Under the pieces are notes generated by a model that saw nothing but the letters and a program-made list of their open reading frames with translations, was not told the origin of the DNA and ran no database searches. 64,000 nt of DNA from Lysobacter solisilvae. Lineage in GTDB: Bacteria > Pseudomonadota > Gammaproteobacteria > Xanthomonadales > Xanthomonadaceae. This document shows positions 1 through 64,000 of the stretch, one piece after another. The DNA lies in contig NZ_CP071518.1 of assembly GCF_016613535.2 (NCBI RefSeq), forward strand, positions 3,596,001 to 3,660,000. The letters are read 5' to 3'. Each line of letters starts with the position of its first letter. Position 1 is the first letter of the stretch. Made by a program: the position numbers and the translations under genes.

Positions 1-1280
1 AGCCAGGATTCCAGCGCGGGAGCCACCGCCGCCTGCCGGTCCGGGTCATAGAACGCGTCGGCGAACGGCGCCGCCGAAGGCGCGGCGGGATCCACCCGCG
101 ACAGCGCGCGGAAGAACAGCGTCATGTCGGCCTGGCCGTCCTGCATCAGCGTGTGCAGCGCCTGGATCAGCTCGACATCCTCGTCCCGGCATTCGCGCAG
201 GCCCAGCTTGCCGGCGATATGGCCGCGGTCGGCCCGCGTGTAGGCGTCGGCATAGCGCTGCAGGCCTTCGTTGAGCCGGTCGACGCCGTCGAACAGCGGC
301 GCCAGCGCGGTGGCGAGCCGGGTCAGGTTCCAGAACGCGATCTTCGGCTGCCAGCCGAAGCGATACCGGCGGCCCTGCGCGTCGGTGGTGTTGGGCGTCC
401 AGTCGGGGTCGTAATCGTCGATCCAGCCGTACGGGCCGTAGTCGATGGTCAGCCCGAGGATGGACATGTTGTCGGTGTTCATCACCCCGTGGACGAAGCC
501 GACCCGCATCCAGTGCGCGACCATGACCGCGGTGCGCTCGCAGACTTCGCCGAACCACTGTCCGTACAGGGTCTCGCCCTCGCCGGACAGGTGCGGGAAA
601 TCGCGGCCGATGCAGAACTCCGCCCACTGGCGCAGCAGCGCGACGTCGCCGCGCGAGGACGGCAGCTCGAAGTTGCCGAAACGGATGAACGAAGGCGCCA
701 CCCGGCACACGATCGCGCCGGGCTCGGCCTTCGGGTGCCCGTCGTAGAACATGTCGCGCACCACGTCGTCGCCGGTGCCCACCAGGCTCAGCGCGCGCGT
801 GGTCGGCACGCCCAAGTGGTGCATGGCCTCGCTGCACAGGAATTCGCGGATCGAGGAGCGCAGCACCGCGCGGCCGTCGGCGGTGCGCGAGTACGGGGTC
901 GGGCCGGCGCCCTTGAGCTGCAGTTCCCAGCGCTCGCCCGCCGCGTTGATCGCCTCGCCCAGGGTGATCGCCCGCCCGTCGCCTAGCTGGCCGGCCCAAT
1001 GGCCGAACTGGTGGCCGCCGTAGTTCACCGCGAAGGGATCCATGCCGGGCAGCAGGGCATTGCCGCCGAAGACATCCGCGAAGGACCGCGCGGCGATGTC
1101 GTGCTCGTCGATGCGCAGCCGCGCGGCCATCTCGCGCGAATGCGCCAGCAGGCGCGGCCGCGCCACGGGCGTGGGTTCCACGCGTGACCAGGCCTGCGCG
1201 ACCTGACGGACGCGCGGGCCGGATTCGGGGTCACCCGGAAGTTCGCGCAGCAGCGCGTTGTCGAAGCGGAATTCCAGCAT
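1..1280 (-). CDS. selO: SelO/YdiU protein adenylyltransferase (C-terminus outside window)
   Basis: Reading leftward from ATG at 1280, the frame stays open to the window edge (426 codons). The product starts [19 protein letters not shown] and carries the SelO signatures [18 protein letters not shown] (about residues 88-105), [14 protein letters not shown] and [15 protein letters not shown]. SelO is a pseudokinase-fold enzyme that transfers AMP from ATP to protein Ser/Thr/Tyr in redox homeostasis (known for the family). Family length is about 480-520 residues, so roughly 70-90 C-terminal residues, including the region of the C-terminal Cys/Sec motif, lie before position 1. It does not appear as a complete ORF only because its stop is outside the window. 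No operon partner is visible; the next gene upstream is also leftward, about 90 bp away. Confidence 0.93.
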
Positions 1281-1373
1281 GGGGCCATGGTACGCGGCGG
1301 GGTGTGGAAGGCCCACCGCGCTGGCCGTGAAGCATCGCGACCTGGTCCGCGCGCGCTGCCGGCGCCATCGGGA

Positions 1374-1835
1374 TCACCACAGGTCGAACGTCAACCCCTC
1401 GCGCTCGTTGTCCCAGATCGTGCTCACCACCCACCAGCGGTCCTGCTCGAAGCACAGCTGGATGCTGTTGGCCCCGCGCTTGAGCAGCACGGACGAATCG
1501 GGCGCGGGCCGCGCCTCGTACAGGCTCCAGACGTGGGCGACCTGGCCGAAGCGTTCGATGCGATGGCCGATGTCGATCTCATGGAAGTCGTTCGCCGCGA
1601 AGAACGGCGTGACGTCCTCGATGTAGCGGTCCTGGGTGAACACCTGCGCGTGCGTGCCACCGTCGGGCTGCACCACCGTGCGCAGGCTCAGCGCCTCGGG
1701 CCGGTGGAGGAAGCGGAAGCGCGCCCAGTCGCGCGGCGCGCCGGCCGGCCCGGAGATGCACGCGTAGATGGCGCGGACCAGGCGGGGGATATCGCGGACA
1801 TCGTCGATCCATTCCTGCGGGATGGCGGTGTTCAT
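1374..1835 (-). CDS. NTF2/SnoaL-like small protein
   Basis: A 153-residue protein beginning MNTAIPQEWIDDVRDIPRLV. The size, an N-terminal helical segment and a curved-sheet-like C-terminal half with a VWSLYEARP stretch and the ending QDRWWVVSTIWDNER resemble the NTF2-like (SnoaL/DUF4440) fold. Such proteins act as small hydrolases, isomerases or ligand binders, so no reaction can be assigned. The start is supported by AAGGAG six bases upstream of ATG 1835. It is divergent from deaD, sharing a 104-bp intergenic region, and lies about 90 bp upstream of selO on the same strand; co-transcription with selO is possible but unproven. Confidence 0.75.
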   Translation of the reverse strand: MNTAIPQEWIDDVRDIPRLVRAIYACISGPAGAPRDWARFRFLHRPEALSLRTVVQPDGGTHAQVFTQDRYIEDVTPFFAANDFHEIDIGHRIERFGQVAHVWSLYEARPAPDSSVLLKRGANSIQLCFEQDRWWVVSTIWDNEREGLTFDLW

Positions 1836-1890
1836 GGCACTCCTTGAGGTGATGAAAAGGGCGTCGAGTCTTCGCTCGGCGGGGTGCCGC

Positions 1891-1896
1891 TACAAT
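1891..1896 (+). promoter_or_regulatory. Candidate -10 element for deaD
   Basis: TACAAT (5 of 6 matches to the sigma-70 -10) lies 44 bases before the deaD ATG, giving a leader of roughly 35-40 nt. No good -35 hexamer is seen 16-18 bases further upstream, so this is a weak call. Confidence 0.35.
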
Positions 1897-1939
1897 ACGG
1901 ACCCAGACCGGCCATCGCCGGCGCCAGCCTGAGGCCGCC

Positions 1940-4030
1940 ATGAGCGACCAAGTCCCCGCGGACGCAACGTCCGTCAAGTTCACCGACCTGTCCCTGCCCG
2001 AACCGCTGCTGCGGGCACTGACCGACGTCGGCTACGAGTCCCCCTCCCCGATCCAGGCCGCGACCATCCCGCCCCTGCTGGCCGGGCGCGACGTGCTGGG
2101 CCAGGCCCAGACCGGCACCGGCAAGACCGCCGCCTTCGCCCTGCCGATCCTCGCCCGGATCGACCCGGCCCAGGCCAGGCCCCAGGCCCTGGTGCTGGCA
2201 CCCACGCGCGAACTGGCCATCCAGGTCGCCGAGGCCTTCCAGAAATACGCCACCCACCTGCCCGGCTTCCATGTGCTGCCCATCTACGGCGGCCAGAGCT
2301 ACACCCCCCAGCTGGCGGCGCTCAAGCGCGGCGTCCAGGTCATCGTCGGCACGCCCGGGCGCGTGATCGACCATCTCAACCGCGGTTCCCTGGACCTGTC
2401 GCAGCTGCGCTGCCTGGTGCTGGACGAAGCCGACGAGATGCTGCGCATGGGCTTCATCGACGACGTCGAGGCCGTGCTGAAGAAGATCCCGGAGACCCGC
2501 CAGGTGGCGCTGTTCTCGGCCACCATGCCGCCGCAGATCAAGCGCATCGCCACGACCTACCTGCGCGATCCGGTCGAAGTGGCGATCAAGAACACCACCA
2601 CCACCGCCGCCAACATCCGCCAGCGCTACTGGGCCGTGAGCGGGGTGAACAAGCTCGATGCGCTCACCCGCATCCTGGAAGCCGAGCCGTTCGACGGCAT
2701 GATCGTGTTCTCGCGCACCAAGCTGGGCACGCAGGAGCTGGCGGACAAGCTGTCCGCCCGCGGCATCTCCGCGGCCGCCATCAACGGCGACCTGGACCAG
2801 AAGGCCCGCGAGCGCACCATCGCCCAGCTCAAGGACGGCAAGATCGACGTGCTGGTGGCCACCGACGTGGCCGCCCGCGGCCTGGACGTGGAACGCATCA
2901 GCCACGTGCTGAACTACGACATCCCCTACGACACCGAGAGCTACGTCCACCGCATCGGCCGCACCGGCCGCGCGGGCCGCAAGGGCGAGGCGATCCTGTT
3001 CGTCGCCCCGCGCGAACGCGGCATGCTGCGGGCCATCGAGCGCGCGACGCGCCAGCCGATCGAGCAGATGTCCCTGCCGACGGTGGAGACGGTCAACGAG
3101 CAGCGCGTGTCGAAGTTCCTCGGCCGCATCACCTCCGCGCTGGAAGCCCCCGACCTGGCGATGTTCCGCGACCTGGTCGAGCGCTACGAGCGCGAGAAGA
3201 ACGTCCCCGCGGTGGAGATCGCCGCCGCCCTCGCCAAGCTGGTCCAGGGCGAGATGCCGCTGCTGCTGCAGGCCATGGCCGAACAGCTGCGGCCGCCGCA
3301 TCGCGAGAGCGGTGCCTACAGCGGCGCCCGCGAAGGCGGCTTCCGCGAAGAAGGGCCCCGCGGCGGCTCGCGCGACGGCTTCCGCGAGTCCGGCCGCGAC
3401 GGCGGTTTCCGCGACAAGGGTCCGCGGGACCGTCCGGCGCGCGACGCCGACCGGCCGCGCGGCTTCGACCGCGACGCCGAGCGCCCGCGCCATGCCGACC
3501 GCGTGCCGCCGCGCTCGCCCGATACCTTCGCGCCACCACCCCGGCAGGACGCACCCCGCTACGACGCCCCACGGCACGACGCACCCCGCCATGACGCGCC
3601 GCCCGCGCAGTTCGCACCCAGCGGGCACAACGCCGGCGAGGGCTTCTTCGCCGACGACGCGCCGCCCGGCCCCAGCCGGCCGCGCGAGGAGCGCGCACCG
3701 CGTGGCGCGCCGGAAGCCGGCATGGAGACCTTCCGCATCGAGGTCGGCCACGTGCATGGCGTGAAGCCGGGCAACATCGTCGGCGCGATCGCCAACGAGG
3801 CCGAGCTGGAAAGCCGCTACATCGGCCGCATCGACATCCGCGACGACTTCAGCCTGATCGACCTGCCCGAAGGCATGCCGCGCGAAGTCATGGAGCACCT
3901 CAAGCGCGTGCGCGTGGCCGGTCAGCCGCTGCGCATCAGCCGTCCGGGCGAGGACGGCGGCCCGCGCCGGGCGCCCGGCATGGGCGGCCCGCGTCCGCCG
4001 CATCGCGGCGGGCCGCGCAAGCCGCGCTGA
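1940..4030 (+). CDS. deaD: DEAD-box ATP-dependent RNA helicase with DbpA-type RNA-binding domain
   Basis: A 696-residue helicase of the DeaD/CsdA type, which unwinds RNA during ribosome assembly and mRNA turnover, especially in the cold. Motifs in order: Q motif (SPIQAATIPP, about residue 35), Walker A AQTGTGKT (about 55), PTRELAIQV, DEAD in VLDEADEM (about 162), SAT (about 193), VATDVAARGLDV and HRIGRTGRAGR (about 337). The C-terminal domain from about residue 595 (TFRIEVGHVHGVKPGNIVGA) matches the DbpA RNA-binding module. Between about 455 and 595 is a low-complexity, R/D/G/P-rich linker with RDGGFRD and tandem DAPRHD units, likely disordered. The ATG has GAGG nine bases upstream. The gene is monocistronic by position; the next rightward gene starts at 5908. 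Confidence 0.95.
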   Translation: MSDQVPADATSVKFTDLSLPEPLLRALTDVGYESPSPIQAATIPPLLAGRDVLGQAQTGTGKTAAFALPILARIDPAQARPQALVLAPTRELAIQVAEAFQKYATHLPGFHVLPIYGGQSYTPQLAALKRGVQVIVGTPGRVIDHLNRGSLDLSQLRCLVLDEADEMLRMGFIDDVEAVLKKIPETRQVALFSATMPPQIKRIATTYLRDPVEVAIKNTTTTAANIRQRYWAVSGVNKLDALTRILEAEPFDGMIVFSRTKLGTQELADKLSARGISAAAINGDLDQKARERTIAQLKDGKIDVLVATDVAARGLDVERISHVLNYDIPYDTESYVHRIGRTGRAGRKGEAILFVAPRERGMLRAIERATRQPIEQMSLPTVETVNEQRVSKFLGRITSALEAPDLAMFRDLVERYEREKNVPAVEIAAALAKLVQGEMPLLLQAMAEQLRPPHRESGAYSGAREGGFREEGPRGGSRDGFRESGRDGGFRDKGPRDRPARDADRPRGFDRDAERPRHADRVPPRSPDTFAPPPRQDAPRYDAPRHDAPRHDAPPAQFAPSGHNAGEGFFADDAPPGPSRPREERAPRGAPEAGMETFRIEVGHVHGVKPGNIVGAIANEAELESRYIGRIDIRDDFSLIDLPEGMPREVMEHLKRVRVAGQPLRISRPGEDGGPRRAPGMGGPRPPHRGGPRKPR

Positions 4031-4165
4031 ATCCTGCGCGCCCTCCCGCATCGCGGGCGGGCGCCTTCCCGGCGTTTCTACTTCGCCGGCGCGGCCGGGC
4101 CGGCCAATGCCGGCACCCGCCGGCCGGCCAGGCCCGTGCGCATCACCGCTGCCGAACCGGTGACC

Positions 4166-4318
4166 TCACGCCGGCCAGGGCAGCCCCAGGTGCGGCGCCA
4201 GCAGCCAGTACAGGCCGAACAGCACCAGCGCCCACATCGCCAGCTTGAGCACGAAGCCGGCGACCTTGAAGGCGAAATACAGGCCGAGAACGATCAGGAT
4301 GATGCCAAGCCAGCTCAT
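4166..4318 (-). CDS. Small single-segment hydrophobic membrane protein (50 aa)
   Basis: A 50-residue ORF, MSWLGIILIVLGLYFAFKVA at the N-terminus and ending HLGLPWPA. It is almost wholly hydrophobic: one long or two short membrane segments around a central Lys. ATG 4318 is preceded by GGAG at five-base spacing. It lies 68 bp downstream of the dimethylargininase gene on the same strand, so the two may be co-transcribed. Tiny membrane proteins like this are widespread in related genomes and have no known function; I do not assign one. Confidence 0.65.
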   Translation of the reverse strand: MSWLGIILIVLGLYFAFKVAGFVLKLAMWALVLFGLYWLLAPHLGLPWPA

Positions 4319-4386
4319 GCGGACTCCGTTGCCCATGCGATGTCCGGGAGCGTAATCCGCGGACGGTGAAGTTGCGCTTGCCGCGC

Positions 4387-5160
4387 TCAGGCCGCCGCTT
4401 CGGCGAACACCAGGCTGCAGCAGGTGGTGGCGCCCTCGGCCTTCTGCAGTTCCGATACGTCCACCGTCACCACGTCGATGCCGGCATCCACCAGCCGCTG
4501 GTGCGTGCGCGGGAAGCCCGCGGGCATCACCACGCTGTCGCCGATGCGCAGGATGTTGGCGGCGTGTTCCTCGGACGGATCCACCTCGATGACGGTGAAG
4601 CCGGGGAACGAGGCGGCATCGACCCAGGCCGGCTGCAGCAGCAGGGTGTCGTCGCGCACCGCGGTGACGGCCGACTTCAGGTGCAGGCAGCCGCGGATCG
4701 GCACGGCGCGCACGGCGTAGCCGGACTGGCCCGCGAGTTTCGCCAGCTGCGCGATGCCGTCGGCGTTGCTGCGGCCGGACTGGCCGACGAACAGGGTGTG
4801 CCCGACCCGCAGGACGTCGCCGCCATCCAGCGTGCCGGGCGCCTCGATCGAACGCAGCGGGCGGTAGCGCGCCAGCAGCTCGGCGACGCTGGCGCCCTCG
4901 GCGCGGCGCGAGGCGGCGCCCGGCCGGGTCATGATCGCCACGTCGTCCAGCACCACCGCCACGTCCTCGACGAAGACCGCGTCGGGCATGTCCGGCTCGG
5001 CCTCCAGCGCCAGCACGCGGCACCCCAGGCTGGCCAGGGCGCGCTGGTAGGCGCGGTGCTGCGTCTGCGCACGTTCGATGTCGATGGGACTGCGCGCCAC
5101 GTGGGTGAGCTGGCAGTCGGCCAGCGTGGGACTGACGTCGCGGGTGATGGCGATGGGCAT
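4387..5160 (-). CDS. Dimethylargininase / NG,NG-dimethylarginine dimethylaminohydrolase (DDAH) family
   Basis: A 257-residue amidinotransferase-fold enzyme. Family members hydrolyse methylated arginines to citrulline plus methylamines; close paralogues can be arginine deiminase-like. Support: FVEDVAVVLDD (about residues 63-73, substrate-binding acidic loop), GTLDGGDVLRVG, RGCLHLKSAVT (catalytic His, about 160-170) and the near C-terminal nucleophile region in ATTCCSLVF. Start chosen at MPIAITRDVSP because this is where similarity begins. The same frame stays open upstream through the repeat array to 5934, which would add about 258 repeat-derived residues; I regard that as artefactual. No convincing Shine-Dalgarno sequence precedes ATG 5160, so the start is only moderately secure. 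Confidence 0.88.
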   Translation of the reverse strand: MPIAITRDVSPTLADCQLTHVARSPIDIERAQTQHRAYQRALASLGCRVLALEAEPDMPDAVFVEDVAVVLDDVAIMTRPGAASRRAEGASVAELLARYRPLRSIEAPGTLDGGDVLRVGHTLFVGQSGRSNADGIAQLAKLAGQSGYAVRAVPIRGCLHLKSAVTAVRDDTLLLQPAWVDAASFPGFTVIEVDPSEEHAANILRIGDSVVMPAGFPRTHQRLVDAGIDVVTVDVSELQKAEGATTCCSLVFAEAAA

Positions 5161-5253
5161 GGCGGGGACTTGAATGGAGGGAGCCGGCGGCGGATGCGCG
5201 CGCCGGCCGTTCCACGATAGTGCCGGCTGCGGGCGCTGGGAAGCGGCCCAGGG

Positions 5254-5833
5254 CCTTCCGGAATGTTCCCCGGTCTTCCGGAATCCACTTCGGGTGTTCC
5301 GGAATCCATTTCTGGTCTTCCCGAATCCTCTGCGGTCTTCCGGAATCCGTTTCTGGTCTTCCCGAATCCTTTTCCGGTCTTCCGGAATCCACTTTTGGTC
5401 TTCCCGAATCCTCTGCGGTCTTCCGGAATCCATTTCTGGTCTTCCGGAATCCATTTTTCGTCTTCCCGAATCCGTTTTTGGTCTTCCCGAATCCTCTGCG
5501 GTTTTCCGGAATCCATTTTTCGTCTTCCCGAATCCTTTTTCGGTCTTCCCGAATCCTCTGCAGCCTTCCGGAATCCTCCCCAGCCTTCCGGAATCCTCCA
5601 CAGCCTTCCGGAATCCTCCACAGCCTTCCGGAATCCTCCACAGCCTTCCGGAATCCTCCACAGCCTTCCGGAATCCTCCCCGGCCTTCCGGAATCCTCCC
5701 CAGCCTTCCGGAATCCTCCACAGCCTTCCGGAATCCTCCCCGGCCTTCCGGAATCCTCCCCGGCCTTCCGGAATCCTCCCGGGTCTTCCGGAATCCTCCG
5801 CAGCCTTCCGGAAGCCGCCCCGGTCTTCCCCTA
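5254..5833. repeat. Phased 20-21 bp tandem array of TTCC(G/C)GAA cores, 28 copies
   Basis: Core octamers start at 5256, 5276, 5297, 5318, 5338, 5359, 5380, 5401, 5421, 5442, 5463, 5484, 5504, 5525, 5546 and then every 20 bp from 5566 to 5806, followed by a degenerate copy at 5826. The left half (to 5546) has T-rich linkers, spacing of 20 or 21 bp and a mix of TTCCGGAA (palindromic) and TTCCCGAA cores, with a higher-order period near 83 bp (5338, 5421, 5504). The right half is near-perfect 20-bp repeats with linkers of the TCC(A/C)CAGCC type, suggesting recent expansion. It fills the intergenic space between the divergent dimethylargininase and flavoprotein genes. No stop codon falls in it, so all six frames are open. 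Function unknown. Confidence 0.95.
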
Positions 5834-5892
5834 CCCCCGCACGCCTCCAGCCCGGCCCGCGCGCCCTCCTCGCCCTGCCCGCCCCCGGCTCG

Positions 5893-5898
5893 CATAAT
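5893..5898 (+). promoter_or_regulatory. Candidate -10 element just upstream of the flavoprotein start
   Basis: CATAAT (5 of 6 matches) ends ten bases before ATG 5908. If used, transcription would start at about the ATG, giving a leaderless or near-leaderless mRNA, consistent with the absence of a Shine-Dalgarno sequence. No -35 match is visible. Confidence 0.3.
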
Positions 5899-5907
5899 CC
5901 CCACCCC

Positions 5908-7149
5908 ATGTCGCCCTCCTCCCCCGCGCTCCACTCAGTCGCCATCGTCGGCGGCGGCCCCGCCGGCCTGATGGCGGCCGAGGTCGCGCGCGCGGCCGGG
6001 CTGGAGGTGGACCTGTTCGAGGCCAAGGGGTCGGTGGGCCGCAAGTTCCTGATCGCCGGCAAGGGCGGTTTGAACCTGACCCACGGCGAGGACCGGCCCG
6101 GCTTCGATGCGCGCTATGGCGCGCGTGCGCCGGAGGTCGCGGCCTGGCTCGACGACTTCGACGGCGCCGCGCTGCGTGCGTGGGCCGCCGGCTTCGGCAT
6201 CGACACCTACGTGGGCACCTCGGGCCGCGTGTTCCCGATGGATCGCAAGGCCGCGCCGCTGCTGCGCGGCTGGGTGCGCCGCCTGCGCGACCAGGGCGTG
6301 CGCTTCCATGTGCAGCACCGCTGGACGGGCTGGAACGAGGACGGCAGCCTGCGTTTCGAAACGCCTGACGGCGCCCGCGCGGTGCACGTCGCGGCGACCG
6401 TGCTCGCGCTCGGGGGTGGCAGCTGGCCCGAACTGGGGTCGGACGGCGCCTGGGTGCCATGGCTGCGCGACGCCGGCATCCAGGTCGCCGCGCTGCAACC
6501 GTCCAACTGCGGTTTCGACATCGACTGGACCGCGCACTTCCGCGATCGCCACGCCGGCGCGCCGCTCAAACCGGTCGTCGCCCACTGGCAGGAGCTGGAC
6601 GGCCAGTGGCAGTCGCTGCAGGGCGAATGCGTGGTCAGCGCGCACGGCATCGAGGGCAGCCTGGTGTACGCGCTGTCGGCGACGCTGCGCGAACTCATCG
6701 AGCGCGATGGGCTGGCGCGCCTGGAACTGGACCTGGTGCCCGGCCGCGAGCTCGACCGGCTGCAGGCCGACCTGGCGCAGCCGCGCCGCGGGCGCAGCCT
6801 CAGCGAACACCTGCGCCGGCAGGCCGGCGTGACCGGCGCCAAGGCCGCGCTGCTGTACGAAGTGCTCGCCCGTCCGCAGCTGGAGGAGCCCGGCCGGCTG
6901 GCGGCGACGCTCAAGCGCCTGCCGCTGGTGCTGCGTCGGCCCCGTCCGATCGAGGAAGCCATCAGCAGCGCCGGCGGCGTGCGGCTGGAAGCGCTGGACG
7001 ACACGCTGATGAGCCGCACGCGTCCCGGCGTGTTCTGCGCCGGCGAGATGCTCGACTGGGAAGCGCCCACCGGCGGCTACCTGCTGACGGCGTGCTTCGC
7101 CAGCGGCCTGCGCGCCGGACGCGGTGCGGTGGCGCTTCTGCGTCGCTGA
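5908..7149 (+). CDS. NAD(P)/FAD-dependent oxidoreductase, HI0933/YhiN-like (TIGR03862-type flavoprotein)
   Basis: A 413-residue flavoprotein. The N-terminal dinucleotide-binding motif is VAIVGGGPAGLMAAEVARA (about residues 11-29) with the acidic end of the second strand at VDLFEAKG. The family signature GRKFLIAGKGGLNLTH follows, then VLALGGGSWPELGSDG (about 160-175), a helical middle domain, and the C-terminal FAD-contact segment FCAGEMLDWEAPTGGYLL. The HI0933/BaiN family is broadly conserved, but the physiological substrate of this branch is not established. The chosen ATG is the first giving a normal N-terminus; the frame continues upstream through the repeat array to 5263, adding repeat-derived residues with no family similarity. 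Confidence 0.88.
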   Translation: MSPSSPALHSVAIVGGGPAGLMAAEVARAAGLEVDLFEAKGSVGRKFLIAGKGGLNLTHGEDRPGFDARYGARAPEVAAWLDDFDGAALRAWAAGFGIDTYVGTSGRVFPMDRKAAPLLRGWVRRLRDQGVRFHVQHRWTGWNEDGSLRFETPDGARAVHVAATVLALGGGSWPELGSDGAWVPWLRDAGIQVAALQPSNCGFDIDWTAHFRDRHAGAPLKPVVAHWQELDGQWQSLQGECVVSAHGIEGSLVYALSATLRELIERDGLARLELDLVPGRELDRLQADLAQPRRGRSLSEHLRRQAGVTGAKAALLYEVLARPQLEEPGRLAATLKRLPLVLRRPRPIEEAISSAGGVRLEALDDTLMSRTRPGVFCAGEMLDWEAPTGGYLLTACFASGLRAGRGAVALLRR

Positions 7150-7221
7150 GCCGCCGCGTGCGCGGCGTGGCAAGGCGTCGGGCGTCGCGACAGGAAGAGA
7201 ACTTCGGCCCGCGCGGCTTCG

Positions 7222-8058
7222 CTACGCCGACCGCCGCCCCGACACCACCGGCACATGCCACACCGCGTAGTGCGGCGGCGTTTCGATGGCGTGGATGATG
7301 CTGTCGAAATCGCGGCGCACCGCGGCTTCAGGACGCTGTGAGGCCTGCGCCAGCACGCCGGTGTAGCCGTCCCGCCATGCACGCAGGATGCCGCCGAAGG
7401 TCGGGCGCGCGACGCGCAGGGTGTCCACGGTCAGGAAGTCCATGGCGATGTCGGTGAAACCGGCCGCTTCCAGCAGGGCCGGTGAATGCCGGCCGACGCG
7501 GCCATCGCAGCCGATGGAATCCAGGTACGCAACCGCGTTGCGGTTCCAGAACGCGTCGGGATCGAACGGGCCGTCCTCGCGCGCGATCACCGGCATGTGC
7601 AGCATGCCGTAGTCCTCCGAGAGCAGGTGCAGCCAGCCCGCGGGCCGCAGCACGCGGCGGATTTCCTTCAGCACCAGCGGGAAATCCGGCACCGCCTGCG
7701 ACATGTGGCGGCAGACGACCAGGTCGAAGGACGCGTCGGAATACGCCAGCGCGAAGGCGTCGCCCTGCGCGTACTCGATGCGCTCGGCGTACGCGGTGCT
7801 GTCGCGCCGCGCCAGCGCGAGATTGCCCTCGAGGATGTCGACGCCCACCAGCTGCGCCTGCGGATAGCGCTGCGCCAGGCGGCGGGTGATCTCGCCCGTG
7901 CCGCAGCCCAGGTCGAGGATGCGCAGCGCGCCGTCGAGACCGTAGCGGTCGAACAGCGGCGCTTCCTGCGGCCAGATCGCCTGCGCCTGGTGGGCCAGGT
8001 TGCGGGCCATGGACTCGTCGCCCATCTGCTCGGCCTGCGGATTGCGGTCCTCGTGCAT
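7222..8058 (-). CDS. Class I SAM-dependent methyltransferase
   Basis: A 278-residue protein with a complete Rossmann methyltransferase core: motif I ILDLGCGTGEITRRLAQ (about residues 47-63), motif II acidic residue in LVGVDILEGNL, the GDAFAL segment, motif IV in FDLVVCRHMSQAV and motif V in IRRVLRPAGWLHLLSED. This resembles UbiE/COQ5-like methyltransferases; the substrate cannot be read from the sequence. The start at MHEDRNPQAEQ is chosen because upstream codons run into the palindromic repeats at 8169-8445, which merely keep the frame open to 8556. It converges with the flavoprotein gene (72-bp gap). Confidence 0.82.
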   Translation of the reverse strand: MHEDRNPQAEQMGDESMARNLAHQAQAIWPQEAPLFDRYGLDGALRILDLGCGTGEITRRLAQRYPQAQLVGVDILEGNLALARRDSTAYAERIEYAQGDAFALAYSDASFDLVVCRHMSQAVPDFPLVLKEIRRVLRPAGWLHLLSEDYGMLHMPVIAREDGPFDPDAFWNRNAVAYLDSIGCDGRVGRHSPALLEAAGFTDIAMDFLTVDTLRVARPTFGGILRAWRDGYTGVLAQASQRPEAAVRRDFDSIIHAIETPPHYAVWHVPVVSGRRSA

Positions 8059-8168
8059 GGGGGACTCCACCGGGGCATCAGGACGATGGTAACGCCGCCC
8101 AAATGGCGCCGCCCGCGAACACGGTGCGGCGCCGCCGGGTGGCGGCCGGTCGCGCCGACCGCCCACCT

Positions 8169-8191
8169 CATAGGGCGGGTCTTGACCCGCC
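8169..8191 (+). repeat. Single REP-like palindrome
   Basis: A stand-alone copy of CATA followed by the near-perfect palindrome GGGCGGGTCTTGACCCGCC. It is the same 23-bp element that appears paired at 8223-8290 and 8378-8445. Confidence 0.85.
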
Positions 8192-8222
8192 GGCCCTGGC
8201 GGCGCCGCGCCAACCCGCAATC

Positions 8223-8290
8223 CATAGGGCGGGTCTTGACCCGCCGACGGTGGCGGCGTCGCGGGGTGGCGGGTCAAGACCCGCCCTATG
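8223..8290. repeat. REPIN-like composite: two inverted REP palindromes
   Basis: A 23-bp REP at 8223-8245 and its inverted copy at 8268-8290 flank a 22-bp GC-rich centre, forming a 68-bp inverted repeat bounded by CATAG and CTATG. It matches the second composite at 8378-8445 at all but one position (T versus C in the centre). This inverted-pair structure is that of REPINs, non-autonomous elements moved by RAYT (TnpA-REP) transposases; no RAYT gene is present in the window. Confidence 0.85.
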
Positions 8291-8377
8291 AGCACCAGGC
8301 CCTCGCGCCGTGGGCGATGCCGCGGGCGCACCGGCGCGATGTCAGCATCGCGGCCGGTCGCGCCGACCCGCGCAATC

Positions 8378-8445
8378 CATAGGGCGGGTCTTGACCCGCC
8401 GACGGCGGCGGCGTCGCGGGGTGGCGGGTCAAGACCCGCCCTATG
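8378..8445. repeat. Second REPIN-like composite, overlapping the trhO stop codon
   Basis: Inverted REP pair at 8378-8400 and 8423-8445, 155 bp from and nearly identical to the first composite. The terminal CTA at 8441-8443 is the TAG stop codon of trhO read leftward, so the repeat supplies the gene end. It can also fold as a stem-loop in the trhO 3' region. Confidence 0.85.
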
Positions 8446-9175
8446 ACTCCGCGAGCGGCCGCAGGGCCGGGTCGAGCGCGATGCGCTCATCGAAGACGAA
8501 GCAGTGGCCGTCGTAGCCGAAGCCGCCGACCTGCTCGAAGTAGCCCAGGATTCCACCGTCGAGCTGCAGCACGTTGTCCATGCCCTGCGCGTGCATCCAC
8601 ACCGCGGCCTTCTCGCAGCGGATGCCGCCGGTGCAGAAGCTCACCACCACCGCGTCGGCCAGCGCGCTGCGATGCGGGGTGAGGGCTTCGGGCAGGTCGG
8701 TGAAGTTGTCGATCGGCAGCGTGAGCGCACCGGCGAACGTGCCGTGGGCGAACTCCTCGCGGTTGCGCGTGTCCAGCAGCACCAGACGGCGGCCCTCGTC
8801 GTCGTGGCCCTGCCCGATCCAGCGCGCCAGTTCGTGCGGCGACACGGCCGGCGCGCGGCCCGGCAAGGGCGAGGCCCCCTCGCGGCGGAAGGCGATGATC
8901 TCGCGCTTCACCTTCACCTTGAGCCTTGCGAACGGCAGCGACTGGCTGTGGCTTTCCTTGACCTGCAAATCGGCGAAGCGCGGATCGGCGCGCAGGGTGT
9001 CGAGGAACTGCCCGATCGCGCTGGCCGCCCCGGCGAGGAACAGGTTGAGCCCTTCGGGCGCGACCAGGACGGTGCCGCGCAGCTCGCCCGCCTCGGCCAG
9101 GCTGCGCAGTTGCGCGGCCAGTGCGGCGGGGTCGTCGACGGGGGTGAAGTGGTAGGCGGCGATATTGAGGATCAC
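8441..9175 (-). CDS. trhO: Oxygen-dependent tRNA uridine(34) hydroxylase (TrhO/YceA, rhodanese family)
   Basis: A 244-residue protein that makes 5-hydroxyuridine at tRNA position 34 (known for the family). The N-terminal acylphosphatase-like domain is seen in AAYHFTPVDDPAALAAQL and GTVLVAPEGLNLFLAG, followed by KESHSQSLPFARLKVKVKRE. The rhodanese domain has LLDTRNREEFAHGTFAGA and the active-site loop VSFCTGGIRCEKAA, with the catalytic Cys at about residue 184. It lacks the long C-terminal extension of the 350-residue E. coli protein, as is usual for the shorter branch. Start is GTG at 9175. Its stop codon lies inside a REPIN-like repeat. Confidence 0.92.
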   Translation of the reverse strand: MILNIAAYHFTPVDDPAALAAQLRSLAEAGELRGTVLVAPEGLNLFLAGAASAIGQFLDTLRADPRFADLQVKESHSQSLPFARLKVKVKREIIAFRREGASPLPGRAPAVSPHELARWIGQGHDDEGRRLVLLDTRNREEFAHGTFAGALTLPIDNFTDLPEALTPHRSALADAVVVSFCTGGIRCEKAAVWMHAQGMDNVLQLDGGILGYFEQVGGFGYDGHCFVFDERIALDPALRPLAES

Positions 9176-9216
9176 CGCGGAATTTTAGCGGGTCGGATCG
9201 GACCGGGCTGCGTCGA

Positions 9217-9748
9217 TTCGTAGGCTGGGTTGGCCCCATCAACCCAGCCCGGCGCGGAAAGCGCTGGGTCGATGAAGCCGACCCAGCCTACGCAGCTGGC
9301 TGGCGATGAACGCATGGCGCTCGCGGGCGATTCGTAGGCTGGGTTGGCCCCATCAACCCAGCCCGGCGCGGAAAGCGCTGGGTCGATGAAGCCAACCCAG
9401 CCTACGCAGCTCGCTGGCGATGAACGCATGGCGCTTGCGGGCGATTCGTAGGCTGGGTTGGCTCCACCAACCCAGCCCGGCGCAGAAAGCGCTGGGTCGA
9501 TGAAGCCGACCCAGCCTACGCCGCTGGCTGGCTATGAACGCATGGCGCTCGCGGGCGATTCGTAGGCTGGGTTGGCCCCATCAACCCAGCCCGGCGCGGA
9601 AAGCGCTGGGTCGATGAAGCCGACCCAGCCTACGCCGCTGGCTGGCGATGAACGCATGGCGCTCGCGGGCGGTTCGTAGGCTGGGTTGGCTCCATCAACC
9701 CGGCACGCGCGAGCAGCACTGGGTCGATGGGGTCGACCCGCCTGCGGG
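9217..9748. repeat. 114-bp tandem repeat, five copies (last degenerate)
   Basis: Units begin at 9217, 9331, 9445, 9559 and 9673, exactly 114 bp apart. Each contains an inverted repeat, CGTAGGCTGGGT pairing with ACCCAGCCTACG (first copy: 9219-9230 with 9281-9292), enclosing smaller GGGTTG/CAACCC and AGCGCT palindromes, plus a non-palindromic 36-bp spacer that is repeated too. The first four copies differ at only a few positions; the fifth diverges after its first third. The block fills the gap between trhO (upstream side) and the 3' end of the sigma factor gene. Because 114 is divisible by three, one frame is open with a 38-residue period; I do not consider it a gene. Confidence 0.95.
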
Positions 9749-9833
9749 TGGCGCGGCCTCTAGGGGCCATCGGATCGCGTTGGCCGACGCCGTGAGCAGA
9801 CGCGACAGGCGCCAGTGCTCGCGTGTGCGCGCT

Positions 9834-11123
9834 TCAGCCGCCCGTGGGCGTGCAACGGGCGGCGCGTTCGCGCAGCAGCGTGGCCTCGCGCGCATTGCGC
9901 GTGAGCTGTGCGGCGCGTTCGAACTCGCCGCGGGCCTCGTCGAGCCGGCCCAGTTTCTGCAGCAGGTCGCCGCGGACACTGGGTAGCAGGTGGTAGCGCT
10001 GCAGTGCCGGTTCACCGGCGAGCGCATCGACCAGGGTCAGGCCGGCCTGCGGTCCGAACAGCATGGCCAGCGCGACCGCCCGGTTGAGCTCGACGATCGG
10101 CGAACCGGTGAGCCGGCCCAGTTCGCCGTACAGGCCGACGATCCGCGCCCAGTCGGTCTCCTGTGGCGTGAGTGCGCGCGCATGGCAGGCGGCGATGGCC
10201 GCCTGCAGCTCATACGGGCCGGACGCGCCGCCCAGCGCGCGTGCGCGTTCGAGCGCCGCCAGGCCGCGGTTGATCAGCAGGCGGTCCCAGCGGCCGCGGT
10301 CCTCGTCCATCAGCAGGATCGGTTCGCCCGTCGGCCCGGTGCGGGCGCCGGCACGCGAGGCCTGGATTTCCATCAGGGCGACCAGGCCGTGGACTTCGGC
10401 CTGCGCGGGCATCAGTTCGGCGACGATGCGGCCCAGCCGCAGCGCGTCCTCGCATAGCGCCGGGCGCAGCCAGTGCTCGCCGGCGGTGGCCGAGTAGCCT
10501 TCGTTGAAGATCAGGTACAGCACCGCCAGCACCGCTTCCAGGCGCGCGACCAGTTCCTCGCCGCGCGGCACCTCGAAGGGCACCTGCGCCTGCGCGAGCG
10601 TGCGCTTGGCGCGCACGATGCGCTGGGCGATGGTCGGCTCCGGGACCAGGAAGGCGCGCGCGATCTCCTCGGTGGTCAGGCCGCCCAGCAGGCGCAGCGT
10701 CAGCGCCACGCGCGCCTCCATCGACAGCACCGGATGGCAGGCGGTGAAGACCAGGCGCAGCAGGTCGTCGCCGATCGGATCGTCGAGCGCATCCAGCAGC
10801 GCGTCCTCGTCGTGCGCCTGCTGCAGCTCGATCTCGTGACCCAGTTCCTCGTGCTTGCGCTGCTGCAGCTGGCGACGGCGCAACCGGTCGATGGCGCGGT
10901 TGCGCGCCGTGGTCATCAGCCACGCGCCGGGGTTGTCGGGGACGCCGGATAGCGGCCACTGCTCCAGCGCGCTCACCAGCGCGTCCTGGGCCAGCTCCTC
11001 GGCCAGGCCCACGTCGCGCAGCATGCGTGCGAGCCGGCCGATCACCTTGGCCGACTCCATGCGCCATACCGCGTCGATCGCGCCCTGCACATGCGGATCG
11101 GCGGGAGGACGGGGGCTCGTCAT
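9834..11123 (-). CDS. ECF42-type RNA polymerase sigma factor with C-terminal TPR-like (DUF6596) region
   Basis: A 429-residue extracytoplasmic-function sigma factor. Region 2 is at about residues 20-95 (IDAVWRMESAKVIGRLAR, GLAEELAQDALVSALEQWP, GAWLMTTARNRAIDRLRRR); region 4 at about 140-185 (LLGGLTTEEIARAFLVPE, TIAQRIVRAKRTLAQA). The long C-terminus (LYLIFNEGYSA and following, to RARALGGASGPYELQAAIA) is the helical extension that distinguishes the ECF42 group and replaces an anti-sigma factor. ECF42 sigma factors usually sit beside DGPF/YCII-domain genes, as here. An in-frame ATG at 11141 would add six residues; neither start has a clear Shine-Dalgarno. Confidence 0.9.
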   Translation of the reverse strand: MTSPRPPADPHVQGAIDAVWRMESAKVIGRLARMLRDVGLAEELAQDALVSALEQWPLSGVPDNPGAWLMTTARNRAIDRLRRRQLQQRKHEELGHEIELQQAHDEDALLDALDDPIGDDLLRLVFTACHPVLSMEARVALTLRLLGGLTTEEIARAFLVPEPTIAQRIVRAKRTLAQAQVPFEVPRGEELVARLEAVLAVLYLIFNEGYSATAGEHWLRPALCEDALRLGRIVAELMPAQAEVHGLVALMEIQASRAGARTGPTGEPILLMDEDRGRWDRLLINRGLAALERARALGGASGPYELQAAIAACHARALTPQETDWARIVGLYGELGRLTGSPIVELNRAVALAMLFGPQAGLTLVDALAGEPALQRYHLLPSVRGDLLQKLGRLDEARGEFERAAQLTRNAREATLLRERAARCTPTGG

Positions 11124-11279
11124 GGGCGGCGATGACACCATCGCCGCGCATCCGGCGCAAGCGCCGTCATGCCGGGGGCGGCCCCGCCGACGCAGCGCGG
11201 CGGGACCACGGGGCATCCTGGCGGTGTTGAGGCCATCCATCGCGGGGACCCTGCCGGCAGACCTGCAGCCCGGCGCGAC

Positions 11280-11687
11280 TCAGAAGCCCGGCTTGGCGCA
11301 GTTGATCATCCACGCCACGCCAAACTGGTCCTTGAGCATGCCGAAGCTGCGCGCCCAGAAGGTTTCGGCCAAGGGCATCTCCACCTTTCCGCCGCCGGCC
11401 AAAACGTCGAAGACGCGCTGGGCTTCTTCGGGGCTGTCCACGTTGAGCGAGATCGAGCAGCCCTTGATGCCTTCGTAGGGGAAGGCGGGATGGTTGTCGG
11501 AGGCCATCAGCACTTCGTCGCCGACATTCAGGCGGGCGTGCATGATGAGGTCGGGCGGCAGCTCCTCGCAGCCGGGCGAATCGCGGAAGCGCATGAGCAT
11601 GCCGAGCTCTCCGCGCAGTGCTTCGGCGTAGAAGCGCATGGCCTGTTCGCAGGTGCCGTCGAAGGTGAGGTAGGGATTGATCTTCAT
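11280..11687 (-). CDS. VOC-family (PhnB/glyoxalase-like) protein
   Basis: A 135-residue protein with the paired beta-alpha-beta-beta-beta modules of the vicinal oxygen chelate fold: MKINPYLTFDGTCEQAMRFY in the first half and GCSISLNVDSPEEAQRVFD in the second, ending FGMLKDQFGVAWMINC, typical of the PhnB/YjdN branch. Members bind a metal or small ligand; the substrate is unknown. It lies upstream of the ECF42 sigma gene and downstream of the YCII gene, all leftward with short gaps (35 bp to the YCII gene), consistent with one stress-response operon. Confidence 0.85.
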   Translation of the reverse strand: MKINPYLTFDGTCEQAMRFYAEALRGELGMLMRFRDSPGCEELPPDLIMHARLNVGDEVLMASDNHPAFPYEGIKGCSISLNVDSPEEAQRVFDVLAGGGKVEMPLAETFWARSFGMLKDQFGVAWMINCAKPGF

Positions 11688-11722
11688 GGGTTGGACCTGT
11701 GGAGATTGAGGTGGAGGAGCGA

Positions 11723-12142
11723 TCAGCTGCGGGCGGCGATCTGCGCGCGCTGCCGCTCGCCCTGCTCGCGCAGTTCGGGCGTGAGTTCCGCGCCGAAATC
11801 CTCGGCTTCGAACACCGGACGGATCTCCACCTCGTCACCGTCCTCGAACGGCGCACGCTTGAGCCACTGGATGGCCTCGTCGAGCGAATGCACCTGCCAG
11901 AGCCAGTAGCCGGCCACCAGTTCCTTCGTCTCGCTGAAAGGACCATCCACCACGGTGCGGGTGCTGCCCGAGTAGCGCACCCGGGCGCCCCTGGAGGTGG
12001 GGTGCAGGCCGTCGCCGGCCAGCATCACCCCGGCCTTCACCAGCTCTTCGTTGAACTGCCCCATGCGGGCCAGCATGTCCTGCGAGGGCATGACGCCGGC
12101 TTCGGACTGGGGGCTTGCCTTGACGAGCACCATCACGCGCAT
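11723..12142 (-). CDS. YCII/DGPF-domain protein
   Basis: A 139-residue protein with the YCII-related fold: MRVMVLVKASPQSEAGVMPS at the N-terminus and the eponymous DGPF motif in TVVDGPFSETKELVAGYWLW (about residues 70-90), followed by a segment with acidic VEIRPVFEAEDFG. DGPF proteins are the characteristic genomic partners of ECF42 sigma factors and are often under their control (established association); biochemical activity is unknown. Start at MRVMVLVK is preferred over the longer 172-codon frame because similarity begins here. Confidence 0.87.
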   Translation of the reverse strand: MRVMVLVKASPQSEAGVMPSQDMLARMGQFNEELVKAGVMLAGDGLHPTSRGARVRYSGSTRTVVDGPFSETKELVAGYWLWQVHSLDEAIQWLKRAPFEDGDEVEIRPVFEAEDFGAELTPELREQGERQRAQIAARS

Positions 12143-12333
12143 GTCGATTCTCCTGTTCGGGGGGCGCTGCCACCGGCGACGTGCCGGTTTCCAGCAGGGG
12201 CCCTTGGGGAGACGACGAACCGGCAGGCGCCGGATCGACATCCGGCCGGAAATATTTTCGCGGCCGGGTTCCGGGCGCTCCGGGCGGCTGGGCCGGAGGC
12301 AGCACCGCCCGGCCCGGCCCGACGTACCGGGGG

Positions 12334-12702
12334 CTATTCGGCCTGCAGCTGGACCGCAGGCTTGAAGCCGCCCCAGAACATGCGCTTGCCGTCGAACGGG
12401 GTCTTCTTCGGATGCATCATGTCCGCCAGCCGCGGGTCCTCCATGACTTTCTTGTTGATCCGGTCCCGGTCGCGGCGCGACTTGTAGACGATCCAGGAAA
12501 AGAACACGACCTCGTCGGCCTTGAGCTTCACGGCCTCGGGGAACGAGGTCAGCTTGCCCGGCTTCACATCGTCACCGATGCATTCCATGACCTGCAGGGC
12601 GCCGTGCTCGAGCCAGATCTTGCCGGCCTTGCGGGCCATCTTCTTGTAGGCGTCCACGTTCTTCACCGGCACCGGCACGACATATCCATCGACGTAACTC
12701 AT
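12334..12702 (-). CDS. DUF1428 family protein
   Basis: A 122-residue protein, MSYVDGYVVPVPVKNVDAYK at the N-terminus, with WLEHGALQVMECIGDDV and the conserved C-terminal PFDGKRMFWGGFKPAVQ. This is the DUF1428 family, a dimeric ferredoxin-like alpha-beta barrel fold of unknown activity, frequently found near DGPF and VOC genes in stress clusters. It is the most upstream gene of the leftward ECF42 neighbourhood, separated from the YCII gene by about 190 bp that hold no ORF. The ATG start is preceded by GGAG. Confidence 0.87.
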   Translation of the reverse strand: MSYVDGYVVPVPVKNVDAYKKMARKAGKIWLEHGALQVMECIGDDVKPGKLTSFPEAVKLKADEVVFFSWIVYKSRRDRDRINKKVMEDPRLADMMHPKKTPFDGKRMFWGGFKPAVQLQAE

Positions 12703-13011
12703 CGCATCACTCCTTCGCGTGGTGGTGGAGCGGACCTGCGCGGTCCAGGGCGCACGTTGTGCCCGTCGTACACCCCCGTCAAGTGCTCGCGTTGTCCGAA
12801 ACCTGTCCGGGCTATTGCGCGGCTCGAGCATGGGCCGTCTCTACGCGACGTGCACACCGGTGAACGCCACCTGCACCGCGGGTCTGCTTTTCACGCGCAA
12901 TGGCCGCTGCTCTAACGTCTGCGTGCCTAAAGTCTGGTCGTCCGTATCGCCGCGGGGACGGCGTCGGACCGGAATCGACGCGCCGCGTCGACAAGCAGAC
13001 AAGGAGCCACG
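12703..13011. other. Intergenic region between DUF1428 gene and KGG gene
   Basis: A divergent 309-bp intergenic region expected to hold promoters for both flanking genes. The only clear signal is AAGGAG at 13001-13006 before the KGG gene. Short frames seen here have no recognisable similarity. Confidence 0.6.
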
Positions 13012-13242
13012 ATGGCGAACGACAACCTGAGCCACGATCAGATCCCTCCCCGCCCCTCACGGCGCGGATTTGCGGGCATGGACGCCGAGAAGCGCCGCCT
13101 CATCGCCCGCAAGGGCGGACAGGCGGTGAGCCGAAACCGCCAGCACATGTCCGAGATCGGACGGCGTGGAGGCGTTGCCTCAGGCGGCACGAGCCGTCAG
13201 GTCGGACCGGAAGAGTCCGTAGACAGCAGCAGCCTGCAATAA
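13012..13242 (+). CDS. KGG-motif stress-induced hydrophilic protein
   Basis: A 76-residue, very hydrophilic protein with the glycine-rich KGG signature repeated: AEKRRLIARKGGQAVS and MSEIGRRGGVASGG (about residues 24-60). Related proteins are general-stress or desiccation-induced small proteins (GsiB/YciG-like, Con-10-like) thought to be intrinsically disordered; their molecular role is not settled. AAGGAG five bases before the ATG supports the start. It lies between an ECF42 stress cluster and a diguanylate cyclase gene, but no shared regulation can be shown from sequence. Confidence 0.85.
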   Translation: MANDNLSHDQIPPRPSRRGFAGMDAEKRRLIARKGGQAVSRNRQHMSEIGRRGGVASGGTSRQVGPEESVDSSSLQ

Positions 13243-13375
13243 CCGGCCAACGCGAACGGGATGCGGACGAGGCGCGCGGCGTCTCGTCCGCGGTCGTGTG
13301 AGCGGTGCGCAGTTCGCGCAGCAGTGAGCAGTGAGCCGTGGACAGTGGGCAGCGCGCCCGCGGCGTGGGGGACCG

Positions 13376-14590
13376 TCAGCCCGTGGCCGCCATCTCGTCT
13401 TCCTCCGCCGTGGAACTGCGTCCGCGCCCCGCGGCCTTGGCCCGGTAGAGCGCGCGATCGGCGCGGAGCATCGTGGTGGCCAGGTTCCCGTCCGCCGCCC
13501 GGATCGCGGCGATGCCGATCGAGACCGACAGCGGTTCGACCTGGCGGACCTGCAAGGCACGGCATCCGGCCATGATCGATTCGGCGAACCGCTGCGCCTC
13601 CGCCAGCGGCATTGCCGGCAGCAGCAAGGCGAATTCCTCGCCGCCGATGCGGCCGAACAGGTCTTCTTCCCGACTGGCCGCCTGGATCATCCGTGCGAAT
13701 CCGACCAGGGCCTGGTCGCCCGCGTCGTGGCCGTGCCGGTCGTTGAGGGCCTTGAAGTGGTCGATGTCGAGGATGAGCACGCAGCCACCGGCTCCGCCCG
13801 CCAGCGTTTCCCATGCGGCATCGGCGTGCTGGAGGAAGCTGCGCCGGTTGAGCACCTCGGTGAGGTCGTCGCGGAAGGCCAGGTCGCGCATCGCCTGGCT
13901 GAACTCGCGTTCCCGGGCCAGCGCCTCGTACATCCTGCGCCGCGAGAGCTTGAGCTGGCGCGACACCATCACGCCGACGAGAAAAGCGATCGCGTAGCTC
14001 AGAGCCACCTGTACCAGCATCGGCGTCGCCATCGGCACCCGCAGTTCCAGCAGGGCGAAGCAGTCGGCCGCCACCATGATCAACCCGGCCTGCATCTGCA
14101 GGCCCAGGCGGTTGCGGAAGAAGGCGAACACCAGCAGCAGCTGGATGGGCGAGGTGACCAGGAAACCGAAATGGTCGGCCGGGCGGTGCGAGATCGTATA
14201 GAACGAACTGACCACCACCAGCAGCACCCACCCCAGCACCAGCGCGTCGTACTGGCCGGACCGGCGCACACGGACCATCAGGGCCATCGTCGCCGCGCAT
14301 GCGGCCACGAAGGCGAACCGGAAGAACAGGATCCGCGAAAGGCCTGCCGGTGGCTGGACGAGCACGTCGACCACGGCGAATGACGCTTTCAGCAGCGCAT
14401 ACACGCCGATGGCGATGATCGCGTGGCGCTTGTCGGTTTCAAGGAAGAAGGCGCGGTAGGCGTTTTCCAGCTGCGCCGCGGCGAAGCGGGGATCGAGCGC
14501 GCCACGCAGGTGATAGTGCGCCTGGGCCGAATGGACCGGCGTGGCTGGTGTGCGTTTGGCGTCCGTGCCTGATGCATCGGCCTGCGTCAT
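13376..14590 (-). CDS. Membrane-bound GGDEF diguanylate cyclase
   Basis: A 404-residue protein: N-terminal cytoplasmic part (about 1-60), five to six hydrophobic segments between about 60 and 215 forming a sensory membrane domain, a short helical linker, then a GGDEF domain (about 235-395) with the D-site DIDHFKALNDRHGHDAGD and active-site motif GGEEF in GRIGGEEFALLL. GGEEF is a functional variant, so the product should synthesise cyclic di-GMP from two GTP. No RxxD inhibitory site stands five residues before the motif (ASREEDLFGRIGGEEF). Start ATG 14590 has GGGGAAG upstream. It is divergent from the second cyclase gene, 150 bp away. Confidence 0.9.
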   Translation of the reverse strand: MTQADASGTDAKRTPATPVHSAQAHYHLRGALDPRFAAAQLENAYRAFFLETDKRHAIIAIGVYALLKASFAVVDVLVQPPAGLSRILFFRFAFVAACAATMALMVRVRRSGQYDALVLGWVLLVVVSSFYTISHRPADHFGFLVTSPIQLLLVFAFFRNRLGLQMQAGLIMVAADCFALLELRVPMATPMLVQVALSYAIAFLVGVMVSRQLKLSRRRMYEALAREREFSQAMRDLAFRDDLTEVLNRRSFLQHADAAWETLAGGAGGCVLILDIDHFKALNDRHGHDAGDQALVGFARMIQAASREEDLFGRIGGEEFALLLPAMPLAEAQRFAESIMAGCRALQVRQVEPLSVSIGIAAIRAADGNLATTMLRADRALYRAKAAGRGRSSTAEEDEMAATG

Positions 14591-14740
14591 CGCTTCCCCT
14601 GCCCCTCGATGCGGTGGACAGTATGCATGCGGATACGAGGCCACCCCAACCGTTGCGCGCCCGGATGCGCCGCCCGGGGGATGGCTGCCGGGTCCGCGAG
14701 CCGGGACTATGATGGCCGTGACCGGTTATGGAGACAGGGC

Positions 14741-15757
14741 ATGACCGTCGACGGCCGCCCCAAGGGCGCAGCCAATGACCGCCTGCTGGGCGTCATCCAG
14801 ACCCAGACCGACGTGGCGCGTCTGGGCCTGGATCTGGGCTCCGTGATGACGCTCGTCGTCGAACGCGCGCAGGCGCTGACGCATGCCAATGGCAGCGTGA
14901 TCGAACTGGCCGACGGCGACGAAATGGTCTATCGCGCGGCCAGTGGCGTGGCCGAACGCCATCTGGGGATGCGCCTGAATCGTTCAGGAAGCCTGTCGGG
15001 GCGCTGCATCCTGGAGGGGCGGTCGCTGGTCTGCGAGGACTCCGAAACCGATCCTCGCGTCGACCGCGAGGCCTGCCGCCGGGTTGGACTGCGCTCGATG
15101 ATCGTCATGCCGTTGCGGCACCACGACCAGGTGGTTGGCGTGCTGAAGGTGCTCGCGCCGGCACCGCGCGCGTTCGACGAGACCGACGTCCAGGTGCTGG
15201 AGCTGATGTCGGGCCTGGTCGCCGCGGCGATGTTCCATGCCACGCGCCTCGAGTCGCACGAACTCCTGCATCGCGCCACCCACGACCCGCTGACCGGGCT
15301 GCCCAACCGCGCGCTGTTCTTCGACCGGCTGCGCCACTGCATGGCGCTGGCGCAACGCCAGCGGCAACGGCTGGCGGTGCTCAGCGTCGACATGGACGGA
15401 CTCAAGCCGATCAACGACTGCCATGGCCATCGCTGCGGCGATGCCGCGCTGTGCGAACTGGCGCGGCGATTGCGGGAAGCGACGCGGACGGACGACCTGG
15501 TCGCGCGCCTGGGTGGTGACGAATTCGCCGTGCTGCTGGTCCGGATCCCGGACCGCGAGGCCCTGACCACGCATGTGGCTCGCGTCGGCGAGCGCGTGTG
15601 TGGACCCTTCGAGTTCCGACAGGCCACGATCGCGGTGGAGGCCAGCGTCGGCATGGCGCTGTATCCGGATGACAGCGATGCGCTCGATACCCTGCTCGAC
15701 ATGGCCGATGCGGGGATGTACGCACGCAAACGCGAACGCCGGCCGGCGGTGAGCTGA
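14741..15757 (+). CDS. GAF-GGDEF diguanylate cyclase
   Basis: A 338-residue soluble protein. The GAF sensory domain spans about residues 20-165 (GSVMTLVVERAQALTHANGS, SLSGRCILEGRSLVCEDSET, RSMIVMPLRHHDQVVGVLKV); the GGDEF domain follows (THDPLTGLPNRALFFDRL, DMDGLKPINDCHGHRCGD, ARLGGDEFAVLLV at about 260). The intact GGDEF motif predicts cyclic di-GMP synthesis, probably gated by a ligand or redox cue sensed by GAF. RTDD at the position preceding the motif resembles the RxxD inhibitory site. A possible -10 (TATGAT, 14708-14713) lies 27 bases before ATG 14741. A strong hairpin follows the stop. Confidence 0.92.
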   Translation: MTVDGRPKGAANDRLLGVIQTQTDVARLGLDLGSVMTLVVERAQALTHANGSVIELADGDEMVYRAASGVAERHLGMRLNRSGSLSGRCILEGRSLVCEDSETDPRVDREACRRVGLRSMIVMPLRHHDQVVGVLKVLAPAPRAFDETDVQVLELMSGLVAAAMFHATRLESHELLHRATHDPLTGLPNRALFFDRLRHCMALAQRQRQRLAVLSVDMDGLKPINDCHGHRCGDAALCELARRLREATRTDDLVARLGGDEFAVLLVRIPDREALTTHVARVGERVCGPFEFRQATIAVEASVGMALYPDDSDALDTLLDMADAGMYARKRERRPAVS

Positions 15758-15781
15758 CACCGGGCGCAGGCGCGCCCGGTG
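15758..15781 (+). terminator. Hairpin after the GAF-GGDEF gene
   Basis: CACCGGGCGC and GCGCCCGGTG form a perfect 10-bp stem with a 4-base loop directly behind the TGA. There is no T-run, so it may act as a rho-independent-like stop or simply an mRNA 3'-end stabiliser. Confidence 0.5.
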
Positions 15782-15788
15782 CCGGGGT

Positions 15789-15880
15789 GGATCAACTGCT
15801 CTGGATCACACCGATCTGGATCAACCGCTCCGGATCAAACGCTCCGGATCAACCGCTCCGATTCAACCGCTCTCGATCAG
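15789..15880. repeat. 14-15 bp minisatellite abutting the rhlE stop codon
   Basis: Imperfect copies of GGATCAACCGCTCC start at 15789, 15803, 15818, 15832, 15846, 15860 and (partial) 15874. Spacing is 14 bp except one 15-bp unit. The last copy contains the TCA that is the rhlE stop codon read leftward. It occupies the gap between two convergent genes. Confidence 0.85.
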
Positions 15881-17178
15881 GCGCGCTGGTCGCGGCGGGC
15901 GCCGGGCTTGGCGCTCTGGCCACCCCGGTGCTGCTTGGGACCGGCGTGGGCATGGCGGGGCGCCGGCTTGCCATGCGGACGATGGCCGCGGCTGGGCTGG
16001 CCGCCACGCGGCGGCATCTTCGCCGTTTCGATCTGCAGCGGACGGCTGGGCTCGAAACCGGCGACGACGTCCAGCTTCACTTCGGCCTTCAGCAGGCGCT
16101 GGATCTGGCGCAGCAGCGCGGCTTCGTCCGGCGACACCAGCGACAGGGCTTCACCCTGCGCGCCGTTGCGGCCGGTGCGGCCGATGCGGTGCACGTAATC
16201 CTCGGCAACCATCGGCAGGTCGTAGTTGATGACCAGCGGGAGGTTGGTGATGTCCAGGCCGCGCGCGGCGACGTCGGTCGCGACCAGCACCCGCGCCTTG
16301 CCCGCCTTGAACTGCGAGAGTGCCTTCTGGCGCTGCGCCTGGCTCTTGTTGCCGTGGATCGCCACGGCCTGCAGGCCGGAGGCTTCCAGCTGTTCGGCCA
16401 GGCGGTTGCAGCCATGCTTGGTCTTGCCGAAGACCAGCACCTGTTCGGTGTGGCGCGAAGCCAGGATCTGGGTCAGCAGCTCGCGCTTGCGCGAGGCATC
16501 CACCGGATGGGCGCGGTGCACGATGGTGTCGGCGATGGCGTTCTGCGAGGCGATCTGCACCTGGCGCGGGTCGCGCATGAACTCCAGGGCCAGCGACTTG
16601 ATCTGCGCCTCGAACGTGGCCGAGAACAGCAGCGTCTGGCGCTGCGCCGGCAGCTTGCCCAGCACGCGCTTGATGGCCGGCAGGAAGCCCATGTCGAGCA
16701 TGCGGTCGGCTTCATCGAGCACGAGGATCTCGACGCCATCCAGCTTGACGGTGCCGCGCTCGAGGTGGTCGATCAGGCGGCCGGGGCACGCGACGAGGAC
16801 GTCGACGCCGCGGCGGAACTGGTCGATCTGCGGCTGCATGCCGGCGCCGCCGTAGATGGCGGTGATGCTCAGGCGCAGGTGGCGCGAGAAGCCGCGCAGG
16901 CTGTCGCAGACCTGCATGGCCAGCTCACGCGTCGGCGCCAGGATCAGCGCGCGCGGCTTGCGCGGGCCGTTGGGCGGCGTGGCCTTGGACAGGCGGTTGA
17001 GCAGCGGCAGGCCGAACGCGGCGGTCTTGCCGGTACCGGTCTGGGCGCCGCCGAGCACGTCGTGCCCGGCCATGGCCAGCGGAATGGCTTCGGCCTGGAT
17101 CGGCGTGGGGGTGTTGTAGTTGCTTTCGGCAAGCGCGCGCAGCAACGCGGGCGCAAGCCCGAGCGATTCAAAGGACAT
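15877..17178 (-). CDS. rhlE: DEAD-box RNA helicase RhlE
   Basis: A 433-residue helicase, MSFESLGLAPALLRALAESN at the N-terminus. Motifs in order: Q motif TPIQAEAIPLAMAG, Walker A AQTGTGKTAAFGLP, PTRELAMQV, VLDEADRMLDMGFLP, SATFEAQIKS, VFGKTKHGCNRLAEQL, VATDVAARGLDI, HRIGRTGRNGAQGE. The basic, Gly/His/Pro-rich tail (about 385-433, ending GQSAKPGARRDQRA) is typical of RhlE and binds RNA non-specifically. Its role is in ribosome maturation and RNA remodelling. Start ATG 17178 has GGAG at six-base spacing. It is a second DEAD-box gene in this window, without the DbpA module found in the first. Confidence 0.94.
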   Translation of the reverse strand: MSFESLGLAPALLRALAESNYNTPTPIQAEAIPLAMAGHDVLGGAQTGTGKTAAFGLPLLNRLSKATPPNGPRKPRALILAPTRELAMQVCDSLRGFSRHLRLSITAIYGGAGMQPQIDQFRRGVDVLVACPGRLIDHLERGTVKLDGVEILVLDEADRMLDMGFLPAIKRVLGKLPAQRQTLLFSATFEAQIKSLALEFMRDPRQVQIASQNAIADTIVHRAHPVDASRKRELLTQILASRHTEQVLVFGKTKHGCNRLAEQLEASGLQAVAIHGNKSQAQRQKALSQFKAGKARVLVATDVAARGLDITNLPLVINYDLPMVAEDYVHRIGRTGRNGAQGEALSLVSPDEAALLRQIQRLLKAEVKLDVVAGFEPSRPLQIETAKMPPRGGQPSRGHRPHGKPAPRHAHAGPKQHRGGQSAKPGARRDQRA

Positions 17179-17724
17179 TTGTAGCTCCGTGAGGATACGC
17201 AGTCGACGGACGACTGCGAACTCGAAGCTTTCCTTGGAACCGCGCTGCGAGTGTTCTGATTGGACGGCCCCGGAAGCTCCGGAACCGTGTCTGCGCGACG
17301 AAAGTCGTACGGGATATGGGCCGCGGGACCAGCGGCACGTGGGCCGGGATCGGAGCGGCGGGCTTACCTAGGAAAACGGATCAGCCGTGCGCGGAACCGG
17401 CGAACTGTACGCGAAGCGGCCACCCGATGCCATCCCCGGATGGCGCGCGTCGTTCAGATACGGACGAGCCAGGTCGCGCTGCGCGACGGTTGGGTTCCGG
17501 ACGAAGCGTGGCGCTGCAGCCTCATGCCGGTCGCGCCACCTTCGCCTCGGGGCCTTCCTGCGGTCACTCCTGCCCGCGGAAGGCTCGAATCGATATCGGC
17601 GCAGGGCTTGGGGACTTGAGGGATTCCCCATTCAGGCCGGCGACGCCGCCAAGCACCTGAATTCGTCGCCGCGACCGGAGCCCAAGGCGACTCGGACCGC
17701 GTCGGACACCCATGACCTGGGCCC
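17179..17724. other. Intergenic region without recognisable gene
   Basis: About 545 bp between the start of rhlE and the stop of the PhnA-like gene. The first part must contain the rhlE promoter and leader. Open frames of up to 100-190 codons cross it on both strands but have arginine/proline-rich composition and no family features. No repeats, tRNA or terminator were recognised. Confidence 0.6.
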
Positions 17725-18060
17725 TCAGGCCTTGCGCAGGAAGCAGGTCTTCAGGACCAGCCCCTTGATCTTGTCCGAATGGCCTTCGATGTGTTCGGCA
17801 TCGTCCTCGACCAGCCGGATGTTTCGGATCACCGTGCCCTGTTTGAGCACGATGGAGGAGCCTTTGACTTTCAGGTCCTTGATCACCACCACGGTGTCGC
17901 CTGCGGCGAGCACGTTGCCGTTGCTGTCGCGCACGGTTTGGCCGTAGGCCGCCACGGCCTGGACGGGCCACTCGTGGCCGCAATCACCGCAGACGAACTG
18001 ATCGCCATCCTGCCAGGTGTTTTCGAGGGTGCATTGCGGACACGCGGGTGCGGTGGACAT
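17725..18060 (-). CDS. yjdM: PhnA/YjdM-type zinc-ribbon protein
   Basis: A 111-residue protein with an N-terminal zinc ribbon (CPQCTLENTW and FVCGDCGHEW, four Cys within the first about 30 residues) and the conserved C-terminal PhnA domain: VRDSNGNVLAAGDTVVVIKD, LKVKGSSIVLKQGT, DKIKGLVLKTCFLRKA. The family was named alkylphosphonate utilisation protein PhnA, but the enzyme name has proved misleading and the actual function is unknown. Start MSTAPACPQC is directly before the zinc ribbon. It is divergent from the AraC-type regulator gene. Confidence 0.93.
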   Translation of the reverse strand: MSTAPACPQCTLENTWQDGDQFVCGDCGHEWPVQAVAAYGQTVRDSNGNVLAAGDTVVVIKDLKVKGSSIVLKQGTVIRNIRLVEDDAEHIEGHSDKIKGLVLKTCFLRKA

Positions 18061-18178
18061 GGGACGACTCGACGGCGGGGGCACCCATTGTGCCGCAGCG
18101 TGCCGCGTGGCCGCGCGCCGGGAACAAAGCCGTTTCCGCAAGAAACCGGGCAATTCCGCCACGCGATCCACTCCGCCC

Positions 18179-19210
18179 GTGCGCACAGGCCCTGCCCCGC
18201 TCGTGATCGCCATCCTGGCCTGCCCCGAGGCAGGCGCATCCGCGCTGTACGGCATGTTCGACCTGCTGGCGAGCGCCGGGCAGGACGGCGAGCCCTCCGT
18301 CAAAGGCACGCCGGCTGCGGGCCCGCTGCGTCCGCGCATCCTCTCCCGCGATGGTGAACCGACCACGATGGCCCATGGCGTGCGGCTCACGCCGGACGGC
18401 AGCTTCGCCGACTTCCCGGACCCGGATCTGGTCTGCATCCCGGAACTGGTCGTACCGCAGGACCTGGGCCGGCTGGGCGGGTTGCTTGGAGACGAAGTGG
18501 ACTGGCTGCGGCGCGGATACGCGCAGGGCGCCACCCTCGCCGCGGCCGGCTCCGGGGCCGTGCTGCTGGCCGAGGCCGGCCTGCTCGATGGCCAGCCTGC
18601 CACGACGCACTGGACCTGCTGCGAGCGGATGCAGAAGCGTTACCCGCGCGTGCGGCTGCAGTCGCAAAAGGCGCTGGTGGTCGCCGGCGAAGGACAGCGG
18701 CTGGTGATGTCGGGCGGCGGGGCGACATGGATGGACATGGCGTTGTTGCTGATCGCGCGGTTGCTCGACGTCGATGCGGCCATGCGGGTTGCGCGACTGA
18801 ACCTTATCGATTGGCGCGGCGTGGGCCGGCAGCCCTTCGCCAGCTCGGGCCACGCGCGCCAGCAGGACGATGCGCTGATCGGCCAGGTGCAGGCCTGGAT
18901 CGCGCAACACTACGACGTGCCCCGTCCGGTCGCGGCGATGGCGGCGCACAGCGGGCTGCCCGAGCGTTCGTTCGAGCGACGCTTCCACAAGGCCACCGGC
19001 ATGACGCCGCTGGAATACGTGCACACGCTGCGCCTCGAGCAAGCCAGGCAGCAACTGGAAACGTCCGCCTGGCCGATCGAGGCCATCGCAGGCGGTTGCG
19101 GCTACGGGGATGCGGGCTATTTCAGCCGGCTGTTCGCCAGGCGCATGGGGCTGACGCCGTCCCAGTACCGGCGCCGCTTCGGCGCGCTGCAGCAGGTGCC
19201 GGCGCCCTGA
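18179..19210 (+). CDS. GlxA-type transcriptional regulator (DJ-1/PfpI domain plus AraC HTH)
   Basis: A protein of about 343 residues if GTG 18179 is used. The N-terminal half resembles a DJ-1/PfpI class I glutamine amidotransferase fold used as a sensor (VIAILACPEAGASALYGMFD, VCIPELVVPQDLG, LAAAGSGAVLLAEAGLLDGQ, THWTCCERM). The C-terminal AraC domain has two helix-turn-helix motifs (VAAMAAHSGLPERSFERRFH and IEAIAGGCGYGDAGYFSRLF) and the family ending GLTPSQYRRRF. The nucleophile position of active DJ-1 enzymes holds Gly/Ser (AAGSGAV), so catalysis is unlikely. No ATG lies between the upstream stop and the domain start, so GTG is the best candidate. Target genes are not evident; the divergent PhnA-like gene is the nearest. 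Confidence 0.85.
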   Translation: MRTGPAPLVIAILACPEAGASALYGMFDLLASAGQDGEPSVKGTPAAGPLRPRILSRDGEPTTMAHGVRLTPDGSFADFPDPDLVCIPELVVPQDLGRLGGLLGDEVDWLRRGYAQGATLAAAGSGAVLLAEAGLLDGQPATTHWTCCERMQKRYPRVRLQSQKALVVAGEGQRLVMSGGGATWMDMALLLIARLLDVDAAMRVARLNLIDWRGVGRQPFASSGHARQQDDALIGQVQAWIAQHYDVPRPVAAMAAHSGLPERSFERRFHKATGMTPLEYVHTLRLEQARQQLETSAWPIEAIAGGCGYGDAGYFSRLFARRMGLTPSQYRRRFGALQQVPAP

Positions 19211-19246
19211 CCGCAGCCAGCCGACGTGCCGGACCGGCGACCTGCG

Positions 19247-20791
19247 CTATTGCGCCAGGTCGTAGTAGACCATCACGCGGAAGTCGCTGAGGTCGCTTGC
19301 ATCCGCCGGGTTGTCCTGGTCGACGCGCGCATAGCGCAGCCGGACCATCAAGCCCTTGAGCGCGCCTTCCGTCGGCGCCCACTGGACGTTGAAGTCGGTC
19401 TCGTCGCGCTCGAATGCCGTCGGCGAGTCGGGATCGCTGCCGGTGACGTGCAGCGCGTACATGCTCAGCCCGTCCATCCACTTGGGCGTGTAGCCCAGTC
19501 GCACCAGCCAGGCATCCTCGCCGTCGCGGTTGAAATCCTCGACCTGGACGCTGGTGTACCCGGGATAGCCGCTCCAGGGGCCACGCATGTCCGCATCGCC
19601 GTTGGCGCTGGTGTAGGCCACGGTGAGCAGCGTGCTGGCCCATGCCAGCTCGGACTTCAGGCCCCACTGGTGCGCCGAGAAGTCGGTGCCGGTGAGCAGC
19701 TCGTCGCCGACGCTCTGCTGGTCGGTGAACTGCAGCCCGAAGCGAAGCTTCATGGTGTCGGTCAACGAGAAGCCGTACTTGGCCTCGGTATAGAAGATGT
19801 TGATGATGTCGTCGCTGTAATAGTTGATGGCGCCGATCGACAGCTCGCCCAGCTTGTAGTTCACGCCGGCCGCGAACACGCCGTGGTCGACGTCGTCGGG
19901 TGCACCGGCGTCGTCCGACATCGAGACGAACTCGTCGGAATTGCGTTCCTTGATCTTGTCGACATAGGCCGCGCCCCAACGCCACTGGCTCTGGTCGGTG
20001 CCGTTGCCATGCTGGCCCTGCACGAGCGCCAGCAGGAAGGTGTTGGGCGTCATCCGCGAGTCGTTGCGGTTGATGAAAGGCGTGTCGATGCCGCGCGCGC
20101 CCACGGTCGCCTTGATCTGGTCATTGAACTTGAACTCGCCGTAGAGCTCGCCCAGCACCGTGTAGCCTTCCTGGCCGGGCGCCAGCAGCAGGGTGCCGTC
20201 CTTGTCATCGGGACCGTCCAGCTTCTGCGAGGTGTACACGGTGGCGCCGATGGAAAAGATGTCGCGGAAATAGCCGGTCTTGAAGCCCAGCGATCCGCCG
20301 ATGGCCCAGGCCTCGCTCTCGGAATCGTCGTATTTCTCGCGATCCAGGTAGTAGGTGCGCAGCTGCGCCTTCAACTCGGTGTCCGCCCATGCCTGCCGGC
20401 GGGTCTCGCGCACCCACTCGGCGTGCGAACGTGGTCCGAAGCTTTCGTCCAGCGGCGTCTGCCCCTGCTCGGTCGAACTGAGCGCGGCATCGACCGGCGC
20501 GGCGGCTTCCTCATCCTCTTCCTTCACCGGTGGCGGCGTTTGGGAGGACGGGGTCGCCTGCGCCACCTGAGTAGCCGGTTGCGGGGCCTGCGCCTTCGGG
20601 ACCAGCCACGCATCCAATGCGGCCGGGGCCGCCGTCGCGGCTGGCCACGTCGAAGAAGCCGGCGCCGCCGGCGGCGCGGGCTGTTGGGCCCGCGCCGGCA
20701 TCGAGGCCAGGTACGCCATGCACGCAAGCGCCAGTGAAAGCCGGACGCCGGGGCGGCGCCGCGAATCATCAACCCTGCTGACTGCGTCCAT
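19247..20791 (-). CDS. OprD-family outer-membrane porin
   Basis: A 514-residue exported protein: signal peptide about residues 1-35 with cleavage near PARAQQ, a Pro/Ala-rich linker of about 90 residues, then an OprD-type barrel (WVRETRRQAWADTELKAQLR, AWAIGGSLGFKTGYFRDIFS, INYYSDDIINIFYTEAKYGF, DADMRGPWSGYPGYTSVQVE, ending VMVYYDLAQ). OprD family porins pass basic amino acids, small peptides or aromatic acids. The gene is last in a leftward operon with a basic-amino-acid decarboxylase and an AspT-type exchanger, so import of lysine, arginine or ornithine is a reasonable inference. Its frame continues upstream into the exchanger gene only because of a frameshift there; the start MDAVSRVDD is proper to this gene. 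Confidence 0.87.
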   Translation of the reverse strand: MDAVSRVDDSRRRPGVRLSLALACMAYLASMPARAQQPAPPAAPASSTWPAATAAPAALDAWLVPKAQAPQPATQVAQATPSSQTPPPVKEEDEEAAAPVDAALSSTEQGQTPLDESFGPRSHAEWVRETRRQAWADTELKAQLRTYYLDREKYDDSESEAWAIGGSLGFKTGYFRDIFSIGATVYTSQKLDGPDDKDGTLLLAPGQEGYTVLGELYGEFKFNDQIKATVGARGIDTPFINRNDSRMTPNTFLLALVQGQHGNGTDQSQWRWGAAYVDKIKERNSDEFVSMSDDAGAPDDVDHGVFAAGVNYKLGELSIGAINYYSDDIINIFYTEAKYGFSLTDTMKLRFGLQFTDQQSVGDELLTGTDFSAHQWGLKSELAWASTLLTVAYTSANGDADMRGPWSGYPGYTSVQVEDFNRDGEDAWLVRLGYTPKWMDGLSMYALHVTGSDPDSPTAFERDETDFNVQWAPTEGALKGLMVRLRYARVDQDNPADASDLSDFRVMVYYDLAQ

Positions 20792-20820
20792 GTGACCTCC
20801 TGGCGCCCTGGTTGCGGGGC

Positions 20821-22522
20821 TTACTGGGAAAGCAACATCGCGAAGTAGCCAAATACGGTGTACAGCACACCCGAGACCGCGTAACCGACCGGGAAACCCA
20901 CCCACGGCACGCTGCTGCCGATCTCCTTGGAGGCCTCGCGCGCCGGGCCGGAGTGCGAGCGCGAGCCCGCGACGCCGCCCATGAGAACCGCGGGATTGAT
21001 CTTGAAGATGTGGTAGCCGATGGCCCAGGGTCACGAACGGCGGAATCGTGCTGGCGACAAAGCCGGCCACGAAGATCTTGACCGCGATGGCGCCGGTCAG
21101 CTGCTCCAGCAGCGTGGCACCGGCGTTGATGCCGACGATCGCGATGAAGGTCACCAGGCCCAGATCCTCGAGAATGTTGCGGGCCGCGTTCGGCGTGCTG
21201 CCGAAGAAGCGCAGGCGCGACACGATCGACGACACCAGGATGCCCGACAACAGCAGGCCGCCTGCATTGCCCAGGCCCACCGAGAAGTCCCCCACCGGCA
21301 CGGTGATCTTGCCGATCAGCAAGCCGATCACCATGCCCGCCGACAGCGTGAGCAGGTCGGTCGATGTGCTTGGGCGCGCGATCTTGCCCAGCACCTCGCC
21401 CGCCTTGTCCACGGCGCTCTTGAGGCCGGTGACGTACAGGACATCGAAGCGCTTGAGCGCCACCTCGGTACCCAGGGGCAGCACCTCGCCCGAGCGCTCG
21501 ATGCGGCTCAGCCCGATCTGCCCGCCCACATCGGTTGCACCCAGCGACTTGAGCGGCTTCTCATCGAAGTCCTTGTTGGTGAGCAGGATCTCGGCCTGGT
21601 CCAGCGGGATGCTCAGCACCTTGGCGTTGGGCACTTCCTCGCCCAGCAGCCCCAGGTTGGCGGTGAGGTCTTCCAGGCGACCGCCGAGGGCGACGAGATC
21701 GCCTTGCCGAAGGACCACGTCCGGCGCGGCCCCCAGCACTTCATCGCCGCGCATCACGTTGACGATGCGGTATTGCGGGTAGGTCTGACGGAACTGGGAA
21801 ATGCTCTTTCCGGCCGACGCCGGGTTGTCGAGCCGATAGGCCCGCAGGCCGCCGGCGCGATAGCCGCTGAGCGCTGCGTCGTCGACGTTCTGGACGCCGT
21901 GCTCGAGCTCGTACTCCTTGGCCGCCTTGCGCGCATCCACGCCCCACCAGCGGGGCAGGTACTTGCAGATCAGGATGATGCCGACCGTGCCCCAGATGTA
22001 GGTCACGCCGTAACCCAGCGCGATCATGCCCGAGACCTGCTCGGCAGTGCCGCCGGCAGGAATCTTGTAGGCGCCCTGCTCCACCGCCATCTCGGCCGTG
22101 CCGATCGCCGCGGACATCGTCTGCGAACCGGCCAAGATGCCGCCGGCCGAGCCTGGCGGCAGCGCGAAGACCTTGGTCATGATCACGACCAGGGCCAGAC
22201 CCAGCACCGAGCAGATGACCGCAAGGATGGTGAAGGTGATGCCGTCCTTCTTCAGGCTGTTGAAGAACGCCGGTCCGACACGCAGCCCGACGCCATACAT
22301 GAAGAGGTAATAGAAGAGCGACTTGGCAAAGTTGTCGAGCTGCAGCTTGACGCCGTAGGTCGACGCCCAAGTCGCCAGCGCCGCGCCGACGACGACCGCC
22401 GCGGCCACCATGCCCAGGCCATAGCCCTTGATCGAGAACTTGCCGACCCAGACCGCCATGCCTACCGTGAAGAACAGCAGGATGTAGGGGTTTTCCTGCA
22501 GGAACGTGAAGAACGCTTGCAT
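20821..22522 (-). pseudogene. AspT/AAE-family amino acid:amine exchanger with one-base frameshift
   Basis: From ATG 22522 the protein reads MQAFFTFLQENPYILLFFTV, with an N-terminal membrane half, two RCK_C (TrkA-C) regulatory domains (about residues 215-370) and a C-terminal membrane half. At FVASTIPPFVT the frame breaks: GGG at 21028-21030 (CCC on the coding strand) has one base more than needed. Reading through in the corrected frame gives WAIGYHIFKINPAVLMGGVA and ends VFGYFAMLLSQ at TAA 20821, a normal 566-residue protein. AspT exchangers swap a substrate amino acid for its decarboxylation product, generating proton motive force. Here the partner is an Orn/Lys/Arg decarboxylase 33 bp upstream. 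The break may be a sequence error. Confidence 0.88.
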
Positions 22523-22555
22523 GGCAGCCTCCGCATGTTGACGGTGCGTGGTCTT

Positions 22556-25327
22556 TCAGTGAGTGGACGAGGCCTTGCTGGTGGTCAAGGTCGAAGGCTT
22601 GAGCAGCTTGAGACCCTGCGCGGCCTGGTAGCCGTGGATCTCCTTGACGTCGAGCTTGCGCATGTAGGTGATCGTGTCGGCGGTGATCACCTGCCCCGGC
22701 ACCATGATCGGGAAGCCGGGCGGATACGGGATCACGAAATTGGCCGACACCATGTCCGGACCGTCGGCCAGGCGCTTGTCGATGTCATTGCTGGCGAGCT
22801 TGATGAACTCGCAGTTGGCCTCGTCGTAGGCCATGAAGAACGCCGGCCGCATGTGGCCTTCGTTGCTGCCCGACCGGGGATCCTCGCGGAAGGCGTCGTT
22901 GAAGCGGCTGAAGTTCGGCAGGTCCGGCACGTCGACCATCAGCGACTTCACCCGCGCGTCGAAGACCGCCTGGGCCGCCGAGTCATGCTGGGACAGGCGG
23001 GAATCAATCTCGGACGACAGGTCGGCCAGCGCCTTGATCAGCAGCGCGGCATCGCTGTGCGTGTTGTTGATGTTGGTCTGAACCAGCACGCTGTTGCGCG
23101 AGGTCTTGTTGATCTGGATGTCGAAGCGCTCGGCCAGCATGCCCTTGAGCTGCGTGCCGTCGAAGCCCGCGGCCCCGCAGATCAGCGTCAGGCGGGTGGG
23201 GTCGAGTGCGAATTCGTCACGGTCCCAGGCATCGATGATCTGGTCCCAGGTCGCATTGGGTTCGCCGTAGTCCTTGATGCCCGACTCGCGGAACTCGGCC
23301 GGGATCATTTCTTCCGGCGTCGCGACGCGGAAGTACTTCGAGATCAGCGGATGGGTGTTGATCGCCTGGCGGATGCGGATGGCCAGGTCGGTCATCTGCA
23401 TCGTCATGGCGTAGCCTTCCAGCTCCATCTGCCGGCGCGCCAGGTCGAGCGATGCGATCAGCTGCAGGTTCGGAGAAGTCGAGGTGTGCGCCAGGAACGC
23501 CTCCTGGAACGTGCCCTCGACATGGTGGAAGTCCTCGTCCCAGATCAGCATCATCGAACCCTGGCGGAACGCCGACATCGACTTGTGGGTCGAGTTGGTC
23601 TGGTAGACGCGGATGCGGACCTTGTCGGGGTCGGGCATCAGGCGCTTGTCGAGCAGAGAGGCATCCTTGGGGTCGAGTTCACCGCCGGCATTGGCCTCCT
23701 TCCACTTCGCGTATTCATCGCGATAGGCCTTGCTGCGATAACGGGCGGTCAGCGCGGCCGCCGCGCCCATCGCGGTGCGACGGCGGTGCAGCGGATTGAA
23801 GCGCGCGAAGCCGAACCACGCCTCGTCCCACAGGAACACCAGGTCGGGCTTGATGCCCAGGCATTCCTCCATCACCCGCCGCGGGTTGTACATGTGGCCA
23901 TCGAAGGTGCAGTTGGTCATGTCGATGACCTTGACCCGGTCGAGCTTGCCTTCGGCCTTGCACTGGAGCAGTGCGTGCTTGATCGTGCGCAGCGGCACGG
24001 CGCCGTACATCGAGTACTGCGTGAGCGGGAACGCCTCCACGTAGTAGGGTTGCGCGCCGCTCAGCACGAAGCCGTAGTGGTGCGACTTGTGGCAGTTGCG
24101 GTCGACGACCACGATGTCGCCGGGCTTGCAGATCGCCTGGACCACGATCTTGTTCGAGGTCGAGGTGCCATTGGTGCCGAAATAGGCCCGCTTGGCGCCG
24201 AATGCGCGCGCGGTGGCCTCCTGCGCGCGCTTGATGTTGCCGGTGGGCTCCAGCAGGCTGTCCAGCCCGCCGGTCGTCGCCGACGACTCGGCGAACAGGA
24301 TGTTCGAGCCGTAGAACTGGCCCATGTCCCGGATCCAGTTCGAGGAGAACACCGACTTGCCACGCGCGATGGGCAACGCGTGGAAGGTACCGATCGGACG
24401 CAGCGCGTACTTCTTGAGGTTGTCGAAGTACGGCGTCTCGTAACGGTCGCGTATGCCTTCCAGCAGCGCCAGGTGCAGCTCCATCGGTTCCTCGACGTGA
24501 TGGAACAGCCGGCGGATGGGGGCGGCTTCCTCACTGCCTGCCAGCTTCTCCGGCGAACGGTCGGACAGCAGGTAGAGGTCGAGTTCGGGCCGGGCCAGCT
24601 TGATGGCGTGCGCCAGCTTGGTCGCGAGCCTTCCGGGCTCGATGTCGTCGCGGTCCACGTCGAAGTAGCGCGCCAGGAAGGCCTTCATGTCGGGGATGGC
24701 ATGGGCCGAGTCGTAGCCGAAACCATCCACGATCACGACCGCCTGCAGCGAGCTGTTGAGCATGGCCGCAAGCGCCGCGTCCTCGAACGAGCCCACGTGC
24801 ACCGGCGCGTACAGGAACTGGTCATCGCTGCGCCGCATGCGGCGCATGTCGTCGGAGGAGCGCTGCCAGCTCGCAGGATCGGTCGGCGTCACCACCAGCA
24901 CTTCGAAGTACGGTCGCGCCTGCGCGCCACCATCGGCATCCGGCGGCAGCGCGTCGAGCAGGCTGACCTCGCTCTCGGCGCCTGCCTGCCAGGCCGATTC
25001 GTGCTGCCGGTAGTCACCCGAGAGCATCGCGCCGGAAACCTTCTGCACCAGACGGGCGAACGCCGCCGCATCGCCGCCGGCGTGCGCCGCGCGGATGGCT
25101 TCCAGCAGGCGGGCGCCGGGATAGGCCCAGCAGTATTCGAACCGGTTGATGGATTGCATCAGCCGCCCGCACTGGTCGCGGAGCTTCGTGGCTCGGGCGC
25201 CCTGCCCGCCCGCCCCGGCCCAGGCACGCGCCAGGGCATTGAGATGGCGCCACTGGTCCGCGCGGGCGGAGGCGGCAGCGAAGACACTGGTCAGTTCCAT
25301 GCCCTTGGATTCGGCTACGTCGTTCAT
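22556..25327 (-). CDS. Large PLP-dependent Orn/Lys/Arg decarboxylase
   Basis: A 923-residue fold-type I decarboxylase: N-terminal helical and wing (response-regulator-like) regions to about 330, PLP core with YFGTNGTSTSNKIVVQAI, DRNCHKSHHYGFVLSG, FLWDEAWFGFARF and the Schiff-base Lys in QTNSTHKSMSAFRQGS (about 595-610), and the C-terminal domain with YPPGFPIMVPGQVIT. It is longer than inducible E. coli LdcI/AdiA (about 715-755) because of its extended N-terminus. Substrate (lysine, arginine or ornithine) cannot be decided from the motifs. ATG 25327 has AGGAG at six-base spacing. It heads an operon with the exchanger and the porin, implying amino acid import, decarboxylation and amine export, as in acid-resistance modules. 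Confidence 0.93.
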   Translation of the reverse strand: MNDVAESKGMELTSVFAAASARADQWRHLNALARAWAGAGGQGARATKLRDQCGRLMQSINRFEYCWAYPGARLLEAIRAAHAGGDAAAFARLVQKVSGAMLSGDYRQHESAWQAGAESEVSLLDALPPDADGGAQARPYFEVLVVTPTDPASWQRSSDDMRRMRRSDDQFLYAPVHVGSFEDAALAAMLNSSLQAVVIVDGFGYDSAHAIPDMKAFLARYFDVDRDDIEPGRLATKLAHAIKLARPELDLYLLSDRSPEKLAGSEEAAPIRRLFHHVEEPMELHLALLEGIRDRYETPYFDNLKKYALRPIGTFHALPIARGKSVFSSNWIRDMGQFYGSNILFAESSATTGGLDSLLEPTGNIKRAQEATARAFGAKRAYFGTNGTSTSNKIVVQAICKPGDIVVVDRNCHKSHHYGFVLSGAQPYYVEAFPLTQYSMYGAVPLRTIKHALLQCKAEGKLDRVKVIDMTNCTFDGHMYNPRRVMEECLGIKPDLVFLWDEAWFGFARFNPLHRRRTAMGAAAALTARYRSKAYRDEYAKWKEANAGGELDPKDASLLDKRLMPDPDKVRIRVYQTNSTHKSMSAFRQGSMMLIWDEDFHHVEGTFQEAFLAHTSTSPNLQLIASLDLARRQMELEGYAMTMQMTDLAIRIRQAINTHPLISKYFRVATPEEMIPAEFRESGIKDYGEPNATWDQIIDAWDRDEFALDPTRLTLICGAAGFDGTQLKGMLAERFDIQINKTSRNSVLVQTNINNTHSDAALLIKALADLSSEIDSRLSQHDSAAQAVFDARVKSLMVDVPDLPNFSRFNDAFREDPRSGSNEGHMRPAFFMAYDEANCEFIKLASNDIDKRLADGPDMVSANFVIPYPPGFPIMVPGQVITADTITYMRKLDVKEIHGYQAAQGLKLLKPSTLTTSKASSTH

Positions 25328-26123
25328 GGAGCGCTCCTGGAGTACCGTTCGGCGGGCGGTGTGAGGGGATCGCCGACGCGATGCCACGCGGACCACGCAA
25401 AGGGTCTCCACGCGCGGCATTGGCGTGACCTCGACGCTAGCCCCCTTCACGCGCAGCCCACAATTGGCCCTTGGCCCTATGCGCACAGCCCGTGGCGCTG
25501 AAATCCGCGTGCGCGCGTCACCGGCGATCGACGGCGCGTTCGATGGCTGCGCAGAAATATCCAGATGCCGATGGGCGGCCGCGGGGGGAGCAGGGCATGG
25601 GGACGCCAGGGCTGCGCCAGGCTGGCACCGTTCGTGCGATGCCTCGCCCCATGGCCGGGCTAGCGCGTGATTCTTCGGAGGGCGTGGCGCCGCACGAGTC
25701 GTCCATTGCCAGGCCGAGGAGTCCTGGGGCGCCCAAGGCTGGTGGAATCACCAGCACGAGCTGTGGCGACCGCGCAGATGCGGCAGCCACCAGGTCCGGC
25801 GGACCTGGAGGAGTGGTGATGCGTTGCGGGGACGGCGACGGGACGCGCGGCGACGGCACACGCTGGTTGCATCGACACATCCGGCCCATCTGGGGATCGC
25901 CGGCGGCTCTCGACGCTGGACATGGGCAGCACGCAGGCGGGCACGCCCGCCCACTGGCCGGCACGCGGGACGCAGTCGTTCGTCACCTGAGCGGGAAACA
26001 GGACACCCGGCGCCACTGCCAGGTCGCATCCGGTCCGATTCCCTGTGCAGCCGGATCGCCGAACTGGCACAAACCGGGATGGATAACGGACAAAAAAAAC
26101 CCCGCCGGAGCGGGGTTTCAATC
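25328..26123. other. Long intergenic region upstream of the decarboxylase operon
   Basis: Almost 800 bp between the decarboxylase start and tRNA-Cys. It must hold the operon promoter and any acid or amino-acid control sites, but none could be identified by eye. Several open frames of 80-280 codons cross it on both strands; they have shadow-like composition and two of them run through the tRNA genes, so none is called. Its right edge contains the tRNA-Cys terminator. Confidence 0.6.
26092..26118 (-). terminator. Rho-independent terminator of tRNA-Cys
   Basis: On the minus strand, GAAACCCCGC/GCGGGGTTT form a stem with a 4-base CCGG-type loop followed by a run of eight T (A-run at 26092-26099 on the plus strand), just downstream of the tRNA. 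Confidence 0.85.
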
Positions 26124-26197
26124 TGGAGGCCGAGGTCGGAATTGAACCGGCGTACGCGGATTTGCAGTCCGCTGCATAACCACTCTGCCACCCGGCC
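26124..26197 (-). tRNA. tRNA-Cys (GCA)
   Basis: A 74-nt gene including an encoded CCA. Acceptor GGCCGGG pairs with the 3' arm before TCCA; the anticodon loop reads CTGCAAA with anticodon GCA; the T-arm has GGTTCAATTCC. A D-arm TGGCAGAGTGGTTATGCA is present. It lies downstream of tRNA-Gly, matching the conserved pgsA-glycine-cysteine tRNA order of many gammaproteobacteria, but the two are separated by a terminator and a candidate promoter. Confidence 0.96.
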
Positions 26198-26211
26198 GGA
26201 TGACGTTTTCG

Positions 26212-26240
26212 ATTCTGACAGCGCGCGAACCATTTCGCAA
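26212..26240 (-). promoter_or_regulatory. Candidate separate promoter for tRNA-Cys
   Basis: On the minus strand TTGCGA (26240-26235) and CAGAAT (26217-26212) are 17 bp apart, each matching 4 of 6 consensus positions. The predicted start is about eight bases before the tRNA 5' end. This fits with the terminator that would cut off read-through from tRNA-Gly. Confidence 0.45.
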
Positions 26241-26290
26241 AGCAGCTCGATCGCAAAGAATCCTGATCGCAGACAAGCTCGCGGCTGATG

Positions 26291-26321
26291 AAAAAAACGA
26301 AGCCCCGCGAGCGGGGCTTCG
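26291..26321 (-). terminator. Rho-independent terminator of tRNA-Gly
   Basis: CGAAGCCCCGC and GCGGGGCTTCG form an 11-bp stem with a 2-base loop, followed on the minus strand by a seven-T run, ten bases downstream of the tRNA 3' end. Confidence 0.87.
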
Positions 26322-26330
26322 TCTGAAACT

Positions 26331-26406
<76 letters not shown>

Positions 26407-26418
26407 AGAGGAACCGAC

Positions 26419-26446
26419 ATTTTAGGCATGAATTTTTTGGTGTCAA
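26419..26446 (-). promoter_or_regulatory. Near-consensus sigma-70 promoter for tRNA-Gly
   Basis: Minus strand: TTGACA (26446-26441, perfect -35), 16-bp AT-rich spacer, TAAAAT (26424-26419, 5 of 6). The predicted start is about six bases before the mature tRNA. The TGA inside TTGACA is the stop codon of pgsA, so the promoter begins within the coding sequence. Confidence 0.8.
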
Positions 26447-27036
26447 CTGTTTCGTGAATCTTCCCTCAGGGTCGGCCAGGCCGCATGCAGGTAGGCCAGA
26501 CCGGACCACAGGGTCAGCAGCGCGGCGGCCGCGAGAAGCCATTCGCCGATGGTGAACACGGGGATCCGGATGACCCCGCCCGACCACCGCAGCAGCAACG
26601 GCTCGAAGTACAGCAGGAAGGCCAGCGCCACCATCTGCACGATGGTCTTGATCTTGCCGATGCTGGCCACTTTCACCCGGGCCCGCTGGCCCAGTTCAGC
26701 CATCCACTCGCGCAAAGCCGACACGGCGATCTCGCGGCCGATGATCACCGCCGCCCACAGCGCCATCCAGGGCGTCGGGTGCTTCTGGACGATCAGCAGC
26801 AGCGCCACGGCCACCATCAGCTTGTCGGCGACGGGGTCCAGGAAGGCGCCGAACGCCGAGGACTGGTCGTAGCGGCGGGCGATCCAGCCATCGAGCCAGT
26901 CGGTGACCGACGCCAGGACGAAGACGAACGCGGCCGCGAAGTTGGTCCAGTTGTTGGGAAGGTAGAACACCAGCACCAGCACGGGGATCAGCAGGATCCG
27001 CAGCAGGGTGAGCAGGGTCGGGACGGTCAACTTCAT
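26443..27036 (-). CDS. pgsA: CDP-diacylglycerol--glycerol-3-phosphate 3-phosphatidyltransferase
   Basis: A 197-residue integral membrane enzyme making phosphatidylglycerophosphate, the committed step to phosphatidylglycerol and cardiolipin. The CDP-alcohol phosphotransferase motif D-x2-DG-x2-AR-x8-G-x3-D-x3-D is complete in VTDWLDGWIARRYDQSSAFG and FLDPVADKL (about residues 50-80). It starts MKLTVPTLLTLLRI and has about five membrane segments. It follows uvrC on the same strand with a 14-bp gap, the classic uvrC-pgsA arrangement. Its TGA overlaps the tRNA-Gly -35 element. Confidence 0.96.
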   Translation of the reverse strand: MKLTVPTLLTLLRILLIPVLVLVFYLPNNWTNFAAAFVFVLASVTDWLDGWIARRYDQSSAFGAFLDPVADKLMVAVALLLIVQKHPTPWMALWAAVIIGREIAVSALREWMAELGQRARVKVASIGKIKTIVQMVALAFLLYFEPLLLRWSGGVIRIPVFTIGEWLLAAAALLTLWSGLAYLHAAWPTLREDSRNS

Positions 27037-27050
27037 TCGCGCAGGTTCTC

Positions 27051-28877
27051 TTACGTTTGCAGCCCGTGCAGGGTCGCATAGATGCGTGCGGCCAGCGCCT
27101 CGTTGACGCCGTCCACCCGCGCGATCTCCTCCACCCCCGCCGCCTTGAGCCCGCCCAGGCCACCGAAATGGCGCAGCAGCGCGGCACGGCGCCGCGGGCC
27201 GATACCCGGGATGTCCTCCAGCCTACTGGTGCTGCGCGCCTTCTGGCGACGGCCCCGGTGGCCGGTAATGGCAAAACGGTGCGCTTCGTCACGAACCTGC
27301 TGGACCAGCTGCAGGGCCGGCGACTGGGGGCCCGGATGCAGGGTCCGGCCGTCGGGAAGGAGCAATTCTTCCTCGCCGGGCCTGCGCTCCGGCCCCTTGG
27401 CGACGCCGACCAGGGCCACGCCATCCACTCCCAGGTCGGCCAGGGCGGCGCGTGCCTTGGCAACCTGCCCCGCCCCGCCGTCGATGAGCAGCACGTCCGG
27501 CAGGACGGTCTGCTCCTCCACGGCGCGCCGGAACCGGCGTTCGATCGCCTGGTGCATGGCCGCGTAGTCGTCCCCGGGCACGATGCCGGTGATGTTGTAG
27601 CGCCGGTACTGACCGCGCACCGGCCCTTCGCTGTCGAACACGACGCAGGAGGCCACGGTGGCCTCCCCCATCGTGTGGCTGATGTCGAAGCATTCGATGC
27701 GCGCCGGCAGCGCCGGCAGCCCGAGCAGGTCACGCAGGCCTTGTGCGCGGGCCAGCTGCGCGGCGTGGCTGGTACGTTCGCTGGCCAGGGACAGTTCGGC
27801 GTTGCGGCGGGCCAGGTCGAGATAGCCGGCTCGTTCGCCGCGCACGCTGGTGCGGATCTGCACCTTGCGTTCGCCGGTGGCCGAGAGGGCCTGTTCGATG
27901 AGTTCGCGATCGGGGATGTCGCGGTCGATCACAATCTCGCGCGGCGCGGCCTGTTCGGCGTAGTACTGGGATACGAAGGCCGCCAGGACCTCGGCTGCGT
28001 CGGTGCTGCCGCCGGTCCTGGGAAAGAAGGCGCGCGTGCCCAGGTTGCGGCCGTCGCGGAAGGCCAGCAGCAGTACGCAGGCCGCCGCGTCCTGCATGGC
28101 GATGGCCAGCACGTCCAGATCGGCGGCGCGTCCGTCGACGTACTGGCGTGCCTGCAGGCTGCGGATGGACTGCATGAGGTCGCGCAGGCGCGCGGCTTCC
28201 TCGAAGTCCAGCCGCCCGCTGGCCGCTTCCATGGCGGCGCCGAGTTCCTGGCTGAGTTCATCGCTGCGACCGTCGAGGAACAGGCCGGCCCGCCGCACGC
28301 TTTCGGCGTATTCGTCGGCGAAGACCAGATTCACGCAGGGGGCGCTGCAACGACCGATCTGGTGCTGCAGGCAGGGCCGCGAACGGTTGCGGAAGACGCT
28401 GTCCTCGCAGCTGCGCAGGCGGAACAGCTTGTGCATCAGGTTGAGCGTCTCGCGCACGGCGCCGACGCTCGCGTACGGGCCGAAGTAGCGGCCAGGCACC
28501 GCGCGCGGGCCCCGGTGCATCGCGATCCGCGGCCAGTCCTCGTTGGTCAGCAGCACGTAGGGGTAACTCTTGTCGTCGCGCAGCAGCACGTTGTAGCGCG
28601 GCTTGAGCGACTTGATGAGCTGGTTCTCGAGCAGCAGCGCCTCGGTCTCGGTGCGCGTGACCGTCACCTCCATGCGCGCGACCTGCGCCAGCATGGTCAT
28701 GATCCGCGGCGACTTCGGCGTGGCGTTGAAGTAGCTGGCCACGCGGTTCTTCAGCGCGCCGGCCTTGCCGACGTACAGCACGCCCTCGTCGGCCGCGATC
28801 ATCCGGTACACGCCGGGCGCGGTGTTCAGGCCCTTGACGAAGGCCTTGCCGTCGAAGGCGGGCGGTTTTGCGGTCAT
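27051..28877 (-). CDS. uvrC: Excinuclease ABC subunit C
   Basis: A 608-residue nuclease that makes both incisions in UvrAB-marked damaged DNA. The GIY-YIG domain is at about residues 10-95 (TAPGVYRMIAADEGVLYVGK, GALKNRVASYF), the Cys-rich region at about 150-175 (RPCLQHQIGRCSAPCVN), UVR motif at about 205-225 (EAARLRDLMQSI), RNase H-like endonuclease domain at about 380-540 (RIECFDISHTMGEATVAS, LLIDGGAGQV) and tandem helix-hairpin-helix at the end (LEDIPGIGPRRRAALLRHFG). Full length. Upstream, 180 bp separate it from kdsB, in which no gene was seen. Confidence 0.97.
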   Translation of the reverse strand: MTAKPPAFDGKAFVKGLNTAPGVYRMIAADEGVLYVGKAGALKNRVASYFNATPKSPRIMTMLAQVARMEVTVTRTETEALLLENQLIKSLKPRYNVLLRDDKSYPYVLLTNEDWPRIAMHRGPRAVPGRYFGPYASVGAVRETLNLMHKLFRLRSCEDSVFRNRSRPCLQHQIGRCSAPCVNLVFADEYAESVRRAGLFLDGRSDELSQELGAAMEAASGRLDFEEAARLRDLMQSIRSLQARQYVDGRAADLDVLAIAMQDAAACVLLLAFRDGRNLGTRAFFPRTGGSTDAAEVLAAFVSQYYAEQAAPREIVIDRDIPDRELIEQALSATGERKVQIRTSVRGERAGYLDLARRNAELSLASERTSHAAQLARAQGLRDLLGLPALPARIECFDISHTMGEATVASCVVFDSEGPVRGQYRRYNITGIVPGDDYAAMHQAIERRFRRAVEEQTVLPDVLLIDGGAGQVAKARAALADLGVDGVALVGVAKGPERRPGEEELLLPDGRTLHPGPQSPALQLVQQVRDEAHRFAITGHRGRRQKARSTSRLEDIPGIGPRRRAALLRHFGGLGGLKAAGVEEIARVDGVNEALAARIYATLHGLQT

Positions 28878-29057
28878 CGGGGCGCGGATCGGACGCGTAA
28901 AAAGGACTGGGAGAACTGGGGCCGATTATGCGTCAGGGCAAGGCGGCGACCGGTGCGGAGGCGGGATCGCCAGCACGGGGCACTCGCGGCGACGCAGGCC
29001 GGGACACTTGTTCAGGCGCCTTGTTCAGTCCCCACGCGACGGCCTGCGCGCCGGGCT

Positions 29058-29831
29058 TCAGCCTTGGGCCGCCATGCGCGCCTGCGCCCGCGCAAGGTCC
29101 TCGGGCGTATCCACGCCAGGCGGGAACGGCTCCGGCGTGGCGGCGACGGCAATGCGATATCCGGCCTCCAGGACGCGCAGCTGTTCCAGGGATTCGACCT
29201 GCTCGAGCCGTCCCGGCGGCATCGCGGCGAACTGCTGCAGGAAACCCGCGCGATAGGCATAGATGCCGATATGCCGCCACCAGTGGCCGCCGGTGGGCAA
29301 CCGGGTGCGATCGTCCGCGAACGCGTCGCGCGGCCAGGGCAACGGTGCCCGGCTGAAATAAAGCGCGTCCCCGTTGTGGCCCTGTACCAGCTTCACGGCA
29401 TTGGGATCGAACAGGGTCGCGGCGTCGTCGATGGGTGCGGCCAGCGTGGCCATGTCGGCGCCGCTGCGCACGAGCAGGTCGGCCACGGCGCGAATCCCCT
29501 GGGCCGGGGCGAAAGGCTCGTCGCCCTGCAGGTTGACCACGACGGTGTGGGCGTCCCAGCCGGCGATGCGCGCGCACTCGGCGAGGCGGTCCGTGCCGGA
29601 GGCGTGCGAGGCCGAGGTCATCGCAATCCGTACGCCACTGCCCTCCAGTGCGTCCGCGATGCGCGAGTCGTCCGCCGCCACCCAGACTTCGGTGGCGCCT
29701 GCCGCCAGCGCGCGACGCGCCACGTGCAACACGAGCGGTTCGCCGGCGAGCAGCTGCATCGGTTTGCCCGGCAGCCGAGTGGCGGCGTAGCGGGCGGGAA
29801 TGGCGACGACAAAGGACGTGTGATCGCTCAT
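29058..29831 (-). CDS. kdsB: 3-deoxy-manno-octulosonate cytidylyltransferase
   Basis: A 257-residue enzyme that activates Kdo as CMP-Kdo for lipopolysaccharide inner-core synthesis. Signature: [20 protein letters not shown] (nucleotide-binding loop, residues 7-26), [34 protein letters not shown] (about 98-117), and [16 protein letters not shown]. It is downstream of lpxK and msbA, so the leftward cluster covers sequential steps in lipid A-Kdo assembly. The 148 bp between lpxK and kdsB hold no ORF. Confidence 0.96.
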
Positions 29832-29979
29832 GCGGAGGCGCTCATGCGGTGGCGGTCATGCCGCAGTCGTGGATGGCGTCGTGGAGAAAGCGGTCCAGCG
29901 ATGGAGCGGAATCGGCGACAACTGGGGTTGGCGCCTGTCCGCACGCGACGCGCCGGCACGGCTGAGAACCCGCGGGCGA

Positions 29980-30987
29980 TCACCCTCGCTGGACCCGGCT
30001 GAGCAGTGCAACCCAGAACGCCTCGGGCAATTCGGCGCGCACCGGCACGCTGTAGAAATCATCGTTCGCCAGCGCGCCGCACTTCACCGCGTCCTTCTCC
30101 GTCATCAGCACCGGCAGGCGGCTGCCGAACTCGAAGTCGGCCGCCTCGTAGCGATGGTGGTCGTCGAAGGCATGCGGCACGACCGCGATGCCGAGGCCGC
30201 GCAGCATCGAGAAGAAGCGCTCCGGGTCGCCGATGCCGGCAACCGCGTGCACGCGCTGCCCGGAGAACGAAGCCAGCGGGCGCGCCCGCCCGGAAGTCAG
30301 GGGCAGCGCCAGGTCGCCGTGCAGGCGCATCGGCCATTCGCCGAAACCGGCGCCCACATGCCCCGGCGCCGGCACGCCGCCCAGGTTCACCACGCGGAAA
30401 TGGCATTGCTGTGCCCGCTCCACCGGCTCGCGCAATGGTCCGGCGGGCAGGAGTTCGGCATTGCCATAGCGGCGCCGGCCGTCGATGACTTCGATCTCGA
30501 CGTCGCGGGCAAGTGCGTAATGCTGCAGGCCGTCGTCGCAGACGATGATGTCGCAGCCGGCCTCCTTGAGCGCCAGCGCCGCGTCCGCACGGCGACGGTC
30601 GACGCGCAGCTTCACGCCGGTGCGGCTTGCGATCAGCGCCGGTTCGTCGCCCACGTGCTCGGGCGCGCTGTCGCGCTCGACCCACAAGGGGACGCGTGGA
30701 TTGTCGCGGCCGTAGCCGCGGCTGGCGACACCGGGATTCCAGCCTTCGGTGCGCAGGCGTTCGACCAGGGCGATGGTGAGCGGCGTCTTGCCGGTTCCTC
30801 CCACGCTGATGTTGCCTACCACGATCACCGGGATGCCGGGATGCCGCGCGCGCTTCCAGCCGCGGGCGAACGCGCGCCGGCGCAGGCCGGTCAGCGCGGC
30901 GTACAGGGCCGCCAGCATGCGCATGCCGATCGGGCTGCGGGCTTCGCCGTACCAGTACCCCGGCCATTGCTTGCGCGACAAGCTCAT
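29980..30987 (-). CDS. lpxK: Tetraacyldisaccharide 4'-kinase
   Basis: A 335-residue inner-membrane kinase that phosphorylates the 4' position of the lipid A precursor. The Walker A is [20 protein letters not shown] (about residues 55-75), followed by [35 protein letters not shown] and the C-terminal [20 protein letters not shown] and [10 protein letters not shown]. It overlaps msbA by 4 bp (ATGA), indicating translational coupling: the flippase and the kinase are made together. Confidence 0.96.
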
Positions 30988-32729
30988 TCCTCCCGGAACT
31001 GCATGCGGTGCAGGTGTGCGTAAAGGCCACCGGCTGCGAGCAGTTCATGGTGGGTGCCGCGTTCGACGATGCGCCCGTGGTCGAGCACCAGCACCTGGTC
31101 GGCGTGCTCGATGGTCGACAGCCGGTGGGCGATCACCAGCGTGGTCCGGTTGGGCATGAGGTGGTTCAACGCGTCCTGCACGAGCCGCTCGGACTCGGTG
31201 TCGAGCGCCGCGGTGGCCTCGTCCAGGATCAGCACCGGCGCGTCCTTCAGCATGGCCCGGGCAATGGCCACGCGCTGGCGCTGGCCACCGGACAGCCGGC
31301 CACCCTTGGTGCCCAGGCTGGTGTCGAGGCCTTCGGGCAGGCGTTCGACGAACTCCATGGCGTTGGCGGCGCGCACGGCACGCTCCAGCGCTTCGGGCGA
31401 GGCATCCTGCATCTCGCCATAGGCCACGTTGGCGGCCACCGAACCGTCGAACAGCATCACCTGCTGTCCGACCAGCGCCAGCTGCCTGCGCAGGTCGGTC
31501 AGGCGGTATTCCTGCAGTGGATGCCCATCGAGCCGGATCTCACCGGACTCGGGGTCGTAGAAGCGCGGGATCAGCTTGATGAGCGACGACTTCCCGCTGC
31601 CGGAGCGCCCGACGATGGCGGTCACGGTGCCCGGGCGCGCGGTGAAACTGATGCCGGCGATGGCCGGCTCGGTCTGGCCGGGATAGCGCGCGGTGACGTC
31701 GCGGAACTCGATCACGCCCTGTGCGCGCGTGAGTTCGCGCGTCCCGATGTCGGCCTCGTCGGGTGCGTCGAGCACCTCGAACAGGCGGTCGGCCGAAGCC
31801 ACGCCCCGCTGCAGCATGCCCTGCACGTTGGTGAGCTGCTTCAGGGCCGGGATGATGGCCATCATCGACATCATCAGGGCCACGAAGCCGCCAGCGGAGA
31901 GACGGTCCGCCATCGCCTCGCGCCCAGCCAGGAACAGCAGCAGGGCCAAGGCCACCGAGCCCATCAACTGCACGACCGCCGACGAGATGCTGCGCGTGGA
32001 TTCGACCTTCATGCTCAGGCCCAGATGGGTATCGGCCTGGCTTTCGTAGCGCGCCAGTTCCACGCCCTGGGCGCCGTACACCTTCACTTCCTGCTGGTTG
32101 GAAAGGGCCTGGTCGGCGGCCTGCATCAGCTTGCCGCTGCTTTCCTGGATGCGGTGGCTGATGCGCCGGTAACGCTTGCCCACCTTGTCCATCATCCAGG
32201 CCAGGGGCGGCGCCATCAGCAGGATCGCCACGGTCACCTGCCAGCTGGTCAGCAGCATCACGATCAGCGCGGCGATGACCTGGAAGGACTGCTGCAGCAT
32301 GACCTTCATCGCGTCGATGGCGGCCTGCGCCACCTGGTCGCTGTCCGACCCCAGGCGCACCAGCATGCCCGGCACCGGTTCGACGTCGAACCGCGATCCC
32401 GGCAGGCGCAGGTACTTGCCCAGCACCTGCACACGCAGGTCGCGGGCGATGCTGCGGCCCGAGCGGCCCATGTTCATGTCGGTCAGGTAGCCCGCGATGC
32501 CGCGCACCACGAACAGGCCGATGATGGCCAGTGGCAACAACGCGCTGCGGCTGGCGTCCTTGTCGATGAAGGTGGTGTTGATCACCGGCTCCATCAGCTT
32601 GGTGAAGGCGCCGCCCGCGGCGGCCTCCACCAGCATGCCGACGAAGGCGATCGCCAGCAGCGGGCGGTAGGGCCGCGCAAACCCGATCAGTCGCCGGTAG
32701 ACGAGCCACGGCGCGACGCGGTCGGTCAC
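30984..32729 (-). CDS. msbA: Lipid A export ABC transporter, permease/ATPase
   Basis: A 581-residue half-transporter that flips core-lipid A across the inner membrane. It has six membrane segments in about residues 15-320 (including PAFGFARP-type N-terminus and [19 protein letters not shown]), then the ATPase domain: Walker [18 protein letters not shown] (about 375), Q-loop [16 protein letters not shown], signature [14 protein letters not shown], Walker [13 protein letters not shown] and H-loop [16 protein letters not shown]. Start ATG 32729 overlaps the exbD stop by 4 bp. Flanked by lpxK, exbD and exbB as in other Lysobacterales. Confidence 0.96.
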
Positions 32730-33163
32730 TGCGTTTTTCCCTGCGGCCGGACTTCCGGGGCGGTGGCGATCATGACCTGGCGGAAGCCCAGCTGGCCGAG
32801 CGCGTCGTAGGCCGTCACCACCGCCTGGTGCTGGGTGCGGGCGTCGGCGCGCAGCAGGACCTTGCGGTTGCGGTCGCTGCCAGCGACTTCGGCCAGCGTG
32901 GCCTTCAGCGACTCGATGTCGTCGCGCAGGACTTCACGGTCATCGACGAAGTAGCGGCCATCGGCATTGATGAGCACGCTGAGCGCGCGGGAGGAGTCCT
33001 TGGCGTCTTCGCCCGTCGCGCGCGGCAGCTCGAGCTTGAGCACCGAACGCGCGTCGAAGGTGGCGGTGACGACGAAGAAGATGATCAGCACCAGGATGAC
33101 GTCGATCAGCGGGATCATGTTGATCTCCGGTTCGTCGTCCTTGCGGTGGTCGCGGATTCTCAT
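32726..33163 (-). CDS. exbD: ExbD/TolR family biopolymer transport protein
   Basis: A 145-residue protein with one membrane segment near the N-terminus carrying the conserved proton-relay Asp (NMIPLIDVILVLIIFFVVTA, about residues 15-35) and a periplasmic C-terminal domain (LPRATGEDAKDSSRALSVLI, VLLRADARTQHQAVVTAYDA). It partners with the ExbB-like protein encoded just upstream to form a proton-driven motor. Location beside msbA suggests, but does not prove, a link with envelope lipid transport rather than TonB-dependent uptake; no tonB gene is near. Confidence 0.92.
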   Translation of the reverse strand: MRIRDHRKDDEPEINMIPLIDVILVLIIFFVVTATFDARSVLKLELPRATGEDAKDSSRALSVLINADGRYFVDDREVLRDDIESLKATLAEVAGSDRNRKVLLRADARTQHQAVVTAYDALGQLGFRQVMIATAPEVRPQGKTQ

Positions 33164-33180
33164 GGAAGGCCGGCCGCCGC

Positions 33181-33843
33181 TCAGCCGCCGCTGACCGGGG
33201 GCGTGATGCCGTGCGCGCCGGCCGAGACTTTCGCCGAGGCAGGACGCAGGTCGATGGTGTCCAGCAGCTGCATGGCCTCATGCTCCATGTCGACGATGTA
33301 CTCGGCGATGCGGCCCCGGAACCAGCGATGGGCGATCAGGGCGGGAATGGCGACGATCATGCCAGCCGCGGTGCAGACCAGGGCCTTGCCGATACCGCCG
33401 GCCAGCTGGTTCACGTCGCCGATGCCGTGGTCGAGGATGCCCAGGAACATCTGGATCATGCCGACGACGGTGCCGAACAGGCCCAGCAGCGGCCCGGCGG
33501 CAGAAATGGTGCCCAGCGTGTTCAGGTAACGCTCCATCCGGTGCACCAGGTGCCGGCCGACGTCCTCGATCCGCTCACGGATCTGGTCGCGCGGACGCAG
33601 CCGGACGTCCAGAGCCGCCGCCAGCAAGGCGCCCAGGGGGGACGTAGCGCGCAGGGACTCGATGTGGGCCGGGTCGAGCTTGCCGCCCGAGGCCCACGCC
33701 CGCACTTCCTTTCCAAGGCCCGGAGGCAGCACGGACCGCCGGCGCAGGGTCCAGGCGCGTTCGACCACGATCGTCAGCGCCAGCACCGACAGCAACAGCA
33801 GCGGAATCATCGGCCAACCGCCGGCCTTGACCAGTTCCAGCAC
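33181..33843 (-). CDS. exbB: ExbB/TolQ/MotA-type proton channel protein
   Basis: A 220-residue protein with three membrane segments: GGWPMIPLLLLSVLALTIVV near the N-terminus, then TLGTISAAGPLLGLFGTVVG and NQLAGGIGKALVCTAAGMIV in the conserved MotA/TolQ/ExbB channel core. Start is GTG at 33843, the first codon compatible with the short N-terminus. It is 17 bp upstream of exbD on the same strand. The order comEC-exbB-exbD-msbA-lpxK is characteristic of Xanthomonas relatives. Confidence 0.92.
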   Translation of the reverse strand: MLELVKAGGWPMIPLLLLSVLALTIVVERAWTLRRRSVLPPGLGKEVRAWASGGKLDPAHIESLRATSPLGALLAAALDVRLRPRDQIRERIEDVGRHLVHRMERYLNTLGTISAAGPLLGLFGTVVGMIQMFLGILDHGIGDVNQLAGGIGKALVCTAAGMIVAIPALIAHRWFRGRIAEYIVDMEHEAMQLLDTIDLRPASAKVSAGAHGITPPVSGG

Positions 33844-33943
33844 TCGCTAACTCCCGGCCCGCGGCCGCGTGAAGGACAGTACGACCGATAGCATACGTAG
33901 CGGGCCGCATGGTGGCGACATATCCGGGCGCGGCGGGGTCGAT

Positions 33944-36349
33944 TCAAGGCGAACGGCTGGCATCCCAGAGACGGGGCTGTGCGCCGCGTCGCGTTTCCAG
34001 CACCGTCCCGCGCGCCCGCAGGCCGATCCGCAGCGCGCCACCGTCGGCCGTGCTGGTCACCTGCGCACCGGCGATCCGCCAGCGCCGAACCACTTCGGGC
34101 CGGGGATGACCAAAGCGGTTGCCATGGCCGCTGGACACCAGGGCGTAGTGGGCGCCAGTGGCCGCGATGAAGCCGGGATCCGAGGAACCGTTGCTGCCGT
34201 GATGGGCGACCACCACGACGCGCGCGCGCAGCTGAGAGGCGCCGGCGCGCAGGAGGCGCTGCTCGATCACCTCGCCGATGTCGCCGGTCAGCAACGCCGC
34301 GCCATGTGCCGTCTCGATCCGCAATACGCAGCTGGACTCGTTGGCCAGATAGGGAAAATGCGCTGGAGGGTGCAGGAAGGACAGGCGCACGCCGTCCCAG
34401 TCCCAGGTCTGACCACCCTGGCACCGAAGGCTTCCAGGCGGCAGCGGACTGTCTTCCGGTGCCCAGGTGGCGGTGATGGGCATCTCCTGCGCCACCGTTC
34501 CGTAGCCCCCGGCGTGGTCGTTGTCGGCATGGCTGACGATCGCGCGGTCGATGCGTCGCACGCCCAGCGCGTGCAGGGCCGGCACCACGGCGCGTTCGCC
34601 GGCATCGAAACCGTCGCGGACCGACGGGCCCATGTCGTACAGCAGCGCATGGTGCGAAGTGCGAACCAGGACCGAGAGCCCCTGCCCCACGTCGATGACG
34701 ACCAGTTCGGCCTCGCCCCGGCGCGGGAGGTCGCGATCGGGCCAGAGCAGGGGCAGCCACAGCAGCAGCGCCAGCGCCTTGCCGGGGACACCGCGCGGCA
34801 GCAACAGCCAGAAGGCGCCCAGCAGGGCCAGGGGCAAGGCCAGTCCATGGGCTTCAGGCAGCCACCAAAGCGACAGGCCACTGCGCGCCAGGTATTCGAA
34901 CAGGGGCCAACTCAGGTCGAAACACATGCCGGCAAGCCGCCATGACGCGGCGCCGGCGTCGGCGCTGGCCGCATCGACCAGGAGTCCAAGCAGACTCAAA
35001 GGCACGACAACCAGACTCCACCAGGGAACCGCGAGCAGGTTGGCCATTGGCCCGGCAAGGGAGGCCTGGCCGAACAAGGCCACTCCCAGGGGAAGCAGGC
35101 CCAGGGTGGCTACGCCCTGGGCCGACAGGAAGTCGTGCAGAACGCGTCCGGAAGCTCGCGGCAGGCACCACAGGAGCCACGCCACGCCGGCGAAGCTCAG
35201 CCAGAAACCTGCGCCCAATACCGTCAAGGGATCAACCAGCAGCACCGCGATCAGGGCCAGCGCCAGCGCAGCCTGTGCGGGCAACGCGCGGCGCCAGGCG
35301 CGGGCACCGGCGACCACCGCGATCATGAGCACGGTGCGAAGCGTCGGCAGGGCGAAACCGGCGACCGCGGCGTACGCGCCGGCTCCCGCCACCGCTGCCA
35401 GGGCAACCGCTATCGGCGCCGGACATCGTCGCGCCAATGGCGCCCAGACCCACCAGACCAGGCGGACGAGCAGTGCAGCGAATCCGGCGACCAGTCCGAC
35501 ATGAAAGCCGGAGATCGCGATCAGATGCGTGAGGCCGTTGGCGCGCAGGACGATCCAGTCGGCGTCAGACAACGCACGCGTGTCGCCAAGGGCCAGCGCC
35601 CGCACGAAGCGGGAAGACGGCGCGGGCACGGCGCGGGCGATGCGCTCGGATCGCGCTTCGCGCCACGCCGCCAGGCCGCGGGCAGGCGCAATCCGCTCGG
35701 CAAGACGCGGCGCACGGACGTACCCCGTGGCGGCGACGCGTGCCGCCAGCGCGTACATTTCGCTATCGGGACTGCCTGGATTGCGCAGCCCCCGCGGCGG
35801 ACGCAGACGCACCCACATCGACCAGCGTTCGCCACCCCGCAGGGTCACCCGTACGGGGTCAGGCCTTCCGGGCGCACCCTCGTCGTACCAGGCCAGGCGC
35901 AGCGTGCGGCCACGCAGCGCGGGCTCCCCGCCGCTGGCGTCCACTCGAAAATGAAATCGCGTCCGCCGGGGTTCGTGCGTCGGCAGGTCGACGATGTGCC
36001 CGGTGACGTGGACTTCCGCCTTTTCCCGTCGCACGGGCAACTGCTGCGACAGGGCCCACGCGGCATGCAGACTGGCCAGGGCGAAGCCCACCGTCACACT
36101 TCCGGCGAGGCGACCGATTGCCCGCGGGGAAACGTCGGGGCGGATCAGCCTCCGGCGATTCCAGCGTGCGCCGCTCCAGAGCCAGAGCCCGGTCAGCAGC
36201 AGGGGCGCAGTGAGCCACGTCGGGGTCAGGCGCGGCGACAGCAGAGCGAGCATGACTCCGCCCAGCAGCGCCGCGGCCACGCCCAGTCCGAGCGGCGCCG
36301 GCAGCGGTGCAGGAGGGGATGTCGGTGGCGTCCTTGCCACGGTATGCAT
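33944..36349 (-). CDS. comEC: DNA internalisation-related competence protein ComEC/Rec2
   Basis: An 801-residue polytopic membrane protein that forms the inner-membrane channel for single-stranded DNA in natural transformation. It has N-terminal hydrophobic segments and a DUF4131-type domain (HVTGHIVDLPTHEPRRTRF), the Competence domain (about 225-500; ALALGDTRALSDADWIVLRA, GLTHLIAISGFHVGLVAGFA) and a C-terminal metallo-beta-lactamase domain (about 525-770; VIDVGQGLSVLVRTSHHALL, VSHADNDHAGGYGTV, VVAHHGSNGSSDPGFIAAT). All the metal-binding regions look intact, so the cell may be transformable if pilus genes exist elsewhere. Confidence 0.95.
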   Translation of the reverse strand: MHTVARTPPTSPPAPLPAPLGLGVAAALLGGVMLALLSPRLTPTWLTAPLLLTGLWLWSGARWNRRRLIRPDVSPRAIGRLAGSVTVGFALASLHAAWALSQQLPVRREKAEVHVTGHIVDLPTHEPRRTRFHFRVDASGGEPALRGRTLRLAWYDEGAPGRPDPVRVTLRGGERWSMWVRLRPPRGLRNPGSPDSEMYALAARVAATGYVRAPRLAERIAPARGLAAWREARSERIARAVPAPSSRFVRALALGDTRALSDADWIVLRANGLTHLIAISGFHVGLVAGFAALLVRLVWWVWAPLARRCPAPIAVALAAVAGAGAYAAVAGFALPTLRTVLMIAVVAGARAWRRALPAQAALALALIAVLLVDPLTVLGAGFWLSFAGVAWLLWCLPRASGRVLHDFLSAQGVATLGLLPLGVALFGQASLAGPMANLLAVPWWSLVVVPLSLLGLLVDAASADAGAASWRLAGMCFDLSWPLFEYLARSGLSLWWLPEAHGLALPLALLGAFWLLLPRGVPGKALALLLWLPLLWPDRDLPRRGEAELVVIDVGQGLSVLVRTSHHALLYDMGPSVRDGFDAGERAVVPALHALGVRRIDRAIVSHADNDHAGGYGTVAQEMPITATWAPEDSPLPPGSLRCQGGQTWDWDGVRLSFLHPPAHFPYLANESSCVLRIETAHGAALLTGDIGEVIEQRLLRAGASQLRARVVVVAHHGSNGSSDPGFIAATGAHYALVSSGHGNRFGHPRPEVVRRWRIAGAQVTSTADGGALRIGLRARGTVLETRRGAQPRLWDASRSP

Positions 36350-36355
36350 GAGTGC

Positions 36356-37052
36356 CTAGACCTCCTGTCGCGGCAATTCCCTGAGCCGGCCTTCGTGGAG
36401 TTCCAGCACACGGTCCATGCGTCGGGCCAGTGAGCGGGCGTGGGTCACCAGCACGAGGCTGGTGCCCTGGTCGCGGTTGAGCGCGAGCATCAGTTCGAAC
36501 ACCGTGGCGGCGGTCTTCTCGTCGAGATTACCGGTGGGCTCGTCACCCAGCACGCAGGCGGGCTGGTTGACCAAGGGCCCGGGCGACGGCGGCGCGCTGA
36601 CGCTCGCCACCGGACAGTTCACCCGGCTTGTGTTCCAGGCGATGCCCCAGGTTCACCGACTCGAGCAGGGCCTTTGCCCGGCGCGTGGCTTCCGGCACGG
36701 CGGTGCCGTTGAGCAGCACGGGCAGCATCACGTTTTCCAGCGCCGTGAACTCGGGGAGGAGGTGATGGAACTGGTAAACGAAGCCCAGCGCCTTGTTGCG
36801 AAGCGCGCCACGGGCAGCGTCGGACAGCGCGCTCATCTTCTGCCCGGCGACATAGACCTCGCCCTGCGTGGGCGTATCGAGCCCGCCCAGCAGGTGGAGC
36901 AGCGTGCTCTTGCCCGCCCCCGACGCGCCGAGGATGGCAACGGTCTCGCCCCGCTCCACGGCCAGCGAAAGGTTGTCGAACACCGGCGTGTGCATCTTGC
37001 CTTCGTCGTAGGTCTTGCCCAGACCCTCGGCGTGGATGACGGCCTCACTCAT
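36356..37052 (-). pseudogene. lolD: LolD lipoprotein-releasing ABC ATPase with one-base frameshift
   Basis: From ATG 37052: [20 protein letters not shown], Walker [18 protein letters not shown], then signature [17 protein letters not shown]. Right after this the frame breaks: AA at 36573-36574 (TT on the coding strand) where GCC-CTG-GTC is expected. The corrected frame continues [20 protein letters not shown] (Walker B) and [20 protein letters not shown], ending RELPRQEV at 36356; total 231 residues, normal for LolD. LolCDE extracts outer-membrane lipoproteins from the inner membrane and is usually essential, so a real null mutation is unlikely. It sits 8 bp overlapping the end of lolC on the same strand. 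Confidence 0.9.
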
Positions 37053-38289
37053 AGCGCAACGCCTCTGCCGGAGCGGTGTGGGCGGCGCGCAGCGCCGGGT
37101 AGATGGTGGCGAGGAAGGCCATGATGAGGGCGACGGCCGCGATCACCACGACGTCGCTGGGCTGAAGTTCGGTGGGCAGCCCGGTGATGTAGTAGACCTC
37201 GGGCGGCAACAGGATGATGCCGAAGACGTGCTCGAGGAACTGCAGGATGTGCTCCAGGTTGAGGGTCAGCACGATGCCCGACACCACCCCCAGCACGGTT
37301 CCGATGAAGCCGATCATCAGACCCTGCACCATGAACACCTGCATCACACCCCGGGGCGTGAGGCCGAGCGTGCGCAGGATCGCGATGTCGGCCTGCTTGT
37401 CCGTGACCAGCATCACCTGGGAGTTCACCAGCGTGAAGGCGCCCATCAGGATGATCAGCGACAGCAGGATCGCCATGATGGTCTTTTCCATGCGCAGCGC
37501 GCGGTACATGTTCGCGTTCTCGCTGGCCCAGTCGCTGACGCGGTAGGCGCCTCCCAGCTTGACCGCCAGCTCCCGCGCGACGTCGAAGGCGATGTCCATG
37601 TCATGCAGCTTCAGCCGCACGCCGGTGGCACCCTCGCCCATGCGCAACACCTTCTGCAGGTCGCGCATGTTGACGATGGCCATGCCCTTGTCGAATTCGT
37701 TGTAACCCGCCTCGAAGACGCCACTGACCGTAAAGCGCTTGAGCTGCGAGACGGCACCCACCGGCGTGCTGCGGAAATTGGCCGTCGTCACCACCACGCT
37801 GTCGCCGACCCCTACCCCGAGCCACAGCGCCAGCTCGCGGCCCAGCACGATGTTGAAACTGCCGGGCGTGAGGTCAGTGAGCCTGCCCTCCACCATCTTG
37901 TCGGCGAGGACCGATACCCGGCCCTCTTCCGCCGGCAGCACGCCGCGCACCATCGCAGGCTGGTTGCGGCTGCCCGTCAGCAGGGCCTCCTTCTCGACGT
38001 AGGGCGCCGCGCCGGCGACGCGCGGGTCGGCCGTCGCGATGGCGACCGCATGAGGCCAGTTCTCCAGCGGCTCGCCGTAACCGCTGACGGTGGCATGCGC
38101 CGCCATCTGCAGCATGCGGTCGCGGATCTCGCGCTGGAAACCGCTCATCACCGCCAGGGTGGTGATCAGCGCCGCCACGCCCAGGGCGATCCCTAGAATC
38201 GATGCGAAGGAAATGAAGGAGATGAAACCATTGCGTCGTTTGGCCCGGAGGTAACGCAGGCCAATGGCGACAGGTAGGGGTTTGAACAT
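37045..38289 (-). CDS. lolC: Lipoprotein-releasing ABC transporter permease (LolC/LolE type)
   Basis: A 414-residue permease starting [20 protein letters not shown], with one N-terminal membrane segment ([20 protein letters not shown]), a large periplasmic MacB_PCD-like domain, and three C-terminal membrane segments (FtsX domain; [40 protein letters not shown]). The PAEALRYE ending is the family coupling motif. Only one LolC/E gene is present here, suggesting the LolF-like or homodimeric arrangement known in several groups. It overlaps lolD by 8 bp. Confidence 0.93.
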
Positions 38290-38313
38290 GCGTGGGGCCG
38301 GGGAGCGAGAAGG

Positions 38314-38766
38314 TTATGGTGCCACCGATCGCGGCACCCGCGCCGGCCCCCGGGCGGCAAGGGCCAGCCGGAGTTCACGACGCACGGGACGGCGCAGGGT
38401 GTCGGGCCAGCCGTGCAGGCGGTGTCGTCGTCCGTCCGGGCCCCGCCAGACCAGCACCGCCAGGGGACCCCGCCAGTAGACCTGCAACCCGTCCATGTCG
38501 ACTCCGTCGATCGTGGCGGGCGCCGCCGAATGCGGCACCACCAGCCGGCGCAGGGGCCGCTTCCACTGGGTGGCGGACAAATGCGCGGCGTGGATGAGCG
38601 CCAGCGCGGCCAGCGGGACTGCCAGGTAGGTCGGCATCTCGGACATCAGGACGCAGACCGCCGCCAGCATGCCCAACACCAGCAGCGTCACGCACAGGAT
38701 GCGTGACGCACCCAGCTCAAGGCGGCAGGGTGCGGATGTGGTCGACCAGTGCCTGGAGTTGCGCAT
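38314..38766 (-). CDS. ygfX: YgfX (CptA) family membrane protein
   Basis: A protein of about 150 residues whose family-typical core begins [20 protein letters not shown], followed by two closely spaced membrane segments (to about residue 60) and a soluble C-terminal region with [20 protein letters not shown] and the ending [16 protein letters not shown]. In E. coli ygfX is adjacent to sdhE and reported as a toxin-like or membrane-associated regulator; function in this group is unproven. The best start, ATG 38766, overlaps the end of sdhE by 50 bp; no later start precedes the conserved core. Confidence 0.75.
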
Positions 38767-38971
38767 CGTCGGAACGCTCATGGCCCATGAACCAGTGCCA
38801 GAGCTTATCGTCCTGGGATTCCAGCAACCGTAGGAAAACGTCCCGCTGGGCAGGGGAAGACTGCCGCCAATCACGATCCAGGTAACGGCCGAACAACTGG
38901 TCGAGCTCGCGCATCCCGCGCCGGCACCGCCAGCGCAGGCGGCTCAGTTCGACTTCGTCCGCATCGCTCAC
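38717..38971 (-). CDS. sdhE: Succinate dehydrogenase flavinylation factor SdhE
   Basis: An 84-residue protein with the SdhE fold signature: [20 protein letters not shown] (containing the RGxxE motif, RRGMRE, at about residues 17-22) and [20 protein letters not shown]. SdhE promotes covalent attachment of FAD to SdhA. Start is GTG 38971, which overlaps the TGA of the upstream MAPEG gene (GTGA), so translation is coupled. Proximity to sdhBADC supports the role. Confidence 0.9.
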
Positions 38972-39387
38972 TTCAGCAGACCCCAGGCAATGACGCCCCA
39001 CATCGTCCACAGGGCGGCCCCGCCGGCAATGTACGCCTTGAAACGGTGCATGACCTTGTTGTAGGTGCACTGGATCCAGCTGTGCAGCACGCGCATCAGC
39101 ACGAATGCCCACGCCAGCCCAACCGTCACCGGCGTCACCAGATCGGCCTGCGCAGCCACCACGACGGCGAGGTAGAACAGCACGGGCAGTTCGAACAGGT
39201 TGCGGAAGTTATCCGCCGCGCGGCTGTCGGTCAGCTTCGACGCCGCCTGCGCGGACGTCGCCACGGCCTGGGGGTGGATGCGCTCGCGCTTCATCTGGCC
39301 GACGCGGGTAAAGAACATCCGCCACCAGACCACGAAAGTCAGGCCGGCCATCACCAGTACGGGGTAGAAGATCTGCTGATCGGACAT
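38968..39387 (-). CDS. MAPEG-family membrane protein
   Basis: A 139-residue protein with four membrane segments: [20 protein letters not shown] at the N-terminus, [40 protein letters not shown] and [20 protein letters not shown]. The pattern of [12 protein letters not shown] followed by RxLHxxxQ matches MAPEG (membrane-associated proteins in eicosanoid and glutathione metabolism). Bacterial members are mostly uncharacterised; glutathione-linked activity is possible. The gene is inserted between sdhB (127 bp upstream) and sdhE (GTGA overlap). Confidence 0.85.
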
Positions 39388-39514
39388 CGGGCGTGGATCC
39401 CTGGACGAAGCCGCGCTTCAAAGGCCATGGAGCCCGGCCTTCCGGGTGCGCTGCGCCGACCCGGATCACGTGTCGCACGCCAGCGGCTGCCAGACGCAGC
39501 GCGTCCGGCCTGGA

Positions 39515-40300
39515 TCAGACGCGGCGGGCCAGCATCAGCTTCTTGATCTCAGCGATCGCCAGCGCGGGGTTCAGGCCCTTCGGACAGGTCCGCGCGCAGT
39601 TCATGATCGTGTGGCAGCGATACAGCTTGAAGGGGTCTTCCAGGTCGTCCAGTCGCGCCCCGGTGTCTTCGTCGCGCGAGTCGACGATCCAGCGGTAGGC
39701 CTGCAGCAACACGGCCGGGCCGAGGTAACGCTCGCCGTTCCACCAGTAGCTCGGGCAACTGGTCGAGCAGCAGGCGCACAGGATGCATTCGTACAGGCCG
39801 TCGAGCTTCTTCCGATCGGCCGGGGACTGCAGGCGCTCGCGGTCCGACGGGGTCGGGCTCTGCGTGCGCAGCCAGGGACGAATCGACGCGTACTGCGCGT
39901 AGAAGTGCGTCATGTCCGGCACGAGGTCCTTGACCACCGGCATGTGCGGCAGCGGGTAGATCGGTACTTCCCCCTTGTCCGAGCAGTCCGCGATCGCCTT
40001 CGTGCAGGCCAGGGTGTTGGTGCCGTCGATGTTCATCGCGCACGAACCGCAGATCCCTTCGCGGCAGGAGCGGCGGAAGGTCAGCGTCGGATCGATCTCG
40101 TTCTTGATCTTGATCAGCGCGTCCAGGACCATCGGACCGCAGGTCGCCATGTCCACCTCATAGGTGTCCACGCGGGGATTCATGCCGTCGTCGGGGTTCC
40201 AGCGGTAGACCTTGAAGGTGCGCGGCTGCGAAGCGCCAGGCGCGGCCCAATGGCGGCCCTTCTGGATCTGCGAGTTCTTGGGAAGTTGGAATTCGGCCAC
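39515..40300 (-). CDS. sdhB: Succinate dehydrogenase iron-sulfur subunit
   Basis: A 261-residue subunit with three Fe-S cluster motifs: plant-type [2Fe-2S] [20 protein letters not shown] (about residues 60-80), [16 protein letters not shown] (about 155-170) and [18 protein letters not shown] (about 215-232). It passes electrons from SdhA FAD to quinone. Start is GTG 40300. Fifteen bases separate it from sdhA upstream, in the operon order sdhC-sdhD-sdhA-sdhB. Confidence 0.97.
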
Positions 40301-40315
40301 GGTGCTCGCTCCGGA

Positions 40316-42109
40316 TCAGTAAACGCGCTTCTTGGGCGGCACCACGGCGACGTCGTCGGTCAGCGTGTACATGTGCACCGGGCGATAGTCGATGCGGGCG
40401 TTGCCCGCCTCGTCCAGCCAGCACAACGTGTGCTTCTGCCAGTTCGCGTCGTCGCGGTCGGGGTAGTCCTCGCGGGCGTGTGCGCCGCGCGACTCGGTAC
40501 GGTTGGCGGCCGACACGATCGTCACCAGCGCCTGGTCCAGGAGGTTGGACAGTTCGAAGGTCTCGATCAGGTCGGTGTTCCAGATCAGCGAACGATCACT
40601 GACCCGAACGTCGCCGAACGAGGCGTGGATCTCACGCATCTTCGCCACACCTTCAGCCAGTGTCTCGCCGGTGCGGAACACGGCGGCATCGGCCTGCATG
40701 GTGCGCTGCATCTTGTCGCGGATGATCGCCGTGGGCGTCCCGCCGCTGGCGTTGCGCAGGCGGTCCAGGCGCGCGAGTGCGGGATCGCAGGCGTCCGTTG
40801 ACAGCTTGGCGTGCTCGCCACCGGACCGGACCGTTTCGGCGGCGCGGTTGGCCACCGCGCGACCGAACACCACCAGGTCAAGCAGCGAATTCGAGCCCAG
40901 GCGGTTGGCGCCGTGCACCGATACGCAGGCCGCCTCGCCGATGGCGTACAGGCCCGGCACGACCGCATCGGGATCGCCACCGCGCAGCTGCACGACTTCG
41001 CCGTGATAGTTGGTCGGGATGCCGCCCATGTTGTAGTGCACGGTCGGGATCACCGGGATCGGCTGCTTCTCCACGTCCACGCCGGCGAAGATCCGTGCCG
41101 ATTCGGCGATGCCCGGCAGCTTTTCGTGGATCACTTCCGGTCCGAGGTGGGTCAGATCCAGCAGGATGTGGTCCTTGTGTTCGCCCACGCCGCGGCCTTC
41201 GCGGATCTCGATGGTCATCGAGCGGCTGACCATGTCACGTGGGGCGAGGTCCTTCACGCTGGGCGCGTAGCGCTCCATGAAGCGCTCGCCATTGCTGTTG
41301 CGCAGGATGCCGCCTTCGCCGCGGACGCCTTCGGTGATCAGGCAACCCGCGCCGTAGATGCCGGTCGGGTGGAACTGCACGAACTCCATGTCCTGCATGC
41401 CCAGGCCGGCGCGCAGCGCCATGCCGCCGCCATCGCCGGTGCAGGTGTGCGCCGACGTCGCGCTGAAGTAGGCGCGGCCGTAGCCGCCGGTGGCCAGCAC
41501 CGTGCCCTGCGCGCGGAACAGATGGAGCGTGCCTTCGGCCATGTCCAGGGCGAGCACGCCGCGGCAGGCGCCGTGCTGGTCCATGATCAGGTCGAGCGCG
41601 AAGTATTCGACGAAGAACTGCGCGTCATGCGCCAGCGACTGCTGGTAAAGCGTATGCAGGATCGCATGGCCGGTGCGGTCGGCGGCGGCGCAGGTGCGCT
41701 GGGCCGGCGGGCCCTCGCCGAAGCGGGTGGTCATGCCACCGAAGGGGCGCTGGTAGATCTTGCCGTCATCCGTGCGCGAGAACGGCACGCCGTAGTGCTC
41801 GAGCTCGATGATGGCGGGGATCGCTTCCTTGCACATGTACTCGATCGCGTCCTGGTCGCCCAGCCAGTCCGACCCTTTCACGGTGTCGAAGAAGTGGTAG
41901 CGCCAGTCGTCCTCGCCCATGTTGGCCAGGGCGGCAGCGACACCACCCTGCGCGGCGACGGTGTGCGAGCGGGTCGGGAAAACCTTGGTGATGCAGGCGG
42001 TCTTGAGCCCCTTCTGCGCGAGGCCGAAGGTGGCGCGCAGGCCGGCGCCACCGGCGCCGACGACGACCATGTCGAACTTGTGTTCCTGGATCTGGTAGGC
42101 AGCAGCCAC
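40316..42109 (-). CDS. sdhA: Succinate dehydrogenase flavoprotein subunit
   Basis: A 597-residue flavoprotein. FAD-binding [20 protein letters not shown] (about residues 14-33), the covalent flavin His in [18 protein letters not shown] (about 45-62), substrate loop [20 protein letters not shown] (about 240-260), active-site [19 protein letters not shown], and [20 protein letters not shown] (about 390-410). Start GTG 42109 gives the family N-terminus; the frame stays open 57 bp further into sdhD. Four bases separate it from the sdhD stop. Confidence 0.97.
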
Positions 42110-42113
42110 GTTC

Positions 42114-42509
42114 TTACGCTCCCAGCGCAATGCGGACGACGGCGAGCACGCTGGCCAGTGCCGCAATGACGTTCACGAAAATGTTGAGCAGGTGCAGCAC
42201 GGTGGCGGACCACGGAGTGTGCACGTAGTCCTCGATGATCACCTGCATGCCCAGCTTCGAATGCCAGAACGTCGACACCAGGAATGCGATCAGCAGCACG
42301 GCGTTGAGCGGACGGGCGACGGTGTTGCGCACGGCGAGGTAGTCGTCGCCGATCAGCGACACCACCAGAGCGACGGCGTAGATCGACAGGAAGATCAGCG
42401 CGATCGCCGTGATGCGCTGGAGGACGAAGTGGTGCGTGCCGTCCTTGGCCGATCCCAGCCCGCGGGCGACCTTCAGCGGGGCACGCAGGCGCTTGTTGTT
42501 CGTGCTCAT
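42114..42509 (-). CDS. sdhD: Succinate dehydrogenase membrane anchor subunit
   Basis: A 131-residue protein with three membrane segments ([60 protein letters not shown]). Conserved features of Sdh[11 protein letters not shown] near the start and the haem/quinone-region [16 protein letters not shown]. It overlaps sdhC by 4 bp (ATGA). Confidence 0.93.
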
Positions 42510-42913
42510 GCGGCACCCCACTGGAGGATCGCGGCCAGCCAGATCAGCGCGGTCAGCAGCAGGCTGCCCACGACCGAGACCCAGCTGCTGCGGATGAAAC
42601 TCTCGATCGCGTAGCCGAAGCCGGCGTCCTGGACCAGATGGCGGATGCCGTTGATCAGGTGGAACGCCAGCGCCCAGGACCACCCGAACAGGACGAGGAA
42701 ACCCAGCGGCGAGCGGGCGAGGCCGCTGAAGCGCGCCCATTCCTGCGGGCCGGCGGCCAGCGACAGGAACGCGCACACCAGCAGCAGGCTGCCCAGCGCC
42801 AGGACCACGCCCGTGGCCCGGTGGAGAATCGAGGTCACCATCTGCACCTGCCAGCGATACACCTGCAGGTGGGGCGACAAGGGTCGTTCGCGGACGCGGG
42901 GTTGATCGGCCAT
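42506..42913 (-). CDS. sdhC: Succinate dehydrogenase cytochrome b556 subunit
   Basis: A 135-residue protein starting MADQPRVRERPLSPHLQVYR, with the quinone-site signature SPHLQVYRWQVQMVTSILHR and haem ligand His in SWALAFHLINGIRHLVQDAG, and three membrane segments. First gene of the leftward sdhCDAB operon; its promoter should lie in the 308 bp shared with ygfZ. Confidence 0.95.
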   Translation of the reverse strand: MADQPRVRERPLSPHLQVYRWQVQMVTSILHRATGVVLALGSLLLVCAFLSLAAGPQEWARFSGLARSPLGFLVLFGWSWALAFHLINGIRHLVQDAGFGYAIESFIRSSWVSVVGSLLLTALIWLAAILQWGAA

Positions 42914-43221
42914 GGGGGTGCCGGGTCTCTTGAGCTGGGCGGCGAGGCCGCGTGGCGGTGGTTGTTGCAGCTTGGGATCGGGCAGCTAGAAATCGATGCA
43001 ACGGCCGTTCTTTTCCCAGTCGCCGTAGCGGGTGGGCTCGGGGCCCTCGCGTCCGCCCCACTCCTTAGGGGGCGTTGGCGGGTGTGTACCCTAGGACGTC
43101 TGGGGTGCCGGGGTGACGGGCCCGGAACCTGCGTCGGCCTGCGCACCGGTGAGGTCTTCGGGCGGGGCGTCCTGGGGCGATTGGCCTATCATCACAGCGA
43201 GAAAGCTTAAGTCCCGACCCC
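42914..43221. other. Divergent intergenic region, sdhC/ygfZ
   Basis: A 308-bp region that must carry the promoters of sdhCDAB (leftward) and ygfZ (rightward). A possible ygfZ -10, TATCAT at 43187-43192, lies 29 bases before the ygfZ ATG. No clear -35, riboswitch or repeat was seen. Confidence 0.6.
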
Positions 43222-44091
43222 ATGCATGACAACCCGCAGGCGTCTCCGGGCGCCGCCTTCGCCCTGCCCGACCACCGCGCGGTGAGCCTTTCCGGGCGTG
43301 ATGCCGCGGCTTTCGCGCAGGCGCAGTTCATGAACGACCTCACCGCGCTGGCACCCGGACAGTGGCAGTGGAGCGGCTGGTTGACGCCCAAGGGACGCGT
43401 AATTGCGCTGTTCGCGCTGCTGCGGGTGGAAGCCGAACACGTCCTGCTGGTGCTCCCCGACGCCGATCCGGTCACCTTTGCCGCCGCCCTGCAGCGGTTC
43501 GTGTTCCGCAGCAAGGTGACCATCGCGGTGCGCGAGGACCTGCGTGCGGAAGGAGCCTTCACAACGCCCGCCATGGCCCGAGGTGCGCAAATGGGCGGCT
43601 CGCCCGGCGCTGGCCTGGAGCTGGACGCGGGAGCCGATGGGGGCGCGCGGACGCTGCGCCTCGTCAGCACGTCCACTGCCGGGCACGATCCGGCCGAAGT
43701 GGCCGCGTGGGCGGCGTTCGACCTCGAGCACGGCCTGCCCCGCCTGCCGTCTTCGCAGAGCGACCACTGGACGCCCCAGCAGCTCTCGCTCGAAAGGCTC
43801 GCCGCTTTCAGTGTGAAGAAGGGCTGCTACCCGGGCCAAGAAATCGTGGCCCGCACGCATTTCCTGGGCAAGGTGAAGCGCGGCCTGATGCTGCTCGAAT
43901 CCGATGTATCCCTGGCGGCAGGTTCGGACGTGCACGGTCCCGACGGCATGCTCGGCCATCTGGTGGCCGCCGCGCCGGGACCGTCGCACCTGGCGCTGGC
44001 CGTCGTGCCATTGGAACATCCGCACGAGGCGCTGACGGTCGACGGCGCGCCCGTGCGCGAACGGCCGTTGCGCGCCGGGCTGGCGCGCTGA
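43222..44091 (+). CDS. ygfZ: YgfZ folate-binding Fe-S cluster assembly factor
   Basis: A 289-residue aminomethyltransferase-fold protein. The family hallmark K-G-C-Y-x-G-Q-E is present as KKGCYPGQEIVARTHFLGKV (about residues 195-215); the N-terminus has FALPDHRAVSLSGRDAAAFA and NDLTALAPGQWQWSGWLTPK. YgfZ uses tetrahydrofolate in the repair or maturation of Fe-S enzymes, SDH among them. The gene is divergent from sdhC; in E. coli it is likewise adjacent to ygfX-sdhE. ATG 43222 lacks a Shine-Dalgarno. Confidence 0.93.
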   Translation: MHDNPQASPGAAFALPDHRAVSLSGRDAAAFAQAQFMNDLTALAPGQWQWSGWLTPKGRVIALFALLRVEAEHVLLVLPDADPVTFAAALQRFVFRSKVTIAVREDLRAEGAFTTPAMARGAQMGGSPGAGLELDAGADGGARTLRLVSTSTAGHDPAEVAAWAAFDLEHGLPRLPSSQSDHWTPQQLSLERLAAFSVKKGCYPGQEIVARTHFLGKVKRGLMLLESDVSLAAGSDVHGPDGMLGHLVAAAPGPSHLALAVVPLEHPHEALTVDGAPVRERPLRAGLAR

Positions 44092-44100
44092 GGGTGTCGC

Positions 44101-44124
44101 GCGCACCGCCGCGGGGCGGTGCGC
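44101..44124. terminator. Bidirectional hairpin between convergent ygfZ and E1 genes
   Basis: GCGCACCGCC and GGCGGTGCGC form a perfect 10-bp stem with a GCGG loop in the 37-bp gap between the two stop codons. No T-tract on either side. Confidence 0.55.
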
Positions 44125-44128
44125 CAGG

Positions 44129-46399
44129 TCAGGCCAGGCGCCCGGCCGCCGCGACGATGTCCTCTTCGCCCGGAATGACGAGGAAAGCGGCACCGGCGAG
44201 CGGCGTGTAGGTGTCCACGCCCACGACGCGCTGGAACGGCCGCGATCCGAAACCGCCCTCGGCGATCGCCGTGATCACGCCCTCGCCCACGCCGGCGCTG
44301 TGGCGGCCTTCGTCGACGATGATGATCCGCTTGGCGCTGCGGGCCTGCTCGACGATGTAGGCCGCGTTGAGCGGCACCAGCCATCGCAGGTCCACCACGC
44401 GCACCTTCCATCCATGCTGCGCCTCGATGTTGCGGGCGGCGCGCAGGCTCATGGGCACGCCATTGCCGTAGCTGAAGATCACCAGGTCGTCGTGGCCTTC
44501 GAAGTACACACGACCTTCGCCCAGCGTCATTGCTTCGGACGGGGCGGGATAGGTCGTCAGCCAGCCGCCGTCGCCGGGCTCGTACAGGTCCTTGGTCATG
44601 TACAGCGCGATCGGCTCGAGGAACACGCTCACGCGCCCGTCCACCTTCGACAGCGCGGTGAGCGTGCGCAGCATGGTGGCCGCGTCATCACCGCGCGACG
44701 GACAACCCACCACCAGGCCGGGGATGTCGCGCAGTGCGGTGATCGAGTTGTCGTTGTGGAAATGCCCGCCGAAGCCACGCTGGTAGCCCAGGCCGGCGAT
44801 GCGCACGACCATCGGGTTGGCGAACTGGTTGTTGCTGAAGAACTGCAGCGAAGCCGCTTCGCCGCGGATCTGGTCGCAGGCGTTGTGGAAATAAGCCAGG
44901 TACTGGATCTCGGGAATGGGCAGCATGCCCATGTTGGCGAAGCCCTGGGCCATGCCCAGGATCATCGTCTCGTCCAGCAGCGTGTTGAACACCCGGCGCG
45001 GCCCGAAGGCCTTCTGCAGGCCCTTGGTGACCGTGTACACGCCGCCCTTCTGGGCCACGTCCTCGCCGAAAAGCAGCGTGTCGGGGTACTTGGCGAACGT
45101 GTCGTGCAGCGCGTTGTTGATCTGGATCGCCATGTGGCGCGCCGGCTGCTTCTCCGGCAGCTTGGCTTCACCACCGAACACTTCCTCGCGGCGCGCCGAA
45201 TAGTCGGCGCGCTGCGCCTCGGCCTGCACCTTCTGCGGCGAATAGGGCGCCAGCGGAGCGATGACTTCGTCCAGGCGGTCGAGCTTCGGTCGGCGGTCGG
45301 CTTCATCGGCGGCGGCGAAGCACTTCTTCCGCGTCGCTTCGTACAGCGCCAGCACTTCATCCTTCGACATCAGGCCCGATTCCAGGGCGATCGCGGCCGA
45401 ACGCAGCAGCGGGTCCCCCGCCTCGACGTTGCACAATTCCTCGACCGAACGCCACTCGATCTCGAAGTCGGTGCCGGCGTGGCCCATGATCCGGTTGGTC
45501 TTCAGGTGCAGGAAGGTCGGGCGGCGCGTGCGGCGGCAGTGCTCGACCGCCCGCTGCACATCGCCATAGCCGCTGGCCAAGTCCAGGCCGTCGGCGAAGA
45601 AATAATCCAGACCGTCCATCTGCCGGAACCGGTTGGCGATCCACCCGCTCGGCGTCTTCACCGAAATGCCGATGCCGTTGTCCTCGCACACGAACAGCAC
45701 CGGCGCGGGCAACTTCTGGTAAGCCGTCCACGCGGCGGCATTGAAGGCCGTTTGCGCAGTGGCATGGTTGGCCGAGGCATCGCCGAACGAACAGATCGCG
45801 ATGCTGTCGTCCGGGATCGGCAGCGCATGACCCAGGCGGCGGCCGGCCTCGATGGCCACGGCCGTGCCGAGCGCCTTGGGCAGGTGCGAGGCGATGGTCG
45901 AGGTCTGCGGCAGCACCCACAACGGCTTGCTGCCCCACACCTTGTGGCGGCCGCCTGAGGCCGGGTCGTCCTTGCTGGCCGCGAAGGACAGCGCCGAATC
46001 CATCACCGGGTCCATGCCCGGCAGCTTGCGGAAGCGCTCGGCCATGAAACCGCCGGAGCGGTAGTGGAGGAAGGCCGGGTCGGTATGCCGCGTCAGGCGG
46101 GCGACCATCGCGTTGCCTTCGTGGCCGCTGGAACCGATCGTGTAGAAGACCTTGTTCTGCACGCGCAGCACGCGCGCCATGAGGTCCAGGTGGCGGCTGA
46201 CGAGCTGCGACTCGAACAGCTCGCGGAAGCCCTGTGCGTCCAGTGCGCTGCCGTCGAGAATGGCCTCATGGGCCGCCGGACGGGCATCGGCGCGTCCCTC
46301 CCACGCCTTCACGAACTCGCTGAAGTTGACGTCGCAGATCTCGGCCCGGTTGAGGCCTTTCATGCGCGCGGGGATCGGGTTGGGAATGGCGGCGAACAT
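44129..46399 (-). CDS. Fused alpha-beta E1 component of a branched-chain 2-oxoacid dehydrogenase
   Basis: A 756-residue thiamine-diphosphate enzyme with both E1 halves in one chain. The alpha half (about 40-400) contains IGSSGHEGNAMVARLTRHTD, the ThDP motif GDASANHATAQTAFNAAAWT through FVCEDNGIGISVKTPSGW, and TFLHLKTNRIMGHAGTDFEI. The beta half (about 420-756) has LLFGEDVAQKGGVYTVTKGL, FNTLLDETMILGMAQGFANM and VRVVDLRWLVPLNAAYIVEQ. E1 decarboxylates branched-chain 2-oxoacids and acylates lipoyl-E2. Products feed iso-fatty acid synthesis, which is prominent in Lysobacterales. No E2 or E3 gene is adjacent. Most organisms encode the halves separately. Confidence 0.93.
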   Translation of the reverse strand: MFAAIPNPIPARMKGLNRAEICDVNFSEFVKAWEGRADARPAAHEAILDGSALDAQGFRELFESQLVSRHLDLMARVLRVQNKVFYTIGSSGHEGNAMVARLTRHTDPAFLHYRSGGFMAERFRKLPGMDPVMDSALSFAASKDDPASGGRHKVWGSKPLWVLPQTSTIASHLPKALGTAVAIEAGRRLGHALPIPDDSIAICSFGDASANHATAQTAFNAAAWTAYQKLPAPVLFVCEDNGIGISVKTPSGWIANRFRQMDGLDYFFADGLDLASGYGDVQRAVEHCRRTRRPTFLHLKTNRIMGHAGTDFEIEWRSVEELCNVEAGDPLLRSAAIALESGLMSKDEVLALYEATRKKCFAAADEADRRPKLDRLDEVIAPLAPYSPQKVQAEAQRADYSARREEVFGGEAKLPEKQPARHMAIQINNALHDTFAKYPDTLLFGEDVAQKGGVYTVTKGLQKAFGPRRVFNTLLDETMILGMAQGFANMGMLPIPEIQYLAYFHNACDQIRGEAASLQFFSNNQFANPMVVRIAGLGYQRGFGGHFHNDNSITALRDIPGLVVGCPSRGDDAATMLRTLTALSKVDGRVSVFLEPIALYMTKDLYEPGDGGWLTTYPAPSEAMTLGEGRVYFEGHDDLVIFSYGNGVPMSLRAARNIEAQHGWKVRVVDLRWLVPLNAAYIVEQARSAKRIIIVDEGRHSAGVGEGVITAIAEGGFGSRPFQRVVGVDTYTPLAGAAFLVIPGEEDIVAAAGRLA

Positions 46400-46435
46400 G
46401 GTCGGTGCGGTGCTCCGCTTCTCGCGGCGAGAAGC

Positions 46436-47104
46436 TCAGGATGTGGGAAGGCGGGACTGCGCGATGAGCGCAGCCGCGGCCGTGTCGGGTTCGGGCATGG
46501 GCACGAAGCCGGGCGTGCGGACCACGCGGGCCAGCCAGTCACGGATGGCGGGATAGGCCTCCAGGCTGACGCCACCCTGGTCGGCGACATGCGTGTAGGC
46601 GAACAGCGCGATGTCTGCGATGCCGTACACGTCGCCGGTGAACCAGGGGCGCGTGCTCAGGTGGCGCTCCATCACGGCCAGTGCCTGGTGGCTGCGCTCG
46701 CGCAGGCGGGGAAGGTCTTGCCGACGGGGCGAGTCGATCGGCGTCCAGCCGCAGATGAAGCGCGCGACGGCGATATAGGGCTCGTGGCTGTACTGCTCGA
46801 AGAACATCCACGCCAGCGCCTGGGCGCGCTGCCACGGGTCGGCGGGCAGGAACTCGGTAGCGCCCGCGGGGGCGGTGTCGGCAAGCCAGTGCAGGATCGC
46901 GTTGGACTCGGCCAGCGTGCGGCCGTCCTCGAGTTCGATCAGCGGCACCTTGCCGTTGGGGTTCCTGGCCAGGTATTCGGGGGTGCGGGTCGAGCCATCG
47001 TCGCTGCGGACCTCGACCCACTCGTACCGATGGCCCAGTTGTTCCAGCAGCAGCCGCACCTTGTGGCAGTTGCCCGAGGGCGAGAAGCCATAGACCGTGA
47101 TCAC
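46436..47104 (-). CDS. Glutathione S-transferase family protein
   Basis: A 222-residue protein with an N-terminal thioredoxin-like domain (ITVYGFSPSGNCHKVRLLLE, NPNGKVPLIELEDGRTLAES, the cis-Pro and ES glutathione-contact motif at about residues 52-68) and an all-helical C-terminal domain (WFTGDVYGIADIALFAYTHV, the capping-box D in the last stretch). Substrate unknown. Start is GTG 47104, overlapping the TGA of the upstream acetyltransferase gene (GTGA), so the two are translationally coupled. Confidence 0.92.
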   Translation of the reverse strand: MITVYGFSPSGNCHKVRLLLEQLGHRYEWVEVRSDDGSTRTPEYLARNPNGKVPLIELEDGRTLAESNAILHWLADTAPAGATEFLPADPWQRAQALAWMFFEQYSHEPYIAVARFICGWTPIDSPRRQDLPRLRERSHQALAVMERHLSTRPWFTGDVYGIADIALFAYTHVADQGGVSLEAYPAIRDWLARVVRTPGFVPMPEPDTAAAALIAQSRLPTS

Positions 47105-47655
47105 GCCGTCACCCCGCGGCGATTGGCGATCCATTCTTCTCGCGTCTGGCCCCAGATGTCGACTGCGTGGGTGTCCAGCGGCGGCGGCAGCGTACCGGGA
47201 CCGCGATTGCGCGAACCCAGGCGGCGCGCAACGGACTGCGAAGCGATGTTGGCCGGAGAAATGGAATGGATGACCTCGTGCCAGCCCAGCACGTCGAACG
47301 CCCAGTCCATGGATGCGGCGCAGGCTTCGGTGGCGTAACCCTTGCCCCAGGCATCGTGGTGGAACGAGTAGCCGATCTCGGTGCCCGGCCAGCCGTCCGG
47401 CTGCCAGGGCCCTGCCTGCCCGACCCACAGGCCGGTGGACTTCTCCAGCACCGCGAACATCCCGAAGCCCTGCAGCATCCAGGCGCCGGGCATCTGCAGG
47501 AACTTGCGCCAGGCCTCGTGGCGGTGCATCGGACCACCGATGTGCTGCGCCGCCGTGGGATGCATGAACAGTTCCGCGTAACGCGGAAAGTCCTCGAGCC
47601 TGGGCAGGCGCAGGATCAGGCGGGGCGTTTCCAGCTGGATTTCGGTGATCAACAA
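47101..47655 (-). CDS. GNAT-family N-acetyltransferase (RimJ/RimL-like)
   Basis: About 184 residues with the RimJ-like GNAT pattern: TPRLILRLPRLEDFPRYAEL near the start, GTEIGYSFHHDAWGKGYATE (acetyl-CoA-binding loop, HxxxWGKGYA form) and SPANIASQSVARRLG. The substrate could be a protein N-terminus, an antibiotic or a small amine. No ATG fits; TTG 47655 is chosen because AGGAG stands six bases before it (a second TTG follows immediately). The longer frame to 47820 lacks similarity. It overlaps the GST gene by 4 bp. Confidence 0.82.
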   Translation of the reverse strand: MLITEIQLETPRLILRLPRLEDFPRYAELFMHPTAAQHIGGPMHRHEAWRKFLQMPGAWMLQGFGMFAVLEKSTGLWVGQAGPWQPDGWPGTEIGYSFHHDAWGKGYATEACAASMDWAFDVLGWHEVIHSISPANIASQSVARRLGSRNRGPGTLPPPLDTHAVDIWGQTREEWIANRRGVTA

Positions 47656-47784
47656 GGGCTGCTCCTGATCGGGGAAACCTGGCGAGGGTGGGACGAGTCC
47701 CCACGCCCCGCAACCATCCGGGTGTAACGCATCGTTGCCCGGGTGTGGCGCCGACGGGCTACCCACACCGCCCACCTTCAACGC

Positions 47785-47812
47785 GGCGGCGGCACCCCAG
47801 GGCGCCGCCGCC
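47785..47812 (-). terminator. GC-rich hairpin downstream of gcdH
   Basis: GGCGGCGGC (47785-47793) and GCCGCCGCC (47804-47812) can pair over a 9-bp stem just after the gcdH stop codon at 47820. There is no T-run, so this is a weak call. Confidence 0.35.
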
Positions 47813-47819
47813 GGGCGCA

Positions 47820-48983
47820 TCAGAACGCGCTGATGCCGGTCAGCTCACGCCCGATGACCAGCTGGTGCACGGTTTCCGTGCCTTCGTAGGTGATGACCGA
47901 TTCGAGGTTGAGCGCATGGCGGATCGCGCCATGCTCGGTGGTGATGCCGGCGCCGCCCAGCAGGTCGCGACATTCGCGCGCGATGTCGATGGCCATCCGG
48001 CAGTTGTTCCACTTGGCCAGCGACACCTGGGCCGGCTGCATCGCACCGGCATCCTTCAGGCGGCCAAGCTGCACGACCAGCAGCTGCGCGAGCGTGATGC
48101 GGCGTGCCATCTCGGCCATCTTGATCTGCGCGCTCTGCGTGGCCGCCACCGGGCGATCGAACAGGATGCGCTCCTTGGTGTAGGCCAGGACCTCGTCCAA
48201 GCACGCGATCGCGGCGCCGATCGGGCCCCAGGTGATGCCGTAGCGGGCCTGGGTGAGGCAGCCCAGCGGGCCCTTGAGACCCTTCACGTTCGGCAGGCGA
48301 TTGGCCTCCGGCACCCGGACGTTGTCCAGGTAGAGCGCGCTGGTCACCGAGGCGCGCAGGCTCATCTTGTGCTTGATTTCCTGGGCGGCGAAACCGGCCA
48401 TGCCCTTTTCCACCACGAAACCCTGGATGCCTTCATCGGTCTGCGCCCAGACGATGGCGATATCGGCGAGGTTGCCGTTGGTGATCCACATCTTGGAGCC
48501 GTTGAGGACCCAGTCCCCACCGTCGCGGCGGGCGTTGGTCTTCATGTTGGCCGGGTCGGACCCGCCGTGCGGCTCGGTCAGGCCGAAGCAGCCGATGGTC
48601 TCACCGCGCGCCATCGACGGCAGCCAGCGCTCGCGCTGCTCTTCGGTGCCGTAGGCAAAGATCGGGTACATGCACAGCGAGGACTGGACGCTGACGAAGC
48701 TGCGGATGCCGCTGTCGCCGCGTTCCAGTTCCTGGCAGATCAGGCCGTAGCTGACGGCGTTGAGGCCGGCGCAACCGTACTTCTCGGGGAGCGAGGAACC
48801 CAGCAGGCCCATCTCGGCGATTTCCGGCACCAGTTCACGCGGGAAACGGCCTTCGTCGAAGGCTTCGCCGATGATCGGCAGCACGCGCTCGTCGGTGAAG
48901 CGCGCGACCGCGTCCTGCACGGCACGCTCCTCTTCGGTGAGCAGGGAACGGACGTCGTACAGGTCGTAGGGGTGCAGGGCCAT
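47820..48983 (-). CDS. gcdH: Glutaryl-CoA dehydrogenase (acyl-CoA dehydrogenase family)
   Basis: A 387-residue flavoenzyme that oxidatively decarboxylates glutaryl-CoA to crotonyl-CoA in lysine and tryptophan breakdown. Family support: YDLYDVRSLLTEEERAVQDA, SFVSVQSSLCMYPIFAYGTE (the VQSSL motif is characteristic of this clade), CFGLTEPHGGSDPANMKT, WITNGNLADIAIVWAQTD, and the catalytic Glu in YEGTETVHQLVIGRELTG (about residue 365). Start MALHPYDLYD gives the usual N-terminus. It is separated from the GNAT gene by a hairpin, so probably monocistronic. Confidence 0.9.
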   Translation of the reverse strand: MALHPYDLYDVRSLLTEEERAVQDAVARFTDERVLPIIGEAFDEGRFPRELVPEIAEMGLLGSSLPEKYGCAGLNAVSYGLICQELERGDSGIRSFVSVQSSLCMYPIFAYGTEEQRERWLPSMARGETIGCFGLTEPHGGSDPANMKTNARRDGGDWVLNGSKMWITNGNLADIAIVWAQTDEGIQGFVVEKGMAGFAAQEIKHKMSLRASVTSALYLDNVRVPEANRLPNVKGLKGPLGCLTQARYGITWGPIGAAIACLDEVLAYTKERILFDRPVAATQSAQIKMAEMARRITLAQLLVVQLGRLKDAGAMQPAQVSLAKWNNCRMAIDIARECRDLLGGAGITTEHGAIRHALNLESVITYEGTETVHQLVIGRELTGISAF

Positions 48984-49155
48984 CGGCGTGCTCGGGCGGG
49001 CGGGAAAGATTCCCATTGTATCGGCCCGTGTTGCGGTGCGGGACCCCGGAAACAGCACTCCGGCGAACTGTCAAATCCACGCCGACGGGATCGTCGCTTT
49101 CACGGTTGCGTCGTCGTTTCAGACACAGCCGCAGGCCCCGTCCCGTCGAAACGAA

Positions 49156-49180
49156 GAGGGGCCGGTTCGACCGGCCCCTC
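49156..49180 (-). terminator. Strong hairpin downstream of the glycine-zipper gene
   Basis: GAGGGGCCGGT and ACCGGCCCCTC form a perfect 11-bp stem with a TCG loop, 28 bases after the stop codon at 49209, followed on the minus strand by a weakly T-rich stretch. Confidence 0.6.
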
Positions 49181-49208
49181 GGGGTGATGCGGAAAACGCG
49201 TTTCAAGC

Positions 49209-50021
49209 TCAGCCGCGGCTGTCATCCGACGGGGCGGCGGCGGTCTGGGTGACCACCTGGCCATCGACCACCGGGAGGCGGTCGCCCGGCTTCTCGTCCA
49301 TCCGCACGGTCTGCTCCTGGCCGGCATAGCGGTAGGTCACGTCGTAACCGACCACTTCGTTCTCACTGCCCAGGCGGATCTGGTTGCCCGGCTTGCTGCC
49401 CGTGCGCATCGAACCGGTGGTGCCATCGGGATTGCGATAGGTCACGTTGTAGGCGACGGTCTTGCTCGAAGTGCTGGTATCGGACACCGTCTTGCACTGG
49501 CGCTCGGTACGGGTCTGCACCTGGCCGCCGACATGGTTGCGGTCGACGCGGTTGCCGATCACGCCGCCGGCCACGGCTCCGGCTGCGGTAGCCGCCTTCT
49601 TGCCGTTACCACCGCCAATCTGGTTGCCGAGCAGGCCACCGATGACGGCGCCGGCCACCGTGCCGCCCACGTTGCCGTCGCGTTCGGGCGCACGTTCCTG
49701 CACGACCACGTCCTCGCACACTTCGCGCGGGGTGGAGGTCGAGCTGGTCTCGCGCACCGGTTCGGTGCCGATTACCGTCGCGTACAGCGGCTTCTTCTCG
49801 GTGATCTCCTTGACGTTGATCACCTGGGCGTATTCGAGGCGGTTGCTCTGGATGGCGCCGTCGTCGAGACGGTCACCCGCCAGCGCGGCGGCATCCTGCG
49901 GCGCGCCGGTGGTGAACTCCGGCGCGATGGGCGCATCGCTGCGGAAGCTGTTGTATGCGGCAACGGCGACGCCGCCGACGAGCAGTGAAGCCAGTGCGAC
50001 CGCGAGCATGTTCTTGTTCAT
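49209..50021 (-). CDS. Envelope protein with glycine-zipper 2TM domain
   Basis: A 270-residue protein with an N-terminal signal or anchor segment (MLAVALASLLVGGVAVAAYN, residues 4-23), a central SlyB-like glycine zipper (GGTVAGAVIGGLLGNQIGGG and ATAAGAVAGGVIGNRVDRNH, about 120-160) and a C-terminal soluble region with YNVTYRNPDGTTGSMRTG and YDVTYRYAGQEQTVRMDEKP repeats. Such proteins span or associate with the outer membrane; function is unknown. Start ATG 50021 has an excellent AGGAGG at five-base spacing. A related zipper protein is encoded at 52945-53421. Confidence 0.82.
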   Translation of the reverse strand: MNKNMLAVALASLLVGGVAVAAYNSFRSDAPIAPEFTTGAPQDAAALAGDRLDDGAIQSNRLEYAQVINVKEITEKKPLYATVIGTEPVRETSSTSTPREVCEDVVVQERAPERDGNVGGTVAGAVIGGLLGNQIGGGNGKKAATAAGAVAGGVIGNRVDRNHVGGQVQTRTERQCKTVSDTSTSSKTVAYNVTYRNPDGTTGSMRTGSKPGNQIRLGSENEVVGYDVTYRYAGQEQTVRMDEKPGDRLPVVDGQVVTQTAAAPSDDSRG

Positions 50022-50183
50022 TGGGGCCTCCTGCTGCGGGATGTCCCGCGGATTGGGTGGATGGGCGCATTCCAGCACCCGCAACCTGAACGAGTGCCCA
50101 GCCGGAGCAACGAAATCGTAACGACGTGCAGGCGATCGTTCACACCGTGATAGCGTGCACACATCGATGGTCCGGAGGTCGCC

Positions 50184-50429
50184 ATGCCCAGTCCCCTGCT
50201 TGCCCCGCTCATCGGCTGGGCCCGCAATCTGCGCCATCCGACGCTGTTCAAGCTCATCGCCGCGCTCTTCCTGGTCGACCTGCTGATCCCGGACGTCTTC
50301 CCCATGATTGACGAGCTTCTGCTCGGATTGGCGACCCTGTGGCTGGCGAACTGGAAGAACAGGAAGGACCCGTCGGCCCCTGCCGGGCAGGACGATGACC
50401 GCGTGATCGAAGGATCCTCACGACGCTGA
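50184..50429 (+). CDS. Small membrane protein, DUF6116-like
   Basis: An 81-residue protein, MPSPLLAPLIGWARNLRHPT at the N-terminus, with two hydrophobic segments (LFKLIAALFLVDLLIPDVFP and IDELLLGLATLWLANWKNRK) and a hydrophilic tail. I associate it with the DUF6116 family common in Lysobacterales, but only by recall of its pattern. It lies 6 bp upstream of the tatD gene, so they are probably co-transcribed. Confidence 0.72.
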   Translation: MPSPLLAPLIGWARNLRHPTLFKLIAALFLVDLLIPDVFPMIDELLLGLATLWLANWKNRKDPSAPAGQDDDRVIEGSSRR

Positions 50430-50435
50430 CGGCGC

Positions 50436-51212
50436 ATGGACCTCGTCGACAGCCACTCCCACTTCGACCAGGCCGAATTCGACGCCGACCGCGAGGCGGC
50501 GCTGGAGCGTGCGCATGCGGCCGGAGTGGCGCGCCAGGTCGTGCCGGCCGTGGACGCCGCGGGCTGGCCCAAGCTGCGTGCGGTCTGTGCGTCGGCGTCG
50601 GGCCTGCACCCGGCCTATGGCCTGCACCCGATCTGCCTGGCCAACCACCGTCCGGAACACCTGGACCAGTTGCGCACCTGGCTCCGTCACGAACAGTCGT
50701 CGATGCGACCACCCGTCGCCGTGGGCGAATGCGGCCTGGACTTCTTCCTGGATACGCTCGATCGCCAGGCGCAGCAGTTCTACTTTGATGCGCAACTTCG
50801 CATCGCGCGCGAATTCGACCTCCCGGTGATCGTCCATGCACGCCGTTCCGTCGATGCGGTGATCGGCTCGATCCGTCGGATCGGCGGTCTGCGCGGCGTG
50901 GTGCACAGCTTTTCGGGCAGTCCGGAACAGGCTCGGCAGCTCTGGAGCCTCGGGTTCCTGATCGGTCTGGGCGGCCCGGTGACCTACGAACGTGCCAACC
51001 GCCTGCGGCGACTCGCCGCTTCGATGCCGCTGGAACAGCTTCTGCTGGAAACCGATTCCCCCGACCAGCCCAATGCAGGCCACCGCGGCGAGCGGAACGA
51101 GCCGGCCCACCTGCGGGAAGTTCTAGCCACCATCGCCCAGCTTCGCGGCGTCGATGAGACGAAGGTCGCCGAAGCGACGACGGCGAACGCGCTGCGCCTG
51201 TTCCGCCTCTGA
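50436..51212 (+). CDS. tatD: TatD-family metal-dependent hydrolase/DNase
   Basis: A 258-residue TIM-barrel metalloprotein. Metal ligands: DSHSHFDQAEF at the N-terminus (HxH), VGECGLDFFLDT (Glu, about residue 98), HARRSVDAVIGSI, VVHSFSGSPEQA, and LLLETDSPDQPNAG near the C-terminus (Asp). TatD proteins act as 3'-5' exonucleases or related phosphodiesterases in DNA repair and fragmentation. It converges with tcdA with a 12-bp gap. Confidence 0.93.
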   Translation: MDLVDSHSHFDQAEFDADREAALERAHAAGVARQVVPAVDAAGWPKLRAVCASASGLHPAYGLHPICLANHRPEHLDQLRTWLRHEQSSMRPPVAVGECGLDFFLDTLDRQAQQFYFDAQLRIAREFDLPVIVHARRSVDAVIGSIRRIGGLRGVVHSFSGSPEQARQLWSLGFLIGLGGPVTYERANRLRRLAASMPLEQLLLETDSPDQPNAGHRGERNEPAHLREVLATIAQLRGVDETKVAEATTANALRLFRL

Positions 51213-51224
51213 CGCGCCGGCGGG

Positions 51225-52031
51225 CTACGCCTTCTTCTTGAGCAGCAGTTCGAGCGCCCGCCCCACCGCCGCGAAGGCGAACGTGCCTGTGATGTGCGTG
51301 GCTGCGCCCAGGCCCGCGCCGCAATCGAGTTTCAGGGCAGCCTCGCCGCTGACCTGCGGTCGCACCCCGCAGACGCTGCCGTCCGGTTGCGGGTACTGCA
51401 CGTTCTCCAGCGAGTAGATCGCCGAGATTCCGAAATAGCGATCCTTGTTTTTCGGGAAGTTGAACTCGCTGCGCAGCTTCTTGCGGACCAAGGCCAACAT
51501 CGCGTCGTGTTCCGTGCGCGACAGATCGCGCACGCGGACGAGCGTCGCATCGGTGCGCCCGCCGGCCGATCCCACGACGATCAGCGGCAGCTTGCGACGA
51601 CGACACCAGGCGACAAGCTCGACCTTGCTCCGGAAGCTGTCGCAGGCATCGATCACCAGGTCGAAGCCGCGGTCCAGCAGCACCTCCACGTTGCCGGCGG
51701 TGAGGAAACTGGCAATGGCCTCCACCTCGATGTCCGGGTTGATCGCGCGGCATCGCTCGGCCATCGCGTCGACCTTGTTGCGCCCGTACTGGCCTTGCAG
51801 CGCCGGGAGCTGGCGGTTGGTATTGGACACGCACAGGTCGTCTGCATCGATCAGGCACATGTGGCCGACCCCGCTGCGCGCCAGGGCTTCCACCGCCCAT
51901 GACCCGACCCCGCCCATGCCGATGACGGCTACGCGGCTGTGCGCGAAGCGCACCAGCGCGCCGGTTCCATAAAGGCGGTCGATGCCGCCGAAGCGTTCGC
52001 TCCAGCGCGGGTCCAGTGCAGGGGTCGTCAT
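51225..52031 (-). CDS. tcdA: tRNA threonylcarbamoyladenosine dehydratase (TcdA/CsdL)
   Basis: A 268-residue E1-like protein that cyclises t6A37 to ct6A37 in ANN-decoding tRNAs. The nucleotide-binding motif is VAVIGMGGVGSWAVEALARS (about residues 32-51), with IDADDLCVSNTNRQLPAL, LVIDACDSFRSKVELVAWC and RDLSRTEHDAMLALVRKKL. These features distinguish TcdA from MoeB/ThiF. ATG 52031 is the first start in frame. Confidence 0.94.
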   Translation of the reverse strand: MTTPALDPRWSERFGGIDRLYGTGALVRFAHSRVAVIGMGGVGSWAVEALARSGVGHMCLIDADDLCVSNTNRQLPALQGQYGRNKVDAMAERCRAINPDIEVEAIASFLTAGNVEVLLDRGFDLVIDACDSFRSKVELVAWCRRRKLPLIVVGSAGGRTDATLVRVRDLSRTEHDAMLALVRKKLRSEFNFPKNKDRYFGISAIYSLENVQYPQPDGSVCGVRPQVSGEAALKLDCGAGLGAATHITGTFAFAAVGRALELLLKKKA

Positions 52032-52228
52032 GCGCGCTAGTTTACTTGCGCGATGTGCGCGATCGCCTAGGGGCCGTCCCGGGCCCGCCGCATCTGGTCG
52101 AGGGGTCGGTGCGGCTCTGCGCCCGGACCAACGCGCTCCGCGGACCCATCCAATGGCTTTCCAGTCAGTCTTCTGGCGAAGTCGACACGAGCGCTGCTAT
52201 GGTGCCGCCCATTGTCCAGGAGGCCGCC

Positions 52229-52672
52229 ATGAGCAACCCCAGTCCCGTGACCCCCACCCGCGGCGGCAACGCCTCGCGCTACCTGTTCGTGTTCCTGCTG
52301 GGCCTGGTGCTGGGTGTGGTGGCCGTGGTCATGGGGATGCGCGCATGGGACGCCCGGCGCGACCACTTCCACGGCAGCGTGATGCAGGTGCAGCAATGGC
52401 ACCTCAAGCAACTGGACCAGGCCGTGACCCGCAACCGCTGCTCGGCGACCGACACGCTGCCCCATCTCAAGTCGCTGCGGGTCATGGCCGACGACCTGGA
52501 GCCAGCCTTCCCCGACCTGGCCGACGACCAGCGTTTCGCCGACGCGGCGAGCAAGCTGCGGGAGACACTCGACGCCGCGCTTGCCTCGCCGCCGATGCAG
52601 TGCCAGGGCGTGGGCGTGGTGGCGCAGAAGGTGGGCGAGGCCTGCAAGGCCTGCCATCAGGATTTCCGTTGA
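52229..52672 (+). CDS. Membrane-anchored protein with a single C-terminal CXXCH haem motif
   Basis: A 147-residue protein: short cytoplasmic N-terminus, one membrane segment (YLFVFLLGLVLGVVAVVMGM, about residues 19-38), then a helical domain ending VGEACKACHQDFR, where CKACH is a c-type haem attachment site placed as in cytochrome c'. Two further Cys lie at RNRCSATD and PMQCQG. The arrangement suggests a four-helix periplasmic cytochrome anchored in the inner membrane; a redox or gas-binding role is inference. Start ATG 52229 has AGGAGG at five-base spacing. Confidence 0.78.
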   Translation: MSNPSPVTPTRGGNASRYLFVFLLGLVLGVVAVVMGMRAWDARRDHFHGSVMQVQQWHLKQLDQAVTRNRCSATDTLPHLKSLRVMADDLEPAFPDLADDQRFADAASKLRETLDAALASPPMQCQGVGVVAQKVGEACKACHQDFR

Positions 52673-52944
52673 GTCGTCCCGTCTGATCGTTCCGGTGCAG
52701 CTCGCCTCCTAAGGCGACTGCCCCCTCGCGCGTGGTCGCGGCCGCATGCAGCGACCAGCCCATTGCGTCAAGCAGCCGGGATGCCAGAACCCGCAAGCCC
52801 TATACGGCGCGTCCACGCGCGCCGAAACATGGGCTGAATCGCTGATTCGCATTTGATCATCAGTTCACGGCGCGCCGCCTAGGTTGGCAGCGCGTGGCAG
52901 CCCTGCGGCATGCCACGACGTCTTCCCGAACACAGGAGCGTCGC

Positions 52945-53421
52945 ATGATTACCCGTCATTCCCTTCCGCTGCTCGGCGTGGCTGCCGCCGCATGTGTGGC
53001 CCTCGCTGGCTGCACCAGCTCGCCCACCTACAGCGGCAATGGATACAGCAGCCCGAGCTATGGCAGCAGCACGGCCACCTGCTACGACTGCGGCACCGTC
53101 ACCCGTATCGAAACCGTTGGCACCGGCACCCGCAGTGGCGCCACCGGGGCCGTGATCGGCGGTCTGGTCGGTGCGGCCGCGGGCCGTGAGCTGGCCGAGG
53201 ACGAGAGCAAGGGTCGCCAGAACACGGCGACCGTGGCCGGCGCCGCGGCTGGCGCCGTCGCTGGCGCGGCGATCCAGCGCAACGTCGGCAACCACCCGAG
53301 CTACAACGTCACCGTGCGTCTGGATGACGGGCGCTTCGTGACGGTTTCCCAGAGCGACCTGGGCGGAATCCGCGAGGGTTCCTATGTCCGCGTCGCAAAC
53401 GGCCGTGCCTGGGTTCGCTGA
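52945..53421 (+). CDS. Glycine-zipper lipoprotein (SlyB/PcpY-like)
   Basis: A 158-residue lipoprotein: signal peptide with lipobox LAGC at about residues 20-23 (CVALAGCTSSPT), a Ser/Tyr/Gly-rich linker, a glycine zipper (GAVIGGLVGAAAGRELAEDE, GAAAGAVAGAAIQRNVGNHP, about 70-115), and a C-terminal region VTVRLDDGRFVTVSQSDLGG. Typical of outer-membrane lipoproteins that modulate envelope integrity; function otherwise unknown. AGGAG at 52934 precedes ATG 52945. A strong terminator follows. Confidence 0.88.
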   Translation: MITRHSLPLLGVAAAACVALAGCTSSPTYSGNGYSSPSYGSSTATCYDCGTVTRIETVGTGTRSGATGAVIGGLVGAAAGRELAEDESKGRQNTATVAGAAAGAVAGAAIQRNVGNHPSYNVTVRLDDGRFVTVSQSDLGGIREGSYVRVANGRAWVR

Positions 53422-53545
53422 CCCGAGTTGGTGAGAACCTGGCCGGTCCTCGTGGCCTGAGCCAGGCCTTCGCCTGATCCGCCCCGGGCAGGATGCCAGG
53501 TAGGGGCCAGGGGGCAGGAAAGCCCCGGCAGCATCCCGCACATCC

Positions 53546-53579
53546 CGAACGGCCCGCCTTGGCGGGCCGTTCGGTTTTT
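53546..53579 (+). terminator. Rho-independent terminator of the glycine-zipper lipoprotein gene
   Basis: CGAACGGCCCGCC and GGCGGGCCGTTCG form a 13-bp stem with a TT loop, followed by a run of five T on the plus strand. Confidence 0.9.
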
Positions 53580-53606
53580 CCGCGATGCACCATGGAATCC
53601 GCGCCC

Positions 53607-53635
53607 AAAAAGAAACCCGGCCGGGGCCGGGTTTC
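53607..53635 (-). terminator. Rho-independent terminator of the cold-shock gene
   Basis: GAAACCCGGCC and GGCCGGGTTTC form an 11-bp stem with a GG loop; on the minus strand it is followed by TTTTT-type U-run (A-run at 53607-53611 on the plus strand). Confidence 0.88.
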
Positions 53636-53676
53636 GAATTCTCCTGGCGGCGGACAGCCCGCGCCGGGAAACAAAA

Positions 53677-53883
53677 TTACATCGGCTCGACGGCGTCGGC
53701 CTGCAGGCCCTTCTGGCCCTGGACGACGGTGAACGAAACCTTCTGGCCTTCCTTCAGGCTCTTGAAGCCCTGGCTCTGGATCGCGCGGAAATGCACGAAC
53801 ACGTCTTCGCCGTTTTCACGGCTGATGAAGCCGAAGCCCTTGGCGTCGTTGAACCACTTCACGGTACCGTTTTCGCGGGACAT
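53677..53883 (-). CDS. CspA-family cold-shock protein
   Basis: A 68-residue OB-fold nucleic acid-binding protein with RNP1 ([10 protein letters not shown]) and RNP2 (DVFVHFRAI) and the start [10 protein letters not shown]. It melts RNA secondary structure during cold or growth transitions. ATG 53883 has AAGGAG nine bases upstream. About 180-230 bp without a gene lie between it and the divergent DUF456 gene, leaving room for the long structured 5' leader typical of cspA; the leader promoter was not identified. Confidence 0.95.
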
Positions 53884-54112
53884 TTACTTGCTCCTTGGAA
53901 CGTTGCTGGTTGAGACACGGCCGATGCCGTGTGCTGGTTCGCAAGGAGGAAGCGAGGTGCAACGATGTAGCGATCGGTGGATCAACCGCATCGGGCCACG
54001 ATTCACGGTGACCCTGGCAAACACAGCGCCCGCAACGTAACAAGGGATCGGTCAAAATGCAACGACACGGGCAGCCGCCCGGAGGGGGCCGGAACGGCCC
54101 ACCAAATCGGGG

Positions 54113-54619
54113 ATGAGGATGACGCCTGAAACAGTGTTTTATGTCCTGGCCGTGGTGATGATGCTGGTCGGCATCGTGGGTACGATCCTGCCGGCCCTGC
54201 CCGGCCTGCCCCTGGTCTTCGCCGGCATGCTGCTGGCGGCCTGGGCCGGGGATTTCCAGGAGGTCGGCGGCTGGACGATCGCGGCCCTGGCGGTGCTCAC
54301 CCTGCTCTCGCTGGGCATCGACTTCCTGGCCACGATGATGGGCGCCAAGCGGGTGGGCGCCAGCAAGCCGGCGCTGGTCGGGGCGGTGATCGGCACCTTC
54401 GCCGGGCTGGCCTTCGGGCTCGTGGGGGTGTTCATCGGCCCCTTCGTCGGCGCCCTGATCGGCGAACTGTTCTGGCTGCGCGGGGTGGGCGGCCAGGAGT
54501 TGGGCAAGGCGACCAAGGTGGGCCTGGGTACGTGGCTGGGTATCGTCGTGGGAACGGTGCTCAAGATGGGACTGGCCTTCGTGATGGTCGGCGTGTTCGT
54601 GATCGCCTGGCTGTATTGA
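54113..54619 (+). CDS. DUF456 family membrane protein
   Basis: A 168-residue very hydrophobic protein with four to five membrane segments (FYVLAVVMMLVGIVGTILPA, AALAVLTLLSLGIDFLATMM, VGAVIGTFAGLAFGLVGVFI, LGIVVGTVLKMGLAFVMVGV) and the family motif GPFVGALIGEL. DUF456 proteins contain glycine-zipper-like repeats and are of unknown function. Two ATGs (54113 and 54119) are possible; GGGG just upstream suits the first only weakly. Confidence 0.82.
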   Translation: MRMTPETVFYVLAVVMMLVGIVGTILPALPGLPLVFAGMLLAAWAGDFQEVGGWTIAALAVLTLLSLGIDFLATMMGAKRVGASKPALVGAVIGTFAGLAFGLVGVFIGPFVGALIGELFWLRGVGGQELGKATKVGLGTWLGIVVGTVLKMGLAFVMVGVFVIAWLY

Positions 54620-54757
54620 ACGTTCCCTGCTTGACACCGCCTCGCGATCCGGCACCCGCCGACGCAGGCAGGCACGCCACCCCAGGGTGCAATCCTGCCT
54701 GCGCGCAATTCAGGCTTCACGCTTCCTGCGCGCGCGGCGCGCCAACCTGCCCGCTCT

Positions 54758-56050
54758 ATGCTCAAGCGCTGGAGCCGTAAAAGAATGGTATGGACTGTCG
54801 TCATCGCCGTGGCGATCTCAGTGCTGGGCGTCGTCCTGGCCATGAATTTCGCGACGCCAGAGAAAAGCCTGGAGCGCAAGATCGAACACCGCTACGCGGT
54901 CGCCGACCCGCAGTTCCGGCGGGAAATGGGCGTCCTGCTGGGCCCCGGCATAACCCAGGGGAACACGGTCAAGGCGCTGCAGAACGGGAACGAAATCTTC
55001 CCCGCCATGCTCGAGGCCATCCGCGGCGCGCAACGCACGATCACCTTCGAGACCTATATCTACTGGTCGGGGAAGATCGGCGAGGAGTTCACCCAGGCGC
55101 TGTGCGAGCGGGCCGCCGCCGGCGTGGCCGTCAATGTCACCGTGGACTGGGCCGGCAGCATCAAGATGGACCAGGACCTGATCGAGCGGATGGAGAAGGC
55201 GGGGGTGCGGGTGTACCACTACCGTCCGCTGCGCTGGTACAACCTGGGCCGCATCAACAACCGTACCCACCGCAAGCTGCTGGTGGTGGACGGGCGCGTG
55301 GGGTTCACCGGCGGCGTGGGCATCGCCGACCAGTGGATGGGACAGGCCCAGGACCCGGACCACTGGCGCGAGTCGCACTTCCGCATCGAAGGCCCGGCCG
55401 TGGCCCAGATGCAGGCGGCCTTCAACGACAACTGGATCAAGACCACCGGCCAGGTCCTCAATGGCGCCGACTACTTCCCGGCGCTGAAACCCGTCAACGG
55501 CATGGATGCGCACCTGTTCATCGCCTCGCCCGCCGGCGGCAGCGAGAGCATGCACCTGATGTACCTGATGGCGATCGCCGCCTCGGTGCAGAGCATCGAC
55601 CTGGCCGCGTCCTATTTCGTGCCCGACGACCTGGCCGTGCGCGCCCTGCTCGCCGCCCGCAAGCGCGGCGTGCGGATCCGGATCCTGCTGCCGGGCGAGC
55701 ACATCGATTCGGACGCCGTGCGGATGGCCTCGAAAGCAGAATGGGGCCCGCTGCTGAAGGCCGGCGTGGAGATCAGCGAATACCAGCCGACCATGCTGCA
55801 CACCAAGCTGCTGATCGTGGACAGGGAAATGGTGTCGGTGGGCTCGACGAACTTCGACATCCGCTCCTTCCAGCTCAACGACGAGGCCAGCCTGAACGTC
55901 TACGACCACACCTTCGCCGAGGCGATGACGCAGGTGTTCGAGACCGACCTGAAACAGTCGAAGCAGTACACCTATGCGTTGTGGGAGAAGCGTCCCACGC
56001 GCGAGAAGTTCGCGGAGAAGTTCCTGCTGCCGATCAAGTCGCAGCTTTGA
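54758..56050 (+). CDS. Cardiolipin synthase-like phospholipase D protein
   Basis: A 430-residue protein: one N-terminal membrane segment (about residues 10-30), then two PLD domains with HKD motifs in HRKLLVVDGRVGFTGG (about 170-185) and HTKLLIVDREMVSVGSTNFD (about 345-365). The duplicated HKD with GSxN identifies the cardiolipin synthase/ClsB-like branch, which joins phosphatidylglycerol or similar phospholipids at the membrane. Start ATG 54758 has no Shine-Dalgarno; an alternative ATG 54785 is preceded by GGAG ten bases upstream and would shorten the N-terminus by nine residues. Confidence 0.88.
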   Translation: MLKRWSRKRMVWTVVIAVAISVLGVVLAMNFATPEKSLERKIEHRYAVADPQFRREMGVLLGPGITQGNTVKALQNGNEIFPAMLEAIRGAQRTITFETYIYWSGKIGEEFTQALCERAAAGVAVNVTVDWAGSIKMDQDLIERMEKAGVRVYHYRPLRWYNLGRINNRTHRKLLVVDGRVGFTGGVGIADQWMGQAQDPDHWRESHFRIEGPAVAQMQAAFNDNWIKTTGQVLNGADYFPALKPVNGMDAHLFIASPAGGSESMHLMYLMAIAASVQSIDLAASYFVPDDLAVRALLAARKRGVRIRILLPGEHIDSDAVRMASKAEWGPLLKAGVEISEYQPTMLHTKLLIVDREMVSVGSTNFDIRSFQLNDEASLNVYDHTFAEAMTQVFETDLKQSKQYTYALWEKRPTREKFAEKFLLPIKSQL

Positions 56051-56135
56051 GGCCCGGGTCAGCCGAACGCCGTGCGGCCAACCCGATGGAGGCTGCGGGA
56101 CCCACTGACCCGCCCTCCCCTGGACGGGCCGTGCC

Positions 56136-57698
56136 CTACCCGACCACCACGGGGATCTTGCCGATGCGTGCCTGCCATTCCTTCGGGCCGGACTGGTGCA
56201 CCGATTCACCGCGCGAATCCACCGCGACGGTCACCGGCATGTCCTCGACCTGGAATTCGTAGATCGCCTCCATGCCCAGGTCGGCGAATCCGACCACGCG
56301 GGCGGCCTTGATCGCCTTCGACACCAGGTAGGCCGCGCCGCCCACCGCCATCAGGTAGGCCGACTGGTGCTCGCGGATGGCCTCGATGGCCGTCGGGCCG
56401 CGCTCGGCCTTGCCGACCATGCCCATCAGGCCGGTCTGGGCCAGCACCTGACCGGTGAACTTGTCCATGCGCGTGGCGGTCGTGGGGCCGGCCGGACCGA
56501 CGACTTCGTCGCGGACCGGGTCCACGGGGCCGACGTAGTAGATGAAGCGTCCACGCAGATCGACCGGCAGCGGTTCGCCCTTGTCGAGCATCTCGACGAT
56601 GCGCTTGTGCGCCGCATCGCGGCCGGTCAGCAGCTTGCCGTTGAGCAGGAGCACTTCGCCGGGCTTCCAGGAGGCGACTTCCTCCCTGGTGACCGTGTCC
56701 AGGTTGACCCGACGGCCCTTGGAGGCGTCGTAGGTCAGCTGCGGCCAGTCCGCCAGCGACGGCGGGTCCAGCATCACCGGGCCGCTGCCATCCAGGGTGA
56801 AGTGCGCGTGGCGGGTGGCGGCGCAATTGGGGATCAGGGCGACCGGAAGGTTGGCCGCGTGGGTCGGATAGTCCTTGACCTTGATGTCGAGCACCGTGGT
56901 CAGACCGCCAAGGCCCTGTGCGCCGATGCCCAGCGCGTTGACCTTCTCGAACAGTTCCAGCCGCAGCTCCTCGGCGCGATTGGAGGCGCCGCGGGCTTGC
57001 AGGTCGGTGATGTCGATCGGCTCCATCAGCGCTTCCTTGGCCAGCAGCATCGCCTTCTCGGCGGTGCCGCCGATGCCGATGCCCAGCATGCCCGGCGGGC
57101 ACCAGCCCGCGCCCATGGTGGGCACTGTCTTCAGGACCCAGTCCACGATGGAGTCGGAGGGGTTGAGCATCGCGAACTTGCTCTTGGCTTCCGAACCGCC
57201 CCCCTTGGCGGCGACGATGACCTCGACGGTGTTGCCCGGCACGACCTTGACGTTGACCACGCCCGGCGTGTTGTCCTTCGTGTTGGTGCGCCTGCCCGCC
57301 GGATCGGCCAGCACCGAGGCGCGCAGCTTGTTGTCAGGGTGGTTGTAGGCCCGGCGAACACCCTCGTGAACCATGTCCTCCACCGACAGGGTCGCGTCGT
57401 CCCAGCGCACGCTCATGCCGATCTCCAGGAACACGGTGACGATGCCGGTGTCCTGGCAGATCGGCCGGTGGCCCTCCGCGCACATGCGCGAGTTGATGAG
57501 AATCTGGGCGATGGCATCGCGGGCCGCCGGCGACTGTTCGCGCTCGTAGGCAGCGGCCAGGCTCTTGATGTAGTCGACGGGGTGGTAGTACGAGATGTAC
57601 TGCAGCGCGTCGGCCACCGACTGGATCAGGTCTTCCTGGCGGATCGAGACGGGGGCGAAGTCGGCGGGGGAAGCGGAAGTGGGCTTGGCGACGGACAC
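56136..57698 (-). CDS. Class I fumarate hydratase (4Fe-4S type)
   Basis: A 520-residue fumarase A/B-type enzyme converting fumarate to malate in the TCA cycle. It has N-terminal alpha-domain GHRPICQDTGIVTVFLEIGM (first cluster Cys, about residue 108), GAGWCPPGMLGIGIGGTAEK (second Cys, about 225) and LIPNCAATRHAHFTLDGSGP (third Cys, about 320); the C-terminal beta domain begins about 355 and has GEVLLLNGKLLTGRDAAHKR and YYVGPVDPVRDEVVGPAGPT. Start is GTG 57698. The oxygen-sensitive cluster enzyme complements the SDH operon elsewhere in the window. Confidence 0.94.
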   Translation of the reverse strand: MSVAKPTSASPADFAPVSIRQEDLIQSVADALQYISYYHPVDYIKSLAAAYEREQSPAARDAIAQILINSRMCAEGHRPICQDTGIVTVFLEIGMSVRWDDATLSVEDMVHEGVRRAYNHPDNKLRASVLADPAGRRTNTKDNTPGVVNVKVVPGNTVEVIVAAKGGGSEAKSKFAMLNPSDSIVDWVLKTVPTMGAGWCPPGMLGIGIGGTAEKAMLLAKEALMEPIDITDLQARGASNRAEELRLELFEKVNALGIGAQGLGGLTTVLDIKVKDYPTHAANLPVALIPNCAATRHAHFTLDGSGPVMLDPPSLADWPQLTYDASKGRRVNLDTVTREEVASWKPGEVLLLNGKLLTGRDAAHKRIVEMLDKGEPLPVDLRGRFIYYVGPVDPVRDEVVGPAGPTTATRMDKFTGQVLAQTGLMGMVGKAERGPTAIEAIREHQSAYLMAVGGAAYLVSKAIKAARVVGFADLGMEAIYEFQVEDMPVTVAVDSRGESVHQSGPKEWQARIGKIPVVVG

Positions 57699-57778
57699 GG
57701 CGGCAGGGCTGGCGAGGGGAAACGGCCATTCTACCCCTCCGCCCTCGCCGCCCCGCCCGGGGTTCGCCACCGCGGCCC

Positions 57779-58132
57779 CTAGTGGTCGGCGAGGACCGCT
57801 ACGACGAGCAGCACGAAGGCGCACGCTGCCAGCAACGCGTGTACCGCCACCAGCCACGCCGGCAGCAGCCGGTGCCGCCACTTGTAGACCAGGCTGAGGA
57901 TCGCTCCGCCGCCGGCGGCGGCGATGAAAAGAACCATCGACAGGATGGCGGCCGGCGGCACCGCGCGGGTGAACACATCGAAGATCAGCAGGCTCAGGCC
58001 GGCCGATGCCAGCAGGCCGTGGAGCATCGCCAGCCAGGCCGGCGGGTTGACGGCGCGAGTGAAGCGGATGGCGGCCATCACCAGTCCGCCCAACGCGGTC
58101 AGCGCCAGCAGTACGGTTGCAGTCAGTAGCAT
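57779..58132 (-). CDS. Four-helix hypothetical membrane protein
   Basis: A 117-residue protein with four predicted membrane segments (MLLTATVLLALTALGGLVMA, AWLAMLHGLLASAGLSLLIF, AAILSMVLFIAAAGGGAILS, LLPAWLVAVHALLAACAFVL) and short loops, two of which have HGLLA/HALLA. The symmetric HxLLA pattern suggests an internal duplication. I do not recognise the family by name. It lies 80 bp upstream of the fumarase gene on the same strand. Confidence 0.7.
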   Translation of the reverse strand: MLLTATVLLALTALGGLVMAAIRFTRAVNPPAWLAMLHGLLASAGLSLLIFDVFTRAVPPAAILSMVLFIAAAGGGAILSLVYKWRHRLLPAWLVAVHALLAACAFVLLVVAVLADH

Positions 58133-58401
58133 GGTATTCCCCCGTCGTTCGTCGCATCAGGCTAGGTTCCGCCAAGTGATGCGCCCGTCTATTCGGAGCA
58201 GCGCGCAAGCCCGGATGACTTGCAGTCGCAACGCCTTTCGGGATGCGTTCAGCTGGGAGCGATGCCTGGCACGAAGCGGCCAGTGCGATCGGGCATCTGG
58301 CGCACGCCTTCATCGGATACGACGGCGCGTGGCCGGGCGTCGCGGCGAGCCCTGCCGGGTTCCCGCGCGTATCGTTCCAGCCGCGACGAAGGGATTTCTG
58401 G

Positions 58402-59217
58402 CTAGAGGAACTGGGCGAGCGTCATGGCGCCGACGCCCAACCCGACCAGCGTCGCCACTCCCACCGCAACGGGCCAGATCGCCTTGCGCGACGATCGAAC
58501 CGCAGCGGAGCGCTCGGTTGCCACCGGCGACGTCTTGCCCGCCTGCAACGCGCACGGAGCGGCGCTGCCTCCCAGCCGGAACCGGACCTGGTCGAACCGG
58601 ATCTCGTCGCCGATCCGCGCCGTGGCGTGCGATACGCGCTGGTCGTTGAGGAACGTGCCGTTGGTGGCGCCCAGGTCGTGGATCTCCACGCCGTCATCGA
58701 CCGGCACCAGACGCGCGTGCAGTCGCGACAGGCCCGGCTCGGGCAGGTAGACGTCGCACTCGGGCGATCGGCCGACTGACAGCGGCCCTTCCAGCGGATA
58801 ACTCCGGCCGAAGGCTCCGCCGCCGACGCCTCTCAGCACGAACATCGGCAGGACGGGGCGTACGCGCGTAGGTCCGGGGTCGTCATTGGCCGCCGGGCCA
58901 CTGGCGGCCTCACGCGCAGCCTCACGGGCGGCATCCAGGGAGGCCAGCCGCGCCACCACGTGGTCGAACCCCACGGTGTCGCCGGCGCGCAGGGCGATCA
59001 CGCCATCGACGGGACGTCCATTGACGCTGACCGACGTGCCGTGGGGAACGTCGAGCACCACGCCGGTGGCGTTGACGTGCAGCTGGCAGTGCTCCGGCTG
59101 CACACCCGGGCGGTCAATGACGATGGTCGCGTGGGGATCGGAACCGACACGATTGACGCCGGGTCCCAGCAGCACCTGGGGATGCTCACCGCCCGGGAAG
59201 ACCAGCTTGATCGACAT
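58402..59217 (-). CDS. Double FHA-domain protein with C-terminal membrane anchor
   Basis: A 271-residue protein with two forkhead-associated domains: the first at about residues 10-85 (VNRVGSDPHATIVIDRPGVQ, HCQLHVNATGVVLDVPHGTS, SVNGRPVDG), the second at about 135-215 (LSVGRSPECDVYLPEPGLSR, LHARLVPVDDGVEIHDLGAT, NGTFLNDQRV). The second keeps the GR, SxxH and NG residues needed for phosphothreonine binding; the first has GS and HC in these positions and may be degenerate. A C-terminal membrane segment (AVGVATLVGLGVGAMTLAQF) would anchor it with the FHA domains in the cytoplasm. No kinase or type VI secretion gene is adjacent. Confidence 0.85.
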   Translation of the reverse strand: MSIKLVFPGGEHPQVLLGPGVNRVGSDPHATIVIDRPGVQPEHCQLHVNATGVVLDVPHGTSVSVNGRPVDGVIALRAGDTVGFDHVVARLASLDAAREAAREAASGPAANDDPGPTRVRPVLPMFVLRGVGGGAFGRSYPLEGPLSVGRSPECDVYLPEPGLSRLHARLVPVDDGVEIHDLGATNGTFLNDQRVSHATARIGDEIRFDQVRFRLGGSAAPCALQAGKTSPVATERSAAVRSSRKAIWPVAVGVATLVGLGVGAMTLAQFL

Positions 59218-59745
59218 GTCATGCCCCTGTGTGCCGCACGCAGCGGCGACCGTGGTCCGGTACCGAGCCGCGACGCTAGCGGCGGTGCCGCATGGAGGAT
59301 GTGAAGCAGCGGCTCCGCCACCGCGCCTGGAGCCGGGCCGTCATCCGCGACGAGCCGGGCCCTGCTCTGCAGAAGAGCAAACGGCGAACCGGCACGCGGG
59401 CGGACGTCCAAGCGGTGAACGGTTGGCCCCGGCTGCCGGCGGGCGACGCGATCCGGGTTCTTGCGCACCGGTCGACGCCGGCCCGGCGATCGCGGCACAT
59501 CCCATGCACGCGAGAAACGGGGCGACCTCGTCCGATGATGCCTGGGGCCGGGTGCTGGAAGACCTTGGTATGCGGCGACGGCCGGGGCCAGGCGAACGTT
59601 GACCGAGGTGGCCGCCCCACACCCGCGACTCCCGCCACTGCGACCCTTCGTCCGCCGGGGCGGCCCGGTCCGTACCGGTTTGCGCCGGCGCCGAAGCCGC
59701 GGCAGTCTGGATGGTCCCTGCACACGCGGCAGGCACAATGGATCG
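59218..59745. other. Intergenic region upstream of the ABC exporter
   Basis: About 528 bp between the divergent FHA and ABC transporter genes. Open frames cross it on both strands only as extensions of shadow frames. A tiny frame ending at 59602 cannot be supported. No repeat or RNA gene was seen; promoters for both neighbours are expected here. Confidence 0.55.
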
Positions 59746-61632
59746 ATGTCCACGCCTGCCCCCTCGCGCCCCGACGCCCTGCGCAACGCGCGCAGCACCC
59801 AGCCCAGCCTGCGCGAGCGCTTCGACGCGCTGCGCAACCTGCCGCCGTTCCTGCGCCAGATCTGGGCCACCAGCCGCTGGCTGACACTGGGCACGCTCGG
59901 ACTGCGCATCGTGCGCGCCTTCCTGCCGGTGGCGATGCTCTATGTAGGCAAGCTGATCATCGACGAAGCCGTGCGGCTGGTCGGCACCGGCCTGGGCACC
60001 ACCACGCTCCAGGCCGCCATGGACAGCGGCGCGCTGGAAACGCTGATGGGCCTGCTGGTGCTCGAGTTCGGCCTGGCGATCGGCTCCGACCTGCTCGGGC
60101 GCCTGACGACCTACGGCGACACGCTGCTGTCGGAACTGTTCACCAACGCCACCAGCGTGCGCCTGATGGAACACGCGGCCACGCTCGACCTGGAGGACTT
60201 CGAGGACCCCGACCTGCAGGACAAACTCGATCGCGCGCGTCGCCAGACCATGGGGCGGATGAACCTGATGAGCCAGCTGTTCGGACAGCTCCAGGACGCG
60301 ATCACGGTGGTCAGCTTCGCGGCGGGCCTGGTGGTGTACGCGCCGTGGCTGATCCTGCTGCTGGCCATCGCCCTGGTGCCGGCTTTCGTCGGCGAGGCAC
60401 ACTTCAACGCCCTGGGCTACTCGCTCAACTTCCAGTGGACCGCCGAGCGCCGCCAGCTCGAATACATCCGCCAGATGGGCGCGAGCGTGGAAACGGCGAA
60501 AGAGGTGAAGATCTTCAACCTCAACCGCTTCTTCATCGCGCGCTTCCGCGAGCTGTCAAGCCGCTTCTACCTGGCCAACCGCACACTCGCCGGCCGCCGT
60601 GCATTGTGGGGCACTCTGCTGGCGGCACTGGGCACGCTGGGCTACTACATCGCCTATGCCTACATTGCCTGGCGCACCGTGCGCGGCGATTTCACCATCG
60701 GCGACCTTACCTTCCTTGCCGGCAGTTTCAACCGGCTGCGCCAGCTGCTCGAAGGCCTTCTGGTGGGCTTCTCGCAGGTGGCCGGCCAGGCGCTGTACCT
60801 GGACGACCTGTTCTCCTTCTTCCGGATCGAGCCGGAGATCCGCTCGCGCCCCGACGCGCTGCCGGTTCCGCAGCCGATCACGAAGGGTTTCGAATTCGAG
60901 AACGTCGGCTTCCGCTATCCCGACGCCGAGCGCTGGGCGCTGCGCGGACTGGACTTCCAGCTGCACGCCGGCGAGGTCCTGGCGCTGGTGGGCGAGAACG
61001 GCGCCGGCAAGACCACGCTGGTGAAGCTGCTCGCGCGGCTGTACGACCCCGACGAGGGGCGCATCCTGCTCGATGGCCGCGACCTGCGTGACTACGACCT
61101 CGACGACCTGCGCGCCAACATCGGGGTCATCTTCCAGGACTTCGTGCGCTACCACCTGACCGCCGGCGAGAACATCGCCGTCGGCCAGGTCGATGCGATG
61201 GGCGACATCGAACGCATTCGCGACGCCGCGCGCCGCGCAATGGCCGACAAGCTCATCGAGTCGTTGCCGCAGGGATACGACCAGCCCATCGGCCGCCGTT
61301 TCAAGAACGGCGTCGATCTGTCCGGCGGCCAGTGGCAGAAGATCGCCATTGCGCGCGCCTACATGCGCGATGCGCAGGTGATGATCCTGGACGAACCCAC
61401 CGCGGCGCTCGACGCACGCAGCGAGTTCGAGGTGTTCCAGCGCTTCAAGGAACTCTCCCACGGCAAGACCGCGGTCCTGATTTCCCACCGCTTCAGCAGC
61501 GTGCGCATGGCCGACCGGATCCTGGTGCTCAATGAGGGCCGGCTGGAGGCCAGCGGCACGCACGAGCAACTGCTGGCACAGGGCGGGCGATACGCTGAAC
61601 TGTTCGAACTGCAGGCGGCGGGGTATCGCTGA
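59746..61632 (+). CDS. ABC exporter half-transporter (permease/ATPase)
   Basis: A 628-residue protein with six membrane segments in about residues 50-330 (LTLGTLGLRIVRAFLPVAML, VVSFAAGLVVYAPWLILLLA, LLAALGTLGYYIAYAYIAWR) and a C-terminal ATPase: Walker A VGENGAGKTTLVKLLARLYD (about 415), Q-loop IGVIFQDFVRYHLTAGENIA, signature DLSGGQWQKIAIARAYMRDA, Walker B VMILDEPTAALD and H-loop LISHRFSSVRMADRILVL. The signature variant SGGQWQK and Walker A GENGAGKTT define a subgroup of lipid/peptide exporters distinct from MsbA; the substrate is unknown. No partner is adjacent. Confidence 0.9.
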   Translation: MSTPAPSRPDALRNARSTQPSLRERFDALRNLPPFLRQIWATSRWLTLGTLGLRIVRAFLPVAMLYVGKLIIDEAVRLVGTGLGTTTLQAAMDSGALETLMGLLVLEFGLAIGSDLLGRLTTYGDTLLSELFTNATSVRLMEHAATLDLEDFEDPDLQDKLDRARRQTMGRMNLMSQLFGQLQDAITVVSFAAGLVVYAPWLILLLAIALVPAFVGEAHFNALGYSLNFQWTAERRQLEYIRQMGASVETAKEVKIFNLNRFFIARFRELSSRFYLANRTLAGRRALWGTLLAALGTLGYYIAYAYIAWRTVRGDFTIGDLTFLAGSFNRLRQLLEGLLVGFSQVAGQALYLDDLFSFFRIEPEIRSRPDALPVPQPITKGFEFENVGFRYPDAERWALRGLDFQLHAGEVLALVGENGAGKTTLVKLLARLYDPDEGRILLDGRDLRDYDLDDLRANIGVIFQDFVRYHLTAGENIAVGQVDAMGDIERIRDAARRAMADKLIESLPQGYDQPIGRRFKNGVDLSGGQWQKIAIARAYMRDAQVMILDEPTAALDARSEFEVFQRFKELSHGKTAVLISHRFSSVRMADRILVLNEGRLEASGTHEQLLAQGGRYAELFELQAAGYR

Positions 61633-61734
61633 ACCCGCGGGACCGCCCATGGCCGCTGCCGCTCGGGCCCTGCGGCACTTGAAGCCGGGGTTGTAATTGC
61701 CTACACCAACGCAACCGCACCACGGAGTTGCCGC

Positions 61735-62917
61735 ATGAAGCGCGCCGCATCGCTCAGCCTGGTGGCTGGCTTGCTACCACTCGTGCTCTCGGCCTGCCAG
61801 GCGCGCGAGCCGGCAGGTCCCAGCAGCGCGTCAACGGCGCCGGAAGCACCCTCGCCGGTCCGCCCGGCGACCCCGGAGGGTGAACCGGGCGTCCGCGTCA
61901 TCGCCTCCGGCCTCGACCATCCCTGGGCCGTGGCCCTGCTGCCCGACGGCGGCTTCCTGGTCACCGAAAGGCCCGGCCGACTGCGGCGCATTTCGGCCGA
62001 CGGCACGCTGTCCGCCCCCCTCACCGGCGTTCCCGACGTGTTCGCACAAGGCCAGGGTGGCTTGCTCGACGTGGCGCTGGCCCCGGATTTCCCCACCAGC
62101 AAACGCATCTACCTGAGCTACGCCGAACCCGGCGGCGACGGTACCGCCGGTACTGCCGCCGCCATGGCCACGCTGGGCGAATCCGCGATCACCGGCGTGC
62201 GCGTGATCTACCGCCAGGAACCCAAGCTGGAAGGCGGCAACCATTTCGGCTCGCGATTCGCCTTCGACAACGCGGGCCACGTCTTCATCAGCCAGGGCGA
62301 ACGCAACGACCGGCCCACGGCGCAGAAGCTGGACATGCTGCAGGGCAAGCTGGTGCGGCTGAACCTGGATGGCAGCGTACCGGCCGACAATCCCTTCGTC
62401 GGCCGCAAGGATGCGCGCCCTGAAATCTTCAGCTACGGGCACCGCAACATGCAGGGGCTGGCCATCGACCCCCGCACGGGCACGCTGTGGGAGAGCGAAC
62501 ACGGCCCGCGGCGGCGACGAGATCAACCTCCCCCGCGCGGGACGCAACTACGGCTGGCCGGTGATCACGCACGGGATCAACTACTCGGGGTTCCCGATTC
62601 CCGAGTCCACGGGCCGGTCGGCGCCGGGAATGGAGCAGCCGCATCACGTCTGGCTGAAATCGCCCGCGCTTTCGGGCATGGCCTTCCTTACCGGGCATCC
62701 CGGCTCGAAATGGAACGACAGCCTGTTCCTGGGGTCGCTGGTGGAGGGCAACCTGATTCGCCTGTCACTCGACGGCGACCGCATCACCGGCGAGGAGCGA
62801 CTGCTGCAGGAGCGCGGCGAACGCATCCGCGACGTGCGCGTGGGGCCGGACGGGCGCGTGTACGTGCTCACCGACCAGGATGACGGCGCGCTGCTGGAGC
62901 TCGCGCCACCGCGCTGA
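61735..62917 (+). pseudogene. PQQ-dependent aldose sugar dehydrogenase lipoprotein with frameshift
   Basis: From ATG 61735: a lipoprotein signal (LLPLVLSACQARE, lipobox LSAC at about residues 17-20), then a six-bladed beta-propeller of the YliI/soluble glucose dehydrogenase type: VIASGLDHPWAVALLPDGGF, LVTERPGRLRRI, GQGGLLDVALAPDFP, NHFGSRFAFDNAGHVFISQG, FSYGHRNMQGLAIDP. The frame breaks in the expected EHGPRGGDE motif at about 62505-62513, where the GC run is two bases short. The other frame continues EINLPRAGRNYGWPVITHGI to LLELAPPR at 62917. Corrected length is about 394 residues. It oxidises aldose sugars if PQQ is available; no pqq genes are in the window. Confidence 0.87.
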
Positions 62918-62974
62918 AGGGCCGATCGCCGCGGCATGAAGACCCGTTGACAGCCACCGGACTAGGCTGGGTGC

Positions 62975-64000
62975 ATGAATGCCCAGCCCTCCCCGCTTTC
63001 GCGCAGCGCCCAGATCCTCCAGTTCCTGCTGAAGTACCGCACCGCAGGCGTGTTCACCGGGCTCGACCTGGACGCGGCCGCTGCCGCGGGCGAGCCGGCG
63101 GCGGCGGGGAAACCCGAGGAATTCACCGCAGACCTGGAGGCCCTGGGGCCGACCTTCGTCAAGATCGGGCAGGCGCTGTCCACCCGTCCCGACATGGTGC
63201 CGCCGGAATACATCGATGCGCTCGAGCGCATGCAGGACGACGTGGCCCCGATCGACTTCGACCAGGTGCGCGAGGTGGTCGAACAAGCCCTGGGCGTACG
63301 CATCACCAAGGCCTTCCTCGAATTCGACGAAACCCCGCTGGGCTCGGCGTCACTTGCGCAGGTCCATCGCGCCGTGCTGCGCGACGGCCGGCACGTGGCA
63401 GTAAAGGTGCAGCGACCCGACATCGAGAACACCATCCGCGCTGATCTGGATGCGCTCGCCACCGTGGCCGGCCAGGCAGACCGGGTCACCGACCTGGGAC
63501 GCCGGGTGCACTTCGCCGACTGGGTGCACGAGTTCCGCAAGACCCTGCTGGGCGAACTGGACTACCGCAGCGAAGCGGAGAACCTGGAGCGATTCGGCGA
63601 GCACTTCGCCGCCTATCCGCAGTTGTTCGTCCCCGCGCCGGTATGGGACCTGACCTGCAGCCGGGTGCTGACGATGGACCTCGTGGAAGGCACCAAGGTC
63701 ACGCGCGTCTCGGGCCTGCGGCGCACCGAGCAGAAGATGGGCGAGCTGGCCGCGACGCTGATGCGCGCCTATCTCGACCAGACCTTCGTCCACGGCGAGA
63801 TCCACGCCGACCCTCACCCCGGCAACCTGCTGGTGACCAACGACGGCCGCCTGGCGCTGTTCGACCTGGGCATGGTCGCCCACGTCCCGCCCAAACAGCG
63901 CGAGCGCCTGCTGAAGCTGCTGTTCGCGGCGGTGGATGGCCGCGGCGAGGAAGTGGCCTACGAAGCCATCGCGCTGGGCACGCGGCTGGAGGACTTCGAG
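62975..64000 (+). CDS. ABC1/AarF/UbiB-family atypical kinase (C-terminus outside window)
   Basis: The first 342 residues of a UbiB-like protein. The KxGQ motif is in GPTFVKIGQALSTRPDMVPP (about residues 58-77); the Ala-rich nucleotide loop is in FDETPLGSASLAQVHRAVLR; the ATP-binding Lys in VAVKVQRPDIENTI; catalytic residues in HGEIHADPHPGNLL (about 270-283) and FDLGMVAHV. Family members are ATPases supporting ubiquinone synthesis. Unlike canonical UbiB next to ubiE/ubiJ, no ubiquinone genes are near, so this may be a paralogue. Typical length is about 540 residues, so roughly 200 residues and two C-terminal membrane segments are missing. Confidence 0.9.
   Translation, partial: MNAQPSPLSRSAQILQFLLKYRTAGVFTGLDLDAAAAAGEPAAAGKPEEFTADLEALGPTFVKIGQALSTRPDMVPPEYIDALERMQDDVAPIDFDQVREVVEQALGVRITKAFLEFDETPLGSASLAQVHRAVLRDGRHVAVKVQRPDIENTIRADLDALATVAGQADRVTDLGRRVHFADWVHEFRKTLLGELDYRSEAENLERFGEHFAAYPQLFVPAPVWDLTCSRVLTMDLVEGTKVTRVSGLRRTEQKMGELAATLMRAYLDQTFVHGEIHADPHPGNLLVTNDGRLALFDLGMVAHVPPKQRERLLKLLFAAVDGRGEEVAYEAIALGTRLEDFE

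What the first reader, a model, noticed from the sequence alone, without database searches (positions are those of the whole stretch)
5254..5833. Helically phased array of 28 TTCC(G/C)GAA cores between two divergent genes
Cores recur every 20 or 21 bp (about two turns of B-DNA), so all lie on one face of the helix. The octamer TTCCGGAA is itself palindromic, as expected for a dimeric DNA-binding protein. The left half alternates TTCCGGAA and TTCCCGAA with T-rich linkers and 83-bp higher-order units; the right half is nearly homogeneous 20-bp repeats, i.e. recently expanded. Candidate roles, all inference: a cooperative binding platform (nucleoid-associated protein, partition-like or regulator site cluster), a phase-variable promoter spacer for the divergent dimethylargininase and flavoprotein genes, or a neutral minisatellite.
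Basis: partly seen in the sequence, partly recalled or inferred. Interest (0 to 1): 0.75.

Follow-up and report, generated by a model that had tools for sequence, protein, structure and literature searches.

The report
Gene family with cognate phased repeat arrays
The repeat array in this window is one of ten copies of a DNA address that seems to belong to an undescribed gene family, many of whose members sit next to their own array of repeats spaced about 21 base pairs apart, which looks like a new kind of paired protein-and-DNA-address system in bacteria.

Summary
The array is real: 28 TTCC(G/C)GAA cores at window 5256-5813, steps of 20 or 21 bp. Only the left 15 cores are helically phased (10.37 bp/turn); the right part steps by exactly 20 bp and drifts off one face. 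It is not a local minisatellite: the genome holds ten such arrays (207 units, imperfect cores included). Following arrays in other genera led to an unnamed ~155-aa helical protein family ("X155", my label; no Pfam, NCBIfam, PADLOC or PDB-sequence match). In 34 of 49 X155 loci of Xanthomonadaceae the 3' flank carries a ~21-bp array scoring above every control 3' flank (141 and, re-drawn, 154); the unit is dyad-symmetric in 31 of 34 and cores differ between paralogs. Fifteen of 22 X155 relatives in other bacteria show the same (genomes chosen for having arrays). Both further cores tested in this genome also have extra arrays elsewhere. The window array carries the core found beside the X155 gene 35 kb away. 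Best reading: each X155 protein, directly or with a partner, recognises its own phased duplex array in cis and in trans, perhaps to cluster chromosomal sites. The pairing is shown; DNA binding and function are inferred.

The parts
5256..5813 (+). Phased array of 28 TTCC(G/C)GAA cores; one of ten TTCSSGAA-class arrays of this genome (a trans array, not next to an X155 gene)
   Evidence: genome-wide class
5256..5553 (+). Left block: 15 cores, 20/21-bp spacing, 83-bp higher-order units, A/T-rich 13-nt and G+C-richer 12-nt linkers, phased at 10.37 bp/turn
   Evidence: linkers; TRF
5546..5813 (+). Right block: 14 cores (the first shared with the left block) at exactly 20 bp with near-identical TCCTCCACAGCC-type linkers; probably a recent expansion (inference); not in phase with 10.5 bp/turn
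4387..5160 (-). Flanking gene: ADI/DDAH-type hydrolase, starts 96 bp from the array; neighbour only
   Evidence: Pfam PF02274, PF19420; gene
5908..7149 (+). Flanking gene: HI0933-like flavoprotein, starts 95 bp from the array; neighbour only
   Evidence: Pfam PF03486, PF22780; gene

Best explanation
The array is a trans copy of a cis/trans gene-array system. A family of ~155-aa helical proteins (X155) occurs in several copies in many genomes of this family; most copies examined are followed at the 3' side by an array of ~21-bp units, each unit carrying a dyad-symmetric core peculiar to that paralog. Cores of three paralogs of this genome (the three looked at) also occur as further arrays at distant sites. 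The window array has the TTCSSGAA core that lies 3' of the X155 gene at genome position 3565987-3566448 (minus strand), about 35 kb upstream of the window array. SHOWN: the arrays, their dispersal, the 3' association with X155 in Xanthomonadaceae and in relatives from other bacteria, distinct dyad cores between paralogs, absence of compensatory pairing. INFERRED: each X155, or a complex that contains it, binds its own array as double-stranded DNA, neighbour by neighbour about every two helical turns; the cis array feeds back on or nucleates the complex, and trans arrays are sites to which it is recruited, mostly away from promoters. The most likely role is chromosomal addressing or bridging (clustering or marking loci) rather than promoter control.
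For: Ten TTCSSGAA arrays in the genome, 128 adjacent perfect core pairs, 0 in the reversed-pattern control. Three-core pattern in 8 of 297 family genomes (own included; 6 of 54 genera), control 0 in all; the same cores at 22-37 bp: 1 of 297 (a heptad repeat), 0 in the eight. In the 16 arrays fetched from other species, 139 of 144 gaps are 21 bp, 2 are 20 and 3 are 42, and linkers differ while core arms stay at 0.91-1.00 (the parser favours such cores and steps, so part of this is built in). X155 3' flank: 34 of 49 loci above the maximum of 141 control 3' flanks; best lag 21 in 32 of 34; dyad symmetry p<0.05 in 31 of 34. Controls re-drawn with retrained gene calls: 154 flanks, 57 of them with 150 bp or more of intergenic DNA, same maximum 86.7, still 34 of 49. 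5' flanks: 1 of 49 above 86.7. X155 identity correlates with core similarity, Mantel r=0.34, p=0.0002. Other bacteria: 15 of 22 3' flanks above the threshold, 0 of 23 5' flanks, 2 of 209 random windows. Both further own cores tested have 3 and 4 extra arrays elsewhere, controls 0. Compensatory changes in 34 cis arrays 47, expected 42.0 +- 5.2. No recurring neighbour gene (at most 5 of 49 loci).
Against: No protein-DNA binding was tested. The X155 model (pLDDT 89, pTM 0.68) is helical with a 53-residue helix and has no PDB match at E<=0.001; mean net charge is about -1. 15 of 49 X155 loci in the family fall below threshold in the 3' flank (of them L239 and L236 have an array on the 5' side and L230 one found by TRF only), and 7 of 22 outside; two of the 34 exceed the control maximum only narrowly (86.9 and 88.5). 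The distant Thiodictyon relative has no periodic 3' flank. Phased TTCSSGAA arrays also occur in genomes where no X155 relative reached E 0.001 (21 of 30 searched, nine Bacillales among them), and the non-Xanthomonad genomes were chosen for having such arrays. X155 and core similarity may correlate because cis arrays are inherited with their gene. Arrays with mean spacing 20.0 or 21.5 do not keep one helical face. A weak linker pairing signal exists at one of three offsets in the other-species arrays (0.306 against 0.270, p printed as 0.000 over 1000 shuffles).
Confidence: 0.6

Rival explanations
1. Selfish or neutral satellite: the arrays spread by slippage, duplication and recombination and do nothing; X155, if involved at all, helps the repeats to propagate (a parasite of intergenic DNA).
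For: Paralogous whole arrays in similar unit order (L032, L033, L041), homogeneous 20-bp blocks, patchy distribution (8 of 297 genomes for the TTCSSGAA class, none in two congeners), preference for convergent gaps (13 of 33 against 10 of 99).
Against: In other species linkers have diverged widely while cores and the 21-bp step are kept (partly built into the parser); 3' association with one gene family in distant bacteria.
Confidence: 0.2
2. RNA element: the array is transcribed as the 3' region of the X155 transcript and its dyads act as tandem RNA hairpins (for example a protein-binding sponge); trans arrays are further sponges.
For: Position mostly 3' of the gene; several cores could form hairpins with 3-5 nt loops, e.g. 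CCGAGC-TTTTT-GCTCGG in L250; some pairing at one of three offsets in other-species linkers; G.T mismatches (166) somewhat outnumber A.C (128).
Against: No excess of compensatory changes (47 against 42.0 +- 5.2) in 34 cis arrays; 26 of the 166 G.T come from one array, L243; own linkers pair no better than shuffled ones (p=0.34); cores such as TTCCGGAA leave no loop; no Rfam match at gathering threshold in window 4000-7300.
Confidence: 0.12
3. Regulatory platform or variable-length promoter spacer for the divergent dimethylargininase and flavoprotein genes.
For: The window array lies between two divergent start codons, 96 and 95 bp away.
Against: Only 5 of 33 arrays lie between divergent genes; the flanking proteins differ between nearly all array loci; the same core class is found in convergent gaps.
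Confidence: 0.08

Closest known systems
Plasmid and chromosome partition loci (ParB-parS, ParR-parC) and iteron-bound Rep
   Same: A small protein gene beside an array of short, helically spaced, dyad or direct repeats that it probably binds; multiple sites in trans recall parS or Noc/MatP site families (recalled knowledge).
   Different: No match of X155 to these proteins by Pfam, NCBIfam or PDB sequence search; no neighbour gene such as a ParA recurs beside it; several different gene-array pairs in one chromosome.
REP/BIME palindromes with RAYT transposases
   Same: Dispersed intergenic palindromes often near gene 3' ends (recalled).
   Different: Units are head-to-tail at ~21 bp without compensatory pairing; the associated gene X155 has no transposase domain by Pfam. 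A recent REP survey (PMC12306157; only a term search of its main text was seen) has no occurrence of Lysobacter, Xanthomonas, tandem or '21 bp'.
Type III toxin-antitoxin loci (ToxIN-like)
   Same: Small protein gene with an adjacent tandem repeat array (recalled).
   Different: In ToxIN the array is 5' and is an RNA of ~36-nt repeats (recalled); here it is mostly 3', ~21 bp, shows no RNA covariation, and five X155-family members have no PADLOC match.

Membership tests
Partition (ParB-parS / ParR-parC) systems | Centromere-binding protein of ParB, ParR or RHH type | tested here: inconclusive
   No Pfam family at E<=1e-3 for the X155 query; of 31 members at E<=1 one scores ParB CE at 0.041, not significant; no NCBIfam; fold search without match. 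Remote relatives could be missed
Partition (ParB-parS / ParR-parC) systems | Adjacent ParA/ParM/TubZ NTPase gene | tested here: not met
   No family of neighbouring ORFs recurs in more than 5 of 49 X155 loci within about 1.5 kb (blastp E<=1e-10); neighbours were not annotated one by one
Partition (ParB-parS / ParR-parC) systems | Array of regularly spaced sites next to the gene | tested here: met
   34 of 49; 15 of 22 outside the family; binding itself not tested
REP/BIME elements | Dispersed intergenic palindromes | tested here: met
   Thirty-three of 33 arrays intergenic with my retrained gene calls
REP/BIME elements | Associated RAYT (Y1 transposase) | not tested
   The genome was not searched for RAYTs; the gene found beside arrays, X155, has no transposase domain
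Type III toxin-antitoxin | RNA-repeat antitoxin with structured, covarying repeats | tested here: not met
   Compensatory changes at chance level in 34 cis arrays
Known fold of X155 | Structural match to a solved protein | tested here: inconclusive

The most novel reading that the evidence does not exclude
Bacteria from several groups carry sets of orthogonal protein-DNA address pairs: each X155 paralog assembles on its own helically spaced array and brings its cis and trans arrays together, so that one chromosome has several independent, self-labelling site families, a bacterial counterpart of satellite DNA with dedicated binding proteins.
Probability: 0.3. Interest if true: 0.93.

Novelty: categorically new. 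Interest (0 to 1): 0.85.

Why it matters
A gene family with no assigned family or function turns out to be tied, in distant bacteria, to a DNA array whose core changes with the paralog. If the protein reads the array, this is a natural set of different DNA-binding specificities on a small protein without known fold relatives, and a genome-wide addressing layer overlooked because its two parts look dull alone (a hypothetical protein and an intergenic repeat). It gives a direct test (bind paralog n to array n and to array m), and may explain a class of 'minisatellites' otherwise written off as noise.

Tried and rejected
Coding repeat: the array is open in several frames, but the 20/21-bp mixture shifts frame and all 33 arrays examined are intergenic by the retrained gene calls. 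A first, badly trained gene caller placed five arrays (L034, L038, L189, L192, L195) over called ORFs; these overlaps vanished after retraining on seed genes that I judged sound (only three of the seeds, the DEAD-box, DDAH-type and HI0933-like genes of the window, were seen in Pfam).

Hairpins: rejected as the main constraint, see rivals. Rfam: nothing at gathering threshold in 4000-7300.

Chance: reversed pattern, other spacings and shuffles fail; one search did give reversed-pattern control hits in one genome (G296, 2 on each strand).

Array clustering near the contig start: 12 of 19 arrays within a quarter of it, p=0.36; rejected.

Defence or phage origin: no PADLOC and no significant PHROG match for five members, no relative confirmed in viral contigs, viral fold library best E 0.75. 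Plasmids: one distant relative only.

X155 outside the family by profile A1 or by the Thiodictyon protein: 2 of 249 Pseudomonadota genomes, both in the family. Array above threshold in 6 of the 9: the Tannerella, Prevotellaceae, Aminicenantes and Planctomycetaceae MAGs and two unnamed ones; not in the Treponema (77), Chitinophagaceae (30) and one Bacteroidetes (87, just below) genome. The Planctomycetaceae MAG's copies look Bacteroidota-like and may be contamination (my reading).

Structure: the models resemble no solved protein closely.

Literature: nine searches (one search found no paper) gave no paper that describes this gene-array pairing, judged from listings and abstract starts; in one paper only a term search was seen.

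Rows dropped: of 55 X155 loci, six were left out of the statistics (L190, L206, L227, L246 duplicates; L207, L240 broken or partial). Of 26 loci outside the family, L305 duplicates L301, and L295, L297 and L303 have too short a 3' flank. The 49 loci are not a random sample: up to 30 best matches that the search returned plus my picks. The 141 control flanks rest on the first gene caller; one search repeats them with the retrained one (154). In both, flanks overlapping the arrays that define those loci were left out (36). In one search isolated cores at three places (L035, L039, L040) were not counted as arrays.

Full report
Observation. The window holds 28 TTCC(G/C)GAA cores between 5256 and 5813, every step 20 or 21 bp. 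A two-core pattern matches 42 times (both strands counted) and never in 100 shuffles. The left 15 cores have a best period of 10.37 bp per turn (R=0.98); the right 14 (one shared) step by exactly 20 bp, so over the whole array R at 10.5 bp is only 0.38.

The array is not alone. In the 3.93-Mb genome (unnamed, one contig; window = 3596001-3660000) the two-core TTCSSGAA pattern occurs 128 times on each strand (the motif is near-palindromic) and its reversed control 0 times. The hits form ten arrays of 14-28 units, 207 units in all, counting imperfect cores that the chain parser admitted. Three arrays (L032, L033, L041) share a similar unit order. Over the ten, spacing goes with linker type: 100 linkers of the 20-bp step are G+C-rich (0.66), 94 of the 21-bp step A/T-rich (0.39). 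The 21-bp unit in this genome reads G-NN-TTCSSGAA-NN-C with both outer letters at 0.99.

Other species. A three-core pattern was found in 8 of 297 family genomes (own included), in 6 of 54 genera, with no control match in any; two congeners had none. With the spacing set to 22-37 bp only 1 of 297 matched, a heptad repeat in a genome without 20/21-bp matches. By equal contig lengths these genomes include Pseudoxanthomonas gei, P. yeongjuensis, Lysobacter sp. Root690, Lysobacter sp. CFH 32150 and Lysobacter sp. 5GHs7-4. In their 16 fetched arrays 139 of 144 gaps are 21 bp, 2 are 20 and 3 are 42. In the 12 arrays with six or more 21-bp units the core arms are 0.91-1.00 conserved and linker positions 0.50-0.81; since the pattern and parser select such cores and steps, part of this contrast is built in. 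At one gap with the same flanking proteins (P. gei L188, P. yeongjuensis L194) both species have an array, with different linkers. Kept core and step with lost linkers is what binding sites leave rather than what slippage leaves.

The companion gene. Five of these arrays lie 3' of the same ~155-aa gene (L041 own genome, L190, L195, L197, L199). I call the family X155. It has no Pfam hit (31 members, nothing significant), no NCBIfam, no PADLOC, no significant PHROG and no solved relative by sequence at E<=1e-3 (best 0.19). Fifty of 149 family genomes have it, often as several paralogs: 12 matches in this genome (some are pieces), 5 in P. gei. Nine own paralogs are pairwise 27-54% identical.

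Most paralogs have their own array. Beside the other X155 genes I found ~21-bp arrays, mostly on the 3' side, with other cores: GCTCGGnnnnCCGAGC (L234), GCCAAACGnTGGG (L233), AAGGCTcaaAGCCTT-like (L232), GAGGCTCGGAGCCTC (L216), CCGAGCTTTTTGCTCGG (L250), and on the 5' side GACGCnCGCGTC (L239) and TGTCGCGACATATG...CATATGTCCGGACA with a 43-bp step (L236). I scored 520 bp of 3' flank with one array-finding procedure for 49 X155 loci and for other genes. Thirty-four of 49 exceed the highest of 141 controls (86.7); the best lag (12-32) is 21 in 32 of the 34, and the consensus unit is dyad-symmetric (column permutation p<0.05) in 31 of 34. As those controls rested on a poor gene caller, I repeated them: 154 flanks, 57 with at least 150 bp of intergenic DNA, same maximum, again 34 of 49; 36 flanks that overlap the arrays defining those loci were left out. 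The two lowest of the 34 are 86.9 and 88.5; the highest of the other 15 is 63.9. Of the 5' flanks 1 of 49 (L239) exceeds 86.7. Below threshold on the 3' side: L213, L214, L220, L221, L222, L226, L229, L230, L231, L235, L236, L238, L239, L247, L249; L236 and L239 carry an array upstream and L230 has one by TRF. X155 identity and core similarity correlate (Mantel r=0.34, p=0.0002, n=34), though common descent of gene and flank may explain part of it. No neighbour-gene family recurs in more than 5 of 49 loci, so the array is the only frequent companion seen.

Trans arrays. The L234 core (up to 3 mismatches) occurs in arrays at 310361, 1066640 and 3247659 besides its own gene's at 3487805; the L233 core at 67676, 1269226, 2355174 and 3895366 besides 2627859; controls 0. 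Only these two further cores were tested. With the TTCSSGAA class (one cis, nine trans) that makes 19 arrays in three classes. The window array is one of the nine; its cognate X155 gene, assigned by the shared core, is at 3565987-3566448 (minus strand), outside the window.

Other bacteria. A homolog search reached Thiodictyon, Methylomagnum, Nostoc and Cylindrospermum. A profile with these (A3) found X155 relatives in 9 of 30 genomes that I had picked because they hold TTCSSGAA arrays; by the record titles these include Chitinophagaceae, Treponema, Tannerella, Prevotellaceae, Planctomycetaceae and Aminicenantes. Of 22 relatives with enough 3' flank, 15 (in 6 of the 9 genomes; not in the Treponema and Chitinophagaceae ones) score above 86.7; 0 of 23 5' flanks do, and 2 of 209 random windows from such contigs do, both in one Methanosarcina contig. 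The remaining 21 genomes, nine Bacillales among them, have such arrays without an X155 relative at E 0.001, so phased TTCSSGAA arrays alone do not imply X155. The Thiodictyon gene has no array.

Duplex or RNA. In 34 cis arrays, compensatory double changes number 47 against 42.0 +- 5.2 when letters are reshuffled; G.T mismatches (166) somewhat exceed A.C (128), with one array (L243) making 26 of the G.T. Own-genome linkers pair no better than shuffled (p=0.34); in the other-species arrays one of three offsets pairs slightly better (0.306 against 0.270) and one worse than shuffled (0.355 against 0.397). On balance this favours duplex dyads read by a protein.

Where arrays sit. With gene calls retrained from a few seed genes, 33 of 33 arrays (26 TTCSSGAA, 7 of the two other classes) are intergenic: 13 convergent, 15 tandem, 5 divergent, against 10, 64 and 25 of 99 other gaps of at least 100 bp; convergent enrichment p=3.5e-4, divergent depletion not significant (p=0.34). 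The set contains one orthologous pair and five cis arrays, so the p value is somewhat optimistic. The window's divergent position is the minority type.

Mechanism, with its status. Shown: gene-array pairing, distinct dyad cores, cis and trans copies, ~two-turn step, no covariation. Inferred: X155 or its complex binds the array; neighbours interact about every two turns; trans arrays are recruited sites; role in chromosomal clustering or marking. I put about 0.6 on the binding reading in general and 0.3 on the bold form (several orthogonal address families that cluster loci).

Known systems. It works like an iteron or centromere locus, but no ParB/ParR-type match (by sequence) and no recurring NTPase neighbour was found, so it is not filed there; nor under REP elements (RAYT not tested) or type III toxin-antitoxin. 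Nine literature searches and a term search in one paper showed no description of such a pairing; most subscription papers and preprints were not searchable.

Noticed in passing
L039 (genome 2831000-2838000), about 3540-3840: Another array, period about 22 bp, with GCTTTGAAGC/GCTTTAAAGC and ATTGGGGAAT dyads and no X155 match in the 7 kb around it; possibly a trans array of an X155 paralog that lacks a cis array (L235 or L238).
   Followed up: no
L068, L071, L077, L079, L085, L088, L105, L121, L123, L130, L138 (Bacillaceae contigs): Phased 20/21-bp arrays with TTCSSGAA cores and mostly diverged linkers (identical in L068) in Lentibacillus, Robertmurraya, Perspicuibacillus, Metabacillus and Bacillus methanolicus; nine such Bacillales genomes given to (L068, L071, L077, L079, L104, L105, L121, L138, L139) had no X155 relative at E 0.001, so a different partner or a convergent array type is possible.
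   Followed up: partly
genome 313936-314380 (L240): A broken X155 copy (two adjacent pieces matched separately) about 3.3 kb from a trans array of the CTCGGnnnnCCGAG class.
   Followed up: no
window 8140-8257; also L042 about 3955-4050: Dispersed hairpin-like element around GGGCGGGTCTTGACCCGCC, tandem in the window and next to another phased array.
   Followed up: no
window 9214-9743: Tandem array of a 114-bp unit, 4.7 copies, 93% matches (TRF).
   Followed up: no
P0198, P0212, P0222 and relatives: X155-like hypothetical proteins of Methylomagnum, Cylindrospermum and Nostoc; their flanks could not be read here, so whether they have arrays is open.
   Followed up: no
own arrays L031-L042 and window: Two linker alphabets: 20-bp steps go with G+C-rich linkers (CTCCACAG type), 21-bp steps with A/T-rich ones, often as 20+21+21+21 = 83 bp; no explanation found.
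   Followed up: partly
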